Below are positions 1 to 64,000 of a DNA stretch of 64,000 bases, one piece after another. This DNA comes from Crenothrix polyspora (GTDB taxonomy: Bacteria; Pseudomonadota; Gammaproteobacteria; Methylococcales; Methylomonadaceae). The translations under genes and the position numbers were made by a program. How positions within the stretch are numbered: position 1 is the stretch's first letter; each line of letters starts with the position of its first letter. The stretch covers positions 1 to 64,000 of the forward strand of contig NZ_FUKI01000132.1 in NCBI RefSeq assembly GCF_900163755.1. Direction: 5' to 3'. The notes beneath the pieces were generated by a model. That model saw nothing but the letters and a program-made list of their open reading frames with translations, was not told the origin of the DNA and searched no databases.

Positions 1-1292
1 TCATCAACTGGTGGATGATGTGCGCCATCTGCATGAATTGGAAATAATTCTTGAGTGCACGGTAACTCTTCCTGGCATACTGGTGTTCCATACCATAGCC
101 GCCATTTTTCAGCGTATTGAAACCTTCATTCTCGATCTTCCATCGCAACCGCCCCGTCCTGCTAGTGTCTGCCACATTACGGGCATGGACAGGCAGGTCG
201 GTGATATGCACAAACCGCGTGGTTTTGGGCGCTTCAGCCGAGGCACCTGGTTTGGTCGGTGCGATAGTTTCTTGGCATTCCAGCCAGTTGAGGTTATGCC
301 CCTTATAATCGATGCCGGTAACCCAATGGAAGACTTGGGTAACCGTGTTGCCGTCAGGGCGGTAACAGATGTCTTTACGCCTGTTCTGGCTTTGCAACGG
401 CTGTAATGCCAAGGCCTCTTGCCAGACACTGGGCAGGTTACCGTCCTTAAAAGTGACACAATAAGACCATTGGTTAGCCTTGCAGATGTCAAAAAAACCT
501 TGGTAAGGGTATAGTCCATCAGCAAGTATCACTATAGGCAGGCGTGGGTAAAGCGCTTTTAGCTTGGCTGCCAGACGCACGAAGGTTTTGCGCTCGCAGT
601 CTTGTTTGTCATATTCGCCCCCTTCAGGATTTTCAATCCATTCACTGGCGATGGAAACACTGAAGCCGGTCGAGGTGATCAAGCGTGCTTCGAGGACAAA
701 ATGGAAGTAGCTTACCTTACCGGTTTTTGAGGTTTTATGTAGGCACTGCTCGTCGCGCCGGTGGTCGTAACTGCCAACACAACTGCCATCAACCGCGATC
801 CGAAACCACTGCCCACGGTAACGGCTACGATGGAAGGTTTTGCGTTGGAGCAGGTTTTGTACCATTTTTTGCTTGAGGTGTTCGATTTGGTCGATGTCCA
901 ATAATTCGATGACATTCTGGACGGAATCACCGTGCGGCATCGCAAAACCGAACAGACGCTTGTAGTTTTTGTGAAACAGAACATCCCCACGGTGCTGGTT
1001 GTATTGGTTACGGGAACCGACCTTGAACAAGAACATCGCCAGGCAGGCGGTCAGGTGGGCGGCCAGTTCATAGTTGGAGGCTTTTTTAGGGCAATCATCC
1101 ACATCCCGCATCCAGCCAAACAGGTCAGGAAAGTGCTGCTGGATGGTCTGGTACATTTCATATACAAGCTGTATTTTCTTTTGTTGCTGGCTGGCAATGG
1201 CTTGTGCTTCGGTCAGGGCTTTGCGTAGTTTAGCTTTTTTTGCACGACGCTGGGCTATAAATTGGGCACGATTTGGCTGGGCGTTTTTTCAT
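1..1292 (-). CDS. IS transposase (DDE type), runs off left edge, start region frameshifted
   Basis: Translating the minus strand gives one continuous frame from about 1288 down to base 1 with no stop. It reads as an IS4-like DDE transposase: an acidic residue in VDGSCVGSYDHR, a second in VILADGLYPYQGF, and a C-terminal WKIENEGFNTLKNGGYGMEH block resembling the Y/W-x-IEN-x-F-K signature of IS4-type enzymes. The frame continues past base 1, so the C-terminus is missing here. The natural-looking ATG at 1290-1292 is followed by six A and lies one frame away from the body; read from it, translation stops after about 20 codons. In the body frame a TGA occurs at 1289-1291, and the first in-frame ATG is at 1154-1156. 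Either translation starts late at 1156 or the copy carries a one-base slip in the A-run and is inactive. Family placement is by motif only; no terminal inverted repeat could be verified. Confidence 0.8.
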
Positions 1293-1366
1293 TAGAAATT
1301 TACAATGCAGAATGGAATGGATGGAAAACTGGCTATTGTCCATCTTGTTGCCGGAAAAATTTAATT

Positions 1367-1594
1367 TCAATGCACGCTAATCGATTGATTTACGTTTAAT
1401 TCTGATACGCTCTGAATTGCTGGTTTAAGCACAGCCATCCAAACGCCAACCCAAATCAACAATAACAGCCCAATAATAAGCACACCGCGCAACGTATCGG
1501 CCAAACCATCAACTAATGGCACTAAGCGCTCAAATAATGCCAATAAGCGTTGTTTTTGTGCTGATGCTGATACGAATGTGTTTTGCTCTGGCAT
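1367..1594 (-). CDS. small single-pass membrane protein, unknown function
   Basis: A 75-residue product if the ATG at 1594 (MPEQNTFVSA) is used; the frame stays open for 19 more codons upstream but those look like non-coding AT-rich sequence. Residues about 35-60 form one strongly hydrophobic helix (GVLIIGLLLLIWVGVWMAVL). The N-terminal part is hydrophilic and would be cytoplasmic or an amphipathic lead-in. I do not recognise a family. It ends about 75 bp from the start of the IS transposase, so its C-terminal tail could have been reshaped by the insertion. It may be a real small gene or the remains of one. Confidence 0.45.
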   Translation of the reverse strand: MPEQNTFVSASAQKQRLLALFERLVPLVDGLADTLRGVLIIGLLLLIWVGVWMAVLKPAIQSVSELNVNQSISVH

Positions 1595-1790
1595 AAAAAA
1601 CCTGTCTGACGTTAAAATTATAAAAATACTGATTTTATTGAATTTTAGCAACGGGCTTACACATCAAAAAATAGCCGTTCTGTTATAGCGTATAGGCATT
1701 CTATTCAGCAAAATTAACTCCTCAATGGAGCGCTGACATTTTTGAATACTCAGGTACAATTAAGCCCCACTCTCGTCAGACCATTAATCT

Positions 1791-4784
1791 ATGAACAACG
1801 ACTTATTTATCTACGATACTGAGCGTTTTAAAAGCATTGCTTTAGACAATGTATTAGAACAGGGACTCTTTTGCTTTACAGAACATTGTGTAATTGCATT
1901 AAATAAACAAGATAATACGTTAATAGCGCAAGTACAAGAGACAAATAACCCGCACACCACACATCACGTAACCTTGTCCAAAGACACAGGCACTAAACTG
2001 AACTTTCAGTGTAGCTGCGATACCCCTAAAAATACCGCTTGTCAACATGCAATTGCCGCACTGCACAGCTATACCGCCTATGATAAACGCTACAAAAATC
2101 TAATCGACACAAGCGCAGCCGCTGCGGTACAAACCTGTATTGAGCAAGGTAATAATGAAGTCAGAACAAAATTAATCAGCGGCAATCTTGGTTTTGGTAC
2201 GTGGCAAGCAACCGCAACTACATTGGGTACACAAGGTTTAGAATCTTACCAAGTACACATTCGCAGCCTAACGAAGCCTTTTAATTATTGCACCTGCCCT
2301 GACCTTAACCTGTATCGCCTAGGTACGTGCAAACACATTGAAGCCGTGCTGCATTATGTACAAAGCAAACCCGACTATAACAATTATCTCGGCGCTGGTA
2401 TTCCTGTTTCCTTTGTCTATATGGCCTGGGAAAACAACAAACCCATTATGCGTTTACATGCACTGAGCAGCATGAGCGACAATCTGTCCAGTATTTGTGC
2501 GGGCTTTTTTGGCCCTAACAAAATTTTTAACGGTAATTTACCAGAAGATTTTTTTCGCTATACTCAGCAAGTACAAGGCAGAGACGACCTGCATATCGGT
2601 GAAGATGCCTTACAATATGCACAACAAAGCGCTAAAAATGCGGCTTACAAAGAGCGTGCTAAACAAATTAACGACGCTATTTTAAACACACACGGCGTAA
2701 TACCCGATATTAAAGCACGCCTACTGCCCTACCAAATTGACGGTGTGGCTTTTTTAGCCACGCACGGGCGAGCATTATTAGCCGACGATACCGGTTTGGG
2801 CAAAACGCTGCAAGCGATTACAGCGGCTTCTTGGCTGGTTAATCATGCCGCTATTAACAAAGTACTGATTGTTTGCCCAGCCTCTTTAACGTTTCAATGG
2901 GCACGAGAAATAAAAAAATTCACCGCCTATACCGTACAAATCATACAAGGTAACGCCGAACAAAGAGCCGTACAGTATCAATCTGATGCGCTATTTTTCA
3001 TTATTAATTATGAATTAGCCATGCGTGATATAACGCTTATCACTGACGACTTTAATGCAGATTTGCTGGTTGTCGATGAGCCGCAACGTACCAAAAACTG
3101 GCGCACCCGCATCACCCCAAAACTAAAACTCATACCCAGTCAATACGTGTTTGTGTTAAGCGGCATAATCGTCGAAAACCGGCTGGACGATCTATACAGT
3201 TTATTGCAACTGGTTGATCCGACAATACTCGCACCTTTTTGGCGCTACTTACTCGATTATCAAATTACCGATGAAACCGGCACAGTGCTGGGGTATCGCG
3301 ATTTAGCCCAATTACTGCACCGCATCGCACCGGTTATGCTACGGCGACAACACCAAACCGTCAGCACACAGTTACTGGAAAAAACTGAAGTCCGACTTGA
3401 TATTCCTCTGGATAAAAAACAACGCGAATTACATGACAGCGGGCTCTCTACTGCCAAGCAACTGGCACAGCTTGCCACACGTCGTACTTTAACCCCTGGC
3501 GAGCAACACCGCTTACTGGCGGCGCTGCAACAAGCACGGATGGCGTGCAATGCAGCAGGCTTAGTTGATAACGAAACACACGGCTCACCTAAATTACATG
3601 AGCTATCGTATTTACTGGAAGATCTCTGCCTACAAAACAACCATAAAACCGTTATTTTTTCGCAATGGGCAGTCATGACCGAAATGGTCGAAGCATTAAC
3701 ACGCCAAATAGGCTTATCGGCGGTACGCCTACACGGTGGTATGAGCAGTGACACACGTACTGACGCTATTAATCGTTTTAAAAATGATGACAGCGTGCAG
3801 GTACTTATTTCTACCGATGCGGGCAGTGTCGGCTTAAATTTAAAATCAGCTACTGTATTGATTAATTTGGATATGCCGTGGAATCCTGCCATTTTGGAGC
3901 AGCGTACAGCCTGCCTACACAGGCCAGGACAAAAAAACACCCTGCAAGTGTTTTTAATGCTGGCCGAAGATTCATACGAGCAGCAGGTCACTAAACTTGT
4001 TAAAAATAAACGGGATTTATTTGATAATGTTATCAGCCCAGAAACCTCCAAAGAGGTCGTAGGGGTTTCTAAAAAAATGTTGCAAACGCTGATTAATACA
4101 CTGATTAGTAATACTGCCGAGTCTAACAAACACCAAAATATAAAACCGTCACATGCGTTAGCAGCGTCAGATACTCAGCATAGCGACACAGGGCAATCAG
4201 AACCAGACCCTCAGCTTCAGCAACTGCTCACCAGTATGCAACTAGTATTTAAATACCGCTTACAATCCGTCGTCGGCTCACCCGAACAGATATTAGTTAT
4301 TGTTAATCCTATCCATAACAGCGACGAAGACACTGTGCGCCAACTATCGAAAGGTGTTGTGCCAATCGCCGTTGTTGACACTAAAACACTTAATAGCTTA
4401 AAGGGCTTAGAAGCCTGCTCTACACTGGCAACTTTGCCGGTATTGTATAAGCAAAGCCTTACCACAACAATCAACCCACTCACACAGATGGCTGAAGCTA
4501 AGCTGCATTCAGCTGAAACTTTACTGGCGCAACACTGTGTAGCAGGGGTGTTAGATTTAATCGCTTCCGCCATGCTCTTACAAGCAGCTGCTATAGCAGG
4601 GCAGTTTCAAGCACCCGCAATAGATACCGTAACCGTTTGGTTACATAACGAAATACTACCACAGCAATTACTCACACCCGCCCAAGCGGATGCCATTATC
4701 CGCGTGGTGTCTTTACTGCAAAGCCCAGATGTACCATTGAGTTTAATTGAGCAGGCTATTACAGACGCAAGATTATTCTGTTAA
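1791..4784 (+). CDS. SWIM zinc finger-containing SNF2-family helicase-like ATPase, with altered motifs
   Basis: 997 residues. Two SWIM-type zinc motifs come first: C-S-C...C-Q-H near residues 74-86 and C-T-C...C-K-H near 167-183. An SNF2/SWI2 motor follows, with Walker A DDTGLGKT (~332), motif II DEPQ (~429), motif III-like SGIIVENRL (~457) and a C-terminal lobe with STDAGSVGLNL and motif VI QRTACLHRPGQ (~703). Family members usually have DEAH or DEAQ, SGTPIEN, and Q-x4-R-x2-R-x-G-Q in motif VI. Here the Ala of DEAQ is Pro, TP is II, and the first arginine of motif VI is Cys. A poorly conserved tail of about 250 residues follows. The protein would act on DNA or protein-DNA complexes in the cytoplasm, but the motif changes suggest reduced or altered ATPase coupling. 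It stands alone, with no restriction or methylase partner. No clear Shine-Dalgarno precedes the ATG. Confidence 0.85.
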   Translation: MNNDLFIYDTERFKSIALDNVLEQGLFCFTEHCVIALNKQDNTLIAQVQETNNPHTTHHVTLSKDTGTKLNFQCSCDTPKNTACQHAIAALHSYTAYDKRYKNLIDTSAAAAVQTCIEQGNNEVRTKLISGNLGFGTWQATATTLGTQGLESYQVHIRSLTKPFNYCTCPDLNLYRLGTCKHIEAVLHYVQSKPDYNNYLGAGIPVSFVYMAWENNKPIMRLHALSSMSDNLSSICAGFFGPNKIFNGNLPEDFFRYTQQVQGRDDLHIGEDALQYAQQSAKNAAYKERAKQINDAILNTHGVIPDIKARLLPYQIDGVAFLATHGRALLADDTGLGKTLQAITAASWLVNHAAINKVLIVCPASLTFQWAREIKKFTAYTVQIIQGNAEQRAVQYQSDALFFIINYELAMRDITLITDDFNADLLVVDEPQRTKNWRTRITPKLKLIPSQYVFVLSGIIVENRLDDLYSLLQLVDPTILAPFWRYLLDYQITDETGTVLGYRDLAQLLHRIAPVMLRRQHQTVSTQLLEKTEVRLDIPLDKKQRELHDSGLSTAKQLAQLATRRTLTPGEQHRLLAALQQARMACNAAGLVDNETHGSPKLHELSYLLEDLCLQNNHKTVIFSQWAVMTEMVEALTRQIGLSAVRLHGGMSSDTRTDAINRFKNDDSVQVLISTDAGSVGLNLKSATVLINLDMPWNPAILEQRTACLHRPGQKNTLQVFLMLAEDSYEQQVTKLVKNKRDLFDNVISPETSKEVVGVSKKMLQTLINTLISNTAESNKHQNIKPSHALAASDTQHSDTGQSEPDPQLQQLLTSMQLVFKYRLQSVVGSPEQILVIVNPIHNSDEDTVRQLSKGVVPIAVVDTKTLNSLKGLEACSTLATLPVLYKQSLTTTINPLTQMAEAKLHSAETLLAQHCVAGVLDLIASAMLLQAAAIAGQFQAPAIDTVTVWLHNEILPQQLLTPAQADAIIRVVSLLQSPDVPLSLIEQAITDARLFC

Positions 4785-5044
4785 TGGTGCTACGATGAAA
4801 ACACTCTGCCGATAATTGTCACCTATTAACAAAAACAGTTCCCTGTTAGCAAGAAAACACGTTAATTTAAACCAACCCAAAACGCTAAACTACTAAAAAA
4901 AACAACTGTTGCTAAAAAATCAATACCACCTCAAAAAATTCGCACTAATAAAAATACAATACTTATCAAATAATTAAAATCAAAAATAAGATTTATTTTT
5001 CCAAAACAGCGATCATCTCAGCCAATTTAGCAAAAAACACAACA
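4785..5044. other. AT-rich intergenic stretch upstream of the PEP-CTERM gene
   Basis: About 260 bases of A/T-rich DNA after the SNF2-like gene. I see no coding frame of note and no terminator hairpin. If an activator-binding site for the sigma-54-like promoter at 5045 exists, it should lie here, but I could not identify one. Confidence 0.4.
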
Positions 5045-5060
5045 TGGCATGAATTATGCT
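5045..5060 (+). promoter_or_regulatory. putative sigma-54 (-24/-12) promoter
   Basis: TGGCATGAATTATGCT matches the sigma-54 consensus TGGCACGN4TTGCW at 9 of the 11 specified bases, ignoring the degenerate last position, which also fits. GG and GC are exactly ten bases apart, the spacing RpoN requires. It sits about 110 bp before the PEP-CTERM gene start. In PEP-CTERM/exosortase bacteria, such genes are known to be controlled by the PrsK/PrsR two-component system with RpoN, which makes this match more believable than its sequence alone would. Confidence 0.6.
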
Positions 5061-5117
5061 TTGTACATTTTTAAGAATATGGACTATCTGTCATTCACAT
5101 AGGTGTTTGACCATAAG

Positions 5118-5137
5118 AGTTCACGACACCGTGAACT
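5118..5137. promoter_or_regulatory. 8-4-8 perfect inverted repeat in the leader of the PEP-CTERM gene
   Basis: AGTTCACG-ACAC-CGTGAACT is a perfect eight-base palindrome with a four-base spacer. It ends about 31 bases before the ATG at 5169 and lies downstream of the sigma-54-like element. It could be an operator or, once transcribed, a leader hairpin. No T-run follows, so a simple terminator is unlikely. Confidence 0.45.
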
Positions 5138-5168
5138 GAGTTAACTACATTTTAAAATGGTATTTATT

Positions 5169-5906
5169 ATGAACAAAAAAATGCTTTTTCCCATTTTTTG
5201 CTCAGCAATGCTAGGATTTAGCACGGCTAACGCTGGCTACATTACTATTTCTGATACAACAGGCAATAATGTTATGAAAAATGCGTACAATTTGGATTCG
5301 GCGTTTAATAAAAACGCCGATAACACTATTGGCAAACCTAACAATGGCAAAGACACGAATATCTCTGAGTCTTTTTTTCATTCATCCGTCATTGCAATTA
5401 CTGAAAAAGATAACAGCAGTTTGGATTGGTATTCATTCAACGTCACCGCATCAAATAAAAATCCTATACAAGCCTATTTTGATATAGATCAAACCTCGTC
5501 TAGTCTGGATTCTTTTATAAAACTATATAACTCTTTTGAGAAGGAAATTGATTCTAATAACGATCACGAAGCAACCGATCCAGGCTCGCTTTATACCGGC
5601 ACCTTCAAGGCACATAATGGCAAGGATTCTTTTATAAGTTACACTTTTAAAGCCACAGGTTTGTATTATTTATCCATTGGCAATGCCGTTAACCCACCAA
5701 ATGATAAGCGCAATATCTTTTATCAAAATCCACTTAGCACCGGCCAAAACTACACTTTACATGTGTCGCTATCAGACAATATAGCCGTTAATAATCAACA
5801 ATCTAATGTGCCAACACCGCCTGCGACATTACTGTTTGGCTCAGGTCTTATAGGATTTATGGGCATGTATCGTCAGAAAATTTTCGCAACCACTTTAACA
5901 GCATAA
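5169..5906 (+). CDS. PEP-CTERM sorting-domain secreted protein
   Basis: A 245-residue secreted protein. The start is set at the ATG of MNKKMLFPIFCSAMLGF, which begins a typical signal peptide ending near TANAG; the four upstream in-frame codons add nothing. The middle resembles bacterial pre-peptidase C-terminal-like beta-sandwich domains (DSFIKLYNSF, then YTFKATGLYYLSIGN). The C-terminus carries a PEP-CTERM-type sorting signal: VPTPP, a hydrophobic helix (ATLLFGSGLIGFMGMY) and a basic cluster beginning RQK. The usual motif is VPEP, so the signal is slightly divergent, and nine residues follow RQK. Such proteins are cut by an exosortase and delivered to the envelope or matrix in exopolysaccharide-producing bacteria, consistent with the eps locus at 29-52 kb. 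No exosortase gene is in the window. A sigma-54-like promoter and a palindrome precede it. Confidence 0.82.
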   Translation: MNKKMLFPIFCSAMLGFSTANAGYITISDTTGNNVMKNAYNLDSAFNKNADNTIGKPNNGKDTNISESFFHSSVIAITEKDNSSLDWYSFNVTASNKNPIQAYFDIDQTSSSLDSFIKLYNSFEKEIDSNNDHEATDPGSLYTGTFKAHNGKDSFISYTFKATGLYYLSIGNAVNPPNDKRNIFYQNPLSTGQNYTLHVSLSDNIAVNNQQSNVPTPPATLLFGSGLIGFMGMYRQKIFATTLTA

Positions 5907-5917
5907 GTCTAAAACCA

Positions 5918-5945
5918 AATCGCCTTCGCTATAACGAGGGCGATT
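5918..5945. terminator. bidirectional terminator-like hairpin
   Basis: AATCGCCTTCG pairs with CGAGGGCGATT across a six-base loop, giving an 11-bp stem with one G-T pair. It lies between the convergent PEP-CTERM gene and ybdD. The T content after the stem is modest on both strands. Confidence 0.65.
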
Positions 5946-5958
5946 CTTAATTAAATCA

Positions 5959-6156
5959 TTAACAACAGCGTTTAACACCCGTCCATTTTTCATCTTGCCA
6001 TTGCTTAAAAAAATCCGCCTTAGTTAACGCGGGATGACAAGCGCCTTCCGCATGCCGCTGATGGTATTGTGCGTAATGCTGCAAATAACGTTCATACGCA
6101 TCATCGCCAGACAATTGGCGCACGGTTTGCCAAACGGCTTTGATTTTAACGTGCAT
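5959..6156 (-). CDS. ybdD: YbdD/YjiX family protein, partner of CstA
   Basis: A 65-residue protein with the family pattern: an N-terminal amphipathic stretch (WQTVRQLSGDDAYERYL), H-x2-H within YAQYHQRHAEG, and a tail ending in two cysteines. Its ATG overlaps the last base of the cstA stop codon (TAATG), so the two are translationally coupled. YbdD/YjiX proteins are found immediately downstream of CstA/BtsT transporters in many proteobacteria and are thought to act with them; their exact role is not settled. Length is normal for the family. Confidence 0.9.
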   Translation of the reverse strand: MHVKIKAVWQTVRQLSGDDAYERYLQHYAQYHQRHAEGACHPALTKADFFKQWQDEKWTGVKRCC

Positions 6157-8225
6157 TAATGCCCCACTTGCTCTTCAGCCAATTGTGTTAGCACATAAGG
6201 CGATTCTGTCAGCGGCAATACCGGCTTACCTGCCACGTAGCGCATACACATACGCAACATATCAAACACAATCAACCACAATAAGCAGATAAAAAACAGC
6301 GTAATACCGGCATCCAGATGCAGGTTAAAAATCAACTTCGGTGCAGCAGCGGCTTTGTCCACCGGCAATGTACCCAACGCCAGTTTATTGGCTAAATCAT
6401 TAGCCCCTGCTAAAAAGCCAATGCGCACATCGTCACTGAACAATTTTTGCCAGGCGGCGGTACTGGTGATAATCACCAGCCACAACAACGGTGTGCCGGT
6501 AATCCAGGCAAAGCGTAATTTACCCGATTTCACCAAAATACCGGTCGCCACCGACAAGGCAATCGCCGCCAACATCTGGTTGGCAATACCAAACAACGGC
6601 CACAAGATATTCACCCCACCGTTGGGGTCAATCACACCGATGTACAGAAAATAACCCCAGCCCATAACAACGATAGCACTGGTCAGCACCACCGACGGCA
6701 GCCACGAGGTTTCGCCCATTTTTGGCCAGATATTACCAAGCATATCCTGCAACATAAAACGCCCCACTCGCGTACCGGCATCCAGCGTAGTCAGGATAAA
6801 AATTGCCTCAAACATAATGGCAAAGTGATACCAAAGCGCCAGCATGCTTTCACCAAAGGCACTGCCAAAAATACTCGCCATGCCCACCGCTAATGAGGGC
6901 GCACCGCCGGTGCGGGCAAATAAGGTTGCCTCGCCCATTTGCCGTGCCAAGTTTTGCATTTGTTCAACCGTTACCGGATAACCCCAAGACGAAATTTTAG
7001 CTACGGCATCCGCCGCGTCTGCACCGACTATACCTGCCGAACTGTTGATGGCAAAAAACACACCCGGGTCTAAAACGGTCGCCGCCACCATCGCCATAAT
7101 GGCCACGAAAGATTCCAGTAACATGCCGCCGTAACCAATCATCACAATGTCGCGTTCGTTGCTGAGCAATTTCGGGGTCGTGCCCGATGCAATCAAGGCA
7201 TGAAAACCAGAAATCGCGCCGCAGGCGATAGTAATAAATACAAACGGAAACAACTTGCCGCCAAAGATCGGTCCCGTGCCATCAATAAACGGGGTAATGG
7301 CGGGCATTTTCACATCGGGCCTGAGTAAAATTATCGCCACCGCCAACAGGGTAATCGTGCCCAACTTCATGTAAGTCGATAAGTAATCACGCGGCGCTAA
7401 TAACAACCATACCGGAAATATCGCCGCCGCCAAACCGTAAGCCATCACCGCAAAGGCCAACGGTAAGCTATCGTGGTCAAACCAGCCGCGCAAACTTGGG
7501 TTGGTGTCTATCCAACCGCCAGCCCCCACTGACAGCAATAATAAAACCACCCCGATGAGGGATGCTTCCAATACACAACCTGGGCGCAAAAAACGCATAT
7601 AAATGCCGACCAACATGGCTATCGGTATGGTCGCTGACACAGTAAACGTCGCCCACGGGCTGTGCTTCATGGCATTCACCACCACCAAGCCCAATACCGC
7701 AATCAGGATAATCATAATGGTAAACGTGCCAATTAACGCCGCCGTACCACCAATGCGGCCAATCTCATCACGCGCCATTTGGCCAAGGCTTCGGGCATCG
7801 CGACGAGTGGATATAAACAAGGTAACCATGTCCTGCACGCAGCCGCCCAGCACTGCACCAAACAATATCCACAACGTGCCTGGTAAATAACCGAATTGCG
7901 CCGCCAGCGTAGGCCCAACCAGTGGGCCTGGTCCTGCAATGGCGGCAAAGTGGTGGCCAAACACCACCCATTTGTTGGTCGGCATAAAATCGCGACCATT
8001 ATCCAGGCGCTCAGCCGGTGTGGCGCGGGTGTCATCCACCATGAGTACCGTGGCGGCTATCCATGCCGCATAAAACCGGTACGCCAGTGCGTATACGCAC
8101 AAGGCGGCGGTGATAAACCACAACGCGTTAATGTGCTCACCGCGATTGAGCGCAATGCCGCCCACCGCTGCCGCACCTAAAATGGCTACTAATAGCCAGA
8201 TTGCATTTTTTGTTATGCTGTTCAT
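6156..8225 (-). CDS. cstA: CstA-family carbon starvation/peptide or pyruvate transporter
   Basis: 689 residues with many hydrophobic helices along the whole length (about 16). Family hallmarks include GHHFAAIAGPGPLVGPTLAA near residue 90, GCVQDMVTLFIS soon after, and SGFHALIASGTTPK in the middle. CstA/BtsT proteins import peptides or pyruvate across the inner membrane. It forms an operon with ybdD, and AGG lies 8 bases before the ATG. In a methanotroph-like host it might recover excreted organic acids, but that is inference. Full length, no damage seen. Confidence 0.95.
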   Translation of the reverse strand: MNSITKNAIWLLVAILGAAAVGGIALNRGEHINALWFITAALCVYALAYRFYAAWIAATVLMVDDTRATPAERLDNGRDFMPTNKWVVFGHHFAAIAGPGPLVGPTLAAQFGYLPGTLWILFGAVLGGCVQDMVTLFISTRRDARSLGQMARDEIGRIGGTAALIGTFTIMIILIAVLGLVVVNAMKHSPWATFTVSATIPIAMLVGIYMRFLRPGCVLEASLIGVVLLLLSVGAGGWIDTNPSLRGWFDHDSLPLAFAVMAYGLAAAIFPVWLLLAPRDYLSTYMKLGTITLLAVAIILLRPDVKMPAITPFIDGTGPIFGGKLFPFVFITIACGAISGFHALIASGTTPKLLSNERDIVMIGYGGMLLESFVAIMAMVAATVLDPGVFFAINSSAGIVGADAADAVAKISSWGYPVTVEQMQNLARQMGEATLFARTGGAPSLAVGMASIFGSAFGESMLALWYHFAIMFEAIFILTTLDAGTRVGRFMLQDMLGNIWPKMGETSWLPSVVLTSAIVVMGWGYFLYIGVIDPNGGVNILWPLFGIANQMLAAIALSVATGILVKSGKLRFAWITGTPLLWLVIITSTAAWQKLFSDDVRIGFLAGANDLANKLALGTLPVDKAAAAPKLIFNLHLDAGITLFFICLLWLIVFDMLRMCMRYVAGKPVLPLTESPYVLTQLAEEQVGH

Positions 8226-8418
8226 TATTAATACCTGTTATTCAAGCCGCTGCGCCCACTTTTGTTATTATTACCGGGTGCTGACACACGCTACATTGTC
8301 ATACAGACTTAATAGCCTGTCGATCAATTGCTAAACAGTGGGATAATTTAAGATCTGTTACCAGCCTGTTAGCATTATGGTTGAAAATAACCAACTACAT
8401 GCTGAATAAGCACAAATG
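8226..8418. other. upstream region of cstA; possible start of a small rightward transcript
   Basis: Non-coding on inspection. It must hold the leftward cstA promoter. On the plus strand it ends in a strong terminator (8419-8449) with no annotated gene in front of it, so an untranslated small RNA starting here is possible but unproven. Confidence 0.3.
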
Positions 8419-8449
8419 CCTGACTTTTCATGCTGAAAGTCAGGTTTTT
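8419..8449 (+). terminator. orphan intrinsic terminator on the plus strand
   Basis: CCTGACTTT pairs perfectly with AAAGTCAGG across an eight-base loop and is followed by five T. It points rightward, while both flanking genes (cstA and the TPR gene) are leftward, so it terminates no known gene. Confidence 0.7.
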
Positions 8450-8549
8450 GGGGATTAAATTAATAATATCGGTGTAAAGATGCAAGGTGCTACATCCCTA
8501 CCGCATGTGATTACGGACATAAAACGCGACAAAAAATAATGCTACTGAA

Positions 8550-8587
8550 GTAGGTTGGCCTGACTGCTGTTTGGCAACCCAACCTAC
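8550..8587. repeat. short palindrome GTAGGTTGG...CCAACCTAC
   Basis: A perfect 9-bp inverted repeat with a 20-base interior that also contains a GCC/GGC pair. The outer arms match the ends of the longer GTTGGGG palindromes at 28882 and 52628, but the interior differs. It is about 75 bp past the end of the TPR gene and could serve as its transcription end. Confidence 0.5.
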
Positions 8588-8662
8588 AACAGCGTGTCCG
8601 CGCTCAAGTTAATAGCCCTGTATTTGATGTGTTGGTGCGTGTTTAATGCGGACAGTGCAAGA

Positions 8663-9373
8663 TCAATAAAACTTACGGTTATCGCCTTTTAGCCTGTCTT
8701 CTTGGGCTTGTTTGGCTTCCAGTTCTTCTGGGGTAAGTTCGGGTACTATAATCACAACAGGCTCAGGTATTTTAGTCAGCTCTTCTATAAACGCTAAAAA
8801 CCAGTCCTGATCTTTAACGTTGGCCATATCAGGATCGCTGGTAATATCAGCCACATCTGGCAAACTGGCCTTAGCTTTAGAGCTTTGCAGTGCTTTTAAA
8901 CATGCCTCGTTGTCGCCGCGTAAACTATAGATACACGCCAAGTTATAAGATGCCGTCCCCGCTTGAATGGCGTTGCCGCGTTCAAATTGTTTTTTAGCCT
9001 GTTCGTAAATAGCATCATCGGGTGCAGCATTTTTAACACGCGCCATATCCATATACGCCACGCCACAGTCGATAGCCGCCGCTAAATATTCAGCTTGCAG
9101 CAATAAACAAAATTCAAATTTTTGAATCGCTTCTTGATACAAGGTAACTGCCTGATCGCCGTCTTTAACTTTAGCCTGGTATAACAAGGCCGCACCCCAG
9201 TTATACAAAGCCTGGGCACGCATGGGCTCATCGCTGATAACGTCCGCAAAAGTCTGATAGATGTGTTTGTATAACTGATCGGTGTTACCGCTCTCATCTT
9301 GACGCGCCTTAGTGATTTGCTTGATAGCGGTTTCCATCTTAGATTTTTTTTGAAACGATGCAATCAACGACAT
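8663..9373 (-). CDS. TPR-repeat protein, cytoplasmic
   Basis: 236 residues, no signal peptide or membrane helix. The middle has tetratricopeptide-like helical repeats: QALYNWGAALLYQA, AAIDCGVAYMDMA, ASYNLACIYSLRGD followed by EACLKAL. The last of these resembles a TPR end-of-group repeat. The C-terminus becomes acidic and charged (LTPEELEAKQAQEDRLKGD), perhaps a coiled tail. TPR proteins scaffold protein contacts; no partner is evident from the neighbours. The start is well supported: AAGGAG lies eight bases before the ATG. Function unknown. Confidence 0.85.
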   Translation of the reverse strand: MSLIASFQKKSKMETAIKQITKARQDESGNTDQLYKHIYQTFADVISDEPMRAQALYNWGAALLYQAKVKDGDQAVTLYQEAIQKFEFCLLLQAEYLAAAIDCGVAYMDMARVKNAAPDDAIYEQAKKQFERGNAIQAGTASYNLACIYSLRGDNEACLKALQSSKAKASLPDVADITSDPDMANVKDQDWFLAFIEELTKIPEPVVIIVPELTPEELEAKQAQEDRLKGDNRKFY

Positions 9374-9690
9374 GTTTTATTTCTCCTTAAGAAAAGTAAA
9401 TGGCAGATAAAAGTATAGGATAACAGCTCAATTGCCGACGACAACATTAAATACTTCGACCTATACGATTAATTTTTGCTTTTTCCGACAACGTAAAAGG
9501 AATGATACTATCTTGTGCCCATTACTGTGTTGCAATGCATATTTTTACTATATATTTGATTAAAAATATTTTTTTATTTTAAAAAAATCTTGCTTTACAT
9601 TAAATTTAATAAACACTAACTATTGTCTTGACGTGCGTAATCACTATCATGCCTAATTCGCATTTTACCAAAAACGAATAGGTGTCAATT
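9374..9690. other. divergent AT-rich intergenic region
   Basis: About 317 bases between the leftward TPR gene and the rightward small secreted protein gene. It is very A/T-rich around 9540-9610. It should hold promoters for both directions, but no well-spaced -35/-10 pair stood out: TTGACG near 9629 and TATCAT are only about 11 bases apart. Confidence 0.35.
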
Positions 9691-9981
9691 ATGATAAATT
9701 CTAAAAAGAATATTGTTTATGCATGCTTAATTATTATTTGCACTAATGCTGCGGCATGGGAGGGCGATGAAGATCAAAGTAGTGCCCAGCAAAATCTCAA
9801 TGCTCAAATATTATCTCAACCCTTTAATGTGGCAGATGAGACCACTTTAGATGAATCTTTATCAGAAGCAACAAAAAGAGGTAAACCCACTAAATCTGAA
9901 GTCAAAACAGGACAATACCAGTATTTTCACAATGGTTATTATTATCCATATTGGGCCTATTCACGAGGTTACTGGTATTAA
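9691..9981 (+). CDS. small secreted protein, aromatic tail, unknown function
   Basis: 96 residues from the ATG at 9691 (the GTG three codons earlier is less likely; AGGTG lies just ahead). Residues 1 to about 22 look like a signal peptide (KKNIVYACLIIICTNAAAW). The mature part starts acidic (EGDEDQSS) and ends in a striking tyrosine/tryptophan-rich tail (YYYPYWAYSRGYWY). I do not recognise the family. It is followed 76 bp later by the TraT-like lipoprotein gene with no terminator between, so they may be co-transcribed. A periplasmic or surface location is inferred. Confidence 0.65.
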   Translation: MINSKKNIVYACLIIICTNAAAWEGDEDQSSAQQNLNAQILSQPFNVADETTLDESLSEATKRGKPTKSEVKTGQYQYFHNGYYYPYWAYSRGYWY

Positions 9982-10057
9982 AGCTCCCACACTGTAAAAC
10001 ATCACTAAAATATTCCAGCAGTAACATAACATTAAAAATAATAATTATAGGAAATAT

Positions 10058-10822
10058 ATGATTGACTCGAAAAAAACAAAAAACTTTGGCTTAATTAGCA
10101 TTGTTGCGATTACGTTACTGTTAAATGGTTGTGCCGCAGTTCATACAACAATCGCTAAGAAAGATTTAGATGTGCAAACTAAAATGAGTGACACGGTTTT
10201 CTTAGATCCTGTCGGCCCTGATAAAAAGACTATTTATGTTGATATTAGAAACACATCGGATAAATCAAATTTTGATATTCTCAGTACGGTAAAAAGATCA
10301 TTAAGTACTAAAGGCTATACGATTACAACTGATCCTGATCGTGCGCATTATTGGTTGCGTGCTAACGTGTTAAGTGTTGACAAAGCCAGCCCAACAGCGG
10401 CAGAGTCGGCATTGCATGCAGGCTATGGCGGCGCTTTAGCAGGTGGTGCGGCAGGCGCGTTAACAGGTGCGGCGGTAAGTGGTGGTATTGGCGCGGCAGT
10501 TGGTGGCGGCGTTGGTATGCTGGTTGGTAGCGCTGTTGAACTTGTTGCTAACGCAGCGGTAAAAGACGTGACTTATATGGCAATTACAGATATTGAATTA
10601 TCAGAAAAAACAAAGCGCGGCGTGGTGGTCAGAAAAGACAGTCGACGAGATCACAAAAATGGTATCGGCGGTTCTAGCCGAGAAACTGATTCGGAAATCA
10701 AAAATACAAAACAATACCGCATTCGCGTTGTCAGTACCGCCAATAAAGTCAATTTAGACTATGCAGAAGCAGCACAGCCATTAACAGAAGGTTTGGCGCG
10801 ATCTATTTCTGGTTTGTTCTGA
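10058..10822 (+). CDS. traT: TraT-like outer-membrane lipoprotein (complement resistance family)
   Basis: 254 residues. The N-terminus is a lipoprotein signal with lipobox LLLNGC (Cys about residue 25). The rest follows TraT closely: KKDLDVQTKMSDTVFLDPV, IRNTSDKS, an alanine/glycine-rich hydrophobic segment (about residues 125-170) and AITDIELSEKTKRG. In F-like plasmids TraT blocks conjugation between donors and gives serum resistance; in environmental chromosomes the role is unknown, so the symbol marks homology only. Slightly longer than plasmid TraT owing to an extra serine/glycine-rich loop near residues 205-215. AGGAA precedes the ATG and a strong terminator follows. No other tra genes are present. 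Confidence 0.88.
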   Translation: MIDSKKTKNFGLISIVAITLLLNGCAAVHTTIAKKDLDVQTKMSDTVFLDPVGPDKKTIYVDIRNTSDKSNFDILSTVKRSLSTKGYTITTDPDRAHYWLRANVLSVDKASPTAAESALHAGYGGALAGGAAGALTGAAVSGGIGAAVGGGVGMLVGSAVELVANAAVKDVTYMAITDIELSEKTKRGVVVRKDSRRDHKNGIGGSSRETDSEIKNTKQYRIRVVSTANKVNLDYAEAAQPLTEGLARSISGLF

Positions 10823-10847
10823 TAGATACAAAAATATTCATTTTTTT

Positions 10848-10880
10848 AAACCGTTCTTAAAAACCACAAGAACGGTTTTT
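10848..10880 (+). terminator. intrinsic terminator after the TraT-like gene
   Basis: AAACCGTTCTT pairs with AAGAACGGTTT over a nine-base loop and is followed by more T. Position just after the stop codon fits the gene in front of it. Confidence 0.85.
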
Positions 10881-11099
10881 CTGCTTATCACGTTCTCCGA
10901 TATTGCTGCTTTTTAAACTCATTTGCAATTCAATAAGCGTAAATATCTTCAAATACCTCGTAAAATATAGCGTGTCTGTGTTTGACCTGGCATTGCCACA
11001 GATGATTAATTCCGGTAATAGGCAGGTAATTGTTATAATTAGCAACTTAGCCAACTGATCAAAATTACACAATGCTATTAACTCAAAAGTGGAGAAACT

Positions 11100-11528
11100 A
11101 TGTTTGGACGAATTGAAAGTTATGACCCTGATACCAAAACCGGTGTCATCACAGCCGGCAAAGAGCTCTTCAAGTTTGATATGAAAGTGTGGGTGGCCGA
11201 CACGCAACCTGAAAAAGATGATATTGTCCGCTTTGATTTAAGAGCTAAAGCCATTGCCAACATCACTTTAGCCGGTGCTTTTATTGATAAATCCAATGCC
11301 GTCAAACGTCGGTGGATAGCCGCCTTATTATCGTTTTTACTCGGCTGGGCAGGCATGAGCCGTCTGTATTTGGGTTATTATCAAATTGCTTTTGTGCAAA
11401 TGTTTCTAACCGCTATTTTAATATCCGCAGGCTTTTTACCTTTTGCATTGCTGTGGGGATTTTTAGATGCCGTGTTATTAATGGCGGGTCATAACGATAA
11501 AGATGCCAAAGGTCGACCTTTAAAATAA
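11100..11528 (+). CDS. TM2-domain membrane protein with cold-shock-like N-terminus
   Basis: 142 residues. Residues 1 to about 60 resemble a small OB/cold-shock-like fold (MFGRIESYDPDTKTGVITAG...IVRFDLRA). Residues about 65-135 are a TM2 domain: a basic lead (KRRWIAALLSF), LLGWAGMSRLYLGYYQIA, and a second helix ending LWGFLDAVLLM. This fusion of a CSD-like head with TM2 or DUF1294-type helices recurs in proteobacteria, function unknown. GGAG lies five bases before the ATG. It converges on the cold-shock gene with a shared terminator between them. Confidence 0.85.
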   Translation: MFGRIESYDPDTKTGVITAGKELFKFDMKVWVADTQPEKDDIVRFDLRAKAIANITLAGAFIDKSNAVKRRWIAALLSFLLGWAGMSRLYLGYYQIAFVQMFLTAILISAGFLPFALLWGFLDAVLLMAGHNDKDAKGRPLK

Positions 11529-11562
11529 GCACCGACTTTACTGTACATTTTTTCAAGCACAA

Positions 11563-11588
11563 AAAAAGGCTCCCGAAGGAGCCTTTTT
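11563..11588. terminator. bidirectional intrinsic terminator
   Basis: AAAAAGGCTCC-CGAA-GGAGCCTTTTT: an 11-bp perfect stem with a four-base loop and A/T tracts on both sides, placed between the convergent TM2 gene and csp gene. Confidence 0.9.
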
Positions 11589-11610
11589 AATCTTGAATCT
11601 GGAAAAAACT

Positions 11611-11814
11611 TTATTCGGGATGAACGTTAACAGCCGTCAAGCCTTTTGGTCCTTTTTCACAATCAAAACGCACGTTTTGATTTTCTTCCAAAGTTTTGTA
11701 GCCATCACCTTGAATTACTGAATGATGTACGAATACATCAGCACTGCCATCAGAAGGTGAGATAAAACCAAAACCTTTGGTGTTATTGAACCATTTTACT
11801 TTGCCTGTTGCCAT
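11611..11814 (-). CDS. cspA: CspA-family cold-shock protein
   Basis: 67 residues with the complete cold-shock domain: [18 protein letters not shown] carries RNP1 (KGFGFI), then DVFVHHSVI (RNP2) and a [12 protein letters not shown] loop. It binds single-stranded RNA and DNA and melts mRNA structure. AGGAG is eight bases before the ATG. The 143 bases between it and the CBS gene upstream could include a cold-responsive leader, though I could not define a cold box. Which CspA paralogue this is cannot be told here. Confidence 0.95.
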
Positions 11815-11957
11815 CTTAAAAACTCCTACAATAAAAACTTAACAAATAGAACTACAACATTGAAACCGGGCAAACTAACTGACTGCTAAAATCCCTCAAC
11901 TCAACATCCCACTTCTAACCACAGCCTATTGTACCGCTATTTTTATCCGTATGCTAT

Positions 11958-12368
11958 TTATTGAAAAATTTTGTACAGCCCATCTAAAACCAAGGCATTC
12001 GGACTGACCATTCCTATCACGGTTTTATTATCTAATACCGGCGCTCGCACCAAATTATAGGTGGCAAAAAGCCTTGAACAATAACGAATATCCATATCAG
12101 GATGCACGGAAATAACCGGCTTAGTCATTATTTCATAAACATTAACCCGCTCTGGCGCACGGTCTTTGGCCAACACATGACGGGCAATATCACCCGAATT
12201 AATCAAGCCATATTCATCATCGTCATTGCGTTTATTAACCAATAATACCGAAGTTTTACAATTTTTCATTTTTTTTAAGGCATCCGCGACCGTGGCTATA
12301 CCGTCAATACTGACAAAATCGGTTTTCATGACATCACGAACGCGAATGACAATGCGTTGTTCACTCAT
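11958..12368 (-). CDS. CBS-domain pair protein, last gene of the DUF1538/PII operon
   Basis: 136 residues forming two CBS motifs: residues about 10-65 (VRDVMKTDFVSIDGIATVADALKKM written in part) and 75-130 (VYEIMTKPVISVHPDMDIRYC, APVLDNKTVIGMVS). Such Bateman modules bind adenine nucleotides and act as energy sensors. There is no other domain, so it would act on a partner. Its ATG overlaps the PII-like stop (ATGA), so it is translated with the PII-like protein and the two DUF1538 membrane proteins. A role in gating or sensing for the membrane proteins is inferred. Confidence 0.88.
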   Translation of the reverse strand: MSEQRIVIRVRDVMKTDFVSIDGIATVADALKKMKNCKTSVLLVNKRNDDDEYGLINSGDIARHVLAKDRAPERVNVYEIMTKPVISVHPDMDIRYCSRLFATYNLVRAPVLDNKTVIGMVSPNALVLDGLYKIFQ

Positions 12369-12715
12369 AGTTTATCCTCAAGTTCTTGGGTTAGTTCTTC
12401 TACCTGATGCCGAATGCCAATAGCATCTTCCACGTCAATTTGAAACGCAATGCCCGTACCGGGTTTATTATCAAATTCGGCAACGCGGGCAATTTCTTCC
12501 AATATATAGCGACTTAAACGCTCTTCAACTAAAAACAACAACACATCGCGCTGCGTTTCCAGCGTCAAGCCAAAAAAAGTTTTAGGCTGATTTAAGCCTT
12601 CACCACGGGCATTACTGACTACAGTCGCGCCTTTAGCGCCACATTTACGCGCTGTTTCCAGCACCAGATCGGTTTTATCATCTTCGACAAAAGCAATAAT
12701 CAACTTAAAATGCAC
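12365..12715 (-). CDS. PII-like signalling protein
   Basis: About 116 residues. The GTG at 12715 (then HFKLIIAFVEDD) is preferred because GAGG lies seven bases before it; the GTG at 12721 would sit only one base after GAGG. Ferredoxin-like PII fold features: strand-helix start (LIIAFVEDDKTDLVLETARKCGAKG), a shortened T-loop region (ARGEGLNQPKTFFG) and a C-terminal KPGTGIAFQIDVEDAIGI that replaces the classic GDGKIFV-type strand. The T-loop tyrosine uridylylation motif of GlnB is absent. PII-like proteins usually bind nucleotides and plug or tune a transporter. Here it is coupled to two DUF1538 membrane genes upstream and a CBS gene downstream. Confidence 0.85.
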   Translation of the reverse strand: MHFKLIIAFVEDDKTDLVLETARKCGAKGATVVSNARGEGLNQPKTFFGLTLETQRDVLLFLVEERLSRYILEEIARVAEFDNKPGTGIAFQIDVEDAIGIRHQVEELTQELEDKL

Positions 12716-12733
12716 ACACACCTCACACTAAAA

Positions 12734-13495
12734 TCAACGACGACGGTTATTGCGCCACTGGGCAATTTGGGCATAAGCCAACACCGTTATAATAGGAAAC
12801 AAACTGGCAAAAGCGATCAGACCAAAGCCATCAATTAACGGATTGCGCCCTGGAATCGCTTGCGCCAAACCTAAGCCCAGCGCTGTCACCAAGGGCACAG
12901 TCACCGTGGACGTAGTGACACCGCCAGAATCATACGCCAAACCAATCATTAATTTGGGAGAAAATGCCGTTTGAATGATGACTATGATATAACCAACAAC
13001 AATAAAATAATACAGCTCAAATCCGCTCACAATACGGAACACCCCCAAGGCAATGCCAAAAGCCACACCGATGGACACCGCACAACGCAAACCAAAGGCG
13101 CGGATTGCCCCCCCAGAAATTTGCTCGGCTTTAATGGCCACCGCCAACAAAGACGGCTCAGCAAACGTGGTGGCAAAACCAATGCTGGCAGCAAATACGT
13201 ATACCCAACCATACGACAGCCAATTTGCTAGCTTAAGATCAGCTACCCCCAAAAACGCCGGCGTGGTTAATTGCTTGGCCATTAACTTACCCAGCGGAAA
13301 TAACGCCATCTCCAGGCCTTCCAAAAAAAAAGCCACTCCCAGCAAAATACAAACAAAACCCAGCAGTATTTTTTTAGGGTGTGCCATTGGCTTGCGGATA
13401 ATCAACACCTGAAAACCAATGATAATAGCGGCTATAGGCAAAATATCTCGACACGTTGCCAACAAACCCGTCATAAAATGCACAATGCTAACCAT
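12734..13495 (-). CDS. DUF1538 integral membrane protein (second copy)
   Basis: 253 residues with about seven hydrophobic helices. The core [20 protein letters not shown] plus GLGLAQAIPGRNPLIDGFGLIAFASLFP is the DUF1538 hallmark and is almost the same in the upstream gene. The ATG at 13495 shares one base with the upstream TGA (TGATG); a GTG one codon earlier is possible. DUF1538 has no settled function in my knowledge. The paired copies plus PII-like and CBS proteins point to a regulated transporter, probably an inverted-topology or heteromeric pair. C-terminus is basic (RNNRRR). Confidence 0.9.
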   Translation of the reverse strand: MVSIVHFMTGLLATCRDILPIAAIIIGFQVLIIRKPMAHPKKILLGFVCILLGVAFFLEGLEMALFPLGKLMAKQLTTPAFLGVADLKLANWLSYGWVYVFAASIGFATTFAEPSLLAVAIKAEQISGGAIRAFGLRCAVSIGVAFGIALGVFRIVSGFELYYFIVVGYIIVIIQTAFSPKLMIGLAYDSGGVTTSTVTVPLVTALGLGLAQAIPGRNPLIDGFGLIAFASLFPIITVLAYAQIAQWRNNRRR

Positions 13496-14223
13496 CACCG
13501 GAGCATCCCATAAGCCATAACAAAAATCATGGGGGTTAATGACGCTAAGGCAATTAAACCAAAACCATCTAACATAGGGTTGCGACCTTTAATGGCAGAA
13601 GCCAAACCCACACCCAAGGCAGTCACCAATGGCACAGTAATGGTGGAGGTGGTAACACCGCCCGAATCGTAAGCAATGCCAACAATCTCCGCAGGTGCAA
13701 ACGGTGTCATAATAATGACGGCACAATAACCGCCAATAATTAAATAATACAACGACCAGCCGCGCAATATACGCAGCACACCAATTAAAATGGCAAAACC
13801 AACCGACAGCGCCACGGTAATCCGCAATCCTAAGGCATACTGGCTTCGAGCAACATCAGTTTGTGCAATTAAATGGCTTTTACTGGTAACGTTAGCCGCT
13901 TCTTCTGCGACCGCTACCAGTGCCGGTTCGGCAACGGTTGTGCCAAAACCCAGGCAAAAAGCAAACAGTAACAACCAAAACACACTGCCTTTACGGGCAA
14001 AAGCATGAGCCATGCTCTCACCAATCGGAAATAAACTTTGCTCCAGTCCGTAAACAAACAAGGTCAGCCCTAAAATAACTTGCAAAACCCCAACCACCAT
14101 ACCCACCACATCAGGAATCGGCTGTCTAATAATAAAAATCTGAAATACCAGTACTACAACAAGAATAGGTAGTAAACTTAAAAAACTACTGATCAGTTGC
14201 TTAATAAAACCGTGTTTTAGCAT
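13495..14223 (-). CDS. DUF1538 integral membrane protein (first copy), head of the operon
   Basis: 242 residues from the ATG at 14223, which has GGA six bases ahead; an upstream TTG at 14241 is less likely. About seven membrane helices. It has [20 protein letters not shown] and [26 protein letters not shown], matching the next gene block for block, and [21 protein letters not shown], whose equivalent in the next gene is ASIGFATTFAEPSLLAVAIKA. The two are homologous copies from an old duplication kept side by side. An insertion around residues 120-135 ([18 protein letters not shown]) is absent from the second copy. Membrane transport is inferred, substrate unknown. Confidence 0.9.
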
Positions 14224-14525
14224 AAAGCATCCAATAAACAATATTTTTAGATAACTGTCGTTTTATTCTGCAAAAAAACACCCCTAACAGCAACATAAAA
14301 ACTTTATCAAAAATTTCCATGCGTATTTTACGTTTATGGCTAATGCTTTCCAGAATAGATTATTTTTTTTAAAACCGGCTATAATGAGCCGTACGTAAGC
14401 TATCGCTTAGATAATACACGCTGAAAGCATACACTTTTTACACAGCTGAAAAATATCGACTGACATCCAGCTCTAGCCAGCAAATATTTGCAAAATAATC
14501 CAACACAACACTGGGGATACACACC
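14224..14525. other. divergent promoter region between DUF1538 operon and roadblock gene
   Basis: About 300 bases. It contains a perfect TATAAT at 14380-14385 on the plus strand, about 134 bases before the rightward roadblock gene start, after a run of T and A. A matching -35 is poor (AGATTA at 17-base spacing). Otherwise nothing recognised. Confidence 0.4.
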
Positions 14526-14897
14526 ATGCGCGCCGACCTATTAACTTCCATTTTATCCGAACTCAATGGCACTTCTGCCGATATCGAAGCATCAGGGGTT
14601 ATTTCAACCGATGGCTTAATGATGGCATCGGTATTACCGGCAGGCTTAGATGAAGATAGAATAGGCGCAATGAGCGCTGCCATGCTATCACTGGGTGATA
14701 GAACAGCTCAGGAATTAATGCGCGGTAACTTAGAGCAGGTACTTATTAAGGGTGCCAAAGGCTATGTGTTAATGGTATATGCCGGTGATGAAGCCGTTTT
14801 AACCGTTATCGCTAAACAAAACTCAAAATTAGGTCTGATTTTCCTGGATGTTAAACGTGCAGCAGAAAGCATTTCTGAATTACTGCATCCATCTTGA
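14526..14897 (+). CDS. roadblock/LC7 domain protein (MglB-like)
   Basis: 123 residues, one roadblock/LC7 domain throughout: LLTSILSELNGTSADIEASGVISTDGLMMAS (in part), then GAMSAAMLSLGDRTAQEL and a C-terminal helix (DVKRAAESISELL). Roadblock proteins dimerise and partner Ras-like GTPases; in Myxococcus MglB is the GAP for MglA. GGGG lies nine bases before the ATG. It lies 12.7 kb from an MglA-like GTPase and a second roadblock-like protein, with the Chp-like chemosensory genes in between. A partner role for that GTPase is inferred. Confidence 0.88.
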   Translation: MRADLLTSILSELNGTSADIEASGVISTDGLMMASVLPAGLDEDRIGAMSAAMLSLGDRTAQELMRGNLEQVLIKGAKGYVLMVYAGDEAVLTVIAKQNSKLGLIFLDVKRAAESISELLHPS

Positions 14898-14984
14898 TAA
14901 CCCGCTTTTAAAGGGGTAACTTATTAATTTAACTGCACCGGAAAAATAATGTATTAAACACACCAACTCACCACCAAGCGTTGG

Positions 14985-15734
14985 TTATAACATTTTTCTG
15001 AGGCTAAAATAATCATTTAATTCATCCCACAATTCAGGGAACGGATTTCCCTGCTCAGTCAGTTTTTCCTGTAGCGCCACAAATTTACTGACATCTTGTA
15101 AAGATTTATACAGCTCTAATAGATCCACATGCAATTCTTTACGCTCAGCTGTTTGTAAAATCGCCTGGCTCAAAACAGCTTCCGCTTCTTGAAATTGGGA
15201 GTATTCAATATAATCACGAGCCAAATCCAGTGGATCGTGTGCAATTTCAGCAGGCACACTATTATCAGCTAACTTAGTAATTAACTGGGTAGTACCCAAC
15301 AAACCTTTACCCATAACAGCAAAAGAATTTTGCACCCTGAACAAGACATCAATGTCTTTATCTTGTAAATACTGATTTAACAAAAAAGCATGTGAAGCCG
15401 CTAATCTGGGCAATGCTTTATCCAGTAATCGCCCACAAAAATCATCCGCATGATTACCCAACACACTGAACAAATCAACCATTGCGCCGTACAAATGCTC
15501 AGATAAGTTTTTCTGATAGCACAAACAGATACGCTGCACATGGGTAATTAAATTTTGCGGCTGCCTAAAAATACTCGCCACCAAAAAATCTAAAATACCA
15601 GGATGCTCATTCAACCAGTGCAAATTAAGTTGCAGGGGACTTTGTGCAAACAAAAAAGCCACCTCATACTGCGCCAAATTCGGTAATGGTTGTTCGGCAT
15701 CTTGACAAGAAACCAGATAATCAGTCGTTATCAC
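14985..15734 (-). CDS. helical-repeat protein of unknown function
   Basis: About 249 residues. The GTG at 15734 (then ITTDYLVSCQ) is favoured since AAGGA lies nine bases ahead; a GTG two codons upstream is possible. No signal peptide or membrane helix. The protein is all-helical by composition. Its last third (LDLARDYIEYSQFQEAEAVL followed by AERKELHVDLLELYKSLQD) looks like a TPR pair similar to that at the C-terminus of FimV-type pilus polarity proteins. The first two thirds match nothing I recognise. Its position beside the roadblock gene and ahead of the pilus chemosensory genes suggests a link to pilus control, but that is only context. Confidence 0.7.
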   Translation of the reverse strand: MITTDYLVSCQDAEQPLPNLAQYEVAFLFAQSPLQLNLHWLNEHPGILDFLVASIFRQPQNLITHVQRICLCYQKNLSEHLYGAMVDLFSVLGNHADDFCGRLLDKALPRLAASHAFLLNQYLQDKDIDVLFRVQNSFAVMGKGLLGTTQLITKLADNSVPAEIAHDPLDLARDYIEYSQFQEAEAVLSQAILQTAERKELHVDLLELYKSLQDVSKFVALQEKLTEQGNPFPELWDELNDYFSLRKML

Positions 15735-15876
15735 ACGCACTTTTCCTTAAAACGATAAGCTTTTGAAGAATCGACAGACATTGTACATTTATTAACTCCC
15801 AGTGCCAGATGAAAAACTTTTAGGGATGAAAATTTGTTGTCTTAACCACTTCCAACCAACATAGAATGCCAGCGCT
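15735..15876. other. upstream region of the helical-repeat gene
   Basis: Short non-coding stretch holding the leftward promoter region. No clear promoter elements picked out. Confidence 0.3.
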
Positions 15877-15984
15877 CTTAAGGAACGCGCACGAAATAAC
15901 TTGAGCAAGTTCATGCTTCGACAGGCTCAGCACGAACGGTGGTGGCGTTTAAGTTGTTCAAGTTATTTCATGCACGTTCCTAAG
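15877..15984. repeat. MITE-like element, copy 1 (long terminal inverted repeats)
   Basis: Left arm GGAACGCGCACGAAATAACT and right arm AGTTATTTCATGCACGTTCC are inverted copies that extend further inward (TGAGCAAG against GTTGTTCA) and outward (CTTAA against TTAAG-like flank). The centre carries CTTCGACAGGCTCAGCACGA. A second copy in the same orientation is at 44287-44392. No ORF inside. Confidence 0.75.
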
Positions 15985-16940
15985 TTAAGCAAAAAGCCCC
16001 TCTCCTGCTGAGCTGCACCTGTGCTGAGAATAAAATTGACTAAGTAAACCTATCACTCGCTCACAATGGCTGCGCTTCTTTCGTCGGTATATATCGGTGT
16101 AAGCTATATATTTTATTGCTTACTCTAAAAACATGTCAAAATAAAATACACTTCGCTTTGTTTGAAAAAAATACATAAAATACTGTATTTAAATATATTT
16201 TATTATAAAAACTACTCTAAAACAGCCAATATATGTTAGCTTGCTTTACATAACAGACTCACCATCCTTAGCACATCGCGCAAAATACACAAGACTGAAT
16301 TGCTTAATGGCATTGTGTGTTTACAAAAAAACAATCGCTTAGTACGGCAAGGTTTACTTTATGATGAAATCTTGTGCAGCGCAACAACAAAAATATCTGC
16401 TAAAGCATCAAATACACTGACTTAATACATTTTTCAGCGCTTATTAAAAAACACTAATACATCGACACTTATCAAAAAACATAAAAAAATACACATATTA
16501 TTATTCATTTTTACATATTACGGCATAAAAATTGCTTTATAATTAATAATATTCGTAACTTAATAATGGTATTTTTATTTTAAAAACAACTCATCTGTTT
16601 CATAACAATCTCACTGAAATAATCGACTATACTTCGAAAAAGAAAGAAACGCTGTAGCCGACAACCTAGCCAAACGGATAGAGTCAGTTAAAAATAGAGC
16701 ATAAATACAATATAAGTCATTTATTTATATATGTATTAGCTTATTTTTATCGTATTTAGACCCCAAAAAATTGGCGCAGGATTGCTAACATAAATAGCTT
16801 TTTAACATCTGTCAGATTACTTATGAAACTTACAAATTTTCTCAAAAAAAATACTACCTTGGAAAATATGGCCGAAAACTGTATTATGAAAACGCTACAC
16901 CTTCTCGTTTTTATTCACAGCTCTTAGGTTACTAAAGTAT
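15985..16940. other. long AT-rich gap before the chemosensory operon
   Basis: About 950 bases, strongly A/T-rich from 16130 onward. No convincing gene, tRNA or riboswitch was seen. One 34-codon ATG frame begins near 16823 and ends just before the first response regulator gene; coding is doubtful because it lacks a good ribosome site. The operon promoter should lie in this gap. Confidence 0.4.
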
Positions 16941-18041
16941 ATGGACACTAACATATTCGAAGCTGCACATAATACTCACTTGAAAAAGCCATTTTCACTG
17001 TTGCCGTTGGGCTTTGATGCCGTTATTGTCGAGCGTATACAGGCCATATTGAAAAGCAATCATCAAAGCAACCGCAACTACCAGTTAAGCGTGTCAGATA
17101 ACAGCGATCAGATTGATATTTTGCTAGTTAATCATGATAACCCTATGGCGTTACATAAAAAAGATACCCTGCTACGCACAAGCAGCCCTCATGCCTGTCT
17201 TATTGTGGTGAGCCAAGGCCCTTTAGTAAATACACCGGAATACCATATTCGTGGCATGTTAACCGCGTCGCGCTTATTAAGTATTTTAGATAAACTGCCG
17301 TTGCCTAATGCTGGCTTGCATGCACCAAAACAGCCAGTTAGCCCCGTTAATATGCCCCACTTAGTGGCAACGGGGCTTACAGCAGAAGACGCTGGCTTCG
17401 CGCTTAAGCCCCCAACAGAAAATACCCAGCCTGTTAACGCTATACCTCAAACAACAGCAACAAACTTACTGAACCCATCTGCAACACCTAACTACCGCAC
17501 ATACAGCAGCTTTAAAACTACAGCCCCCACCCTGCCTGCTGCAGCAACACCCAGCCTAAAAGACATCAGCGCCACAGCGCCGTCACACACAATACCGCCT
17601 ATTAACGCGGCAGTTGCTGTACCCGTACAACATGATGGCTATCGCGCACTGATCGTAGATGACAGCTTGGCTATACAAATGTCTATTAAATTAAAGCTGC
17701 AAGCCATCAGCCAAATTACCACTATTGATTTTGCTGACGACGGCGAAAGCGCTTTAGAAAAAACCGCCACCACGCAATACGATCTGATTTTTTTAGATGT
17801 TATGATGCCCGGCATTGATGGCTACGAAACCTGTACACGTTTACGCAAAAGAATCGAGTACAAAAAAACCCCAATCATTATGGTATCTGGCAAGACATCG
17901 CCGCTAGATGAAGTGAAAGGAGTAATGGCAGGTTGCACAACCTATCTGACAAAACCTGTCGAAGACCAAGCATTTCACAAACTTAGTCTGCGCGTGCTAA
18001 ATTGGCTTGCCGATCGTAAAACAGTCGCAACAACGCAGTAA
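16941..18041 (+). CDS. response regulator with long N-terminal extension (PilG-like)
   Basis: 366 residues. Residues 1 to about 120 look like a degenerate receiver-like alpha/beta domain without the phospho-aspartate. A proline/alanine/threonine-rich linker (about 130-230) follows. A full REC domain runs from ALIVDDS (about 233) with phospho-acceptor D286 in FLDVMMPGIDGY and K338 in TKPV. PilG in Pseudomonas is a bare REC domain of about 135 residues, so this copy has an unusual sensor-like extension. It heads the operon, 42 bp before the PilH-like gene. It would be phosphorylated by the ChpA-like kinase downstream and control pilus extension. Confidence 0.82.
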   Translation: MDTNIFEAAHNTHLKKPFSLLPLGFDAVIVERIQAILKSNHQSNRNYQLSVSDNSDQIDILLVNHDNPMALHKKDTLLRTSSPHACLIVVSQGPLVNTPEYHIRGMLTASRLLSILDKLPLPNAGLHAPKQPVSPVNMPHLVATGLTAEDAGFALKPPTENTQPVNAIPQTTATNLLNPSATPNYRTYSSFKTTAPTLPAAATPSLKDISATAPSHTIPPINAAVAVPVQHDGYRALIVDDSLAIQMSIKLKLQAISQITTIDFADDGESALEKTATTQYDLIFLDVMMPGIDGYETCTRLRKRIEYKKTPIIMVSGKTSPLDEVKGVMAGCTTYLTKPVEDQAFHKLSLRVLNWLADRKTVATTQ

Positions 18042-18083
18042 ACATATTCTCACTCTTACTCCATAACCAAAGGACAAAACCCC

Positions 18084-18449
18084 ATGAATATTCAAAAAAT
18101 ACTGATCTGTGATGATTCACAAACCGATCTTGCTAACTTAAGAAATGCCTTACAAGGCACTAAATACCTGTTAGTAACTGCCAATAACGGCAAAGAAGCG
18201 TTGGAAAAAGCCAAATCAGAACGCCCCGATGTCATATTTTTAGATATTGTTATGCCAGACATGGACGGTTATGCCGCCTGCCGTTCGCTGCGTGATGACC
18301 AAGAAACCAAGCATATCCCCGTCATATTTGTCAGCTCTAAAAATCAAAAAGCCGATCGTATCTGGGCGCAAATGCAAGGTGCAAAAGACTTAATTGCTAA
18401 GCCTTACGAAGCCAGTGCCATTACTGCCGCGTTGGCTGCATTGCATTAA
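18084..18449 (+). CDS. pilH: single-domain response regulator (PilH-like)
   Basis: 121 residues, only a REC domain: CDDSQTD at the start, D54 in FLDIVMPDMDGY, a switch serine in VFVSSKNQK and K106 in IAKPYE. AAGGAC is nine bases before the ATG. The DQETKHIPVIFVSSKNQKAD region matches PilH/PilG style regulators. PilH often tunes or drains phosphate from the pilus kinase. Placed second in the operon, as in Pseudomonas pilG-pilH. Confidence 0.85.
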   Translation: MNIQKILICDDSQTDLANLRNALQGTKYLLVTANNGKEALEKAKSERPDVIFLDIVMPDMDGYAACRSLRDDQETKHIPVIFVSSKNQKADRIWAQMQGAKDLIAKPYEASAITAALAALH

Positions 18450-18514
18450 TCGTTTGGCGACAGACTAAAACGTAGATTACGCTTTAAGACTACCCACTAA
18501 GCTGAGACATCACA

Positions 18515-18590
18515 GTACGTTGGGGTGAGGTAACAATCCCCCAACGATACTACACGTTATGCGCTGGGGATGCCAATCACCCCAATCTGC
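18515..18590. repeat. GTTGGGG palindromic repeat, copy 1
   Basis: A ~76-bp imperfect palindrome, with GTTGGGGTGAGGTAAC at the left end and ATCACCCCAATCTGC at the right. The reverse complement of the copies at 28882 and 52628 aligns with it along the whole length. It lies between pilH and the cheW gene inside the chemosensory operon. Similar flanking TTGTCCCA and GGCTAGCCC words follow it and copy 3. Confidence 0.7.
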
Positions 18591-18773
18591 ACAGATACAT
18601 TACACCTTGTCCCATATTAAGTGGCTAGCCCATTTTCTCAGTAGAAAACGCGGCAATCTTAAACTGACAGCAACACACTAACCCCGCAATCTACAGCTGT
18701 GTCATTATTTTGATTTCATCAATGAACAACCAAAACTTTTAACCTATTCACAATGCTGCTGGAGTACCCCACC

Positions 18774-19316
18774 GTGGAAAGAGAGCTCTTCGAACTTAAT
18801 ACCCAAGACCCCACTGTTAAGCCATTAGCCACCAGTTTTAACAGCACAGAAGATCACCTAAATCCCGATATCAGCGATGAAAGCGTACTAGGCTTTCGCG
18901 TCGGTAACCTGCGGTTTTTATTAGCAGCCAATATTTTTTGTGAAATTGTCGATCAAAACAAAGTCAGTCCACTGCCCAACGTACAACCATGGTTTAGTGG
19001 CGTACTCAATTTGCGTGGTGATATTGTACCGATTATCGACTTACACATTTTATTAGCCGATGGCAGTACCCCGCTCAAAAATCGTCATCTGCTGGCTATT
19101 GATAAAGGCAAAAAAACGGTGGCTTTTTGGATTGATGGCTATCCGCAAATGCTCAGCCCACATTTTACCAGCGCCAGCGCACCAGATGATCTCCCAGACG
19201 TATTACGGCAAGCTATTACGGATTATAGCCGTCAAGACCAACACCTCTGGCTTACACTTTCGCTGGACAAATTATTTAAAGCGCTGAGCGTTCACACTGT
19301 TCAGGACAAGGATTAA
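18774..19316 (+). CDS. pilI: CheW-like adaptor (PilI-like)
   Basis: About 181 residues, one CheW domain: VLGFRVGNLRFLLAANIFCE, then FSGVLNLRGDIVPIIDL, which is the signature NLRG-x-I-x-P-I-x-D-L of CheW. The domain is preceded by a 40-residue leader. I prefer the GTG at 18774 because GGAG lies nine bases before it; an ATG seven codons earlier (18753) lacks a ribosome site. CheW couples the chemoreceptor to the CheA-type kinase. It ends four bases before the kinase gene. The 300-base gap ahead contains a palindromic repeat. Confidence 0.85.
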   Translation: MERELFELNTQDPTVKPLATSFNSTEDHLNPDISDESVLGFRVGNLRFLLAANIFCEIVDQNKVSPLPNVQPWFSGVLNLRGDIVPIIDLHILLADGSTPLKNRHLLAIDKGKKTVAFWIDGYPQMLSPHFTSASAPDDLPDVLRQAITDYSRQDQHLWLTLSLDKLFKALSVHTVQDKD

Positions 19317-19320
19317 GGCT

Positions 19321-22300
19321 ATGTTGCAACACGCTGACAATACAGAAACAACCCGGCTTAAAGCGCATATCGACACTATCGATCAACTTGCCAATCAAGC
19401 CTCAGAAACCAACTACTTTGGCTTACAGGATGTGTGCTTATTAATCTTAGAAGCACTGAACGAACGTCTGCATAATGAAATACCGGCTATAACAACAGAA
19501 CTTGACTTATGCCTACAAAATTTTCCGGTGCGTGTCGTCGAATATCTACAAAACACTGCCAATGCGGCCGAAAACATCATCAGTCTGCTAAAACACCCCG
19601 ACCTCAATATCGCCTTGATTGACGATGAATTTACGCTATTAGAACAAACATTAACCGACGACAGCACCGCTCAGCACAGCTACACCGACTTAGTAACAGA
19701 AAACAATGCTTATGCAGCACAACATTACCCCGAAATTCGTACAACAGCCAACGACACACAAACACAGTACATAGAAAAGCACCTGAGTACACTGGAAAAC
19801 TATGCCAATGAAGCCGCAGAGAAAGCGCAATACGGCTTGCAAGATGTGTGCTTGTTAATTATTGATGCCGTACAAACGCAACAAGCCGAAGCAAATCCTG
19901 TTGAACTGTTAACACTATTAGACAGCTTGCCCGTATTAATTAACCACTACAACCAAGATCCAGACAACGCAACAGATGCCTTACTGGCAGCACTCAACCA
20001 GCCAATATTAAATATTGCCCTGATTGATGACGAACAAAACATGCTGAGAACCTTGCTGATAGAAACCAGTACTGTACCGCAAGCGCTACCAGCCAACGAT
20101 AACAATCCTGGCCTAGAAGCTGCTACTCACCCAACACTGCCCGCCGCCAGTTTAGAGTTAGTAGAACTGCTGGTTATGCAGGCACATCTCATCGAAAAAC
20201 TATTAGACGAGATAATTTTTAATGACGATCTCAGCAGTCATTTAGAAAGCATTGATGATGAATTGGAGCGTTATATTAACGTCTCAAAAATAGCCGGTTT
20301 TGCAGGGCTAGCACAATTATGCGAGCACGTTCAGCATAACACGCAGTATTTTCATAGCCACCCAGATACATTTACGCCTCATCAGCAACAGCTCTTGCAA
20401 ACTTGGATAGGCCACGTTAAGCATTACTTAGCCACATTTACCGAAGAAGATGCAGGATTAGCGCTAATAACGCACTTAAACGACTCACAATGGCCGGTAG
20501 CGCTCACACCGGACATTGCGCTAAAGGTATTAAACCACCTGCGCCACACAAATCTCAGTGCAGAACAAACGGCATTGCCCAAACGCACGCACTTAGCCAG
20601 TGACAACGATGTCTCATTAACTTTACCCAGCGATGTTAATCAAGAGCTACTGGGGATTTTGTTACACGAACTGCCCATTTATACACAAGAATTTTCCCAA
20701 GCCATACACAACTTGCAGCAAGACGGTAGCGCTGAGGATCTGAACGTTGCCCAACGTATCGCGCACACCCTAAAAGGTTCCGCTAATACCGTGGGTATTG
20801 GCGGTATTGCGGTATTAACGCACCATTTAGAAGACATTCTGGAAGCCTACGCTAAAGCGCATAAAATGCCAGGCAGCGCCGCCATTAATGTATTAATTGA
20901 TGCCGCCGATTGCTTGGAAGCCATGAGCGAATTCCTTATTGGCATGAGCCAGCAACCGCCCGATGGCGCTCGTCAAATTTTACAAGAAATTTTAGATTGG
21001 GCTAATCAAATTGACCAAAGCGGCCTACCCGACCAAGAAGAGTCAACACCTCGCCAGCCAAGACCTGCTGCTGTTGAACACACTGCCAACACAACAGCAA
21101 CCACGGGTCTAGGCGATGAATCATCGTCTATAAGTCAACAAACGGCCATGGTTCGCGTACCCAGTGAGCAAATCGACACCCTATTACGCATGTCGGGTGA
21201 AAGTCTTATTCTTAACAGTCAGGCCAACGAACGTTTACGCCGCCTTAAAGCACAACTGCTGGCAATGGATACCCAGTTTATTACTCTGCAACGCTTGAGT
21301 GACGAACTGGAACAATTAATAGACATTCAAGATTTAACCGGAAAAACCCTGAGCGGCATTGACCAAGAATTCGATAGCTTGGAAATGGATCAATACAACG
21401 AACTGTATACCACCAGCCGACGCTTGGTTGAGGCGGCCTTCGACGCACGCGAAATGAATTTGGATGCCAGAAGCGAACTGGAACACATGAGTGAAGTACT
21501 GGAATACCAGCAACGCCTGGTTATCGACACCCAAGGCGCGATTATGCAAACGCGCTTAGTACCGGTGGCTTCTATTACCTCTAGATTACAACGCACATTA
21601 CGGCAAACCTGTCGTCTAACCGGTAAAAATAGCGAACTGAGCCTATCTGGCGAACAGCTGATGATTGATGGTGACGTACTGAACGCCATGATAGACCCGC
21701 TTATGCACATATTACGCAATGCGGTTGATCACGGTCTTGAAAGCGAAGCAGAACGTTTAGCCGCTGGCAAACCCTCAGTAGGACTGATTAATCTTGAGTT
21801 TGATCGTGAAGGTAATAATATTTTAGTGCGCTGCCGCGACGACGGACGTGGTTTAGATTTTGCCGCCATCCGTAATACAGCGGAACAGCGCGGCGTTATT
21901 CAACAAGACCAAGACGTTTCTGAAGAAGAACTCAAGCGTTTTATTTTGCGACCTAATTTTTCTACCCGTACCGAATCCACGCAAACCTCAGGACGCGGCG
22001 TGGGCATGAACGCAGTGCATTTCCAGGTTGTCTCACTGGGTGGCTCACTTAACTTGTATTCGCAACACGGCAAAGGTTTAACTATTGAACTCCGCATGCC
22101 GTTACCTATCAGTCGCTCTCATGCACTGTTGGCAATGGCCGGTACGTATCGAGTGGCCATTACCAGCAAAGGCCTTAAACAAATTTTGTATGCCGTAGCA
22201 GATGATTTTAGCAGTGTAGGCGGCGAACAAATACTGCATATGGAAGGTATCGACTACCCCGTTATATCACTGAACCGATTGTTACATGTTGCAGAAAACC

Positions 22301-22947
22301 GCAAGAAAAACCAACGCCACAGTGCCGTTTTGCTGATCGAACACGACGAAAAAACCAGCGCTGTGCTACTTGACAGTATCGCCGACAGCTTGGAACTGGT
22401 AATTAAAGATTTTGGCCATTACCTCAAAAAAATCCCTGGCTATATTGGCGCAGCCATTATGGGTGATGGTGCTGTAGCACCGGTTTTGGATATGCCCGCA
22501 CTGCTTAGATTATCAGCACAAAGCACCAGCGCCTACGTTGAACCAGCCGAAATCATTGATCCTAGGGCGCTGTTATCCAAAGTATTAATCGTAGACGATT
22601 CCTTAAGCCAACGCCGTTCGCTAGAACAATTACTCAGTGACGCAGGCTTTGCGGTACACATTGCCCGTGACGGCATTGAAGCCATTGAATTACTCACAGA
22701 AGTTACGCCCGACATTATATTAACCGACTTGGAAATGCCACGCATGAACGGTATAGAATTGACGGCACATTTGCGCACGCAGGCACAGATAAAAAACCTG
22801 CCAATTATTATGATTACCTCACGTACCACACAAAAACATCATAAATTGGCAGAAGATGCAGGTGTTGATTTTTATTTAGTCAAACCAGTACGCGAAGACG
22901 ATTTATTAAGCAAAATACAGTATCTCTTGCAAAAAAGAAATCAATAA
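19321..22947 (+). CDS. chpA: ChpA/PilL-like hybrid CheA histidine kinase
   Basis: 1208 residues. Residues 1-138 and 139-275 are a tandem duplication: GLQDVCLLI near 33 and 171, LNIALIDDE near 95 and 230. These resemble FimL/ChpA N-terminal helical domains. A further divergent Hpt-like domain lies near 290-385. A true Hpt domain has phospho-acceptor H482 (RIAHTLKGSAN). The CheA core follows: dimerisation, N-box around 800 (RNAVDHGLE), G1 DDGRGLD (~840), G2 GRGVGMN (~891), a CheW-like regulatory domain (~930-1060) and a C-terminal REC with D1136 (LTDLEMP) and K1188 (LVKPV). Pseudomonas ChpA is about twice as long with more phosphotransfer domains, so this is a compact version. It should phosphorylate the two upstream regulators. 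Confidence 0.92.
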   Translation: MLQHADNTETTRLKAHIDTIDQLANQASETNYFGLQDVCLLILEALNERLHNEIPAITTELDLCLQNFPVRVVEYLQNTANAAENIISLLKHPDLNIALIDDEFTLLEQTLTDDSTAQHSYTDLVTENNAYAAQHYPEIRTTANDTQTQYIEKHLSTLENYANEAAEKAQYGLQDVCLLIIDAVQTQQAEANPVELLTLLDSLPVLINHYNQDPDNATDALLAALNQPILNIALIDDEQNMLRTLLIETSTVPQALPANDNNPGLEAATHPTLPAASLELVELLVMQAHLIEKLLDEIIFNDDLSSHLESIDDELERYINVSKIAGFAGLAQLCEHVQHNTQYFHSHPDTFTPHQQQLLQTWIGHVKHYLATFTEEDAGLALITHLNDSQWPVALTPDIALKVLNHLRHTNLSAEQTALPKRTHLASDNDVSLTLPSDVNQELLGILLHELPIYTQEFSQAIHNLQQDGSAEDLNVAQRIAHTLKGSANTVGIGGIAVLTHHLEDILEAYAKAHKMPGSAAINVLIDAADCLEAMSEFLIGMSQQPPDGARQILQEILDWANQIDQSGLPDQEESTPRQPRPAAVEHTANTTATTGLGDESSSISQQTAMVRVPSEQIDTLLRMSGESLILNSQANERLRRLKAQLLAMDTQFITLQRLSDELEQLIDIQDLTGKTLSGIDQEFDSLEMDQYNELYTTSRRLVEAAFDAREMNLDARSELEHMSEVLEYQQRLVIDTQGAIMQTRLVPVASITSRLQRTLRQTCRLTGKNSELSLSGEQLMIDGDVLNAMIDPLMHILRNAVDHGLESEAERLAAGKPSVGLINLEFDREGNNILVRCRDDGRGLDFAAIRNTAEQRGVIQQDQDVSEEELKRFILRPNFSTRTESTQTSGRGVGMNAVHFQVVSLGGSLNLYSQHGKGLTIELRMPLPISRSHALLAMAGTYRVAITSKGLKQILYAVADDFSSVGGEQILHMEGIDYPVISLNRLLHVAENRKKNQRHSAVLLIEHDEKTSAVLLDSIADSLELVIKDFGHYLKKIPGYIGAAIMGDGAVAPVLDMPALLRLSAQSTSAYVEPAEIIDPRALLSKVLIVDDSLSQRRSLEQLLSDAGFAVHIARDGIEAIELLTEVTPDIILTDLEMPRMNGIELTAHLRTQAQIKNLPIIMITSRTTQKHHKLAEDAGVDFYLVKPVREDDLLSKIQYLLQKRNQ

Positions 22948-23105
22948 AACGCCATGCTTAGTAGGTATGCAATACGACTATCCGCTTCAAATGGGGCACG
23001 GTGTAAAACTTAACCGTGCGCCCTAAGCCTGCTGCAATCTATAAGATAAACAAACAACCCAACATTACTCTCATTCATACACACTAAAACACGAGGCGCA
23101 AAACC

Positions 23106-23171
23106 ATGATACAACAACATCTAAATCCCCTTAACCCACAGACTATTAAGCGACAAATGCTTTGCCTGTAA
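23106..23171 (+). CDS. possible 21-codon small ORF between chpA and pilJ
   Basis: An ATG with GAGG nine bases ahead starts a 21-codon frame (MIQQHLNPLNPQTIKRQ...) that stops 36 bases before the chemoreceptor gene. It could be a leader peptide coupling translation, or chance. The rest of the 260-base gap between the kinase and receptor genes shows nothing else. Confidence 0.2.
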   Translation: MIQQHLNPLNPQTIKRQMLCL

Positions 23172-23207
23172 ACAGCATCACCCTTAAAACCAAAGGACAA
23201 TAAAACT

Positions 23208-25433
23208 ATGAAACACGATAACACCAATCTGTTTACCGGACTTTCGCTAGGGCAAAAGCTACTGTTGCTCTGCGTTGTTGCGACCATACCCGTATTAATG
23301 CCTTTATACCTGTATTACAGTGGCCAAGAAAAATACATTGTTATTACCGAAACGGAACAGGTTGGTTTACAACCTGCAACGAATGCACTGCAAGTATTAA
23401 ACGACGTACAAAAACACCGTGATTTGGCGTTTGCGGCCTTATCAGGTAACGAAAAAGCCGCCACCGAGCGTCAACAAGCCAAATTACGTGTCGATGAGAA
23501 AATTGCCAAATTTGACAAACTGGCTGCTAACTTCAATTACCCAGGCTTGGCCGCCGCCTGGTTAGCGTTTAAAGAAGAATGGGCAAAACAAACGATCAGC
23601 ATTGAATCTAAAACCGTGACTGCGGAAAAAAGTTGGGAAATCCAGACACAGCTAGTACAACAAATTTTTGCTGTTCAAGATTCAATACTCGCTGGCTCTA
23701 CTATGGATTTGGATCCTGACGCGGAAACCTATTATCTTATTCAAACCGTGATGGTAAACACACCGGCAACCGCTGAAGCGATGGCACAAACCCGTCATGT
23801 AGGCGCTGGCATATTAGCCAATGATACCGCTCGTTCAGAAGGTATTACTCAGCAAGACCGCCTGTTATTGTCGACTTTTATCAGCAAAACCGACGATTTA
23901 ACCAAAACCAGCAAAAACTATATTGAACGTTCGGTTAAAAATTTCCCTGAGTTAAAAACCCGTATCTACGCCAAAACTCAAGAAGCTATCGCAGCCACCG
24001 AACAAACCAATAAACTCACCGCAACTGAACTGGTTAACGCAAAAACGGCGACCTACTCTGCACAAAATTATCTCAGCCAATACAATACAGCGATTGATCA
24101 GCAGTTTGCATTTATCAGCAGCGGTATTGATTCCATCAATAAAGAATTTGATCGTCAGATTAAAGCTACTCGTACTGCCTTGTACACCACGTTTTTTATC
24201 ACCCTGGCGGTTATTGGCTTGGTATTTTTAATTGCGACTATATTTGCGCGTTATATTTCTAAATCGCTTACCAATCCTATCACTTACTTAGTAAATGTTA
24301 TGGACAAAATGGCGGGCGGTGATACCAAAATACGCGCCAATATACAAAGTTTTGATGAAATTGGTGCGCTAGGTCGTCAGTTTGACATGATGATTGACCA
24401 ACGCGAACTGGTTAATAATAAAATCACCCAAGAAAACGATCTATTGAATAACTCGGTTATTGATTTGCTACAAACGGTGGCAAGGTTGGCGCAAAAAGAC
24501 TTAACAATTCGCGCGGTGGTAGCGGAAGACATTACCGGCCCCGTATCAGACGCGTTAAATATGTTAGCCGACGAAACCGGCAAGGTATTAAGCAAGGTAA
24601 CAAAAATTGCGGCTAATGTTTCTAACGTATCTCGACAAATCCAAAGCCAATCGTCTGTGGTAATTAGTGTATCGTCTGATGAAAAGCGCGAAGTGGAACA
24701 AGCATCACAAGAACTGAATGACGCGTCTAAAGCCATGCTGGATATTGCCCAATCTGCGTTATCGTGTAACGAAGCGGCTGAAAAAGCCATCAACAATACC
24801 AACAAAGCCCAAGCAACGGTATTAAGTACTGTGCAAGGCATTACCGCCATTCGTGACACCATTCGCGAAACCGAAAAACGTATTAAACGTCTGGGTGAAC
24901 GTTCACAAGAAATTGGCGGTATCGTTAACCTGATTAACGACATTGCGGAGCGTACCCATATTTTGGCGCTAAATGCGTCCATGCATGCAGCATCTGCCGG
25001 TGAAGCCGGTCGTGGTTTTGCGGTAATCGCCAACGAAGTACAAAAACTGGCGGAAAACTCTCGCGATGCGACCTCAAAAATTTCTGGTCTGGTCAACAAT
25101 ATTCAGGTAGAGACAGCGGATACGGTAACAACCATGAACGATGCGATCAGTCAGGTGGTACGCGGAACTGATTTGGCACAAAAAGCCGGTGAAGAAATGC
25201 GTGAAACCCGTGATACCACGGCAAACTTGGTACAACTGGTTAATCGTATTGCCGCAAGTTCTACACAACAATCACAAACTTCACTACGTTTGGTAGAACG
25301 AGCGCACACCATTCAAAAAAGCTCAGCACAAACCTACGATCAGTTACAAGCGCAAGGCATTGAAACTGACCGACTGGTAGAGCTATCAAAAGAACTGGTG
25401 GCTTCGGTAAGCGTATTTACACTGTCCAAATAA
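23208..25433 (+). CDS. pilJ: methyl-accepting chemoreceptor (PilJ-like)
   Basis: 741 residues. Transmembrane helix 1 at about 16-38, a periplasmic helical domain, helix 2 at about 327-350, then HAMP regions. The second region ([20 protein letters not shown], then [12 protein letters not shown]) matches the PilJ-type tandem HAMP. The signalling hairpin tip is [20 protein letters not shown] (~585-605), a PilJ-like variant of the common ALNAAIEAARAGE. AAGGAC precedes the ATG. In Pseudomonas PilJ senses pilus-related signals and feeds ChpA. No pilK methyltransferase or chpB methylesterase lies nearby. Confidence 0.9.
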
Positions 25434-25457
25434 ACACTTTACCAGCGCATAACGACT

Positions 25458-25480
25458 GACTCGATAGCCACTATCGAGTC
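25458..25480. terminator. 10-bp perfect hairpin after the chemoreceptor gene
   Basis: GACTCGATAG-CCA-CTATCGAGTC follows the pilJ stop by about 25 bases. There is no T-run, so it may stabilise the mRNA end rather than act as a classic terminator. Confidence 0.5.
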
Positions 25481-26024
25481 AACATCTTGGTTACTGTATG
25501 TCGCACGGCATTAAAAATTGAACCCTATGCCTTACACATACTGTCAGTACTGAAATTATTTTTTAACTACTGATGTCTTTAGATTGTTTAAAGCTATCTT
25601 ATTATGCGAAAATGACTAACAGGCTGGTTGTAAAAGAATTTTAGACATTACGTTAAGATCATGTCACGCAAACCTTACAACTTTACACCCAAAAACAACA
25701 AATAATACACTTGCAAGCGGCTTGCTTCACAACCTAGCCACTGACATTTAAGGCATAAAGTGTCGCTTATTTTTTACAATTACTCTAATAACAATACTAA
25801 ACAATATAATTTTATTTTTTAAAATAACTACCATTCAATAGCTTACCGATTTAAAATAAAATAAGGCACACTATATGCTTAATAAATGTTACTAGTAATT
25901 GCACTCAGCATAATAAATTTTTTTTCTAAATACAGATAAAATAATTGGTGTATTGCAATTAACATAAATAACTAATATTTTTAATCCATTTAACACCTAT
26001 GAGGGGCGAAAACCCGCCATTTTG
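25481..26024. other. AT-rich gap between pilJ and the REC-like/winged-helix gene
   Basis: About 540 bases, very A/T-rich from 25790 to 25990. No gene-like frame. It suggests the next three genes have their own promoter rather than reading through from pilJ. No convincing promoter pair was identified. Confidence 0.35.
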
Positions 26025-27362
26025 ATGAGACCAACAAAGCAACAGAAAACACAATTGCAGATTGCTCTCCTTGGCATGGATGAGCGTTCTTGTAAAATCA
26101 TGACCATGTTTTTTAAGGGCCCGTGCGAGGGACATGCGGTCGTGGTTAAAGAAGACAATGCTACCGTAGCTATTATTGATACCCGCTTTGAACACGCCAG
26201 AGAATTATTGGAACAAAGCATCACGCAAGGGAAAATGCGCGCCATTATTGTTTTATCATCACAATTAGTCGACAGAATTAATCACGACAACGTCATATAC
26301 CTTGATAAACCCATAACAGCCGAACCCATGTTTGAAGCACTGGATTGGGCAAAAGATATTAGCGAAGGAAAACAGCGCGGAAAACCTTTTCAAACTCACC
26401 GATTTTTAACACCCGCATCCGCAGCAACACCCCCCCCCGTGCAGGCAGCGGTTAAAAGCTTTCCTGCACCTGCACCTGCACCTTTACCTGTCGTCACTCA
26501 CAACCAAGAACCGCCTCTTGAAAACAACGCAAAACCACCTGAGTTAACAACAGAAAAACCACCAACCGCTCAGCAAACACCGACTGTTACAAAAGAAACA
26601 ACGGCTGCAAACACAGCCACGGATGCTCCCGTATCGATACAGATGCACGAGAGTGATTTTGCCGAAATTATAGGTACTGTACTTAATATTGACCTTACCG
26701 ATCCCGCAAAACAGCGCACAGCAACCTACGACCCTGATAAATATTATCAGGGCTACGTACAGCGTGCCTTTAGTAAAGCAACCAATGAAAAACACGCTTT
26801 TCAGCTTACCTTAGGCTGGAATCCACTTATCATATTGCCGCAAAACAAACAGATATGGTGGGATGCCGACGACAAATTACTCAAAGCTGTTTCTGATATT
26901 GAAATTAATATTAACACTGCCGTCGCCACAAGCTTAAACCTAAGTGACTTAAATGAATCATTAATGGTGCCTGAAAAAAAACAGGATATGGATGCTTTTT
27001 TATGGAAACTGGCATTATGGAGCTCCAGAGGTCGCTACCCGCAAGCCATCGACATAGAAAGCCCTATTCAACTGAAAAGATGGCCTAACTTTACCCGCTA
27101 TATTATCACTCCGCATGCGTTACGGATCTCTGCACTGCTGATAAAAGAAGGCCCCGATACCATGATAGGTATCGCTAATACCCTCAATATAGAGTTACGT
27201 TACGTTTCTATTTTTGTCAGTGCAACACACGCATTAGGTTTAATTCGTCAAATACCCAGCCCTAAAATAGATGAAATATTAATGCCTGTGTCACGTAAAA
27301 AATCCAATCCGCGAAAAAATGGCATCCTCAATAAAATTCTTAATAAATTACTTGGTCGCTAG
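26025..27362 (+). CDS. two-domain protein: receiver-like N-terminus, C-terminal helical/winged-helix-like domain
   Basis: 445 residues from the ATG at 26025 (a TTG one codon earlier is possible). Residues 1 to about 115 look like a degenerate receiver fold (IALLGMDERSCKIMTMFF, VAIIDTRFEHA, AIIVLSSQLV, LDKPITAEPMF): the KP near the end is kept but the acceptor Asp context is not standard. A low-complexity Pro/Ala/Thr linker spans about 125-215. The C-terminal part includes a segment like a winged helix (LKRWPNFTRYIITPHALRIS, IANTLNIELRYVSIFVSATH) and a basic tail (SRKKSNPRK). It precedes the MglA-like GTPase by 263 bp. I do not recognise a named family. It may be an effector or scaffold for the GTPase. 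Confidence 0.75.
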   Translation: MRPTKQQKTQLQIALLGMDERSCKIMTMFFKGPCEGHAVVVKEDNATVAIIDTRFEHARELLEQSITQGKMRAIIVLSSQLVDRINHDNVIYLDKPITAEPMFEALDWAKDISEGKQRGKPFQTHRFLTPASAATPPPVQAAVKSFPAPAPAPLPVVTHNQEPPLENNAKPPELTTEKPPTAQQTPTVTKETTAANTATDAPVSIQMHESDFAEIIGTVLNIDLTDPAKQRTATYDPDKYYQGYVQRAFSKATNEKHAFQLTLGWNPLIILPQNKQIWWDADDKLLKAVSDIEININTAVATSLNLSDLNESLMVPEKKQDMDAFLWKLALWSSRGRYPQAIDIESPIQLKRWPNFTRYIITPHALRISALLIKEGPDTMIGIANTLNIELRYVSIFVSATHALGLIRQIPSPKIDEILMPVSRKKSNPRKNGILNKILNKLLGR

Positions 27363-27625
27363 CGCAAACCCGCCAATTTGTGCCAAACTAACCCACAGTT
27401 TTGCAAACTATTTCTTCAATCGTAAAAATCCAGCGACACCGTCACCACATAACTACGGATGCTACATGCGCACTACCATTATGTTAAGAAAACAACGCCT
27501 TCTCCTCCAGAGAGAAAATGCAAATAAGGCAATAAAAATACAGCATGAACGGTATTTTTATTGCCTTCAAGCCACCCCTCTCCAGTACGAACAGAAGCTT
27601 TTTTCTTTAACTGTGCTGATAGCGC

Positions 27626-28159
27626 ATGTATAAAATAATTTTTACAGGCCCAGTAGGTGCAGGAAAAACCACAGCCATCGCTGCCATCAGTGACACACCG
27701 CCCATTAAAACCGATGTAGCGGCCAGTGATATGACCAAAACCCGAAAAAAAACCACAACCGTTGCCTTAGATTACGGTGTTATGGCGCTAGAAAGCGGCG
27801 AGAAAATACATTTGTATGGCACGCCAGGACAAGAGCGCTTTAACTTTATGTGGGATATTTTAAGATCAGGGGGCATAGGGCTGATTCTGTTACTGGACAG
27901 CACACGACCTGATCCCTTTAAGGATATGTGCTTTTTTCTAGAGCGTTTTCGAAGCTTTATTGAAGAAACCGGTATTGCTATCGGTGTCACGCAAATGGAT
28001 TTAGACAGCCGATTCTGTATTGATGATTATTATCGCCAGTTAAAAAAATTAAATTTAAATCCGCCGATATTTTCCGTCGACGCACGCGTCAAACAAGATG
28101 TATCGTTGCTGATACAATCGCTCATGTATTCACTAGAACCCAGCTTAAAAACGGAATAA
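27626..28159 (+). CDS. MglA/SRPRB-like small GTPase
   Basis: 177 residues, a single Ras-like G domain. P-loop GPVGAGKTT at 8-16, an SDMTKTRKKTTTVALDYG switch I region, G3 GTPGQE at 65-70 (Arf/MglA style) and G4 TQMD at 122-125 in place of N/TKxD. FNFMWDIL after G3 and SVDARVKQDVSLL near the end fit the ATP/GTP-binding protein family that pairs with roadblock proteins. The Lys to Gln change in G4 is common in this branch of bacterial GTPases. Three bases separate it from the roadblock-like gene. With the nearby Chp-type system it probably sets polarity or activity of type IV pili; that is inference. Confidence 0.88.
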   Translation: MYKIIFTGPVGAGKTTAIAAISDTPPIKTDVAASDMTKTRKKTTTVALDYGVMALESGEKIHLYGTPGQERFNFMWDILRSGGIGLILLLDSTRPDPFKDMCFFLERFRSFIEETGIAIGVTQMDLDSRFCIDDYYRQLKKLNLNPPIFSVDARVKQDVSLLIQSLMYSLEPSLKTE

Positions 28160-28162
28160 ATT

Positions 28163-28834
28163 ATGGCTAGCTATAAACTGGAAAACAGCCTCTATCTCTA
28201 CCCGACACCTGCAGGCGCTTACTATGCTATAGCCTCAAACGAGGCCGATAAATCTCGACAGTTTTTATGCAGCTTATTGCAACAGCAACAAACACCGTCA
28301 TTAAACATAGATAATCTCAAAATTTTGATGAATCTGGATAATGAAGAATCTTGTCTGGACTTGCTCTACCATTGCCAGCGTTTAGGCTGGGTGCAAGGCG
28401 TGCATGAGATATTGCATTTTCCACAACAACCCATGGAAAAACTATTGCCTGGCTTACTCACTAAGTTATCGCACACCGGCAAAGCCTTACTGGCAGATAA
28501 TGAAGGGTTTTACTTGGCCAGTAGCGGTTTTCCGCATGAAGTTTCCGAAGAATTATCCGCACTCAGCGCTGAAATTGCTGTTGTTTACAACCGAAGGTCT
28601 GGGGTATTAATTAAAAATTTAGGCTTAGCCAGCAATGCCTGGGCCGTTATTGATGCGTCGGGTAACAGTAAAATTGGCTTTTGGCCGATTATGATAGGCG
28701 CACAACGCTTTCATATCGTCATTTCTGGACCACCCAGTTTTAACCAAGCAGAGTTTGTATCGTTAATCTGGGTATTAACCGTACGCTACGCAAAAACCGG
28801 TATTACTAAAGAATCCACCAACGCTAAAGCCTAA
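28163..28834 (+). CDS. roadblock-like protein paired with the GTPase
   Basis: 223 residues. Residues about 1-85 are a small helical domain with no recognised family. Residues about 95-210 follow a roadblock/LC7 pattern: LLTKLSHTGKALLADNEGFY, ELSALSAEIAVVYNRR, a central beta region (NAWAVIDASGNSKIGFWPIM) and a final helix (FVSLIWVLTVRYA). GGA lies eight bases before the ATG and the gene follows the GTPase at once, so the pair is co-translated. It would be a GAP, exchange factor or adaptor for that GTPase. Distinct from the 123-residue roadblock protein at 14526. Confidence 0.72.
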   Translation: MASYKLENSLYLYPTPAGAYYAIASNEADKSRQFLCSLLQQQQTPSLNIDNLKILMNLDNEESCLDLLYHCQRLGWVQGVHEILHFPQQPMEKLLPGLLTKLSHTGKALLADNEGFYLASSGFPHEVSEELSALSAEIAVVYNRRSGVLIKNLGLASNAWAVIDASGNSKIGFWPIMIGAQRFHIVISGPPSFNQAEFVSLIWVLTVRYAKTGITKESTNAKA

Positions 28835-28881
28835 TAGGCATGGAAAAAATAGTTATCTATTCAATGAAGTGTGGTAAAAGT

Positions 28882-28958
28882 CTAGGTTGAGACGACGTTA
28901 GCAACTTCAACACATAACGCACTACATCGTTGGGGTTCGTTACCTCACCCCAACCTAG
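28882..28958. repeat. GTTGGGG palindromic repeat, copy 2
   Basis: CTAGGTTGAGACGACG at the left end and ACCTCACCCCAACCTAG at the right, with CGTTGGGGTTCGTT inside. It aligns with the reverse complement of copy 1 (18515) and directly with copy 3 (52628). It lies between the convergent roadblock-like gene and rpiA and may be the shared transcription end. Confidence 0.7.
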
Positions 28959-29079
28959 AAAAAATGTCCGAGCTTAAAGGGCTAGTTCTATTTTAAGCGG
29001 CACTATTTTTGTCTCGCTTTAATATATTGCCAAAGTGCGAGACTTAAAAGCATCATTCCCACACGGTGTAAAAGATATT

Positions 29080-29730
29080 TTACAGCGTAACAACCTCATC
29101 ACCTTGGCTAACCAATACCACATCGGCAGGGCGCATACCAAAAATACCTACCGCAACAACACCGGTAATATTATTAATGGTTTGTTCCCATTTAATAGCA
29201 TCTCTTATATCCAAATTATGCACATCCAAAATATGATTATGGTTATCGGTTATAAAATCGCGCCACACTGGCTGACCACCGAGCTTGACGATTTCTCTGG
29301 CAACAAAACTTCTGGCCATAGGAACCACTTCAACCGGCAGTGGGAATTTACCTAATACATCAACACATTTAGAACCATCAGCAATACACACAAAGGTTTT
29401 ACTGGCTGCGGCAATAATTTTTTCACGCGTTAATGCACCACCGCCACCTTTCACTAATTGCTTTAGCGGATTAATTTCATCCGCACCATCCACATAAACT
29501 TCAATTGTACCCACCGCATTTAAATCAAGTACCGGTATACCCAACTTTTTTAGCAACGCAGTACTGCCTTCAGAACTGGATACTGCACCTTCGATATCGG
29601 CTTTAATATCGGCTAAATAAGTAATAAAGTGGTTAACGGTGGAGCCTGTACCTACACCAATAATAGGTACATTTTTAACGTATTTTAAAGCAGCGTAGGC
29701 CACTTTTTGTTTTAATTCATCTTGGGTCAT
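29080..29730 (-). CDS. rpiA: ribose-5-phosphate isomerase A
   Basis: 216 residues from the ATG at 29730 ([18 protein letters not shown]); the 29 upstream in-frame codons are hydrophobic and unlike the family. RpiA motifs: [37 protein letters not shown] with the catalytic Asp, and [16 protein letters not shown] with the catalytic Glu. It interconverts ribose-5-phosphate and ribulose-5-phosphate in the cytoplasm; in methanotrophs this also serves the ribulose monophosphate cycle. Normal length. It lies just beyond the exopolysaccharide genes on the same strand and could be partly co-transcribed, but is probably unrelated in function. Confidence 0.97.
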
Positions 29731-29823
29731 GATTTTGTCAGTGTAATAAAAGTTAAAAAACCTTACGATAATACCGCAGATAAAAAAAATCCTCAGCCCT
29801 TTTTTGGTCAGCAGCAATTTATT

Positions 29824-31182
29824 TTATAGGCTGCGCACCACAGCACTAAACTTACCCGTAGTACTTTTGGGAATGTGCTTGACTTGCTCAACCTTAATAC
29901 GCATAACTTTGCCCAATAATTCTTGGGCTAACGCGATAACCTGTTGCTCATTTACTACATTACCACTGCTCAACACCAACAAAATACGCACCTCATCAGG
30001 CTTATCTTGTCTTATCTGTGACTCCAATACATGATCAAGTTTATCAAGCAACATGCAAGCCATGAACACTTTACTGCCATCAGGTTTAATCAGATAATCC
30101 GCCGTGCGCCCTATTACCTGTTCAATAACCGGAAAAGCACGCAGGCAAGGACAGCTGTAATCGGACTCCGCAAGCACCACTTCATCATCTAACGAATACC
30201 GGATCAGCGGCATCAGTAAGTTATCAAAGCCTGTACCCATTAAGGTATGCGTGCCATTATCTTGAGGTATTAATTCGGTAAAACCATAATCTGACAACAG
30301 ATGATAATTGCCATATTCGCACGTACCCATCGCACTCACACGCTCAGAGCTACCATACCAATCAAAAATACGGCAACCAAAAGCCTGGGTAATAAGCTGA
30401 TGCTGCTCATGCGTTAAGGTTTCACTGGAGGTAATAAAACATTTTAACGATTTACCCCGATAGCGTTGTCTTTTATTCAGCAAATAACGCGCTAAAAAGG
30501 CTAACGAGGACGAATAAGCCATGCCAAAAACAGGATCAAACGTTTCCATTGCCTGAATATAGGCCTGTGCATTACGTTCAGACAAATGAAAAGACGACAT
30601 AAGAATGGTATTATCCGCCTTATTGTAACGCCAAAAAGGCGGCTGGGTGGCATCGCTAGCCACAATTTTATCGCCTCGCAACCACAAGCGCCGCTCTCCC
30701 AACTTCACCCCTGCCCAATGACATTGCCGAGCAATAAAAGCTTTTTCTCTATTAATGGCATGTAAATCTCGCCATAACTTAATTGGTGTACCGGTAGTAC
30801 CACTGGTAACACTTGAAAAACGGTACGCTGTTGAATTGTCTGTCAACAAACGTTCGCCCGCCTGAACCACATCAAGCTTAGTGAGTACCGGAAGTCGCTG
30901 CATATCGGCAAGCGTTAAAAGTTGCTCAGGTGCAAAACCTGCCGCCGCAAATGACTCGCGGTAATACGGCACATGCATGGCGGCATGATGCACCAGCGCT
31001 TGCAAGCGCTTAAGTTGCAATTGCGCTAACGCATCACTGTCCAGCCATTGACTGTCTGCTATATCGTCTGCTGCTGCACCCGATGTTAAATTTTGTAAAA
31101 CGCGTACCGCATAACCACGCGCGGACACCAAAGCATTTTGAAGCAGCGCAGGACTGTGCCTATAAATACGCGACGTGTACAT
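29824..31182 (-). CDS. PaaK/CapK-like adenylate-forming enzyme of the EPS locus
   Basis: About 452 residues from ATG 31182, which has GGGAAG about ten bases ahead. The frame also stays open to a TTG at 31245 that would add a hydrophobic leader. The adenylate-forming motif is SSVTSGTTGTPIKLW; further family features are HYSR-like DWYGSSERVSAMG and a C-terminal KHIPKSTTGKFSAVV, where the Lys serves adenylation. CapK/PaaK-like proteins are common in exosortase-type EPS loci, where their substrate is unknown. It sits 15 bp or less from the heparinase-like gene, as the last gene of the leftward EPS arm. Confidence 0.88.
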   Translation of the reverse strand: MYTSRIYRHSPALLQNALVSARGYAVRVLQNLTSGAAADDIADSQWLDSDALAQLQLKRLQALVHHAAMHVPYYRESFAAAGFAPEQLLTLADMQRLPVLTKLDVVQAGERLLTDNSTAYRFSSVTSGTTGTPIKLWRDLHAINREKAFIARQCHWAGVKLGERRLWLRGDKIVASDATQPPFWRYNKADNTILMSSFHLSERNAQAYIQAMETFDPVFGMAYSSSLAFLARYLLNKRQRYRGKSLKCFITSSETLTHEQHQLITQAFGCRIFDWYGSSERVSAMGTCEYGNYHLLSDYGFTELIPQDNGTHTLMGTGFDNLLMPLIRYSLDDEVVLAESDYSCPCLRAFPVIEQVIGRTADYLIKPDGSKVFMACMLLDKLDHVLESQIRQDKPDEVRILLVLSSGNVVNEQQVIALAQELLGKVMRIKVEQVKHIPKSTTGKFSAVVRSL

Positions 31183-31259
31183 AAACGCTAAACTTCCCAG
31201 TAACAAGATGTAATCAATAAGCGCCCATAATACACTACTCAACAAATATTAAGCACGGT

Positions 31260-33239
31260 CTAAAATAAGTCATTAAAACCGTCTATAGTTAAATGCGTTT
31301 CAATCACTGCTACGTCAGATTCAACACACACCCTAATCACCGAAATTGCTTGCTTTACCTCGTAGGCATTAGACATCCAGCCTAAAGGCAAAGCTTCGTC
31401 ACCGTAAAATTGCTGTATCTGTAAATCAGTGCCCAAAAACGCCATATGCGCTGAAAATCGCTGACCTTTAATATAAAGATGATTACCCGACAACGCCAAC
31501 GTCAGGGTGGCACCAAAATGCCAAAACTGTTCAACCTTATGAGAAACTTTACCAGATACCACGTCGTGTATAATTAAGCATCGTTGATCGGCATCAAAGC
31601 GCACACTGCGCTGGTGTTGCACAGGATCAGCAAGCCGCCGATAACCATCATGATGCCCCAAAAAATCAAATTGTGCGGCTGATGCCGGCAAGTGATCCAC
31701 CGTGGCTTTAGCTTTGCGTGTCCACATAAAGCGTCCACCACTGACAGATTGATCAACACCGTCTACGCGCACGGTATTGTGTGCAGAAGTACCCCGAAAA
31801 TAATCGCGCCACTTTAGTGTCTGCCCATACGAAAAAGTACCCGAATCAACCAAACACGCTTCACCCGCGACAGTCAGCGTAACGGCCAACGCATCCGCAT
31901 GACCGTGCGCTGCAATAGCTAAATAGCCTACAGCTCCACAATCCACTAAACCCTTAATTTCAGTGGGCAGACCAAAATCAGTACCCAACACAAAATAACC
32001 GGCATCTGGAAATTGCCAATCGGTAGCGGTCGGCGCTATTGGGGCAATTTGGTTATATTGACCATTACCCAGCAACCATTTAACCGTATCGGTGGATACC
32101 TGCGTATGGTTATTAAAAACAGCATCACCCAGCGCTAATATCATCGCAACACGATTGTTAGCCGCGTGTGGCTCAAGCCGTAACACCATACCATCATCGG
32201 CATCGCCTATCTGGGGAATATGCCCCGCAACATCACGAATCGATCTCAAAAACCCTAATGCTTTGGACACCACTCGCCAAAAATCATCAGAAAATTTATC
32301 GCTATTGCGCTGAGCAACAATGCCCGCACTAAGCAAAAATTCCAATGTAAAAATATGATAAGCAAACGCCTGCTCTTTATTAACTCCCTCCGCAGAATAC
32401 TGGCGTAGCACTTCGCGCTCAAGCCCCGCCATACTGGTTAACGCCCATTGTTTAGATTGTGACCAATATGGCCACGTCTTTGCAGCGACATAAAGCCCCG
32501 CTAGCTCGCCTATTAAATGATTATTGGCTGAGGAATACCGCGAAAAATGCCAGTTGATAAATTGACAATGCGCAAAAATACTTGCCAGCCACCGCGTCCG
32601 TAAGCGCTCGCCGCTTGGGTGTTGAAATAACGCTCCCTCCCATCCACCTAACATGTGCCAAATAAGACTCCAGTTAATCAAGCGGATACTAAGCTCCAAG
32701 GCGCTCGACCAATTAACGCCTGTTAAACGCGGACATTGTTCTAACCAGGCATTAATTTGTGCAGCAAGACCATAAAGATAACGTGAATCAGCACTGATAA
32801 GATAAGCCTGCGCTAAGCGCACCCAGTGCAAATGGCGATTTAATTCCCAAACATGCTTAATATCGCCTACTAACGCACGGTTACTAATAGCAATATCCGG
32901 CCCAAAGCTTAATGGCGCAACAATACCCGTTAAAGGATCACGATTCCAATCCGGTAAACTGCCCACATTAAATGGCTTGGCTGCAAATAAAATTACCCTG
33001 CCTGCAAGAATAGCATCGGCTTCTTGTAAATACGCTGCACCCTCTGTATTTGTGCAATCAAAAGTAACCATCGCCTCATGGTTAACCGGTGCGTTAAATT
33101 TAGGCATCAGCGTATTCAGTAGCCCGTATTTAAACGCTTTGGTAATACCAAGCTGTCTGATACGGTGAAAAACTTCTACTACCGACATACAGCGTAAGCG
33201 ATTAATCATCCAGCGTAATTTATGCGGTAATAGATTCAT
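31260..33239 (-). CDS. heparinase II/III-family polysaccharide lyase-like protein
   Basis: 659 residues from ATG 33239 (MNLLPHKLRWMINRL), with AAGG ahead; a GTG eight codons upstream is possible. The N-terminal half is the alpha/alpha toroid typical of the family (WSSALELSIRLINWSLIW; a Tyr/His region around FSRYSSANNHLIGELAGLY). The C-terminal half is a beta-sandwich with GHADALAVTLTVAGEACLVD, DSGTFSYG and the YFRGTSAHNTVRVDG segment. No signal peptide is visible. In EPS loci such lyases trim or edit the nascent polymer. Its place between a GT4 gene and the PaaK-like gene is a recurrent arrangement in PEP-CTERM-type loci. Confidence 0.88.
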   Translation of the reverse strand: MNLLPHKLRWMINRLRCMSVVEVFHRIRQLGITKAFKYGLLNTLMPKFNAPVNHEAMVTFDCTNTEGAAYLQEADAILAGRVILFAAKPFNVGSLPDWNRDPLTGIVAPLSFGPDIAISNRALVGDIKHVWELNRHLHWVRLAQAYLISADSRYLYGLAAQINAWLEQCPRLTGVNWSSALELSIRLINWSLIWHMLGGWEGALFQHPSGERLRTRWLASIFAHCQFINWHFSRYSSANNHLIGELAGLYVAAKTWPYWSQSKQWALTSMAGLEREVLRQYSAEGVNKEQAFAYHIFTLEFLLSAGIVAQRNSDKFSDDFWRVVSKALGFLRSIRDVAGHIPQIGDADDGMVLRLEPHAANNRVAMILALGDAVFNNHTQVSTDTVKWLLGNGQYNQIAPIAPTATDWQFPDAGYFVLGTDFGLPTEIKGLVDCGAVGYLAIAAHGHADALAVTLTVAGEACLVDSGTFSYGQTLKWRDYFRGTSAHNTVRVDGVDQSVSGGRFMWTRKAKATVDHLPASAAQFDFLGHHDGYRRLADPVQHQRSVRFDADQRCLIIHDVVSGKVSHKVEQFWHFGATLTLALSGNHLYIKGQRFSAHMAFLGTDLQIQQFYGDEALPLGWMSNAYEVKQAISVIRVCVESDVAVIETHLTIDGFNDLF

Positions 33240-33291
33240 AGCGATTTTTACCTTATTATCCACGTCATTGGCACTACGAAAAATGCTGTAT

Positions 33292-34356
33292 TCATACCGA
33301 TGTTATGCCAGACAAATCATCATAAAGTAGAGCAAGCCTATCTAATACGGAGCAACTGCTGTAATGATCTTCAATCAGTTGACGGGCGTTTTTAGCAAAC
33401 TGTGTTCGCAATGCTTTATCGCCCAGCAATTGCCCTAACGCTGCCGCCAATTCAGCTACCTGACCCGGCTGCACTAACAAACCACTGATTTGATGATGAA
33501 CAACACTGGGTATACCACCCACATTACTCACCACAATGGCCTTCCCCGCAGACATGGCTTCTAACATAGACATCGGTAAACCTTCCGCATGAGACGGCAA
33601 AGTAAAAATACAGGCTTTCTGTAGCTCCTGTGCTTTTTGCTCATTGTCTATCCAGCCCAGACATTCCACACACGCAGCAATACCCAAGGCTTGAGCGTTA
33701 TACTGCACACTAGCAAAATCGCCCTCACCCGCTATAATCAACTTAATAGCGGGGTAAGTCGGTTTAAGTAAGGCTATCGCAGCTAATAATTCAAAGATCC
33801 CCTTCTGCGCGTCAATACGCCCTAAAAACAGAATACGTCCGTCTTGTTCATTACTGCCATCACATAAATCAGTTAAAACAACCGAATTAGCCAGTACCAT
33901 TACCTTGGCTTTTGGGGCAAACTGACAAAGGAAGCCAGCCCATTGGTCTGACAATGCGATTACCTGTGAACTGCGTTCCAGTGTTGCACGTACAAAGGCT
34001 TGCATAACAGCACCCGATTCTTCAGTAACATAGCGCTTAAATCCGCCGCCGTGCAAATGAAAAATAGTTTTACATCCGAAACTTCTGGCCACTGCAAGCA
34101 ACAACGCTTTTCTAATAAAACTGGCATGTGATGCCGCATGAACATGCACAATACACGGCCGGGAAAAAATACAATATTTGATAAGCTCAGCACCTGTTCT
34201 TACGAACAACACTAACTTTTTAAGTAAGCCGCTTTCGGCATGCGAACACAAATACCGCACTGCGTATTGCTGTAAAAAACCACTCGCCATGAAGACAGTA
34301 ATCACCGAAGCAATACCGCCTTTACCCGCAGGGTCAGTACCTATCATAAGATTCAT
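33292..34356 (-). CDS. GT4-family glycosyltransferase
   Basis: 354 residues, GT-B fold. N-terminal acceptor domain begins NLMIGTDPAGKGGIASVI. The donor domain starts near residue 185 (GRILFLGRIDAQKGIFELL) and has the E-x7-E region SHAEGLPMSMLEAMSAGKAI and VVSNVGGIPSVV. A retaining glycosyltransferase that would add a sugar to the lipid-linked repeat unit at the cytoplasmic face. AAGG is seven bases before the ATG. Sugar specificity cannot be told. Confidence 0.92.
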   Translation of the reverse strand: MNLMIGTDPAGKGGIASVITVFMASGFLQQYAVRYLCSHAESGLLKKLVLFVRTGAELIKYCIFSRPCIVHVHAASHASFIRKALLLAVARSFGCKTIFHLHGGGFKRYVTEESGAVMQAFVRATLERSSQVIALSDQWAGFLCQFAPKAKVMVLANSVVLTDLCDGSNEQDGRILFLGRIDAQKGIFELLAAIALLKPTYPAIKLIIAGEGDFASVQYNAQALGIAACVECLGWIDNEQKAQELQKACIFTLPSHAEGLPMSMLEAMSAGKAIVVSNVGGIPSVVHHQISGLLVQPGQVAELAAALGQLLGDKALRTQFAKNARQLIEDHYSSCSVLDRLALLYDDLSGITSV

Positions 34357-34413
34357 AAGCCTACCTTGACTAGCAACTTAAAAACAGAACAAAGTCAGTG
34401 ATATTGCAGTAGC

Positions 34414-35790
34414 TTAGCTTGGTAGCCGCCATCTTGGTATCAAACGTAAACCATCAACCGCCCAAATATTTTCAGACCGAGACAGGGTGTGAGTGCGTAA
34501 AAAATCTTTACGCCACTGTGAATCCAATCGCGCTATTGGTGTTTCAGAAAAATGCTGCTTATCCAAACAATCTACACGATTTAATACAGTCGCTTTACCG
34601 TACTCGGTAGCACAATCTTGCGCGGGGCGATACAAAATACCATTTTCAATATACAGATTACCGGCTGGTCTAGCATTACGCGCATCGGATTTAACTGGAT
34701 TTTCAGGATGTGCCTGCCAAGGCCCTAATGGTGAATCCGCAAAATACACATGCAATTCATCATGAACGCACGCTCCTTCATGCGCCATAGCAACAAACAT
34801 CCACCACATGTCTTGGTATTCAATTAATGTGGCATCAACTGCACGCAGATCAGTTAATAATACCGCCGCCTGCTCCCAACGATCAGGAAATTGCAGGCAT
34901 TTCCACAGCACCACATTACGTGCTGCACTGGATTCAGGCAGCATATAAAGCGCATTATGCCAGGAAAATACAAAAGGGTAAGAAAGGTGCTGATCACCTG
35001 ACATAACAGGCTGTGATGCACTGTAAGTACCATCATTAAATAACTCAATAGCCGCTAAATGCCCACGTCCAGAAGCATACGGTAGTTCTTCTACCATTAC
35101 CCAGCATCGCCCGTCATGCTCTACAGGAAAAGGATCTGCCCAAAAACACCCACTACCAGGGTCTAATACCCACTGGGCATGCATATCAAGACATTCATCT
35201 TTACTCAGTCCCGCAACAACAAACCATTGTTCTTTGTATATTATTTTACGTACAATCTTTTGCGCAATAGCTTTCGCTTCAGCAAATCGTGCATGACAAG
35301 CACTTGACTCAATCATCATGATTTCTGGTGTAATCGCGGGTAATAACGTTGTTTTACAATACGTAGTTAATACCCGAACCGGAAAATACGCGGCCTTTGC
35401 TAAGTTTGTCGCCACACCCCGCTTAACAACGAATGGCTCATGAAAGCCAAATGACTGATAAAGACACTGACACCTGCCATCTACAAAACGCACCCATAAA
35501 CTCACTTCCAGTGGCAAATTTTTAGCTGCCGAATGACGCGCCGCCTTTAGTACATCAATATCGCGCCCTGCAAAACGAAAAAACCAAAAACCCAATCGGC
35601 CGTAGCCATATTGCTGACAAGCTTCAACTGGATTATCACCGTAATGTAAAATAACATCAGGCGTAAGTTGACTGGTCGCCACCAAAACCTCAACACCGCG
35701 TAAATTATTGATTGCGGCTACGCCTGCTTGTGCCCAGTTTGGCTGAGGCTCAGTTAAGCGAATAATTACCTTATGCGGTATTATGGCCAT
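34414..35790 (-). CDS. five-bladed propeller transferase-like protein (GIPC transferase N-terminal-like)
   Basis: 458 residues from ATG 35790; GGAG lies six bases before it, and 18 further upstream codons are unlikely. The N-terminal 190 residues resemble a formyltransferase-like or nucleotide-binding lead domain (PDVILHYG, GRLGFWFFRFAG). The C-terminal part is a beta-propeller of the glycosidase/transferase type: GSGCFWADPFPVEHDGRCWV, YPFVFSWHNALYMLPES, and NARPAGNLYIENGILYRPAQ with the AGN motif. Proteins of this shape are annotated as related to glucosamine inositolphosphorylceramide transferase and appear in bacterial EPS loci. It likely acts on or transfers a sugar. Exact chemistry unknown. 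Confidence 0.78.
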   Translation of the reverse strand: MAIIPHKVIIRLTEPQPNWAQAGVAAINNLRGVEVLVATSQLTPDVILHYGDNPVEACQQYGYGRLGFWFFRFAGRDIDVLKAARHSAAKNLPLEVSLWVRFVDGRCQCLYQSFGFHEPFVVKRGVATNLAKAAYFPVRVLTTYCKTTLLPAITPEIMMIESSACHARFAEAKAIAQKIVRKIIYKEQWFVVAGLSKDECLDMHAQWVLDPGSGCFWADPFPVEHDGRCWVMVEELPYASGRGHLAAIELFNDGTYSASQPVMSGDQHLSYPFVFSWHNALYMLPESSAARNVVLWKCLQFPDRWEQAAVLLTDLRAVDATLIEYQDMWWMFVAMAHEGACVHDELHVYFADSPLGPWQAHPENPVKSDARNARPAGNLYIENGILYRPAQDCATEYGKATVLNRVDCLDKQHFSETPIARLDSQWRKDFLRTHTLSRSENIWAVDGLRLIPRWRLPS

Positions 35791-35896
35791 CAGAATCTCC
35801 GTTTCTGCGCTATCTTTTATTTTTACACCACAGGCGACAGCCATTAAGCAACCTATGTAAACAGTTTAATACTTTAATCCACCCAAAAAACGATGC

Positions 35897-37165
35897 TTAA
35901 AATTCTACTTTTGCAGTAATTCCTACCGTTTGAGCTTCGTAAGAACTATTTTCCTGGCTTGAATCACGATTTTCATGCTCAAACTTTAATGCCAATTCGG
36001 TATTTATCCAAGGATTGTAAATAAGATTTACCCCTAAATCCACAACCTCATCACTTCGGCGATTTCCCCCAATAGAATTAGGTGAGTCGCCTAAATAGTC
36101 CTGAGTTTCAAAAGACAAGGGTATTTCAAGTCTTATTTTTGTTGTTGGTACCCAGCTTGGGGTTATCCTCGCACCCGTGCTCAACACAAAGCTCGCATTT
36201 AGCGTAAAAGCCTGATCAACTTCCCGCCACGCCGAGAAAGCCAATGTTGTTTTTTCGCTGGGAATCCAATTAACATCAAGACGTGCTACCGCATCTGAAA
36301 AACCAATCTGATAAGTATCGCCATGCTCGTAGTCTTGTTGTAAATAACCAACTGAACCACCTATACGCAATTTATCACTGTATTTCCATTCGCCATCCAC
36401 ATGATAACTGGTTCGGAAAAACCCATTATCACCAGAATCAATAGATAGTGCGCTCCTCTTCGGATACTGTCCATCGGTAATAACCGCCCGAAAACCTATC
36501 ATGGTTCTACTCAGATTACGATATTGCACACTGAATTCACCAATATTTTGAATTTGGTTACTTATTTCACGATCGTTTCCATCATAAAGCCATTCATTGC
36601 GTAAAAAACCGGCTTTCAAATAAATACTGGGTAGAATCTGGTATTCAGCGTTAGCAAAATAATTCTGTGAGGTCTGCAAGTTGTTTAAAGCTGCTCTGGT
36701 AGCGTTTAACTGTGCAAAACTTGCTAATGCTTCTTCATGCTTGTAGCCAATTTCACCTTTTAGCTTACTGCCCGCCACCCAATTCCACTGGGCAAGCACG
36801 TTATGTCCTAAATAATCAAGCTCACTAAAATTAGTAAACCAGTTGTGATTAACCTCACCTTTAATAATTAACTGCTGAAGGCTGTATCGCCAATCAACAT
36901 TTAAACCGGCACGGATTTGATGAATAAAGCTAGTATCTGCGTTGTCTTGTGAACGTAATAAATTACTGTCATAAGAATGACTGCTGCCGACATAAGGCGT
37001 AAAGGTGTGATCCAGATTAGTCACTGCAAAGACTGACTGGCTAAATGCGACAGCCACAGCACTCAAAACCCCTGAACGATACAGATACCGAAATCGATCA
37101 TCTGATTTATAATGACTCTTTAATGTTTTACCACAGTTATTGAAGGTTTTAAGGCAACTAATCAC
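35897..37165 (-). CDS. epsL: EpsL-like outer-membrane beta-barrel
   Basis: 422 residues from a GTG; no ATG lies near. A long leader ends in a signal-like segment (VLSAVAVAFSQSVFAVTN, cleavage about residue 48). The rest is a beta-barrel pattern of alternating strands with aromatic ends, starting HTFTPYVGSSHSYDSNLLR and finishing with the terminal phenylalanine in AKVEF, the outer-membrane assembly signal. This matches the XrtB/PEP-CTERM-associated outer-membrane protein EpsL. It would be the outer-membrane porin for exopolysaccharide. It sits 115 bp after epsG. Confidence 0.85.
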   Translation of the reverse strand: MISCLKTFNNCGKTLKSHYKSDDRFRYLYRSGVLSAVAVAFSQSVFAVTNLDHTFTPYVGSSHSYDSNLLRSQDNADTSFIHQIRAGLNVDWRYSLQQLIIKGEVNHNWFTNFSELDYLGHNVLAQWNWVAGSKLKGEIGYKHEEALASFAQLNATRAALNNLQTSQNYFANAEYQILPSIYLKAGFLRNEWLYDGNDREISNQIQNIGEFSVQYRNLSRTMIGFRAVITDGQYPKRSALSIDSGDNGFFRTSYHVDGEWKYSDKLRIGGSVGYLQQDYEHGDTYQIGFSDAVARLDVNWIPSEKTTLAFSAWREVDQAFTLNASFVLSTGARITPSWVPTTKIRLEIPLSFETQDYLGDSPNSIGGNRRSDEVVDLGVNLIYNPWINTELALKFEHENRDSSQENSSYEAQTVGITAKVEF

Positions 37166-37280
37166 TGAATTATTCTCGTATTTTTAGAGTTCCATGGCAG
37201 AATTACTTCATTTACTACCAAAATTATTGCTTCTTTATTATTCCACAGGTCTTTGTAAACACATTGTGAAATAAGCATGG

Positions 37281-38108
37281 TTAAAAATCATTTATTATTG
37301 ATCCAACCAAAATAGTGCCCGAATTTTCAAGTAAATTCTTCATGGCTTCCAATTTTAATAACCGTGTTTTATGTTGCCGTGCTAATAACACCGCCCCACC
37401 GGCTTTGGCAGCTAATAACTGAGCATCTGATCCTTGCGAACCTGCTGGCGTGTCCAAAAGAATCACATCATATTCGGTTGCTAATTGCTCTAAACACGGC
37501 GCTAAACGCCGACCAATCAGCTCTAACGGATTCGGTGGAATCGTACCTGCCGCCAGTACAGATAAATCTCTAAAGCCTGGAATTTGAGTAATAACCGAGT
37601 TATCGACACGTTCCGCTAGAAAATTAGACAAGCCTAATTTGCCATCAATATTAAATAATGTATGCTGTCGAGGTTGACGTAAATCAGCGTCAATCAATAA
37701 AGTACGCTCCCCTAATTGCGAAAATACAATAGCCAAATTAGCAGCAAAAAAACTACGTCCTTCGTTATTAATAGGGCTGACTATTGCCAAGGCCTTACGA
37801 TTATCTGTAAACCAACGTAACATCAACTGACTACGAATCGCACGCAAGGTTTCAACCTGGGTGGAAAACGGTTTATACGCTGCAATTAACTCAAAACTTA
37901 AGCCGCCTTTACTATTAACCAAAAAAGGAAAATCAAATTGCTGTGCAAGTACTTGCTGAATGTCTTTTTCAGTGATTAATCCGAGTGCTTTGGCCGCTTC
38001 ACCAAATAACATGCCTTTTTCTTTTTGCAAACGCAGTATTCTTTCTGCACCCGCCAGGGTAATTTTACCCGAATCCAGCAATAATCCACCGATTGTTAAT
38101 GACTTCAC
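37281..38108 (-). CDS. epsG: EpsG-like chain-length-determinant BY-kinase
   Basis: 275 residues from a GTG overlapping the epsF stop (GTGA). Residues 1-60 form a GspE/MshE-type N-terminal domain (IGGLLLDSGKITLAGAERIL, GLITEKDIQQVLAQQ). The ATPase follows: Walker A region SPINNEGRSFFAANLAIVFS, Walker A' LLIDADLRQPRQH and Walker B VILLDTPAGSQ. The Walker Lys position is Arg (EGRS), which I believe is usual in EpsG-type proteins. There is no C-terminal tyrosine cluster, so autophosphorylation of the Wzc kind is not expected. It partners EpsF to set polymer length. Confidence 0.9.
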   Translation of the reverse strand: MKSLTIGGLLLDSGKITLAGAERILRLQKEKGMLFGEAAKALGLITEKDIQQVLAQQFDFPFLVNSKGGLSFELIAAYKPFSTQVETLRAIRSQLMLRWFTDNRKALAIVSPINNEGRSFFAANLAIVFSQLGERTLLIDADLRQPRQHTLFNIDGKLGLSNFLAERVDNSVITQIPGFRDLSVLAAGTIPPNPLELIGRRLAPCLEQLATEYDVILLDTPAGSQGSDAQLLAAKAGGAVLLARQHKTRLLKLEAMKNLLENSGTILVGSIINDF

Positions 38109-39532
38109 AATACCGATCTCTTACTTGCAAAAAGCGATTTACGTTTTTTCTGCGCAGATAATACACCCAATACTGGTACGCCTAATTGTTCCGCCATATC
38201 AATCGGCGACCTTAATCGTCTATCCAATAATTCTGCAATAAAAGCCATACCAATACCCAATAATGTACCTAAAAATACTGACAATAAAATATTCAGCGTA
38301 ACATTAGGTTTTGCAGAATTTTGTGGCATAAGCGCTGGATTTAAAATAGCAATATTTGATTGACTGGCTTCACTTTCCATACGAGTTTGCACCGAACGCT
38401 GCATGGCATTGTCGTAAAATTTTTGCGCATTTTCAACCTCTCTGTTTAATACAGAAATTTCATTTTGTTGCTGTTTTAACTGCAAAACTTTTTCTTTTTG
38501 ATCACCTAATGCAGAAAGTAATCGTTCATCACGTTGTTGTGCGGTCGTAGCGTTATTACCAATACTCTCAAGTACGGTATTTATTTCTTGATCAATTTTA
38601 TCTTTTAAGCTGATCATTTCCGCATATGCCTGTTTATATTGCGGGTGATTTTTGTCCACACGTTTAGAAACTTCTGCAAATTTAGCTTCAGCACGCGCCA
38701 AGTCACCCTTCAAAGTCTGAACAAACGTGCTACTGAGTACTTCTTCAATGGATTCATACGAATCGCCTTTCTGAGCAGGACTTTCAAATTGCCGTTTTCT
38801 CTTAGATAATAATAGCTGATTTTTTCGAGAAAGCATTTCATAAGTATGTGATTGGCTATCTACCAATTGTTTTGATATTTCTGCCAAGCGATCATTTTCA
38901 AGATCAACTTTTTCACTCATCACCACAATGCCATGTTTTTGCTGGTAATCTGATAGTTTATTCTGCGCTTGTTCAAGACGCTCACGAAAAAAAGACAACT
39001 GCTCATCAAACCAATCTGCATTTTGTCTTGCCGGCTGAGCCCGTAACTCAATATTAGTATCAATATATGCCTTCGCAAAAGCATTACTGACATCCGCCGA
39101 CAACTGCGGGTCTTTCGCGGAAAAATTCAGCTTAATAACACTGCTTTCTCGTGACGGTAAAACCTCTAAGTGTTTAATAAGATGCTCAGCAACCCAATCA
39201 CGCATATCACCTTTATAGTGTTTAGCATCAAAGCCTTTCGCCAACAAAGTATTTTCTGTTAAACGCAGCATATCAACCACTTTAACTGCCACATTATGAC
39301 TGGTAATAATATCTACTTGCGTGCCAAGATATGAACTGGCAACTTGAGACGCAATACTTGCCCCCGAAACCGGATCAACATTCCATTGATCAACGACCAA
39401 CGAGGCTGTCGCAATGTATTGTTTTGGCATGCGCAAGGTCAGTGCCGTAATTGTACCGACCGTTAACAACAAAATCGTAATAATTAAATATTTACGCGAA
39501 TAGAGGATAATCAGAATTTGCTGAAAATTCAT
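38105..39532 (-). CDS. epsF: EpsF-like chain-length determinant (Wzz/PCP family)
   Basis: 475 residues. Transmembrane helix 1 near 15-33 (YLIITILLLTVGTITALTL), a long periplasmic coiled-coil arm (about 180-390) and helix 2 near 420-440, with the proline-rich ALMPQNSAKPNVTLNI ahead of it, as in Wzz proteins. A cytoplasmic tail ends in KKRKSLFASKR. It spans the inner membrane and works with EpsG and EpsE. The stop overlaps the start of epsG by four bases; epsE ends 19 bp upstream of its ATG. Confidence 0.92.
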   Translation of the reverse strand: MNFQQILIILYSRKYLIITILLLTVGTITALTLRMPKQYIATASLVVDQWNVDPVSGASIASQVASSYLGTQVDIITSHNVAVKVVDMLRLTENTLLAKGFDAKHYKGDMRDWVAEHLIKHLEVLPSRESSVIKLNFSAKDPQLSADVSNAFAKAYIDTNIELRAQPARQNADWFDEQLSFFRERLEQAQNKLSDYQQKHGIVVMSEKVDLENDRLAEISKQLVDSQSHTYEMLSRKNQLLLSKRKRQFESPAQKGDSYESIEEVLSSTFVQTLKGDLARAEAKFAEVSKRVDKNHPQYKQAYAEMISLKDKIDQEINTVLESIGNNATTAQQRDERLLSALGDQKEKVLQLKQQQNEISVLNREVENAQKFYDNAMQRSVQTRMESEASQSNIAILNPALMPQNSAKPNVTLNILLSVFLGTLLGIGMAFIAELLDRRLRSPIDMAEQLGVPVLGVLSAQKKRKSLFASKRSVL

Positions 39533-39550
39533 AATACTATCCTTATAAAA

Positions 39551-40375
39551 TTAAAACCAACGCTCGTCAATAACAATAACATCATCTTTTTGCACCAAAT
39601 CGGTCAATTTGACATCTATAGTTTGTACTCCCATTTTTTCTGTAGTGCGCTTAATAACCATGTCACGCTCAGTACCGCGATTAGTTAAACCACCACCCAG
39701 TGACAACGCTTGCGCCACCGTTAGTTTAGACTCGACACGATAACTACCAGGGTGCTGTACTTCACCATAGATATAAAACATCGGTGCTTTAGGAATATAA
39801 ATAATATCGCCTTGTTGCACAGGTAATAAATCAGTTTTCTTTGTTGACTCAAATATTTCGCGTAAATTAACAACTTGACGAGTAATAGCTCCCACGTTAC
39901 TGGTTACATCCCCTGCTGGACTACGGTGCGCAACAATAACTTTTTCGTCACCCAGATCGGTTATACCACCGGCACTGGCAATAACATCCACTAAAGTGTT
40001 GGCAGAATCCAAATTATATCGTCCAGGACTATGAACTTGGCCTAACACAGAAACCTGCTGACTTTTATATTCTGTAATCATAACCGTAACTTGTGGATCA
40101 ATAATAAATCCACCACTTTTCAACAATCGCGCCAATTCACGCTCAGTCTCAAAGGTTGTTTTACCTGCAACAATCACCTCCCCAATTAATGGAAAGCTAA
40201 TGCGTCCATCTGTTGAAACTCTTGTTTCAGTTTTTAAATCTTCGTAGCCATACACCATGATGCGCAACGCATCATCAGCACCTATGACATAATCAGCTGA
40301 TGCTGTTTTGATTTGCATTGCCATCAAAAAAAACACGGCCAAAAACATCGCAAATGATTTTTGCGTAAAATTCAT
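39551..40375 (-). CDS. epsE: EpsE-like polysaccharide export protein (Wza family)
   Basis: 274 residues. Signal peptide about 1-27, ending ASA-D. The poly_export (PES) domain is YVIGADDALRIMVYGYEDL, with GRISFPLIGEVIVAGKT; two SLBB domains follow (SVLGQVHSPGRYNLDS and YIYGEVQHPGSYRVES). Unlike Wza there is no lipobox cysteine. It ends in ERWF. It would form the outer-membrane or periplasmic channel. GGGGAG lies six bases before the ATG. Confidence 0.92.
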   Translation of the reverse strand: MNFTQKSFAMFLAVFFLMAMQIKTASADYVIGADDALRIMVYGYEDLKTETRVSTDGRISFPLIGEVIVAGKTTFETERELARLLKSGGFIIDPQVTVMITEYKSQQVSVLGQVHSPGRYNLDSANTLVDVIASAGGITDLGDEKVIVAHRSPAGDVTSNVGAITRQVVNLREIFESTKKTDLLPVQQGDIIYIPKAPMFYIYGEVQHPGSYRVESKLTVAQALSLGGGLTNRGTERDMVIKRTTEKMGVQTIDVKLTDLVQKDDVIVIDERWF

Positions 40376-40405
40376 TATTTGCTCCCCGCTAAGTTATCGA
40401 TAAAA

Positions 40406-41797
40406 CTAATAAGCATTTCGATCTTTAATTATGACGCAGATCGTCTTTAAAATAATATAAAAATCAAATGGTAAAGACCAGTTTCTTAAGTAATCCAGAT
40501 CAAAATCAATTCTAGCTTCCATTTTTTCAAGTAATTCCGTTTCACCTCTACACCCATTCACCTGCGCCCATCCTGTGATGCCCGGCTTAACTTTATGGCG
40601 AATCATATAACCTTTAATTTGTTTTCTATATAATTCATTGTGAACAACGGCATGTGGCCTTGGCCCCACAATACTCATGCGACCTTGCAGCACATTGACA
40701 AACTGAGGCAATTCATCAAGCGAGGTTTTTCTCAAGAAAGCACCTAATGCGGTAATCCTCAAATCATTTCTAACCGCCTGCGTCACTAAATCCCCATTTT
40801 CACTGACTGTCATGCTGCGAAATTTATAAACGACTATTTCGCCACCGTCTAATCCATACCGCCGTTGTTTAAAAATCACCGGCCCAGATGAGTCCAGTTT
40901 AACCCCTAGCGAAATTAGCAGCAACAACGGACTAATTAAAATCAAAATTAACACCGACAAAACCACGTCACTGATTCGCTTAACAAAACCATTCACACCT
41001 GCAAAAGGTGTTTCACACACAGCAACAATAGGAATCTCCTGGATAGCACTGATGTTTGCTTGTATCAAATCGTATAAAAACACATCTGGGACAAAATAAA
41101 TAGACACCGTGGTATCTCGTAACTCATCCAGTAAAAACATAATGCGTGGCTGATCCGTCATCGGTGCAGCAATATAAACCTGATTAACCTGATGTTTTTT
41201 TACAAAATCTGCCACTTTGCATAATTTCCCTAACAGTTTTTCTACCGGCATTCCCGTGTCAACATGTAAACGATTAGACTCGCGATCATCAAAAAAACCC
41301 AGACAATTAACGCCATATACAGGATGCTCAGCAAACCGAGCGGCGAGCCGCAAACTCAGATCGTTAACACTGACGATGACTGCACTGTTTAAATTTTCAC
41401 CCGATATGGATACACGATCAAGTACATAACGCGCCGCCAATTGCGCCAATACAATCATAAAAGGCGTAATAATAAACCAGTTAATTAACAGCTCACGCGA
41501 AGACTCACCAACTATTTTTGAAAAATAACCAATAAGCGCCATAACAACAACAACAACAAACCAACGCAAAAATATCGCGCCAACTGTATGCGCCCAAAAA
41601 GCCTTTAAACTTGAAGTCAAATCAACACTGTCCAGTAGCTTGGCAACCACTAAAAAAGCAAATAACGCCAATATAAATAACTGCCCTTCAAACGGAAATC
41701 CGTAATACTGAGCAATCAATATAAGTGTTTCAACAGCAACTAAAGGATTTAGAATTTGCCCTATAACAAAAAGAAGTGGTCGTTCATTGATCTTCAT
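40406..41797 (-). CDS. epsB: EpsB-like undecaprenyl-phosphate sugar phosphotransferase
   Basis: 463 residues. About four N-terminal membrane helices, a central Rossmann-like CoA-binding-type domain, one more helix near 280-300 (VVLSVLILILISPLLLLISL) and the conserved catalytic domain: KRISDVVLS, FKQRRYGLDG, YKFRSMTV, LRKTSLDELPQFVNVLQG and MSIVGPRPHA, with the catalytic acidic pair. It transfers the first sugar phosphate to undecaprenyl phosphate at the inner face, starting each repeat unit. First gene of the leftward EPS arm, 30 bp before epsE. Confidence 0.95.
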   Translation of the reverse strand: MKINERPLLFVIGQILNPLVAVETLILIAQYYGFPFEGQLFILALFAFLVVAKLLDSVDLTSSLKAFWAHTVGAIFLRWFVVVVVMALIGYFSKIVGESSRELLINWFIITPFMIVLAQLAARYVLDRVSISGENLNSAVIVSVNDLSLRLAARFAEHPVYGVNCLGFFDDRESNRLHVDTGMPVEKLLGKLCKVADFVKKHQVNQVYIAAPMTDQPRIMFLLDELRDTTVSIYFVPDVFLYDLIQANISAIQEIPIVAVCETPFAGVNGFVKRISDVVLSVLILILISPLLLLISLGVKLDSSGPVIFKQRRYGLDGGEIVVYKFRSMTVSENGDLVTQAVRNDLRITALGAFLRKTSLDELPQFVNVLQGRMSIVGPRPHAVVHNELYRKQIKGYMIRHKVKPGITGWAQVNGCRGETELLEKMEARIDFDLDYLRNWSLPFDFYIILKTICVIIKDRNAY

Positions 41798-43161
41798 ATA
41801 TTATTATCATCCTTGTCTAATTTGGGCAGATTTTGTCGCTACCGCCCTTAAATCTATTTTCAGTGTTCCCCCTTCAAAATCTGCGTTACAAATAACACTC
41901 AGGGCGATCCATCAAGCCATAAAATTGAGGAAACGATGCTATGGTCAATTAAAAACGCTGAACTAGCAATCCGTATAAGTACCTATATTTAAGTTTTTAT
42001 GAACGACAATTGTAATTATTTGTCGCGACAAAACAACACTAATCACTTATCGTAAAAACTATTGACACACACTCAATAAGCTGTTGATTAAAAATAAATA
42101 CACCAGCATTATTTTATGTATTTTATTTAAAAAAATACCCTATTGCATTCAAGAATAAAAATTTGTCAATTCTGACTAAAGTTTTTGTAAGTATTCACCT
42201 CCCCCTTTTTCAAAAGAGGGGAACTGAATGATTACGCGTTTTTCAAATACGCAAAGCAAACGCGTTAGACACTTCTTCCCTCTTTAAGAAAACGAGGTGG
42301 GAGAGGATTTAATCTAACAAACCCAACTTAACGCCAAGCTAATATTATTTTTTATTACCCATTCGTTACCCGTAAAAGCAACCTAAAAAACACAGTTATG
42401 GCTACTTTTACAATCAATACGATAAAATTTATTCAACCTACACTTTATGGCTTTTATTGCCTGCACAAACATCGAATTTTCGTCAAAAACAAAAGCACAA
42501 TTACAAACCAACCTATTGATTATTAATTATTAGTTTTATTTATTTCTAAACCGATTTTTGCAAAGAAGAGAACTGAACGGTTAACTATTTTGCATCTTTA
42601 AAAAGACCACGCAATAAATTCGACACCGTTTAGCCGAGTATAGACCAAATACACGACTATCGTTTTCTAAAAAGACTCAACACTCATAAAAACTCAAACC
42701 AACATAACAATATTCTTAGCATTATTCAATACAGTTTTATCAAAATATCAATAAACCATAATAATAAGCACTTGTATTTAATTACAAATAATTCTCCACA
42801 TATAAACTATACAAAATAAAAAATATTTACACTATTTTACCACATATCGTATTAGCTATTGTAAAACACATCTACAAACAGCGCTTAAAACTGGTTACAA
42901 CTCATCTTACATGTTAGAATAATAGCACGGTATTTTTTGCATTTTTTTCCAATCAAATCGTAAAACTATCTTACAAACAGAGTCAGTCGCCGCACTAAAA
43001 TAGCACTTGATAACAGCTTACCGATTAAAAACTATCACTTGCCCCAGAGACAATTACTACAAACAAAATTTTGGACTATCCTAAACTTTAGATTGATCAT
43101 GTAACCGTTATTTTCAAACCCAACATTCGCTAGCTTGCTCAGATTTTTTATAGGGATTATT
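41798..43161. other. 1.36-kb divergent intergenic hub of the EPS locus
   Basis: No gene-like frame on either strand. It is highly A/T-rich, with the CCCCCTTTTTC-type repeat at 42192-42310 and A/T tracts from 42400 to 42950. It separates the leftward epsB operon from the rightward glycosyltransferase genes, so both promoters and any regulator sites should be here. I searched for the sigma-54 GG-N10-GC pattern by eye near both ends and found no good match. Confidence 0.45.
42192..42310. repeat. CCCCCTTTTTC-type inverted repeat, copy 1
   Basis: TATTCACCTCCCCCTTTTTC at the left and AAACGAGGTGGGAGAGGATT at the right, with CAAAAGAGGGGAACTGAAT and CTTCTTCCCTCTTTAAG between. Related words recur at 44551-44630. 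In both copies a T/G-rich GTTTTTGT-like word flanks the GTATTCAC or reverse-complement GTGAATAC end. Confidence 0.6.
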
Positions 43162-44280
43162 ATGTTAACCACACCTCGCGTCGCACTCGTCTCGCTGCAT
43201 TTTGCTGAATACAGTATAAATTTAGCGGTAGCACTGTCTAAAAAAACACAGGTTATGCTGATTTTATACCAAGATAATGCTGACAATGAGCTTGGCGCAG
43301 ATTGGCTACAAAAAATACCCACACACAGCTTAAATATAGTCGTTTTATCCAGACCCAAGACAGCATGGCATGTTATTAAAAACAGCCAACAATTTATCAA
43401 GACTATCCGGCAATTTTCTCCAGATATCATCCATTATCAAGAAGATCCTCGCGATGAATTGATGCTAAGCCTCGCCTTTTTGGCAAAAATCCCCTCTGTA
43501 CTCACTATTCATGATCCTAAACGCCACAGCGGCTTAGATGCGGTTATTTCTCGCTTTACTTTTTATCGGATGATTGTAAGACGTAGCGCAGATAGCGTTA
43601 TTACGCACGGCGATATTATGGCCACCGAATTAATGGCTATGTACCCACGACTCAAAAACAAGCTATGGTCTATTGCTCACGGACCACTTGGTGTCGGCTT
43701 TAACGGCACTGTCGCTGCACACCCCAACAATTGTCGCTTACTGTTTTTTGGACGCATCAACGCCTATAAAGGCCTTAGTTTTTTTGTCGAAGCCATTATT
43801 GCGCTGCGTGCTAAAGGTCATCCTGTTATAGGCGTTATTGCTGGCCGAGGTGCCGACTTAGAGCCCAATCGGCAACGCATGCTTGATGCGGGCGGTTTTG
43901 AAATTATCGATAAATATATCGCTGCCGAAGACATACCCGATTTATTTCTCGGCAGTCTTATTACTGTGCTGCCTTATACCGACGGCACACAAAGCGGTGT
44001 CGCAGCAATGGCACTGGGCTTTGGTCGTCCGGTTGTTGCCTCCGCTGTAGGCTCAATTCCAGAATTGGTCAGAGAAGGCATAAATGGCTTGCTGGTACCC
44101 GCCTGTGATACCGAAAAATTAACACAAGCACTTGAAAGTATTATTAGCAATGCCAGCTTATGGAACACATTGGCTAATGGGGCTCTGCATCTTAAATACG
44201 GTGAGCTTTCTTGGGAAACAATAGCGGATAAAACATTATTAGCCTACACGGCAACTATCCAAGCAAAAGCCGCCTTATAA
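43162..44280 (+). CDS. GT4-family glycosyltransferase
   Basis: 372 residues from ATG 43162 (MLTTPRVALVSLHFAEYS); AGGGA lies six bases before it. GT-B fold: the donor domain starts near residue 190 (NCRLLFFGRINAYKGLSFF), followed by VIAGRGADL. The E-x7-E equivalent is in TDGTQSGVAAMALGFGRPVV and SAVGSIPELV; the first acidic residue is replaced by the DGTQ context, as in several bacterial GT4 members. It would add a sugar to the lipid-linked repeat unit. First gene of the rightward EPS arm. Confidence 0.9.
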   Translation: MLTTPRVALVSLHFAEYSINLAVALSKKTQVMLILYQDNADNELGADWLQKIPTHSLNIVVLSRPKTAWHVIKNSQQFIKTIRQFSPDIIHYQEDPRDELMLSLAFLAKIPSVLTIHDPKRHSGLDAVISRFTFYRMIVRRSADSVITHGDIMATELMAMYPRLKNKLWSIAHGPLGVGFNGTVAAHPNNCRLLFFGRINAYKGLSFFVEAIIALRAKGHPVIGVIAGRGADLEPNRQRMLDAGGFEIIDKYIAAEDIPDLFLGSLITVLPYTDGTQSGVAAMALGFGRPVVASAVGSIPELVREGINGLLVPACDTEKLTQALESIISNASLWNTLANGALHLKYGELSWETIADKTLLAYTATIQAKAAL

Positions 44281-44286
44281 AACAAA

Positions 44287-44392
44287 CTTAGGCGTGCGCA
44301 TGAATAATTTGAGAAAACTCATGCTTGGACAGGCTCAGCACAAACGGGAGTGGAGCCTAAGTTGCTCAACTTATTTCATGCACGTTCCTTAA
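44287..44392. repeat. MITE-like element, copy 2
   Basis: Begins CTTAGGCGTGCGCATGAATA and ends TTATTTCATGCACGTTCCTT, with CATGCTTGGACAGGCTCAGC in the middle. It matches copy 1 at 15877-15984 in order and orientation but with more changes in the left arm. It starts six bases after the stop of the preceding glycosyltransferase gene. Confidence 0.72.
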
Positions 44393-44550
44393 CTAACTGA
44401 CCTTCATAAGCCATTGTTTTAGCAAAAAGTCGCCACTACCGATACCAAAAAAACATGGCTATAGGTATTTATACGGATTGCTATAGTCAAAGTTTTACTT
44501 GATGATAAATTTTATTACCATAAATGGCTTAATCATATTTGTAATCATTC

Positions 44551-44630
44551 AGTCCCCCTCTTTGAAAAAGAAGGGTTAGGGGAGATTTTTTAAATAAACT
44601 CCCCCAATCCCCCTTTTTCAAGGGGAAGTG
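44551..44630. repeat. CCCCCTTTTTC-type inverted repeat, copy 2
   Basis: AGTCCCCCTCTTTGAAAAAG at the left and CCCCCTTTTTCAAGGGGAAG at the right, with a central TTAGGGGAGATTTTTT. Arms pair imperfectly. It lies between two rightward glycosyltransferase genes. The 463-base gap holds this, the MITE-like element and otherwise nothing recognised. Confidence 0.65.
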
Positions 44631-44743
44631 AATACTGACTCACATTTTAACAAAAACCTACAGGCGGGGTCTCAACCTTAAACAGTGGGAATACCCCAGC
44701 GCATTATTGACGATCTATTTTAAAATTAAAGGGAGAAGTATCA

Positions 44744-45934
44744 ATGGATTCTATTGTAATCGTTGTTCCTGAATTACAACCGGTTCCACCGGTACAGGGC
44801 GGCGCTGTTGAACACTGGGTCGATGAGGCCAGTCGACGATTGTTAACATCCTATCAACGCTTAGCAATTGTTTCACGTCCTGCCAACGTAGCGGGCAATA
44901 CCCATATTGAATATATTGGTATCCCCTGGACACCAATGGAGTTATTTTTTCATCGGCTTAAAGAGCGTGTCACCTGGAAAAACCCACTGCGTTACATTGC
45001 TAAAATCCAGAATGTTTATTCCTATGGCCAACGCGTGGCACGCGCAGTAGCAGAATTTGACCTGGTGTATCTACATAATGAACCCAATATTCTGCTATTA
45101 CTTAACAAACGTGTCGGTCAAAAAATTGTACTGCACATGCACAACGAACATTTGTCCATGCGTTTATTCCGCCCATTTTATCGTCGAGGTCTTGCTAAAG
45201 CAGATCAAATCATCTGCGTCAGTGATTACATACGCCAACAGGCTATTGCAATCTTTCCAGAATATGCTGAACGCTTTCATGTGGTATTTAATGCCACCGA
45301 TACCGATGTTTTTAAACCGTATCATAACGAAGCCTTACAGCAACTGGCAGGTTTGGTAAACTTTGATCCCAACAAACGCTATCTGCTCTACGTAGGACGC
45401 TTGATGCCCATTAAAGGCGTACATGTATTACTTGATGCTTTTCGCGAAATTCATCGCCTCCTACCTGACGTTCGCTTGATTATTACAGGGGCATCTTTTT
45501 TTAGTGCCAGTGCAAAAACCGCCTATGAACAAAAGTTAATGGCGCTGGCAGACTCAGTCAGTGAAGCTATTGTGTTCACAGGCTTTCTGCCTCATGAAAA
45601 ACTCAAATACTTGTATTCTGCTGTCGATATCATTGTTTTCCCCTCTACATGCCAAGACGCATGCCCCTTGGTGGTACTGGAAGCCATGTCATCAGGTACT
45701 TGCTTAATCGCTTCGGCGGTTGGCGGCGTGCCCGAAATTTTAGAAAATGACAAAAACGGTCTGTTGGTAGAAGCCAATAATCCAACGGCATTGACGCGTG
45801 CAATTTGCGACACTTTAAACGCTCCAAAAACCCTACAGCGCATGGAAAATGCCGCTCGCCAAAAAATTATTGACGGCTACACCTGGCAACGGCTGGTTAA
45901 TGAACTTAACACTTTATTTGGATCACTGACATGA
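44744..45934 (+). CDS. GT4-family glycosyltransferase
   Basis: 396 residues, GT-B fold. N-terminal QPVPPVQGGAVEHWVDEASR has the glycine loop of GT4 enzymes. The donor domain has RYLLYVGRLMPIKGVHVLLD, and the donor site is PSTCQDACPLVVLEAMSSGT with SAVGGVPEIL. GGGAGAAG precedes the ATG. Its stop overlaps the next gene (ATGA), so the two are coupled. It acts in repeat-unit assembly; specificity unknown. Confidence 0.93.
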   Translation: MDSIVIVVPELQPVPPVQGGAVEHWVDEASRRLLTSYQRLAIVSRPANVAGNTHIEYIGIPWTPMELFFHRLKERVTWKNPLRYIAKIQNVYSYGQRVARAVAEFDLVYLHNEPNILLLLNKRVGQKIVLHMHNEHLSMRLFRPFYRRGLAKADQIICVSDYIRQQAIAIFPEYAERFHVVFNATDTDVFKPYHNEALQQLAGLVNFDPNKRYLLYVGRLMPIKGVHVLLDAFREIHRLLPDVRLIITGASFFSASAKTAYEQKLMALADSVSEAIVFTGFLPHEKLKYLYSAVDIIVFPSTCQDACPLVVLEAMSSGTCLIASAVGGVPEILENDKNGLLVEANNPTALTRAICDTLNAPKTLQRMENAARQKIIDGYTWQRLVNELNTLFGSLT

Positions 45935-47046
45935 TAGCAATCGTTTACCCGCAGTTTTACGGTGTCGGCGGCATTGCTCGCTATCTGGATTCATTTTTAT
46001 CCAATCTGCCGACCGATCACCCTCCAATTTATCTTATAACCGGCAATGAACATAAGGTAGATCGCCATTATCCAGGCGTTGAAATTATTCATATCCCATT
46101 AGGTTCTAGCGATTTAAATCGATTTAGCCTGTTTGTCTGGGGCTTTCAAGCACGAAAAACACTATTACAACTTTATGATGCAGGCAAAATACACTGGATT
46201 AACCTGCATTTCCCCCCGTTGATTCCGGGTTTGTTTTTACCCAAACATATTCCCATTGTGCTCACCGCACACACCACTTACCTTGGTATGTCGGGGCGTT
46301 ATTATGCTATTAAACATTTTGACAGCCAGTGGAGCAATGCGTCTTTAGCGATTAAATCCTATATGGAAAAGCGTATCTTTGGCCTGAGCCATAAAGTGAT
46401 TACTTTAACCGAACAAGGTCGGCAAGAAGTGCTTGCCTACGGCTTTAAAGGCCCTGTCACTGTCATTCCCAATGGAGCAGATATCAATCTGTTTACACCC
46501 GATGACACGGTTAAAAAAAATATCGATGTACTGTTTTGCGGGCGCATTGAGCTTCGTAAAGGCAGCCGCGCAATAGCAGAACTATGCAAAAACTTGATTG
46601 CCAAAGACACCACGGTACAAATCTGCATTGTAGGTTATGGTGAAGATGAAGCATGGTTAAAGCAAAGCTTAATCGTTTATCCGCATAATGTGGTAATGAC
46701 CGGCAAAGTGCCGTTTTCAGAAATGCTAAACTATTACAATCGCAGCCGTATATATGTCTCAACTTCTTATTACGAAGGCTTACCAGGCACTTGCCTTGAA
46801 GCAATGGCCATGCAATTGCCCGTCGTAGTTTGGGATTTTCTGTTTTATCGCGATTTGGTCATCGAAGGCCAAACAGGCACTTTGGTCGCCGCCAATGATT
46901 TTATCGGTATGACAGACACTATATTGACACTGTTAGCACAGCCGCAGCAGGCAATCGACATGGGTAAAAAAGGCCGTGCTTTACTGATAAAAGAATACAG
47001 TTGGCGCACACTGGCACAAAATGTACTAAAGGTTTTTCAAAAATAA
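45931..47046 (+). CDS. GT4-family glycosyltransferase
   Basis: 371 residues. N-terminal YPQFYGVGGIARYLDSFLSN gives the glycine loop. The donor domain starts IDVLFCGRIELRKGSRAI and has TSYYEGLPGTCLEAMAMQLP. Downstream the usual AxxVGG-x-PE segment is replaced by WDFLFYRDLVIEGQTG, a divergent donor loop. Overlaps the upstream gene by four bases. No terminator-like hairpin was seen in the 259 bases that follow. Confidence 0.92.
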   Translation: MIAIVYPQFYGVGGIARYLDSFLSNLPTDHPPIYLITGNEHKVDRHYPGVEIIHIPLGSSDLNRFSLFVWGFQARKTLLQLYDAGKIHWINLHFPPLIPGLFLPKHIPIVLTAHTTYLGMSGRYYAIKHFDSQWSNASLAIKSYMEKRIFGLSHKVITLTEQGRQEVLAYGFKGPVTVIPNGADINLFTPDDTVKKNIDVLFCGRIELRKGSRAIAELCKNLIAKDTTVQICIVGYGEDEAWLKQSLIVYPHNVVMTGKVPFSEMLNYYNRSRIYVSTSYYEGLPGTCLEAMAMQLPVVVWDFLFYRDLVIEGQTGTLVAANDFIGMTDTILTLLAQPQQAIDMGKKGRALLIKEYSWRTLAQNVLKVFQK

Positions 47047-47305
47047 CACCTGCAACAATGGTAATACTGTATCAAATTTAGCTAATCTCGGTAAGTTTAT
47101 ACAGTTTTATACACAGACAAAGTGAGGTAAAAGCCGATCACTTTAACAAACAGTTACCAACCTACATTTTGTTCTGCGTTAAGTTGGTAGCCTAACAAAC
47201 CGAGTGACTTAGCTAAATGAATATTCTTGATTACCTTAAGTTCTACAGCCTAACCAGTATTGGTTTTTTTTACAATCCGCTACACAAATTACGGGAGAGA
47301 TGTTC

Positions 47306-48424
47306 ATGGTAAACCGTCAATTGCACGTCATGATGTTAGGTCTACGTGGCTTTCCAAATGTACAAGGCGGCGTGGAAACCCATGCGGAGAACTTATGCCC
47401 TTTATTGGTAGAACAAGGCTGCCAGATCAGCGTCATCACACGTTCGTTGTATCACGCTGTCGAAACAGATTTGCGCTGGCGCGGTGTAGACTTTATTCCA
47501 CTCTGGCATCCAAAATCCAAAAGCATGGAAGCGATAGTACATACTTTTTTAGGTGTGCTGTATGCCGCTATTAAACGCCCAGACATTCTGCACATTCAGG
47601 CAATTGGCCCATCAATCATGACACCGCTTGCACGATTATTAGGCTTGCGTGTCATCGTCACGCACCATGGCCCAGATTATGAACGGCAAAAATGGGGGCG
47701 TTTTGCCCGTAGAATACTGCATTTAGGTGAACGCTGGGGAATGCGTTACGCAAACGGGCGCATTGTTATTTCACAGGTCATTGCCGATTTAGTACTCAGC
47801 AAACACCGTGTATCCTCGACGCTGATTCCTAACGGCGTGGTGATGCCACAGATTCCTAACTCAATAAATACACTCACGCAATTTAAATTAACCTCAGGTC
47901 GTTATGTGTTACTGGTCAGTCGATTAGTACCTGAAAAACGCCATCTGGATTTAATCGCCGCTTTTAAATTAGCCAATCTACCCGATTGGAAACTGGTTTT
48001 GATAGGTGGCGCAGATCACCCCGATACGTATCAACGTGAAGTGATAGCAAAAGCCGCTGAAATAGGCGCTATTATGACAGGTGTGCAACAAGGAACAGCC
48101 TTGTGGGAACTGTTTACCCATGCAGGATTATTTGTACTGCCCTCCTCCCATGAAGGTTTACCTATTGTGTTACTGGAAGCGCTCAGTTTTGGGCTGCCTG
48201 TGCTAGCAAGCGACATCCCTGCCAATTTAGAAGTGGGCTTAGCCGATAAACACTACTTTCCATTAGGTAATATAGAACGGCTTGCAGACAAAATCAGGCA
48301 GTGGTCAACTCAGCCACTCAACAAGACGGAACGCAAGACTATTCGAACATGGGTGACTGAACGTTATAATTGGCATGATATCGCTAAAAAAACACAAGCT
48401 CTTTATATCAAGACCGCGCTATAA
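47306..48424 (+). CDS. GT4-family glycosyltransferase
   Basis: 372 residues from ATG 47306; GGGAGAG is six bases ahead, whereas the ATG at 47300 would abut it. N-terminal LGLRGFPNVQGGVETHAENL is the RGxPxxxGGxET signature of a GT4 subgroup. The donor domain has YVLLVSRLVPEKRHLDL and the E-x7-E motif SHEGLPIVLLEALSFG, then SDIPANLEVG. Last gene of the rightward arm; it converges on the GT2 gene. Confidence 0.93.
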   Translation: MVNRQLHVMMLGLRGFPNVQGGVETHAENLCPLLVEQGCQISVITRSLYHAVETDLRWRGVDFIPLWHPKSKSMEAIVHTFLGVLYAAIKRPDILHIQAIGPSIMTPLARLLGLRVIVTHHGPDYERQKWGRFARRILHLGERWGMRYANGRIVISQVIADLVLSKHRVSSTLIPNGVVMPQIPNSINTLTQFKLTSGRYVLLVSRLVPEKRHLDLIAAFKLANLPDWKLVLIGGADHPDTYQREVIAKAAEIGAIMTGVQQGTALWELFTHAGLFVLPSSHEGLPIVLLEALSFGLPVLASDIPANLEVGLADKHYFPLGNIERLADKIRQWSTQPLNKTERKTIRTWVTERYNWHDIAKKTQALYIKTAL

Positions 48425-48489
48425 AGCGACGTAAACTATCGTGTGATTACTGCCCGACGTTTAATCAGCGCGTGGCCATGCAGCAAGAC

Positions 48490-49434
48490 CTATTGTTTAC
48501 ATGCTCGCTGTATACGCCAATATTCCCAGCGCTGAACCATGCTGGGTGAAACACACGCACACATTAACAAACTAACCCACCAACGTCTTGACACCACGCC
48601 ACGCCATATACCCAGTAACTGCTTAAAACCCTGATAACGCAATCCTGCCATTAATTTAGTCCGCACAGAACTGATCCTCGCCTCTGTCACCAACCTTAAT
48701 GCAGATTTTCTCAAGCTATCTGGCAGCTGACGATTAAGCGCTCGCTGCTCAAGTCGCAAGTGTGCAGGGAATAAAACGTCTCCTTGATACAAGGCACACA
48801 AACTTTCACCCACCGCCATTCTGTAAGCGGTAAGCTGTGATGGGCAATACGCAATAGACGATTTTTCGGCCAATCTAAAAAACAAATCCTGATCTTCACC
48901 CATTTGCTCGCCTTCTGGAAAACAAGGCTGAAACTGCATTAAAAAAGATCGCCTTACTGCAACCGAATCAATGTTAAACAAAATATCAAAACGCCATCGA
49001 CAAAAAATATCATCTATAATTTCAACCGACGCATTATTTGAAACCTGCCAAAATTTTTCATCGCCAGCCGCCACATTAACCAATTTATAGCTGGTAGCAA
49101 AAAAAGCTAAAGCAGGATAATTTTTTGCCAATGTCATCACCGTATCAAGATACTGCGGCAGATACCAATCATCAGCATCTAAAAAACACACCACATCGCC
49201 TTTTGCTAAGGCAAGTCCTTGATTTCTAGCACGAGACACACCACCATTGGCTTGTTGTACTAGCACTATCCTATCATCGTTAATCGCACGAACGCGGGCG
49301 ACACCGTCATCTGTAGAGCCATCATCAACAACAATAATTTCAAAATCCTGGTAGGTTTGATTCAATACCGACCGTAACGCGTCTTCTACAAAAGCAGCTT
49401 TGTTGTACAGCGGAATAATGACAGAACACAACAT
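48490..49434 (-). CDS. GT2-family glycosyltransferase
   Basis: 314 residues from ATG 49434, which has AAGG nine bases ahead; a TTG two codons earlier is less likely. GT-A fold: VIIPLYNKAAFVEDALRSVL, VVDDGSTDDG and the metal-binding DADDWY (DXD-like). The C-terminal 70 residues are basic and hydrophobic (WRGVVSRRWWVSLLMCACV) and may sit on the membrane. An inverting transferase for repeat-unit assembly. It follows the polymerase gene by about 100 bp. Confidence 0.93.
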   Translation of the reverse strand: MLCSVIIPLYNKAAFVEDALRSVLNQTYQDFEIIVVDDGSTDDGVARVRAINDDRIVLVQQANGGVSRARNQGLALAKGDVVCFLDADDWYLPQYLDTVMTLAKNYPALAFFATSYKLVNVAAGDEKFWQVSNNASVEIIDDIFCRWRFDILFNIDSVAVRRSFLMQFQPCFPEGEQMGEDQDLFFRLAEKSSIAYCPSQLTAYRMAVGESLCALYQGDVLFPAHLRLEQRALNRQLPDSLRKSALRLVTEARISSVRTKLMAGLRYQGFKQLLGIWRGVVSRRWWVSLLMCACVSPSMVQRWEYWRIQRACKQ

Positions 49435-49535
49435 AAACAACTACCTTCTAAAATATAAGTGCTACACATAAAATGCCAATAAATTTATTTAAAAAATCTA
49501 TCTTGCGGGTGTTTTTTAATATGACTAAAAGATCG

Positions 49536-50963
49536 CTACAATAACGCATGAGCAGGCGGTGTTTTTAAATTGGCGGCATTAGTCTGTAGACCAGAAAAAT
49601 GCGATGCGATAACCATTAAAATAATAAGATGCGTCAGCTCATCGGGCCCGTAATAACCCACCATAGTTAAAGGCACTTCACTCATAGAACGAAACATCAC
49701 CATTAAAAAAAGCGCTAATGTTAAACCTTGGCTAACACGCACTGTTTTAAGCGCATAAAACAGCAATGTCAAAACATAGATAACAAGCCCAATAACACCG
49801 ACAATCCCCGAACTACTCAATGTTTGATAAAATTGACTGTGCGCGGTAACCGCCGCAGAAATACCTATTTTTGCACGGTGTGCATCATTCCAAATGGTCA
49901 ACCCATAGCCAAATAAAGGATTGCGCTGCCACTCTAATACGGCAACTTCCCAAATCTGGGCTCTGCCGGTCATTGTCATCAAATCAGCCCCCGCTTGAGA
50001 CATAAGGAAAGAATTTAAAAAATTACCGGATGAACTAAATAAAAGCACACTTATCAATACGGTAAACATTATCATAACCAAAGATAATGCCATCACTAAA
50101 AAAAAAGGTCGTCTAAAATCAAAAAAATACCTTTTCAAAATTTCGCTGTAGCGAAAATAAGACAACGAAAGTGTCGATAATGAAAAAGTAATCCAACTGG
50201 TTTTTGATTGCGCTATAACCAATGTTATAAGACCAATAATCCAGGCAAAACGATTAAGCCAACCCTTATAAGGCCTACTTGATAAACACAACAAATACAC
50301 CACTGTTAATCCACCCATAGTGTTTGAATGGCTTGTTAACCCCGCGTAACGCACTGTTAAACCAGGCACAACGCCATCAAGATAACCTGTTCGAATAACC
50401 ATTTGCGGAGCAACAATCAAAAAACACGCACTCACAACCAAGCAAACCAACATAGCATTACGCACGTTGCGAATAGCAACATCACCTTCTGCTTCACTGA
50501 ATAACAGTGCCGCACTGCCACCCAAAAACAAATACATATATTCATGAGAAATAGAGGGGTGTGTGCCTAAAAATGCCGCCAATACCACCGTGGTTAGAAA
50601 AAAGAAAATAAAACACAGCAATAACCCCATAGGTACTTTAGGGTTTCGGCCATAATGCAACACGCGATTAATAATTCGTTCGCTTACCGCCACTAAAATA
50701 AACAATGTAATACAACGAGCGATCACAAACACATACGCAGGTGTCGACTCATGCGCGGCTATACCAGATTCCGATGTTGGCATAAGACTGAAATCGCGCC
50801 CCGATGTCATTTTCGCTAACATAACACTGAAAATAATAGGATAAAAAATATACGGCAACAAGCCTATTTCTCGCTGGCGACCCCAATGTAAAACCCCACC
50901 AAAACCAATAACAGCGGCTATCACAGCCAAAAAAACTATCAGCCCCAAGACAATGCTCATCAT
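49536..50963 (-). CDS. O-antigen ligase/Wzy-like polymerase
   Basis: 475 residues, about 11 to 12 hydrophobic helices. The large loop before the C-terminal helices has MTGRAQIWEVAVLEWQRNPL, then FGYGLTIWNDAH and TAHSQFYQTLSSSGIVGVIG, the Wzy_C pattern with the conserved His-Ser/Asn. It would polymerise the repeat units at the periplasmic face after flipping. The flippase gene ends 26 bp upstream of its start, so the two form an operon. Confidence 0.9.
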   Translation of the reverse strand: MMSIVLGLIVFLAVIAAVIGFGGVLHWGRQREIGLLPYIFYPIIFSVMLAKMTSGRDFSLMPTSESGIAAHESTPAYVFVIARCITLFILVAVSERIINRVLHYGRNPKVPMGLLLCFIFFFLTTVVLAAFLGTHPSISHEYMYLFLGGSAALLFSEAEGDVAIRNVRNAMLVCLVVSACFLIVAPQMVIRTGYLDGVVPGLTVRYAGLTSHSNTMGGLTVVYLLCLSSRPYKGWLNRFAWIIGLITLVIAQSKTSWITFSLSTLSLSYFRYSEILKRYFFDFRRPFFLVMALSLVMIMFTVLISVLLFSSSGNFLNSFLMSQAGADLMTMTGRAQIWEVAVLEWQRNPLFGYGLTIWNDAHRAKIGISAAVTAHSQFYQTLSSSGIVGVIGLVIYVLTLLFYALKTVRVSQGLTLALFLMVMFRSMSEVPLTMVGYYGPDELTHLIILMVIASHFSGLQTNAANLKTPPAHALL

Positions 50964-50988
50964 TTGTTTGCTCTCATGCGCTTTTTAC

Positions 50989-52539
50989 TCAGCTCTGTAT
51001 TTTTGACACAAATCTTGGGCTAAAACGCGCTAACATACCCAGCACATGATGACCCAGCAACCCTGAAAATCGCTGCAAAACGACCACAAACACACCACAC
51101 CCTAGTAAAATTCCACCCGCTAGCGGCAAAATATGTTGAGATGCGCGTGCAATAAGCTCACGCGCACCCTGCCCACTCATAGCCGTTAACTGAACTGAAA
51201 ACAGTGTATTAACCCATTCGCCTAGTTCTACTCCTGCAAAACTCCCAAAAGTCACTAACAGCGTCATGGCCCAGCCGCGTGCAAAAGAGGGCGATAAATG
51301 CCGTACACCAATCTTTAAGCGCTGGCAAGCCGCCGTAGTAATCACCAACGCTCTTACACACAAAATACCTGCCGCAACCAAAGCCACCACCACCACACCT
51401 TGGTGAGCAAACGTGTAAAAAGCCCAGCCAGCCAATACAATAATAGGTAGCTGCAATAAGCTCTCCAAATGCTTACCCTTGGTATTCCACAAAATAGGTG
51501 TCGACATTGCCCAAGTAATATACACCGGCATTGATAGCGCCAAAATAGCCAAGACAACCGCTGTGGATTGCCAGGCATCACCGTACAAAAAACCAACTAA
51601 GTCATGTGCAATAATAGCAAAAAGTGCAAAAAGTGGTGTAATCAATACCCACACTGAAGCGATAACCGGTAAAAAAACGCGCCGTAAACGCTCCGGTTCT
51701 GACTGAAATTTAGCGCCTGCCGTTAAAAATGCGGGCTGTAAAGCACCAATCAATAATTTATTAGGCGTACTGGCTAGGTTATAACCCACGCTATACAACC
51801 CCACGGCATGAGAATCCAAAAAACGTCCTAAAAGAATACGATCAATATTGTCTAGCACCCAATTACATAAATTAGTGACAAACACCGTCAAACCCACCCC
51901 CGACATAGATTTAGCACCGGCATACCAAAACAGTAATTTAATTGAATGCGGATAGCGAATAAAACTCATAATCAACATGATAATAGCTTGCGCCAACCAG
52001 GCGGCAACCAAAGACCACACACCAAAACCACAGTAAGCCATTGGAATACCAATCGCCAAGTAGGCGATAGCGTAGCTAATAATTTGAATAATATTAATCC
52101 AACGAAAATCCAGATTGCGGCGCAGTAAATTGCTAGCCGGTGCAGTAATAGCACTGATGACACAAGCGACACTTAGCCATCTAACAATGGGTTCAACACG
52201 CGGCTCTTTAAAATAATCGGCTACTTCTGGCGCAAACACGTACAGTGCCGCAGCAACCACGCCACCTGAAATTAACTGCCAGGTAAATGCAAAACGAATG
52301 TCTTCTGTCGTTAAATTTTGGATTTGAATTAAGCCCCAAGCAAAACCAAAATTAGATAAAAAATTACTGAACGTTAAAACGATAAGCCCCATCGCAAACA
52401 ACCCGTAATTTTCTGGCCCTAAAAGTCGCGCTAACACAATTTGCGCACCTAATGACAAGCCGTATTGAGCGATACTTCCTAGCGCACTCCACTTAACCGC
52501 ACTGACACTTTGTTTATTAATATTGTCTTTCCCTGTCAT
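50989..52539 (-). CDS. Wzx-like oligosaccharide flippase
   Basis: 516 residues from ATG 52539 (MTGKDNINKQSVSAVKWSAL); AAGGA lies four to five bases ahead, and the GTG nine codons upstream is less likely. About 12 to 14 membrane helices. The N-terminal LGSIAQYGLSLGAQIVLARL and LGPENYGLFAMGLIVLTF are typical of PST/MATE-like LPS transporters. It would flip the lipid-linked repeat unit across the inner membrane. First gene of the second leftward EPS group. Confidence 0.93.
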   Translation of the reverse strand: MTGKDNINKQSVSAVKWSALGSIAQYGLSLGAQIVLARLLGPENYGLFAMGLIVLTFSNFLSNFGFAWGLIQIQNLTTEDIRFAFTWQLISGGVVAAALYVFAPEVADYFKEPRVEPIVRWLSVACVISAITAPASNLLRRNLDFRWINIIQIISYAIAYLAIGIPMAYCGFGVWSLVAAWLAQAIIMLIMSFIRYPHSIKLLFWYAGAKSMSGVGLTVFVTNLCNWVLDNIDRILLGRFLDSHAVGLYSVGYNLASTPNKLLIGALQPAFLTAGAKFQSEPERLRRVFLPVIASVWVLITPLFALFAIIAHDLVGFLYGDAWQSTAVVLAILALSMPVYITWAMSTPILWNTKGKHLESLLQLPIIVLAGWAFYTFAHQGVVVVALVAAGILCVRALVITTAACQRLKIGVRHLSPSFARGWAMTLLVTFGSFAGVELGEWVNTLFSVQLTAMSGQGARELIARASQHILPLAGGILLGCGVFVVVLQRFSGLLGHHVLGMLARFSPRFVSKIQS

Positions 52540-52627
52540 ACATTCCTTACCTTTCTCGCTAAACACCCGCTAATTGACACCTTAAAAGGCTATCCACTTA
52601 GGCGGCACAAAGTGTACTGTTATTGGC

Positions 52628-52704
52628 GTAGGTTGGGGTGACGATAGGAACCCCAACATAAGATGCACCGTACCGTTGGGGTTCGTTATCTCACCCCAGC
52701 CTAC
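52628..52704. repeat. GTTGGGG palindromic repeat, copy 3
   Basis: GTAGGTTGGGGTGACGATAG at the left, TATCTCACCCCAGCCTAC at the right and CCGTTGGGGTTCGTT inside. The best-preserved outer arms of the three copies. It lies upstream of the flippase gene. Confidence 0.75.
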
Positions 52705-52750
52705 AAACCTTGTCCCAGCTGTGTGGGTAGCCCTTTAAAAAATACGTGAA

Positions 52751-52910
52751 CAATTTGGCTACCTACTTAAAGCGGGATAGTTTCAGGTTAAGCCGTTCGT
52801 GGTGAACTTATCGAACCATGATTGGCTTAACCGTCCACTCTTCGACAGGCTCAGGCCGAACGGTTAAGCCTTACACCGTGCCTCGCCTTAAGTAGGTAGC
52901 CAACAATTTA
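52751..52910. repeat. nested palindromic element with ~24-bp inverted ends
   Basis: Left end AATTTGGCTACCTACTTAAA and right end TTAAGTAGGTAGCCAACAAT are inverted copies. Between them lies a pair of GAACGG-type arms (GCCGTTCGTGGTGAAC and CGACAGGCTCAGGCCGAACG). The GACAGGCTCAG word also occurs in the centre of the MITE-like elements at 15877 and 44287. Confidence 0.65.
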
Positions 52911-53161
52911 AAGTAATTAAAATAGAACACTTATTGCATTGCGCCCTCGCCTTCCAAAGCACTAATGCGTGCTGATAATCTAAAAAACATAATGGCTGCA
53001 ACAAACACCAACATAAATCATCAGTTGCTCATGACAATATTAGATCAAAACCATGCACCGCTCTAGCCTAAATGCGTAATTTTCGATTTAAAACGCATCA
53101 GGTTGCTTTATTACTCACCAAGCCTATCTTGTCTGGTTAACGAAACAATGTACAAACTCGG

Positions 53162-53890
53162 CTATAAATAAAGCGACACCATTCGACGCCAGTCATAACC
53201 ACAGTGCGCACGCCCAGCCCATTCATGGAATTGGTGCTTAATGCCCTTACTGTGCAAAATATTACTCAAATGCTGATTGTTACCCCAAAATGGGTCATCT
53301 TTCCCGATCACCAGCATAATATCCATATTCTGTAAATGCTGCAAATGCTCTGTATCTTGTAAATTGGCCATAAAATGGTTAGGGGTATGAAAATAAATAT
53401 TATCGTCATAATAGCCACTGAACAAATCGGTGAAATGCTCCACCGACAGGGTCAAGTCATAGCGCCCAGAAAATGCACTGAGTTTTTGGAATAGATGCGG
53501 GTGACGAAAGGCAATATTGGTAGCGTGATATGCGCCAAGGCTACAGCCGTGGGCAATCGTACAAGGGTGGGCGTTTTTATCCTGCATAAAAGGTAAGACT
53601 TCATGCACGATATAATTCTCAAATTGGACATGGTAGTGTATACGTTCGGATGGCTGCTTCCAGAAGCAGTACAGTGACTCATGATCAACACTGTCGACAC
53701 AAAATAGTTGCAGATGCCCGGCTGCAATTTTGTGCGCGAGCTTCTGCACCATCCTCAGGCTTTCATATTCGTAAAAACGCCCATCGCGGGTGGGGAAAAC
53801 CAAAACTTTCGCACCGGCATGGCCAAATACCAACAACTCCATTTTACGCCCCATTCGTGGGCTGTGCCATTGATGATATTCCCGCTGCAT
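53162..53890 (-). CDS. esterase-family alpha/beta hydrolase
   Basis: 242 residues, no signal peptide. Alpha/beta hydrolase fold of the esterase-D/antigen 85-like group: GHAGAKVLVFPTRDGRFYEY, the nucleophile elbow HGCSLGAYHATNIAFRHP (Ser in GCSLG), an acid near IGKDDPFWGNN and the histidine in WAGRAHCGYDWRRM. The family is often annotated as putative esterase with unknown substrate. AGG lies seven bases before the ATG. The preceding gene, also an acyl-esterase type, ends 13 bp upstream, so the two are likely co-transcribed. Confidence 0.88.
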   Translation of the reverse strand: MQREYHQWHSPRMGRKMELLVFGHAGAKVLVFPTRDGRFYEYESLRMVQKLAHKIAAGHLQLFCVDSVDHESLYCFWKQPSERIHYHVQFENYIVHEVLPFMQDKNAHPCTIAHGCSLGAYHATNIAFRHPHLFQKLSAFSGRYDLTLSVEHFTDLFSGYYDDNIYFHTPNHFMANLQDTEHLQHLQNMDIMLVIGKDDPFWGNNQHLSNILHSKGIKHQFHEWAGRAHCGYDWRRMVSLYL

Positions 53891-53902
53891 TACTTAACCT
53901 GC

Positions 53903-54913
53903 TTATAATTGTGAAAAAAAATCCCCCAATGCCTGTAGTAACACCCGCTCTTGTTCAGCCTGCTTCGGGTAAGCGAAATGGCCTGCTTCTAATACAAACA
54001 GGGATTTCGATTCAGGCAGAGCATTGTAAATAGCAAACTGCCCAGGAGGGGCAACAGCTGGATCAAACAGCGCCGCCGCAACATGTACGATTTGGTGAAT
54101 AAAGCGTGCCGCGCTGGCAGCATCATAATACTGTAATGTTGCAAGCACAGTACCGTGTTGCCGCTGATAACCTTGAACCGCTGCACCGCTACCGATAGTC
54201 GGCAATGTCAAGCGTAAAGGATGGTTACCAAAAGAGGGGACATTTAAATGTGCCCGCTGGATGCGTGATTCCCACGGTAACGCCAATGCCCCTATGCCAC
54301 CGCCAAAACTAATCCCTGCAAAGCCAATATGGCCTTGTGTGGCAGGAAATAATAATAGCATAGCCGATACCGCCAGCCATAAGTCTTCAACACAACCGCC
54401 CAAAATATAGCGGTCGGGTTTATCAATATCATGTAAGACATGGAAAGCAGGATCAGCAGAAACTAAGGCTTGTTGGCTACGTGATAAGCCCCGAAAACTG
54501 GGGAAAAATAACACCGTGCCTTCGGGTTGTAGACGAAACTCAGGTTGATCACACCCTGCATAGCCATGACCCACGATTATGCCGCGTGTCACTGGCTTAT
54601 GTTTCGGTACCCATACCCAGCCGCGAATAATAACGCTATCGGTGGAATAATAGCGCAGATCAAACACTTCATAATTGCCGTGGTCTTTGCCGACATGTTT
54701 AATACGTGGACGCGGATGAATCTGCATAGCGCGGGCATAACGCGCCTGCCAGAAATCAGCAAAATCATCGGGAGGCGATGGCGCTGTAATGGCCAGTAGA
54801 TCTTGCAAGGAATAGCCGTAGCTTGGGTCAAACGAAAAAGCATGGGGGAAAGCAGTGGACATAAAACGATAGACTTGTGTGCTAAACCTACGCTTATACG
54901 CTATTTTCTTCAC
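53903..54913 (-). CDS. acetyl-xylan-esterase-like alpha/beta hydrolase
   Basis: 336 residues from the GTG overlapping the upstream stop by four bases; an ATG at 54862 (MSTAFPHAFSFDP) would match the usual AXE1 start better. AXE1-type features: PPDDFADFWQARYARAMQI, RGIIVGHGYAGC, nucleophile GISFGGGIGALALPW and histidine LEAGHFAYPKQ. Members deacetylate sugars or cephalosporins. With the CBM48-like protein upstream it may act on glycogen-like or acetylated glycans; that is inference. Confidence 0.82.
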   Translation of the reverse strand: MKKIAYKRRFSTQVYRFMSTAFPHAFSFDPSYGYSLQDLLAITAPSPPDDFADFWQARYARAMQIHPRPRIKHVGKDHGNYEVFDLRYYSTDSVIIRGWVWVPKHKPVTRGIIVGHGYAGCDQPEFRLQPEGTVLFFPSFRGLSRSQQALVSADPAFHVLHDIDKPDRYILGGCVEDLWLAVSAMLLLFPATQGHIGFAGISFGGGIGALALPWESRIQRAHLNVPSFGNHPLRLTLPTIGSGAAVQGYQRQHGTVLATLQYYDAASAARFIHQIVHVAAALFDPAVAPPGQFAIYNALPESKSLFVLEAGHFAYPKQAEQERVLLQALGDFFSQL

Positions 54914-55248
54914 ACCCGTACGATGAAGTTCTCCCCATCAATACCATTAGTGGCGTAACCGTCGGCTTCATCGTCGTTTATCCAGTGTTTGCCGTCGTAC
55001 AAGTAACGAAACTGGTATTCTGCCTTGCCGGTATCCAGTTCTACCAAGGCGGTAAACTCACCACTTTTCAAGGCATTCATTTCGGTGGCTTGCAGATTCC
55101 AATCGTTAAAATCACCCACCAGATGAATGCTTTTGGCATTATTAGCCGCTGTTTTACTGACACGAAAGGTCACTTTGCAACAGGGGCTATTTTTCAGATA
55201 TAGTTTTTTGATGCTCATAGTTTCATTTTTGATAAGTTGTTTTGACAT
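54910..55248 (-). CDS. small CBM48/isoamylase-N-like glycan-binding protein
   Basis: 112 residues. One early-set beta-sandwich: VTFRVSKTAANNAKSIHLVG, DFNDWNLQATEM and FRYLYDGKHWINDDEADGYA, closely like the glycogen-binding CBM48 modules of AMP kinase and branching enzymes. No catalytic domain. The ATG at 55248 is used; MSIKKL ten codons later is an alternative. It leads a three-gene unit with two esterases. It could tether them to glycogen or another alpha-glucan. Confidence 0.85.
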   Translation of the reverse strand: MSKQLIKNETMSIKKLYLKNSPCCKVTFRVSKTAANNAKSIHLVGDFNDWNLQATEMNALKSGEFTALVELDTGKAEYQFRYLYDGKHWINDDEADGYATNGIDGENFIVRV

Positions 55249-55413
55249 ACCAGTATGGCATATGAATGTTACAACTGTATGAGTATATGAGTTAATCGGC
55301 TAATTGGCTATAATGCGTTAGCTGGCTATAGCATCGAAAAAAACACCAGTAATATCATTTGTAAACGACTAATGCTTCACAACTCTAGGCGATGGGCAGC
55401 ATAGATTATAAGA

Positions 55414-55800
55414 CTAAACATAACTGGTATGATGCCGCACAACCGGTTTTTTGCATTCATAACGCCAATTACAATCGTGCTTGTTGCAAGCATTACGCAG
55501 TTCTGAACCAAAGCAGGGTTGATGATAAGTGGCCATTTGTATAGCCCAAATTAATTCAATTTTAAGCGTCATATTTTCAGGATTTTTTACACCCGACGAC
55601 TTGGCCAATTTCTGTAAGCTTCTAAGTGTCATAGTAGAATCATCTTCATCTGACGCCAGTAAATAAGCTGAAATTTGTTTCTGGACATGGCTATTTTCCA
55701 CCGCCATCACATCATCTGGCGAATGATTGCCAAAGAAACTTCCCACGACATCGTAATGTTCACCCTCAGCAAATGAGGGGTAATAAGCCCTATTTTCCAT
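55414..55800 (-). CDS. SAP/Rho-N-like domain protein with cysteine-rich tail
   Basis: 128 residues. The N-terminal 55 residues are unrecognised (MENRAYYPSFAEGEHYDVVG). Residues about 58-90 (LRSLQKLAKSSGVKNPENMT then KIELIWAIQMA) fit a SAP or Rho-N-terminal helix-turn-helix. The tail PCFGSELRNACNKHDCNWRY then ECKK carries CFG...C...C.W...C, a pattern that follows SAP-like domains in some bacterial proteins and may bind metal. It is a possible nucleic-acid binder. Stands alone; GAG lies seven bases ahead of the ATG. Confidence 0.65.
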   Translation of the reverse strand: MENRAYYPSFAEGEHYDVVGSFFGNHSPDDVMAVENSHVQKQISAYLLASDEDDSTMTLRSLQKLAKSSGVKNPENMTLKIELIWAIQMATYHQPCFGSELRNACNKHDCNWRYECKKPVVRHHTSYV

Positions 55801-56084
55801 AATTTATCTCAATCGTAAAGGTTGGCTAATAAATAACATCATGGTTTAAGATAGGCGAAACATTTCCCTGGCGATAGCCTCTATACCCCATGACACCAGT
55901 AAACAAAACAATGTCATCGGCAGGCAAAATGCAACCAGTGATAATGTATAGTCAGATGCGTTTTGGTTTATTATTAGTTTTAACTTATTCATAATGGCTG
56001 CTCTTTAGTAAATTTAACCGGCAGCTCTATCATGGAACAAAAAGATGAAAATATGATGACAAGTACGTGACATTTTGATGACAA

Positions 56085-57812
56085 TTACTCTGGTACTTCA
56101 ATACGATAAGCTTCTATCATAGCTTTACCCGTATTGGGCATAATCGAAGCCAGATAAACCGTATTACCGTAAACTATCGGCGCAGACAAGGGGCGACCCG
56201 CGCCTAATAAAGATTGCTCAACCAGCAACGCACCGTCTTTTACCCGTATACCGTACAAAGTGCCAGATGTACCAATATCAACCACCCAAACAATCTCATC
56301 GCCTTTATTATCTATTGTTGAAATAACCGGCAAGGAGGGATGACTTCTAAATGACTGCACGGCCTTTTCACTGGCTGGATTCGGAAATTGCCATAAACGC
56401 TTAAACTTAGGTTTCCCGTTTTCCTCAACAATGCTTAACGCCACCAGACCAGCCGGATGTGTGGTGTCTGGCACAAACGTAGGAATAACGACAACAGGGT
56501 CTATACCAGCGGTAGACAGTACCGGCTGAGTGACAATCATGCCCATCCAGCTGGCTTTACACACATCAGTTGGCGTGCCGCACACATCGACAATTTCCAG
56601 GCGATCGTATTGCGTGCCCAAATGCCCCGCATCGATCAAATACACCGCGCCTTCTTTACCGGGCTGTACCAGCACCGAATGCCCACTTTTCAGAGTAGCT
56701 TTAACCGGCGCACTGGCACCCAAGTCATAATCCATCCAGGCCAAGCATTCCCAAAAAGTTTTACGGTCGCACTCACCTGTTGCTGGTTTTAACGGCATAT
56801 TCCATTCTGACAAACGTGGAATAAACAGATTTTTACAAGACGCTATGCACGCAGTACTGGGATTTTTTGGATAAAAGTTTTGACACAATTGTGCATCACA
56901 ACCAGGGTCAAATTGCAGGTTAGGCTGCACACGCATCAAGGTATTGGCATAGTCACCCCGTGCCAGATCAATTTGGCCATTGCCAGTAGGCACGATCAAT
57001 TCAAAACTATCGGCAGTGGGGTAAACCTGCGGCCCTGCCGGTGTCCAAATACCACCACCGCAAATCATTTCCTGATTACCGTATGCCATTGTGACCGGAC
57101 ATTTCGCTTCGGGTGTGGTTAACAACACATTGCGGATCGCATGGGCTGTGCCTTGTTGCTGCCAGCTATCCATATCAACCTCAAACAGCCAACCGTGATA
57201 AGGCTGGGTATCACCGGCATTCCCAAAAGCAAGATACAAACTGCCCCATTTGGCATCCGGCCTGATGACATGCTTAAGCGCCGAATGTGAAAACGCGGTC
57301 GGTGGATTAAATTTAATGCTGCTTAAGCCGTCCGCACTGGGCTTTTCAGCAGAAACATCCAACACAGGAAAGCTTTTGTCCAATTGTCTTTGGTCTAAAT
57401 CAATAACAGCCAGACGATGGCTAACCCGTATATTTTTCTCCAGGCATTGATAAAGAATAACCAATTTACTACCAATAATAACGGGGGTAGATACAATCTG
57501 TGCTTGCTGGCCTTTGAGGGCAGGCATATTAACTTGCCAGACCAAAGCGCCCGTCTCACTGTCCAAGGCGGCAACAATACCATTGGATACGGGCACAATA
57601 ATGAAAGGCAAATTTTGGGAAATATCGAGTAAGGGTGACGCGATAATACTCTCATCAAAAGTGACAGAAGCAGTGCTGTCTTCTGGAAAAATTCGGGTTA
57701 CTTTGTAATGCCTGAGCGCAGACTCGCTAAATCCACTGATGGCCACATAGCTTGCTGATAGCGCAGATAATATAGCAACAGCGACAATAAAGTTCTTAAT
57801 CGCAATGTTCAT
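56085..57812 (-). CDS. PQQ-like beta-propeller protein, exported
   Basis: 575 residues from ATG 57812, which has GAAG nine bases ahead; a TTG five codons upstream is less likely. N-terminal membrane anchor or uncleaved signal (IAIKNFIVAVAILSALSASY). Repeated propeller blades with PQQ-like motifs: GIVAALDSETGALVWQVNM, SVLVQPGKEGAVYLIDAG and GTLYGIRVKDGALLVEQ. An insert around 290-345 has several cysteines (CDAQLCQNF, CIASCKN), probably disulfide-bonded in the periplasm. No PQQ-dehydrogenase metal-ligand set was recognised, so a BamB-like or binding role is more likely than catalysis. Confidence 0.8.
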   Translation of the reverse strand: MNIAIKNFIVAVAILSALSASYVAISGFSESALRHYKVTRIFPEDSTASVTFDESIIASPLLDISQNLPFIIVPVSNGIVAALDSETGALVWQVNMPALKGQQAQIVSTPVIIGSKLVILYQCLEKNIRVSHRLAVIDLDQRQLDKSFPVLDVSAEKPSADGLSSIKFNPPTAFSHSALKHVIRPDAKWGSLYLAFGNAGDTQPYHGWLFEVDMDSWQQQGTAHAIRNVLLTTPEAKCPVTMAYGNQEMICGGGIWTPAGPQVYPTADSFELIVPTGNGQIDLARGDYANTLMRVQPNLQFDPGCDAQLCQNFYPKNPSTACIASCKNLFIPRLSEWNMPLKPATGECDRKTFWECLAWMDYDLGASAPVKATLKSGHSVLVQPGKEGAVYLIDAGHLGTQYDRLEIVDVCGTPTDVCKASWMGMIVTQPVLSTAGIDPVVVIPTFVPDTTHPAGLVALSIVEENGKPKFKRLWQFPNPASEKAVQSFRSHPSLPVISTIDNKGDEIVWVVDIGTSGTLYGIRVKDGALLVEQSLLGAGRPLSAPIVYGNTVYLASIMPNTGKAMIEAYRIEVPE

Positions 57813-57907
57813 AAGTATCAGCTTCAACGGTCAATTAAAAAGTGAAACTTTACAGTTAGACTGTGACGGGATGATGACAGACAGTTAAATTGACTAATGC
57901 TATAAAA

Positions 57908-57928
57908 AAAGGCCACTGAGTGGCCTTT
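57908..57928 (-). terminator. intrinsic terminator, leftward
   Basis: AAAGGCCACTGAGTGGCCTTT is a perfect inverted repeat; on the minus strand it is followed by four further T. It suits the leftward cluster that ends at 58143, with the repeat element in between. Confidence 0.75.
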
Positions 57929-57965
57929 GAGCATTTACTTCAGGACTGCGAGGGACACTAGACAT

Positions 57966-58066
57966 CGTTTGTTAGTTGATGAAACAAACTTTTTAAAGGG
58001 GGCAAGTGGATTGCCGGTATCCAAGATGGACAAGCTCACCATCCTTGATGCCGACAATCCACTTGC
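57966..58066. repeat. strong double-hairpin palindromic element
   Basis: A small hairpin (GTTTGTT...AACAAAC) is followed by a long one: GCAAGTGGATTG (58002-58013) pairs perfectly with CAATCCACTTGC (58055-58066), and CGGTATC then AAG and ATGG continue the stem with small bulges to a nine-base loop. Total stem is about 26 pairs. No second copy is present in the window. Confidence 0.7.
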
Positions 58067-58142
58067 ACTCTTTTCAATAGCATTCAAGTTCTTGCTTCGT
58101 GTAATTGAAATTAAAAATCTTTAGCTACACTCTAACTTTGTC

Positions 58143-58955
58143 TTATGACAGTGCGGTGACAGCTTGATGAAGATTTGATGACGGTGTGATATTTTCTGCC
58201 CAGCGTTTAATTTTATCCACCACCCACAGCGGTTGATCCAGGCAAAGATCATGCCCGGCCCAAGGGTGAACTCTCAGGTCAAGTTGCCAGCGTTTTTGGA
58301 TAGCAACAGAGCACGCCGAGGATACCAAATAATCTTTTTGGCTGCTCAGTAACAGGACTGGCTGGACAGGTTTTTGTTTACCCGATCGGTAAGCTGCCGC
58401 CGCCATTATTTGGCGTAAGCTATTTTTTATGCTGACAGGCCGGTGTTGCTGGATTTTTGTCCATTCGCTGGCAATAAAACCGCCGACATCCTTACGGTTA
58501 CTGACCAGTTTTAAGAGGGCTGTTTCACGTCTGTGCAGATTAGTTTGCAAAAACAAGCCCAAAAATTGACGGTAGCTTTGCCAGCGCAGACGCTGATAAA
58601 ACGGGTTTAAATTGGCAAAGCTGGTGTTCAGCAATACCCCGCCGTTAATCTCGCCTGGGTATCTTTGCATCCAGTCCCAGGCCACCATACCACCCAACGA
58701 ATAGGCCAGCAAAGTCAACGGCTGTTGCAATAAACCTTGTTCTAGGGCTTGCAGGCGAACCGCATCGGTAATACCGGCAATGCGGTTGGGCGATTCTTGC
58801 TGGTATAGGTAGCCTGTGCCAGGTAAGTCCAAGGTATGGACACTAGCCCCTGGAAAATTCCTCTGCAAGATGGCGGGAAAATCACCCCAGTGCTCAACTT
58901 CGCGTGACAAACCGCGTAACAATAACCAATTGGTCGCTAAACCGTTATCCGTCAT
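58143..58955 (-). CDS. alpha/beta-fold hydrolase
   Basis: 270 residues from ATG 58955 (MTDNGLATNWLLLRGLSREV), overlapping the upstream peptidase gene by 11 bases; the 55 codons further upstream are in the peptidase gene and unlikely. The family pattern WLLLRGLSREVEHWGDFP, the nucleophile elbow LAYSLGGMVAWDWMQRYPG and HPWAGHDLCLDQP with the histidine fit a BioH-like carboxylesterase group. Last gene of the leftward OlsF cluster. It might act on lipid or acyl carriers; substrate unknown. Confidence 0.87.
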   Translation of the reverse strand: MTDNGLATNWLLLRGLSREVEHWGDFPAILQRNFPGASVHTLDLPGTGYLYQQESPNRIAGITDAVRLQALEQGLLQQPLTLLAYSLGGMVAWDWMQRYPGEINGGVLLNTSFANLNPFYQRLRWQSYRQFLGLFLQTNLHRRETALLKLVSNRKDVGGFIASEWTKIQQHRPVSIKNSLRQIMAAAAYRSGKQKPVQPVLLLSSQKDYLVSSACSVAIQKRWQLDLRVHPWAGHDLCLDQPLWVVDKIKRWAENITPSSNLHQAVTALS

Positions 58956-59973
58956 ACCACAACCCCAATGCTTGTTGATAATAGCAATTCTGCTGCTCTG
59001 TATCCAAATCTGCCCATGGTTTGGGGAACAGCAAACTGCGGTGCAAAAAATCCAATAACGTAAAATGCCGTCGCATAACCCGCTGTTGTCTATGCGGCAA
59101 TACCGGATGAAATAAGCCATGCCGATGGAACAAGTGCAACGGATTTTTTCTCAGCCAGGACCACGATCCCATCTCCAAGGTTAAAGGTATAAATAATCGC
59201 TGGCTGTCGCTGTGCGCCATAAATTCGTCATACAAAAAATCCCATAAATCACCGTTAATGACATACTCCAGGCTCATGGGTTCTATCTTGTAAATATGCT
59301 GTGGGTAGCAGCGATCAAACAACTTTTTTAAGGCATAGGTTTGCGCAATACTGGCAAACGGTTTTTTGCTGTGCGCGTAAGGAAACCATAAGCGGTCACG
59401 CAAGCCAAAGCCAGAATGCAAATCCAGCGCGATGGATAGCGGTGCGCTAAACAATTGTTGGCGTACAATCTTGCATAAAACTTGCGCTTCGGCTTCCATT
59501 GCCAAAGTATCGCCACGATACCAAGGCAGTATCGGGCTAATGCGCTGGCCACTGTAAAGTTTGGTATTGCCGATGCCTTCTATGGGTGCATTACGCATCA
59601 AGTCCACGTTGTTGCCGTTACTGCGTGTATTGCGATACACGCCAACCGGATTGACGATAGGCACAAACACCAAACGCGATTTTTCCAAACGGGCATTGAG
59701 TTCCTCATCCCAATCCAGCAATTGGCTGAGCGTTTGCATATAAGCCAGTATGACTTCGGAACCGATTTTTTCCAGCCCGTGTACCCCGCCGAATAAGCCC
59801 AACACTGGCACAGCCGGATTTTTAGAACCCAAGATAATGCAATAAATGGGAAATGTTTGCCCGCGATAGTGAATGTTATCCAGTATTTGCACTTGTGCCC
59901 GGTTGCCAAGTTGCCCGATCAAAACCTCAAGTTGTCGTAATTCTGGGAAAAGCTTGCCGGTTATCAAGCTCAA
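58945..59973 (-). CDS. M14-family zinc carboxypeptidase-like protein
   Basis: 342 residues from a TTG that overlaps the upstream gene by four bases; no ATG lies near. Zinc ligands H65 and E68 in GGVHGLEK and H186 in LDLHSG, with NPVGVYRNTRSNGNNVDLMR in place and E267 in LTLEMGSW as the catalytic base. It is a cytoplasmic-looking enzyme with no signal peptide. M14 enzymes trim C-terminal residues or amidated amino acids, and some act on succinylated or ornithine-type substrates. Its place in a lipid cluster may mean it works on an amino-acid head group. Confidence 0.88.
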   Translation of the reverse strand: MSLITGKLFPELRQLEVLIGQLGNRAQVQILDNIHYRGQTFPIYCIILGSKNPAVPVLGLFGGVHGLEKIGSEVILAYMQTLSQLLDWDEELNARLEKSRLVFVPIVNPVGVYRNTRSNGNNVDLMRNAPIEGIGNTKLYSGQRISPILPWYRGDTLAMEAEAQVLCKIVRQQLFSAPLSIALDLHSGFGLRDRLWFPYAHSKKPFASIAQTYALKKLFDRCYPQHIYKIEPMSLEYVINGDLWDFLYDEFMAHSDSQRLFIPLTLEMGSWSWLRKNPLHLFHRHGLFHPVLPHRQQRVMRRHFTLLDFLHRSLLFPKPWADLDTEQQNCYYQQALGLWYDG

Positions 59974-61691
59974 TTTACCAGGGATTTTTCGATATAGCGC
60001 AAGCGTTTTTTAGGGGTAATTTTATCGATCTCGACCATAATTAAGCTATCGATACACTGGTTAAAATCAGGGTCAATGTTAAAGTCAATAAAATGGCAGC
60101 CTTTGTCAACACACAGATCCACGTATTGCTTGTAGAGCATGGGTACTTTAACGCCCAGTTTTTTCAGTTCGCTGTTCAGAACTTTAAAGCTAGTGGCGTA
60201 ATCATTGGTAAATTCGCTAGCAACAAATTGGCTGCATTGTTCAGAAATGACAAACGGCATCCTGGCTTTGGCTTGTGACGATGAGTTGCCAAATTGCTGT
60301 TGATAAAAACCAACGATTAATTCCTTGGCTCTGTGCGGGTAGGCATTGCTGATACTGACCGGACCAAACAGGTATTTAATCTCCGGTTGCTCACGCAAAT
60401 ACGCGCCGATACCATACCAGAGATACTCCAGGCTATGCTGACCCCAGTAACGCGGCTGCACAAAGCTGCGCCCCAGTTCAATACTGTTCGGTAACAAGGC
60501 TTCAAATTCACCGCGCAAATCAAACAAGGATTGCGTGTAAAAACCGTCCACGCCGCGTGTGGCCATAATTTCTGGACCATCACCTACCCGATAAGCGCCG
60601 ACTATTTCCAGATCCTTGTCATCCCACAACACGATATGCTGGTAATAGACATCGAATTTGTCCAGGTCAAAGGAAAATCCTGTGCCCTCTTCCACGCTCC
60701 TGAAGGTCAGCTCTCGAAGCCTGGCGATTTCTTGCATCACCGGACAATCATCCTGAAACTGATAGAGGAATATTTTTTTGCCGTCGCGGGTTCCACCGAG
60801 CAACCGGGAACAGTACAAAGCTTTTTTTATGGCCTTGGTATCGCCGGGATGCACCACAGTTTCGACAGTTTCAAACAAAGGCTTGTGGGCTTTTTTACCC
60901 AGATTAAGTACGTGTTTTCGAAACCGGCGACTGAGGATTTTGTTACTTTCCTTGCTGTCAAAAAACGCATTCGCTGGCACCGGCGCACCAATCTTGAATT
61001 TAATGTCCTGATGCTTTTTGTTGAACATTTCACTGACCAGCATGAAAGTACCCAAGGGCTTATAGAGCATCGATAGACTATAAAATAAGGCCGAGTTTTT
61101 GGCTTTGATATGGATAGGCAGGACAGGGCTATAGCTTTTTTTGGCCAGCTTGATAAAGCCATTTTGCCATTGGCCATCAACGATGCCTTTAGGCGTAATC
61201 CGCGCCACTTCACCGGCCGGAAAAATAATGATGGCCTCGTCATTTTCAAGCGCCTTCAGCATGGCTTTATAGCTTTGTTTAAGGCTTTGCTTATCGGTCA
61301 GCACATCCACCGGCAAAAACACCGATTGCAAATGCGCCATGTGCAGCAATACACGGTTGGCAACAATACGCACATCAGGCCGCACCGAACGCACCAGTTT
61401 AAGCAAGGCCAAGCCGTCCAATGTGCCCAGTGGATGATTGGCGACAATCAGCAAACGGCCTTCCGAAGGAATATGGTTAATCGAGTCGCCACTGACCTGG
61501 TAATTAAATTTAAAATGCAGCAGCAATTTGTCCAGAAAGGCAAAGCCGCGCAGATGTTGGTGTTTGGCAATAAATTCATTCAAGTCATCCTGGTGCAGCA
61601 GTTTTTTTAAGGCGCTGACGATGAGCTTATTATCTTTGCCAAATTTTAAATTGGGGTAAATTTCTTTCAAAAGCTGTTCAGCATCAATCAT
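59970..61691 (-). CDS. OlsF-like bifunctional acyltransferase
   Basis: 573 residues. N-terminal half (about 60-280) is a lysophospholipid-acyltransferase-type domain: LIVANHPLGTLDGLALLKLV, IIIFPAGEVARITPKG. C-terminal half (about 320-545) is a GNAT-like N-acyltransferase of the OlsB type: LRELTFRSVEEGTGFSFDLD, ELGRSFVQPRYWGQHSLEYL, and YLFGPVSISNAY. This two-domain order matches OlsF, which makes ornithine lipid in two steps (N-acylation by the C-terminal part, O-acylation by the N-terminal part). The downstream peptidase and hydrolase overlap it. Some members of the family are annotated only as hemolysin-like. Confidence 0.88.
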   Translation of the reverse strand: MIDAEQLLKEIYPNLKFGKDNKLIVSALKKLLHQDDLNEFIAKHQHLRGFAFLDKLLLHFKFNYQVSGDSINHIPSEGRLLIVANHPLGTLDGLALLKLVRSVRPDVRIVANRVLLHMAHLQSVFLPVDVLTDKQSLKQSYKAMLKALENDEAIIIFPAGEVARITPKGIVDGQWQNGFIKLAKKSYSPVLPIHIKAKNSALFYSLSMLYKPLGTFMLVSEMFNKKHQDIKFKIGAPVPANAFFDSKESNKILSRRFRKHVLNLGKKAHKPLFETVETVVHPGDTKAIKKALYCSRLLGGTRDGKKIFLYQFQDDCPVMQEIARLRELTFRSVEEGTGFSFDLDKFDVYYQHIVLWDDKDLEIVGAYRVGDGPEIMATRGVDGFYTQSLFDLRGEFEALLPNSIELGRSFVQPRYWGQHSLEYLWYGIGAYLREQPEIKYLFGPVSISNAYPHRAKELIVGFYQQQFGNSSSQAKARMPFVISEQCSQFVASEFTNDYATSFKVLNSELKKLGVKVPMLYKQYVDLCVDKGCHFIDFNIDPDFNQCIDSLIMVEIDKITPKKRLRYIEKSLVN

Positions 61692-61768
61692 GGCAAGACC
61701 AGTGTTCGCTATCAGGTCTTGCCAGTATAAGGATGGAATATGACAATGAAATGACTGTACTGATTACC

Positions 61769-62509
61769 CTATGCCAAACGCATCAAAATTTCCTGCCAGA
61801 GTTCAGCGTAAGCTCGCGCAGAACGGCTTTTGCTGTAAGCACCCAGTGGCATACGTTCCACACCCATGCGTTCAATATCACTGGCGCACGGTATAGTGGT
61901 TTTTAAAGTAGCCGGATAATCAGCCAGCACTTGCTGCATAATGTCTTTGTGCATTTTTTTTCGGCTATCCACCATAGAAAAAAATGGCAGTAATTGGGCA
62001 TGGGTTAGCGCGTGATCATCAATAAATTCCTTTAGCTGCACTAAAGTCCTTAACGACAACGTACTTGGAATAATGGGCGACAGCAACACATCCGCCGCTT
62101 CAAAAATGGCTTCCGACAACAGGGAAATACTCGGTGGGCAATCCAAAAAAATAAAATCGTAGCTGTCGGCCAACGGTTTAAGGCGTTTTTTGATTTGCTT
62201 AGTGGGCTTTTTTTGGTCATCCAGCAGTAAATCCACGTTCCTAAATGAAAAATCGACAGGGATCAAATCCAGATTATCAAAATCAGTGCCTTTAATCAGC
62301 ACATCCAGTTCGTGTTTGCCAGCAATTAAATTTTTGCTGCCGCCCTTAATTTTTGGCTTGATACGAAAATAATAACTGCTAGCAGCTTGTGGATCCAAAT
62401 CCCAAACCAGAGTACGATAACCCGCTTGTGCGGCATTAAACGCCAGATTAACTGCACCGGCTGTTTTGCCCACGCCGCCTTTAATGCTGTATAAAGCCAA
62501 TACTTTCAT
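61769..62509 (-). CDS. ParA-like Walker-type ATPase
   Basis: 246 residues. Deviant Walker A KGGVGKTAGAVNLAF (residues 10-24), DLDPQAASSYYF, and Walker B FIFLDCPPSISLLS. GAGG lies five bases before the ATG. No ParB partner or centromere-like repeats are beside it, so it is not a classic plasmid partition system. Orphan ParA proteins position cellular cargo on the nucleoid. It lies between a CYTH-CHAD gene and the OlsF-like gene on the same strand, spaced 66 and 77 bp. Confidence 0.92.
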   Translation of the reverse strand: MKVLALYSIKGGVGKTAGAVNLAFNAAQAGYRTLVWDLDPQAASSYYFRIKPKIKGGSKNLIAGKHELDVLIKGTDFDNLDLIPVDFSFRNVDLLLDDQKKPTKQIKKRLKPLADSYDFIFLDCPPSISLLSEAIFEAADVLLSPIIPSTLSLRTLVQLKEFIDDHALTHAQLLPFFSMVDSRKKMHKDIMQQVLADYPATLKTTIPCASDIERMGVERMPLGAYSKSRSARAYAELWQEILMRLA

Positions 62510-62575
62510 GACAACCTCACGTTTGATAATGGGTGTGGCGAATAACCATCGTTTATGGCCTAACGAGACCCCGGC

Positions 62576-64000
62576 TTATGAATGATGTGTTGCAAACAGC
62601 GCATGAAAAACCGTATGATTTTCGGGCTTTTTAAAGGCGGAAAATTGCCAGGTAAAATGATCGCGTATTTTGTTTTTGCGTTTGTCAAAATCCTCAATCA
62701 ACAGCGCCATTGCCATAATGGTTTTATCCGGTGCATTGCTGACCTGCATTTCCTGGCTAAAGTGCATGAGCTTTTGTTGTTGAGTGGCGTAATCTTGATA
62801 ATCGCCCAAAACATCTTGCAATCGTTTCAACTGCTTAATTAAACTGGTGATACGGCGCTCTGCATACAGATGCTGAAAAAATTCCATTAAATAGCGCAGT
62901 TTTTTGCAGGTTTTGCGTAATCTGTGCAGTGCTTCTGGCGGCGTGTGCTGATCGATAGCTTCGCCTTCTTTGATGACACGCTTGTAAACTTTCCAGATTC
63001 GCAGGTCAGCCAAGGCTTTAATGGTTAATTTGGCATCCACTTGCGTTGGCTTATTATTCGGTGTTGATCCCAGATACGCTTCCCAAGCGGCTAATAAAGT
63101 TGAATAGCGAGCAGAGCGCAGATGTTTTGCCAGTTGCTTTTGTGCCTGACGTTGTTTGGCAGCTAATAATTCATGCAATAGATCAAGGCTAGCACGCAAA
63201 TCAACCGGCACTTGCTTTTTGTAATATTCAAAATTCAATAGATACACATCCAGATCACGGGTTTCGCTGGTGATCTGGCCTAGCCAGGAAAAAAATTCTT
63301 TAAACCGGACGACAATATCGTCGGGCAAGGTGTTTTTAACCTGACTGAGGCCAACACGGGTTCTTCTGACCGCCACTCTAAAATCATGTAGGAACTCAGT
63401 GTCAATATTAGCTATAGTGCCGGATTCATTGACTTTAAGCATGTGTAATAAATTGCTGAATATCAGCTTACTGGCGATGTCGGCACGCATGTCAGGGCTA
63501 AGTGGAATATCCAGTTTGGATGAATAATCTTTGGGATGGCGGCTTTGTGATTTTAAAATATCCAGCAGCAAAGGCCTATCAATAGCGCATAATTTCAGCT
63601 GTTCCGCGATAACCTCTACAATGCGTCCAGCAACTTTATCATAACCTTTAATCGGGAATAAGCTGAGCCGATGATTGAATCGCTCAAATTCTTCGATCTG
63701 TATTCGTAAGACAGTTTTTTCATCATTATTAACGATATCAAACTGATAAACAAGGCATTCCACATGGCAAATAGCGCGTAATGCCCGCATTTCAAGCACA
63801 GGCTCCAGGATTTGGCGCATTTTATCTGCGCTAAACTGAGTGCTGAATGAGGGTACTTCAATTAATGTTGTGCTGGCAATAAGCTCAGAGGTTTTTCGAT
63901 GGCTTAACTGTAATATCGAGGCCTGTGTTGATTGGCTAAATTCACAAATAATATCATGGCGATATAAACGCCAGTCAAAGCTGTCGTAATAGGTTTTTAA
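62576..64000 (-). CDS. CYTH-CHAD protein, N-terminus runs off right edge
   Basis: The frame is open from 62576 to the right edge, giving at least 474 residues. The start lies outside the window; the ATG at 63820 is internal. The part beyond 63820 reads TYYDSFDWRLYRHD, a CYTH signature, then EVPSFSTQFSADKM. The remainder has the CHAD domain: FLHDFRVAVRRTRVGLSQVK, DLDVYLLNFEYYKKQ, LHRLRKTCKKLRYLMEFF and LQDVLGDYQDYATQQQKL. CHAD domains bind inorganic polyphosphate and CYTH domains handle triphosphates. It would act on polyphosphate or its granules. Followed 66 bp later by the ParA-like gene. Confidence 0.93.
   Translation of the reverse strand, partial: LKTYYDSFDWRLYRHDIICEFSQSTQASILQLSHRKTSELIASTTLIEVPSFSTQFSADKMRQILEPVLEMRALRAICHVECLVYQFDIVNNDEKTVLRIQIEEFERFNHRLSLFPIKGYDKVAGRIVEVIAEQLKLCAIDRPLLLDILKSQSRHPKDYSSKLDIPLSPDMRADIASKLIFSNLLHMLKVNESGTIANIDTEFLHDFRVAVRRTRVGLSQVKNTLPDDIVVRFKEFFSWLGQITSETRDLDVYLLNFEYYKKQVPVDLRASLDLLHELLAAKQRQAQKQLAKHLRSARYSTLLAAWEAYLGSTPNNKPTQVDAKLTIKALADLRIWKVYKRVIKEGEAIDQHTPPEALHRLRKTCKKLRYLMEFFQHLYAERRITSLIKQLKRLQDVLGDYQDYATQQQKLMHFSQEMQVSNAPDKTIMAMALLIEDFDKRKNKIRDHFTWQFSAFKKPENHTVFHALFATHHS

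Follow-up and report, generated by a model that had tools for sequence, protein, structure and literature searches.

PII proteins act as central switches in the metabolism of carbon and nitrogen. In the AmtB-GlnK system the PII gene adjoins that of the transporter, and its T-loop plug serves as a model for the arrangement described here. In the SbtA-SbtB system a bicarbonate symporter is accompanied by a PII-like regulator encoded in the same operon; SbtA is a trimer, and CGPxGC is the C-terminal motif of some SbtB members. Nucleotide-linked control of cation/proton antiport is also known from the CPA2 (Kef-type) antiporters, in which nucleotide-binding TrkA/RCK domains are fused to the antiporter itself. 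As described in PMC7726332, the PII-NG genes cluster with those for the proton/cation antiporter CzcABC.

In 2017, a pair of DUF1538 proteins from Halomonas zhaodongensis, UmpAB, was reported to function as a heterodimeric Na+(Li+,K+)/H+ antiporter (PMC5484666). The genes were carried on a 4.2-kb clone together with a partial citrate transporter gene and an MFS gene, and the main text of that paper makes no mention of PII or CBS proteins. Among the papers listed by searches of the available literature, none links PII to UmpAB and none deals with a UmpAB-PII-CBS module.

Described here is a four-gene operon from Crenothrix polyspora, contained within a window of 64,000 nucleotides (the whole stretch of DNA that was analyzed). 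The favored reading, to which a probability of roughly 0.6 is assigned, is that the operon encodes a two-subunit UmpAB-type alkali-cation/proton antiporter gated by a dedicated PII protein and an adenylate-type CBS sensor. An earlier note on this DNA had considered the function and substrate of the membrane pair to be unknown, a view that is out of date given the published UmpAB antiport (PMC5484666). What is new is how the pair would be regulated: PII is not known to control transporters of the UmpAB type.

The operon and its membrane pair

The features of the locus are as follows.
13495 to 14223, minus strand: UmpA-like DUF1538 membrane subunit, 242 residues, from ATG 14223 (PF07556, NCBIfam UmpA)
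12734 to 13498, minus strand: UmpB-like DUF1538 membrane subunit, 254 residues (PF07556, NCBIfam UmpB; TGATG overlap read)
12365 to 12721, minus strand: PII-like protein, 118 residues, or 116 from the probable GTG start at 12715 (PF00543, AF2 fold, DUF1538 adjacency)
12548 to 12610, minus strand: T-loop (residues 38-58) of the PII-like protein; its KTFFGL segment spans 12566-12583 (AF2 pLDDT and motif conservation)
12449 to 12466, minus strand: KPGTGI B-loop (residues 86-91) of the PII-like protein (glycine conservation)
11958 to 12368, minus strand: free-standing CBS-domain pair, 136 residues (PF00571, two stretches; ATGA overlap with the PII stop)

The open reading frames listed for the window on the minus strand, namely 13495-14241, 12734-13498, 12365-12721, and 11958-12368, together with the sequence itself, confirm that four leftward genes touch or overlap across 11958-14223, as the earlier note had claimed. 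Both of the junctions that it named, TGATG between the UmpA and UmpB genes and ATGA between the PII and CBS genes, can be read directly. The UmpA reading frame includes an in-frame TTG at 14241, upstream of ATG 14223, which is a plausible start, again as previously proposed. The gap between UmpB and the PII-like gene is 12 bases if the latter begins with GTG 12721 and 18 bases if it begins with GTG 12715. The second of these, which agrees with the spacing given earlier, is probable because the relatives begin with MHFKLII. The four-gene arrangement is far beyond chance: almost all readable DUF1538 loci show this order, and the genes share genomes. An Rfam scan of the window for a riboswitch gave no match, and in 14 related loci scanned in the same manner the only match was to tRNA. 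The nadC, ampD, and ampE-like genes near some of the gamma loci were rejected as operon members; they appear to reflect shared position and not function.

Each membrane subunit matches DUF1538 alone in Pfam, with scores of 234.1 bits for UmpA and 222.3 bits for UmpB against a gathering cut-off of 22.6. As in Halomonas UmpAB, the two genes are homologous and overlapping, and the best NCBIfam models are those curated for UmpA and UmpB (NF041627 and NF041628). The corresponding scores, however, lie below the curated cut-offs (360.8 bits versus 490 and 319.7 bits versus 500, respectively), as do those of four split UmpA relatives, including ones from Vibrio and Sedimenticola (293-386 bits). The window pair is thus regarded as a UmpAB homologue and not as a strict equivalog. 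No Halomonas-named record is found among the 80 closest records. The AF2 model of UmpA is all-helical (pLDDT 89.3), and its best matches to solved structures, neither of them convincing, have an E of 0.82 with Foldseek and a Z of 5.7 with VIA (121 residues, rmsd 4.0); the NhaA, CPA, and SbtA folds are absent from the matches listed by either program. The pair also differs from SbtA, which is a trimer: the UmpA/UmpB profile has no sequence relative among the solved chains, the best match being to a fusion protein with an E of 0.36. The hint of bicarbonate that the earlier note took from SbtA-SbtB was abandoned: nothing observed points to bicarbonate, neither neighbor nor sequence evidence supports a bicarbonate transporter, and the published activity is cation/proton antiport.

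On a less likely view, the transporter is regulated by PII and CBS proteins, but the true substrate of UmpAB is something other than an alkali cation, and the published antiport arose incidentally when the proteins were over-expressed in E. coli KNabc. The evidence for antiport comes from a single paper and from that one heterologous screen, which yielded several non-specific antiporter genes that, according to its authors, were not previously known as such (PMC5484666). Antiport has been claimed in available reports for unrelated UPF0118, RDD, MFS, and CDF proteins as well, and no solved structure was recognized as a relative of UmpA, either by sequence or by fold. Set against this are the antiport assays in vesicles, the dependence on pH, and the K0.5 values given in the same paper (PMC5484666), the inclusion of DUF1538 among the pH-adaptation families listed in PMC13255231, and the location of a second-copy PII gene beside a Na+/H+ exchanger-family gene in eight of nine genomes, as discussed below. 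The last of these is an independent pointer to cation/proton antiport, the activity assumed in the favored reading.

The PII-like protein

Membership of this protein in the PII superfamily is indicated by its match to PF00543 (43.7 bits; cut-off 25), and the best structural match to its AF2 model is 1ufl_B (Z 11.5, 88 residues, rmsd 4.6). Among the closest folds are those of SbtB and CPII, which have been solved with AMP, ADP, or ATP. The T-loop is of low confidence in the model, with pLDDT values below 50 at residues 39-54. Its signature, [KR]T[FL][FLM]G[LMF], is present in 71 of 73 named relatives, a count that excludes a canonical GlnB in the flank of locus L074.

The functional residues of GlnB and GlnK are R38, Q39, Tyr51, K58, K90, R101, and R103. 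The PII-like protein was aligned with the GlnB and GlnK of the host genome, and conservation was assessed in 64 intact relatives (68 rows minus the L074-flank GlnB and three fragments). The equivalents of T29, G35, G37, G87, and G89, both glycines of the B-loop among them, are kept in all 64. R38, K58, K90, and R101 occur in none of the 64, the canonical Lys90 position being occupied by Ile or Met in every case, and Q39 occurs in only four. Tyr51 and R103 are almost always absent from the branch; the window protein itself has an arginine at the R103 place. The protein thereby differs from GlnK and lacks the residue pattern of a GlnB/GlnK nitrogen regulator, and the non-GlnB T-loop described in the earlier note was borne out by the alignment. 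Judged from these comparisons, most of the canonical ATP-phosphate and 2-oxoglutarate ligand residues have been lost. The protein also differs from SbtB, to which its fold is close, in that its C-terminus is a long helix lacking the CGPxGC motif, and in that it adjoins DUF1538 genes and is accompanied by a CBS pair. From PII-NG, whose partner is a divalent-metal pump without DUF1538, it is set apart by its DUF1538 and CBS neighbors, the comparison being one of gene context.

Somewhat less probable than a non-cation substrate is the possibility that the PII-like protein directly senses a cation, bicarbonate, or pH, instead of an adenylate, and feeds back on the antiporter. Such a role would be in keeping with the loss of the canonical ligands noted above and with the PII-NG proteins, which cluster with CzcABC and are proposed metal sensors (PMC7726332). 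Against it stand the retention of the nucleotide-cleft glycines and the T29 equivalent in 64 of 64 relatives, and close folds solved in the presence of adenine nucleotides. The favored reading retains a putative adenylate control of the antiporter. With respect to another nucleotide, no c-di-AMP synthase (DAC) domain was found in the host genome, making c-di-AMP an unlikely ligand here, and it was set aside on that basis. The domain is absent from 149 of the 151 genomes of the family; of the two that have it, one (G128, a weak match) carries DUF1538.

Distribution of the module and a second PII protein

Among the assessable loci of three samples, the PII gene comes after the membrane pair in 27/27, 29/29, and 74/75. 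All four genes are present at locus L064 of the methanotroph Methylobacter tundripaludum. The order UmpA-UmpB-PII-CBS is found in all four loci from the Nitrospirota, PII is the next gene in the seven plasmid-collection loci that were opened (Clostridia and Alphaproteobacteria), and it again comes next where UmpA and UmpB are fused. The company of PII and a UmpAB-like pair hence extends over at least three bacterial phyla. Among the 151 family genomes, DUF1538 exceeds the cut-off in 95, and the PII branch and CBS are each present in 94 of the same genomes. DUF1538 without PII occurs in one (G063, also without CBS, where the contig ends inside UmpB), and PII without DUF1538 in none. In a phylum sample of 398 genomes, 120 contain both, five have DUF1538 over the cut-off without PII, and eight have PII without DUF1538. 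Three UmpAB pairs are exceptions in that no PII gene adjoins them (L132, L180, and L181). These data support a single conserved module of a membrane pair and its own PII gene, joined in many lineages by CBS. The earlier note had taken DUF1538 pairs occurring mostly without PII and CBS as grounds for refutation; the tabulated neighbors contradict this for PII, which adjoins in almost every locus, and agree with it in part for CBS.

Least probable is the view that the PII and CBS proteins never contact the antiporter and that the operon merely co-expresses a soluble pair acting on metabolic enzymes: in genomes G266, G234, and G306 the PII-CBS genes lie away from DUF1538 and adjoin a gene that carries domains of malic enzyme and/or phosphotransacetylase, and other branch members adjoin ETF-QO or dihydrouridine synthase genes, yet DUF1538 co-occurrence is nearly complete even when unlinked (in these three it lies within the same genome), PII stays by DUF1538 in three phyla whereas CBS does not, and the T-loop varies with the partner gene. 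Related PII genes adjoin dihydrouridine synthase (with NtrB/NtrC-like genes), ETF-QO, or mutS, and no antiporter is found among the annotated neighbors of these.

A second copy of the PII gene was found in nine genomes. In eight, all from the family of the window, it adjoins, in three different arrangements, the gene for a CPA2-type protein with Na_H_Exchanger and TrkA domains. UmpA and UmpB, in contrast, match DUF1538 only, and the CPA2 nucleotide-binding domains are fused to the antiporter. The second-copy proteins form a clade (100/100*) inside a set that is otherwise almost wholly UmpAB-linked, and none of the nine has the T-loop signature given above. Within the PII branch, the T-loop changes with the partner gene, DUF1538 or the CPA2-type exchanger.

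A broader and more tentative proposal, less likely than not, is that the members of this PII branch are dedicated to regulating alkali-cation/proton antiporters of two unrelated families, namely DUF1538 and, through the T-loop-switched paralogue, CPA2, neither of them a simple-trimer transporter, in at least three phyla and with an interchangeable CBS or second-PII sensor. If true, this would break the rule that PII controls trimeric transporters only and would add pH and cation homeostasis to the direct outputs of PII. A PII branch accompanying an antiporter across phyla would couple the balance of ions and pH to metabolic state through direct contact between proteins, and would provide a function for proteins named "P-II family nitrogen regulator" that may be unrelated to nitrogen.

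Proposed control of the antiporter and the second sensor

The locus suggests that the balance of salt and acid in the cell is coupled through a PII switch to a signal from within. In the proposed mechanism, the two-subunit UmpAB-type antiporter would carry its own built-in control from the same operon, with the PII-like protein, probably a trimer on the basis of its fold, as the dedicated regulator. The trimer may dock on the cytoplasmic face of UmpAB via the KTFFGL T-loop, slow or stop exchange, and let go when its ligand state changes; T-loop insertion by SbtB is the model borrowed for this step (PMC8352866). The CBS pair might act as a second adenylate-type sensor (AMP/ADP/ATP), on either PII or the antiporter, a role that a second PII domain would fill in some other lineages. 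The adenylate state would then set cation/proton exchange and hence cytoplasmic pH and Na+/K+. Docking by PII, the sign of its control, the identity of the ligands, and the part played by CBS are inferred; antiport has been published for Halomonas UmpAB.

The CBS protein matches PF00571 in two stretches (68.3 bits; cut-off 24), in agreement with the bare pair described in the earlier note. Its nearest solved relative is the AMP-binding CBS-CP12 (PDB 5nmu, E 3.3e-25), from which it differs in having no CP12 domain and in being a free pair in an antiporter operon. The ribose-type motif is present in the first CBS repeat of 49 of 73 relatives and in the second repeat of 25; the window protein lacks its aspartate in the second. 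The claim of two nucleotide sensors stands only in part: several lineages have no CBS or carry a second PII domain instead, and PII has lost most of its canonical ligand residues. CBS directly follows PII in 27/27, 10/13, and 73/73 assessable loci of the three samples and is a lineage-dependent second sensor. Eight regions whose shorter loci had left CBS missing or in doubt were re-examined:
CBS not found after PII: G262, G535, G160, G156, G323, G199, and G164
CBS present: G362

In the Clostridia, a second PII domain takes the place of CBS. The second small protein of a divergent fused clade gave no CBS match and resembles a diverged PII domain only weakly, with a probability of 12% by profile comparison and 63% with bridging members. 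The second gene of locus L171 lies just over the Pfam PII cut-off (25.7 versus 25 bits).

Operon layout and constancy of the gene set

The UmpA-like, UmpB-like, PII-like and CBS-pair genes were described in the earlier note as four touching genes on the minus strand, and inspection of the open reading frames and of the sequence, together with the Pfam matches, shows them to be present as such. All four products score well above the Pfam cut-offs. The region is arranged as follows.

11611-11814, minus strand: cold-shock gene, downstream of the operon beyond a gap
11958-12368, minus strand: bare CBS pair
12365-12721, minus strand: PII-like protein, its start probably the GTG at 12715
12734-13498, minus strand: UmpB-like protein
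13495-14223, minus strand: UmpA-like protein
14526-14897, divergent: Roadblock/LC7 gene, just upstream of the operon

Near the operon, at 10058-10822 of the window, this methanotroph-type genome also encodes a TraT-family protein (PF05818, 260 bits).

DUF1538, the domain of both membrane proteins, was observed above cut-off in 95 of the 151 genomes of the window's family, which its nearest named loci mark as Methylococcaceae-type methanotrophs. The profiles for the PII branch (relatives of the window's PII-like protein) and for the CBS pair each matched 94 of the 151, and a comparison of the lists indicated that these are the same genomes. The sole family genome with DUF1538 that is devoid of PII and CBS is G063, the contig of which ends inside UmpB. 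Adjacency was counted only at loci with at least 400 bases beyond UmpB. Two of the 29 loci in the family sample were too short for PII to be assessed, as were five in the named-locus sample, which holds the best 80 of 581 relatives; the phylum sample consists of best-scoring loci. PII directly follows UmpB in 27/27 family loci, 29/29 best-scoring phylum loci and 74/75 named loci (from the best 80 of 581). Where there is room, CBS follows PII in 27/27, 10/13 and 73/73 (again from the best 80 of 581) of these loci, respectively. The tabulation of gene neighbors suggested in the earlier note thus upholds the PII partner in nearly all loci and the CBS partner in part, the latter being missing from some of the phylum loci.

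Across the 398-genome phylum sample, list comparison places DUF1538 and PII together in 120 genomes, although the genomes are related and such co-occurrence counts are thus not independent events. DUF1538 above cut-off with no PII at 1e-8 was found in five genomes (G322, G368, G386, G395 and G431); a sixth, G422, also lacks PII, but its DUF1538 match is below cut-off. PII without DUF1538 occurs in eight (G172, G267, G279, G295, G331, G406, G409 and G461), with weak PII matches in G406, G409 and G461. Gene order and co-occurrence lend good support to a putative regulated-antiporter module, which would be a new variation on the PII-transporter theme. On these counts, the operon first noticed in a single sequence is real and far more firmly grounded than its reader could have known.

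The membrane pair and its possible control

The membrane pair had been taken for proteins of unknown function. The top NCBIfam models are, in fact, UmpA and UmpB, the two parts of a Na,Li,K/H+ antiporter, with scores of 361 and 320 that lie below the curated cut-offs of 490 and 500; four split UmpA relatives likewise fall under the UmpA cut-off. Meng et al. 2017 (PMC5484666) report that UmpAB is a heterodimer, as judged by co-immunoprecipitation, and that it exchanges Na+(Li+,K+) for H+ in a pH-dependent manner, such that a function has been published for this type. The antiport evidence comes from one paper and one heterologous host, and the screen, by its own account, yielded several genes not known as antiporters (PMC5484666). 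Antiport has also been claimed for other unrelated families. The terms "PII," "P-II" and "CBS" are absent from the main text of PMC5484666. Within the mainly open full-text literature, no statement of PII or CBS partnering UmpAB was found, and an earlier mention is possible. An AF2 model of UmpA (pLDDT 89.3) gave no convincing match among solved folds.

The nearest solved precedent for PII-UmpAB is SbtA-SbtB, a bicarbonate transporter and its PII-like regulator, for which a T-loop is described that enters the transporter cleft from the cytoplasm (PMC8352866). A PII acting on UmpAB in a similar way would plug or lock the antiporter. Given that UmpAB is reported to be a heterodimer, such an arrangement would require either a trimer of heterodimers or an exception to the rule that PII controls only trimeric transporters.

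In 64 intact PII relatives, residues at the canonical ligand-binding positions were compared, by alignment, with those of GlnB and GlnK from the window's genome. The equivalents of T29, G35, G37, G87 and G89 are kept in all 64, whereas R38, K58, K90 and R101 are retained in none and Q39 in four; the place of R103 is mostly occupied by Met, Ala or Ser. The AF2 model of the PII-like protein (pLDDT 77.7, with the T-loop below 50) takes the PII fold and ends in a long helix at its C-terminus, and the closest solved structures are CPII, SbtB and GlnK/GlnB. With most of the canonical residues lost and the predicted fold near these proteins, the PII-like protein is not likely to sense MgATP/2-oxoglutarate in the manner of GlnB; its ligand may be AMP/ADP-like. 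No c-di-AMP synthase domain was found in the window's genome, and the domain is absent in 149 of the 151 family genomes. The nearest solved relative of the CBS pair is CBS-CP12 (E 3.3e-25), presumably an AMP-binding protein.

A second PII and a CPA2-type exchanger

A profile search revealed a second, more distant PII of the branch in nine genomes of the window's family. Eight of these genes lie 10-355 bases from one encoding a Na_H_Exchanger+TrkA_N+TrkA_C protein of 657-660 residues, whose domain composition is that of the Kef-type CPA2 antiporters. The second PII is upstream of the exchanger at loci L198, L204, L205 and L206, downstream at L200, L202 and L203, and convergent at L201; at the ninth locus, L199, its neighbors are IS110 transposase and tRNA-guanine transglycosylase genes. 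Eight of the nine (L205 was left out) form one clade (support 100/100) nested in a 33-row set (96/90) of 24 UmpAB-linked rows, the eight second PII and one other, in a tree that is soft in much of its extent because only 117 columns were available.

The T-loop, the candidate docking loop, reads KV(V/F/I)GI(F/L)G(L/F)EIL in the second PII as opposed to KTFFGLTLE in the UmpAB type. The UmpAB-type signature occurs in 71/73 named UmpAB-linked PII (from the best 80 of 581) and in 0/9 second PII. A T-loop that changes along with the transporter would be expected if docking were direct. Counting against direct docking on antiporters, however, are PII relatives that adjoin genes for dihydrouridine synthase (L213, L216 and L226, with L222 assigned by like gene sizes), ETF-QO (L211, with L221 by like gene sizes) or mutS (L223). 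The PII genes of the dihydrouridine synthase loci belong to a related branch. An NtrC-like gene follows them in both L213 and L216, and a histidine kinase gene is also present in L213.

Rearranged loci and other phyla

Twenty regions were picked because they were divergent, encoded fused DUF1538 proteins or came from unusual families; PII adjoins DUF1538 in 18 of them, the exceptions being L180 and L181. In G266, the genome of L181, PII-CBS is located on another contig, as it is in G234 and G306. A Magnetococcales DUF1538 pair in G551 (L132) has no PII beside it; contig numbers and positions indicate that G551 and G243 are one genome, in which PII lies elsewhere (L217). Eight regions were fetched for missing or uncertain CBS: seven have PII without CBS, and G362 has CBS. 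Within one divergent fused group, the PII gene of L171 is followed by another that Pfam also recognizes as PII; the corresponding gene in sister genomes is PII-like by weak profile comparison only.

G288 carries a row of genes on one strand (L182:3496-7687), namely fused UmpAB, then PII, CBS and another PII, and lastly split UmpA-UmpB, in which a single CBS gene lies between two DUF1538 pairs. In L218, L219 and L220, PII-CBS is parted from DUF1538 and adjoins a malic-enzyme/phosphotransacetylase gene, of which only the phosphotransacetylase part is present on the L219 contig. A gene for a K+-channel-like protein (Ion_trans and TrkA domains) is positioned directly upstream of UmpA in L212:3767-5461, and a protein of similar domains is encoded upstream in L078:2330-3934, in a cluster found in five of the 80 named loci (best 80 of 581).

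DUF1538 was matched in nine plasmid-collection records, and PII is directly downstream in 7/7 examined (five annotated, two by profile). In the Clostridia Vescimonas, Peptoclostridium, Paraclostridium, Acetoanaerobium and Subdoligranulum, the gene after a fused DUF1538 pair encodes a product of at least about 220 residues, in which two PII stretches are recognized by Pfam in 2/5 and by the branch profile in 5/5, the first stretch in Vescimonas very weakly. Methylocystis and Chelativorans carry split DUF1538 genes with PII, the first DUF1538 being short in Chelativorans. In the Nitrospirota, DUF1538 occurs in 5/118 genomes, and the order UmpA-UmpB-PII-CBS was observed in 4/4 loci examined, one with a third DUF1538 gene. 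At L257:3272-6264, from the Nitrospirota search, three tandem DUF1538 genes precede PII and CBS.
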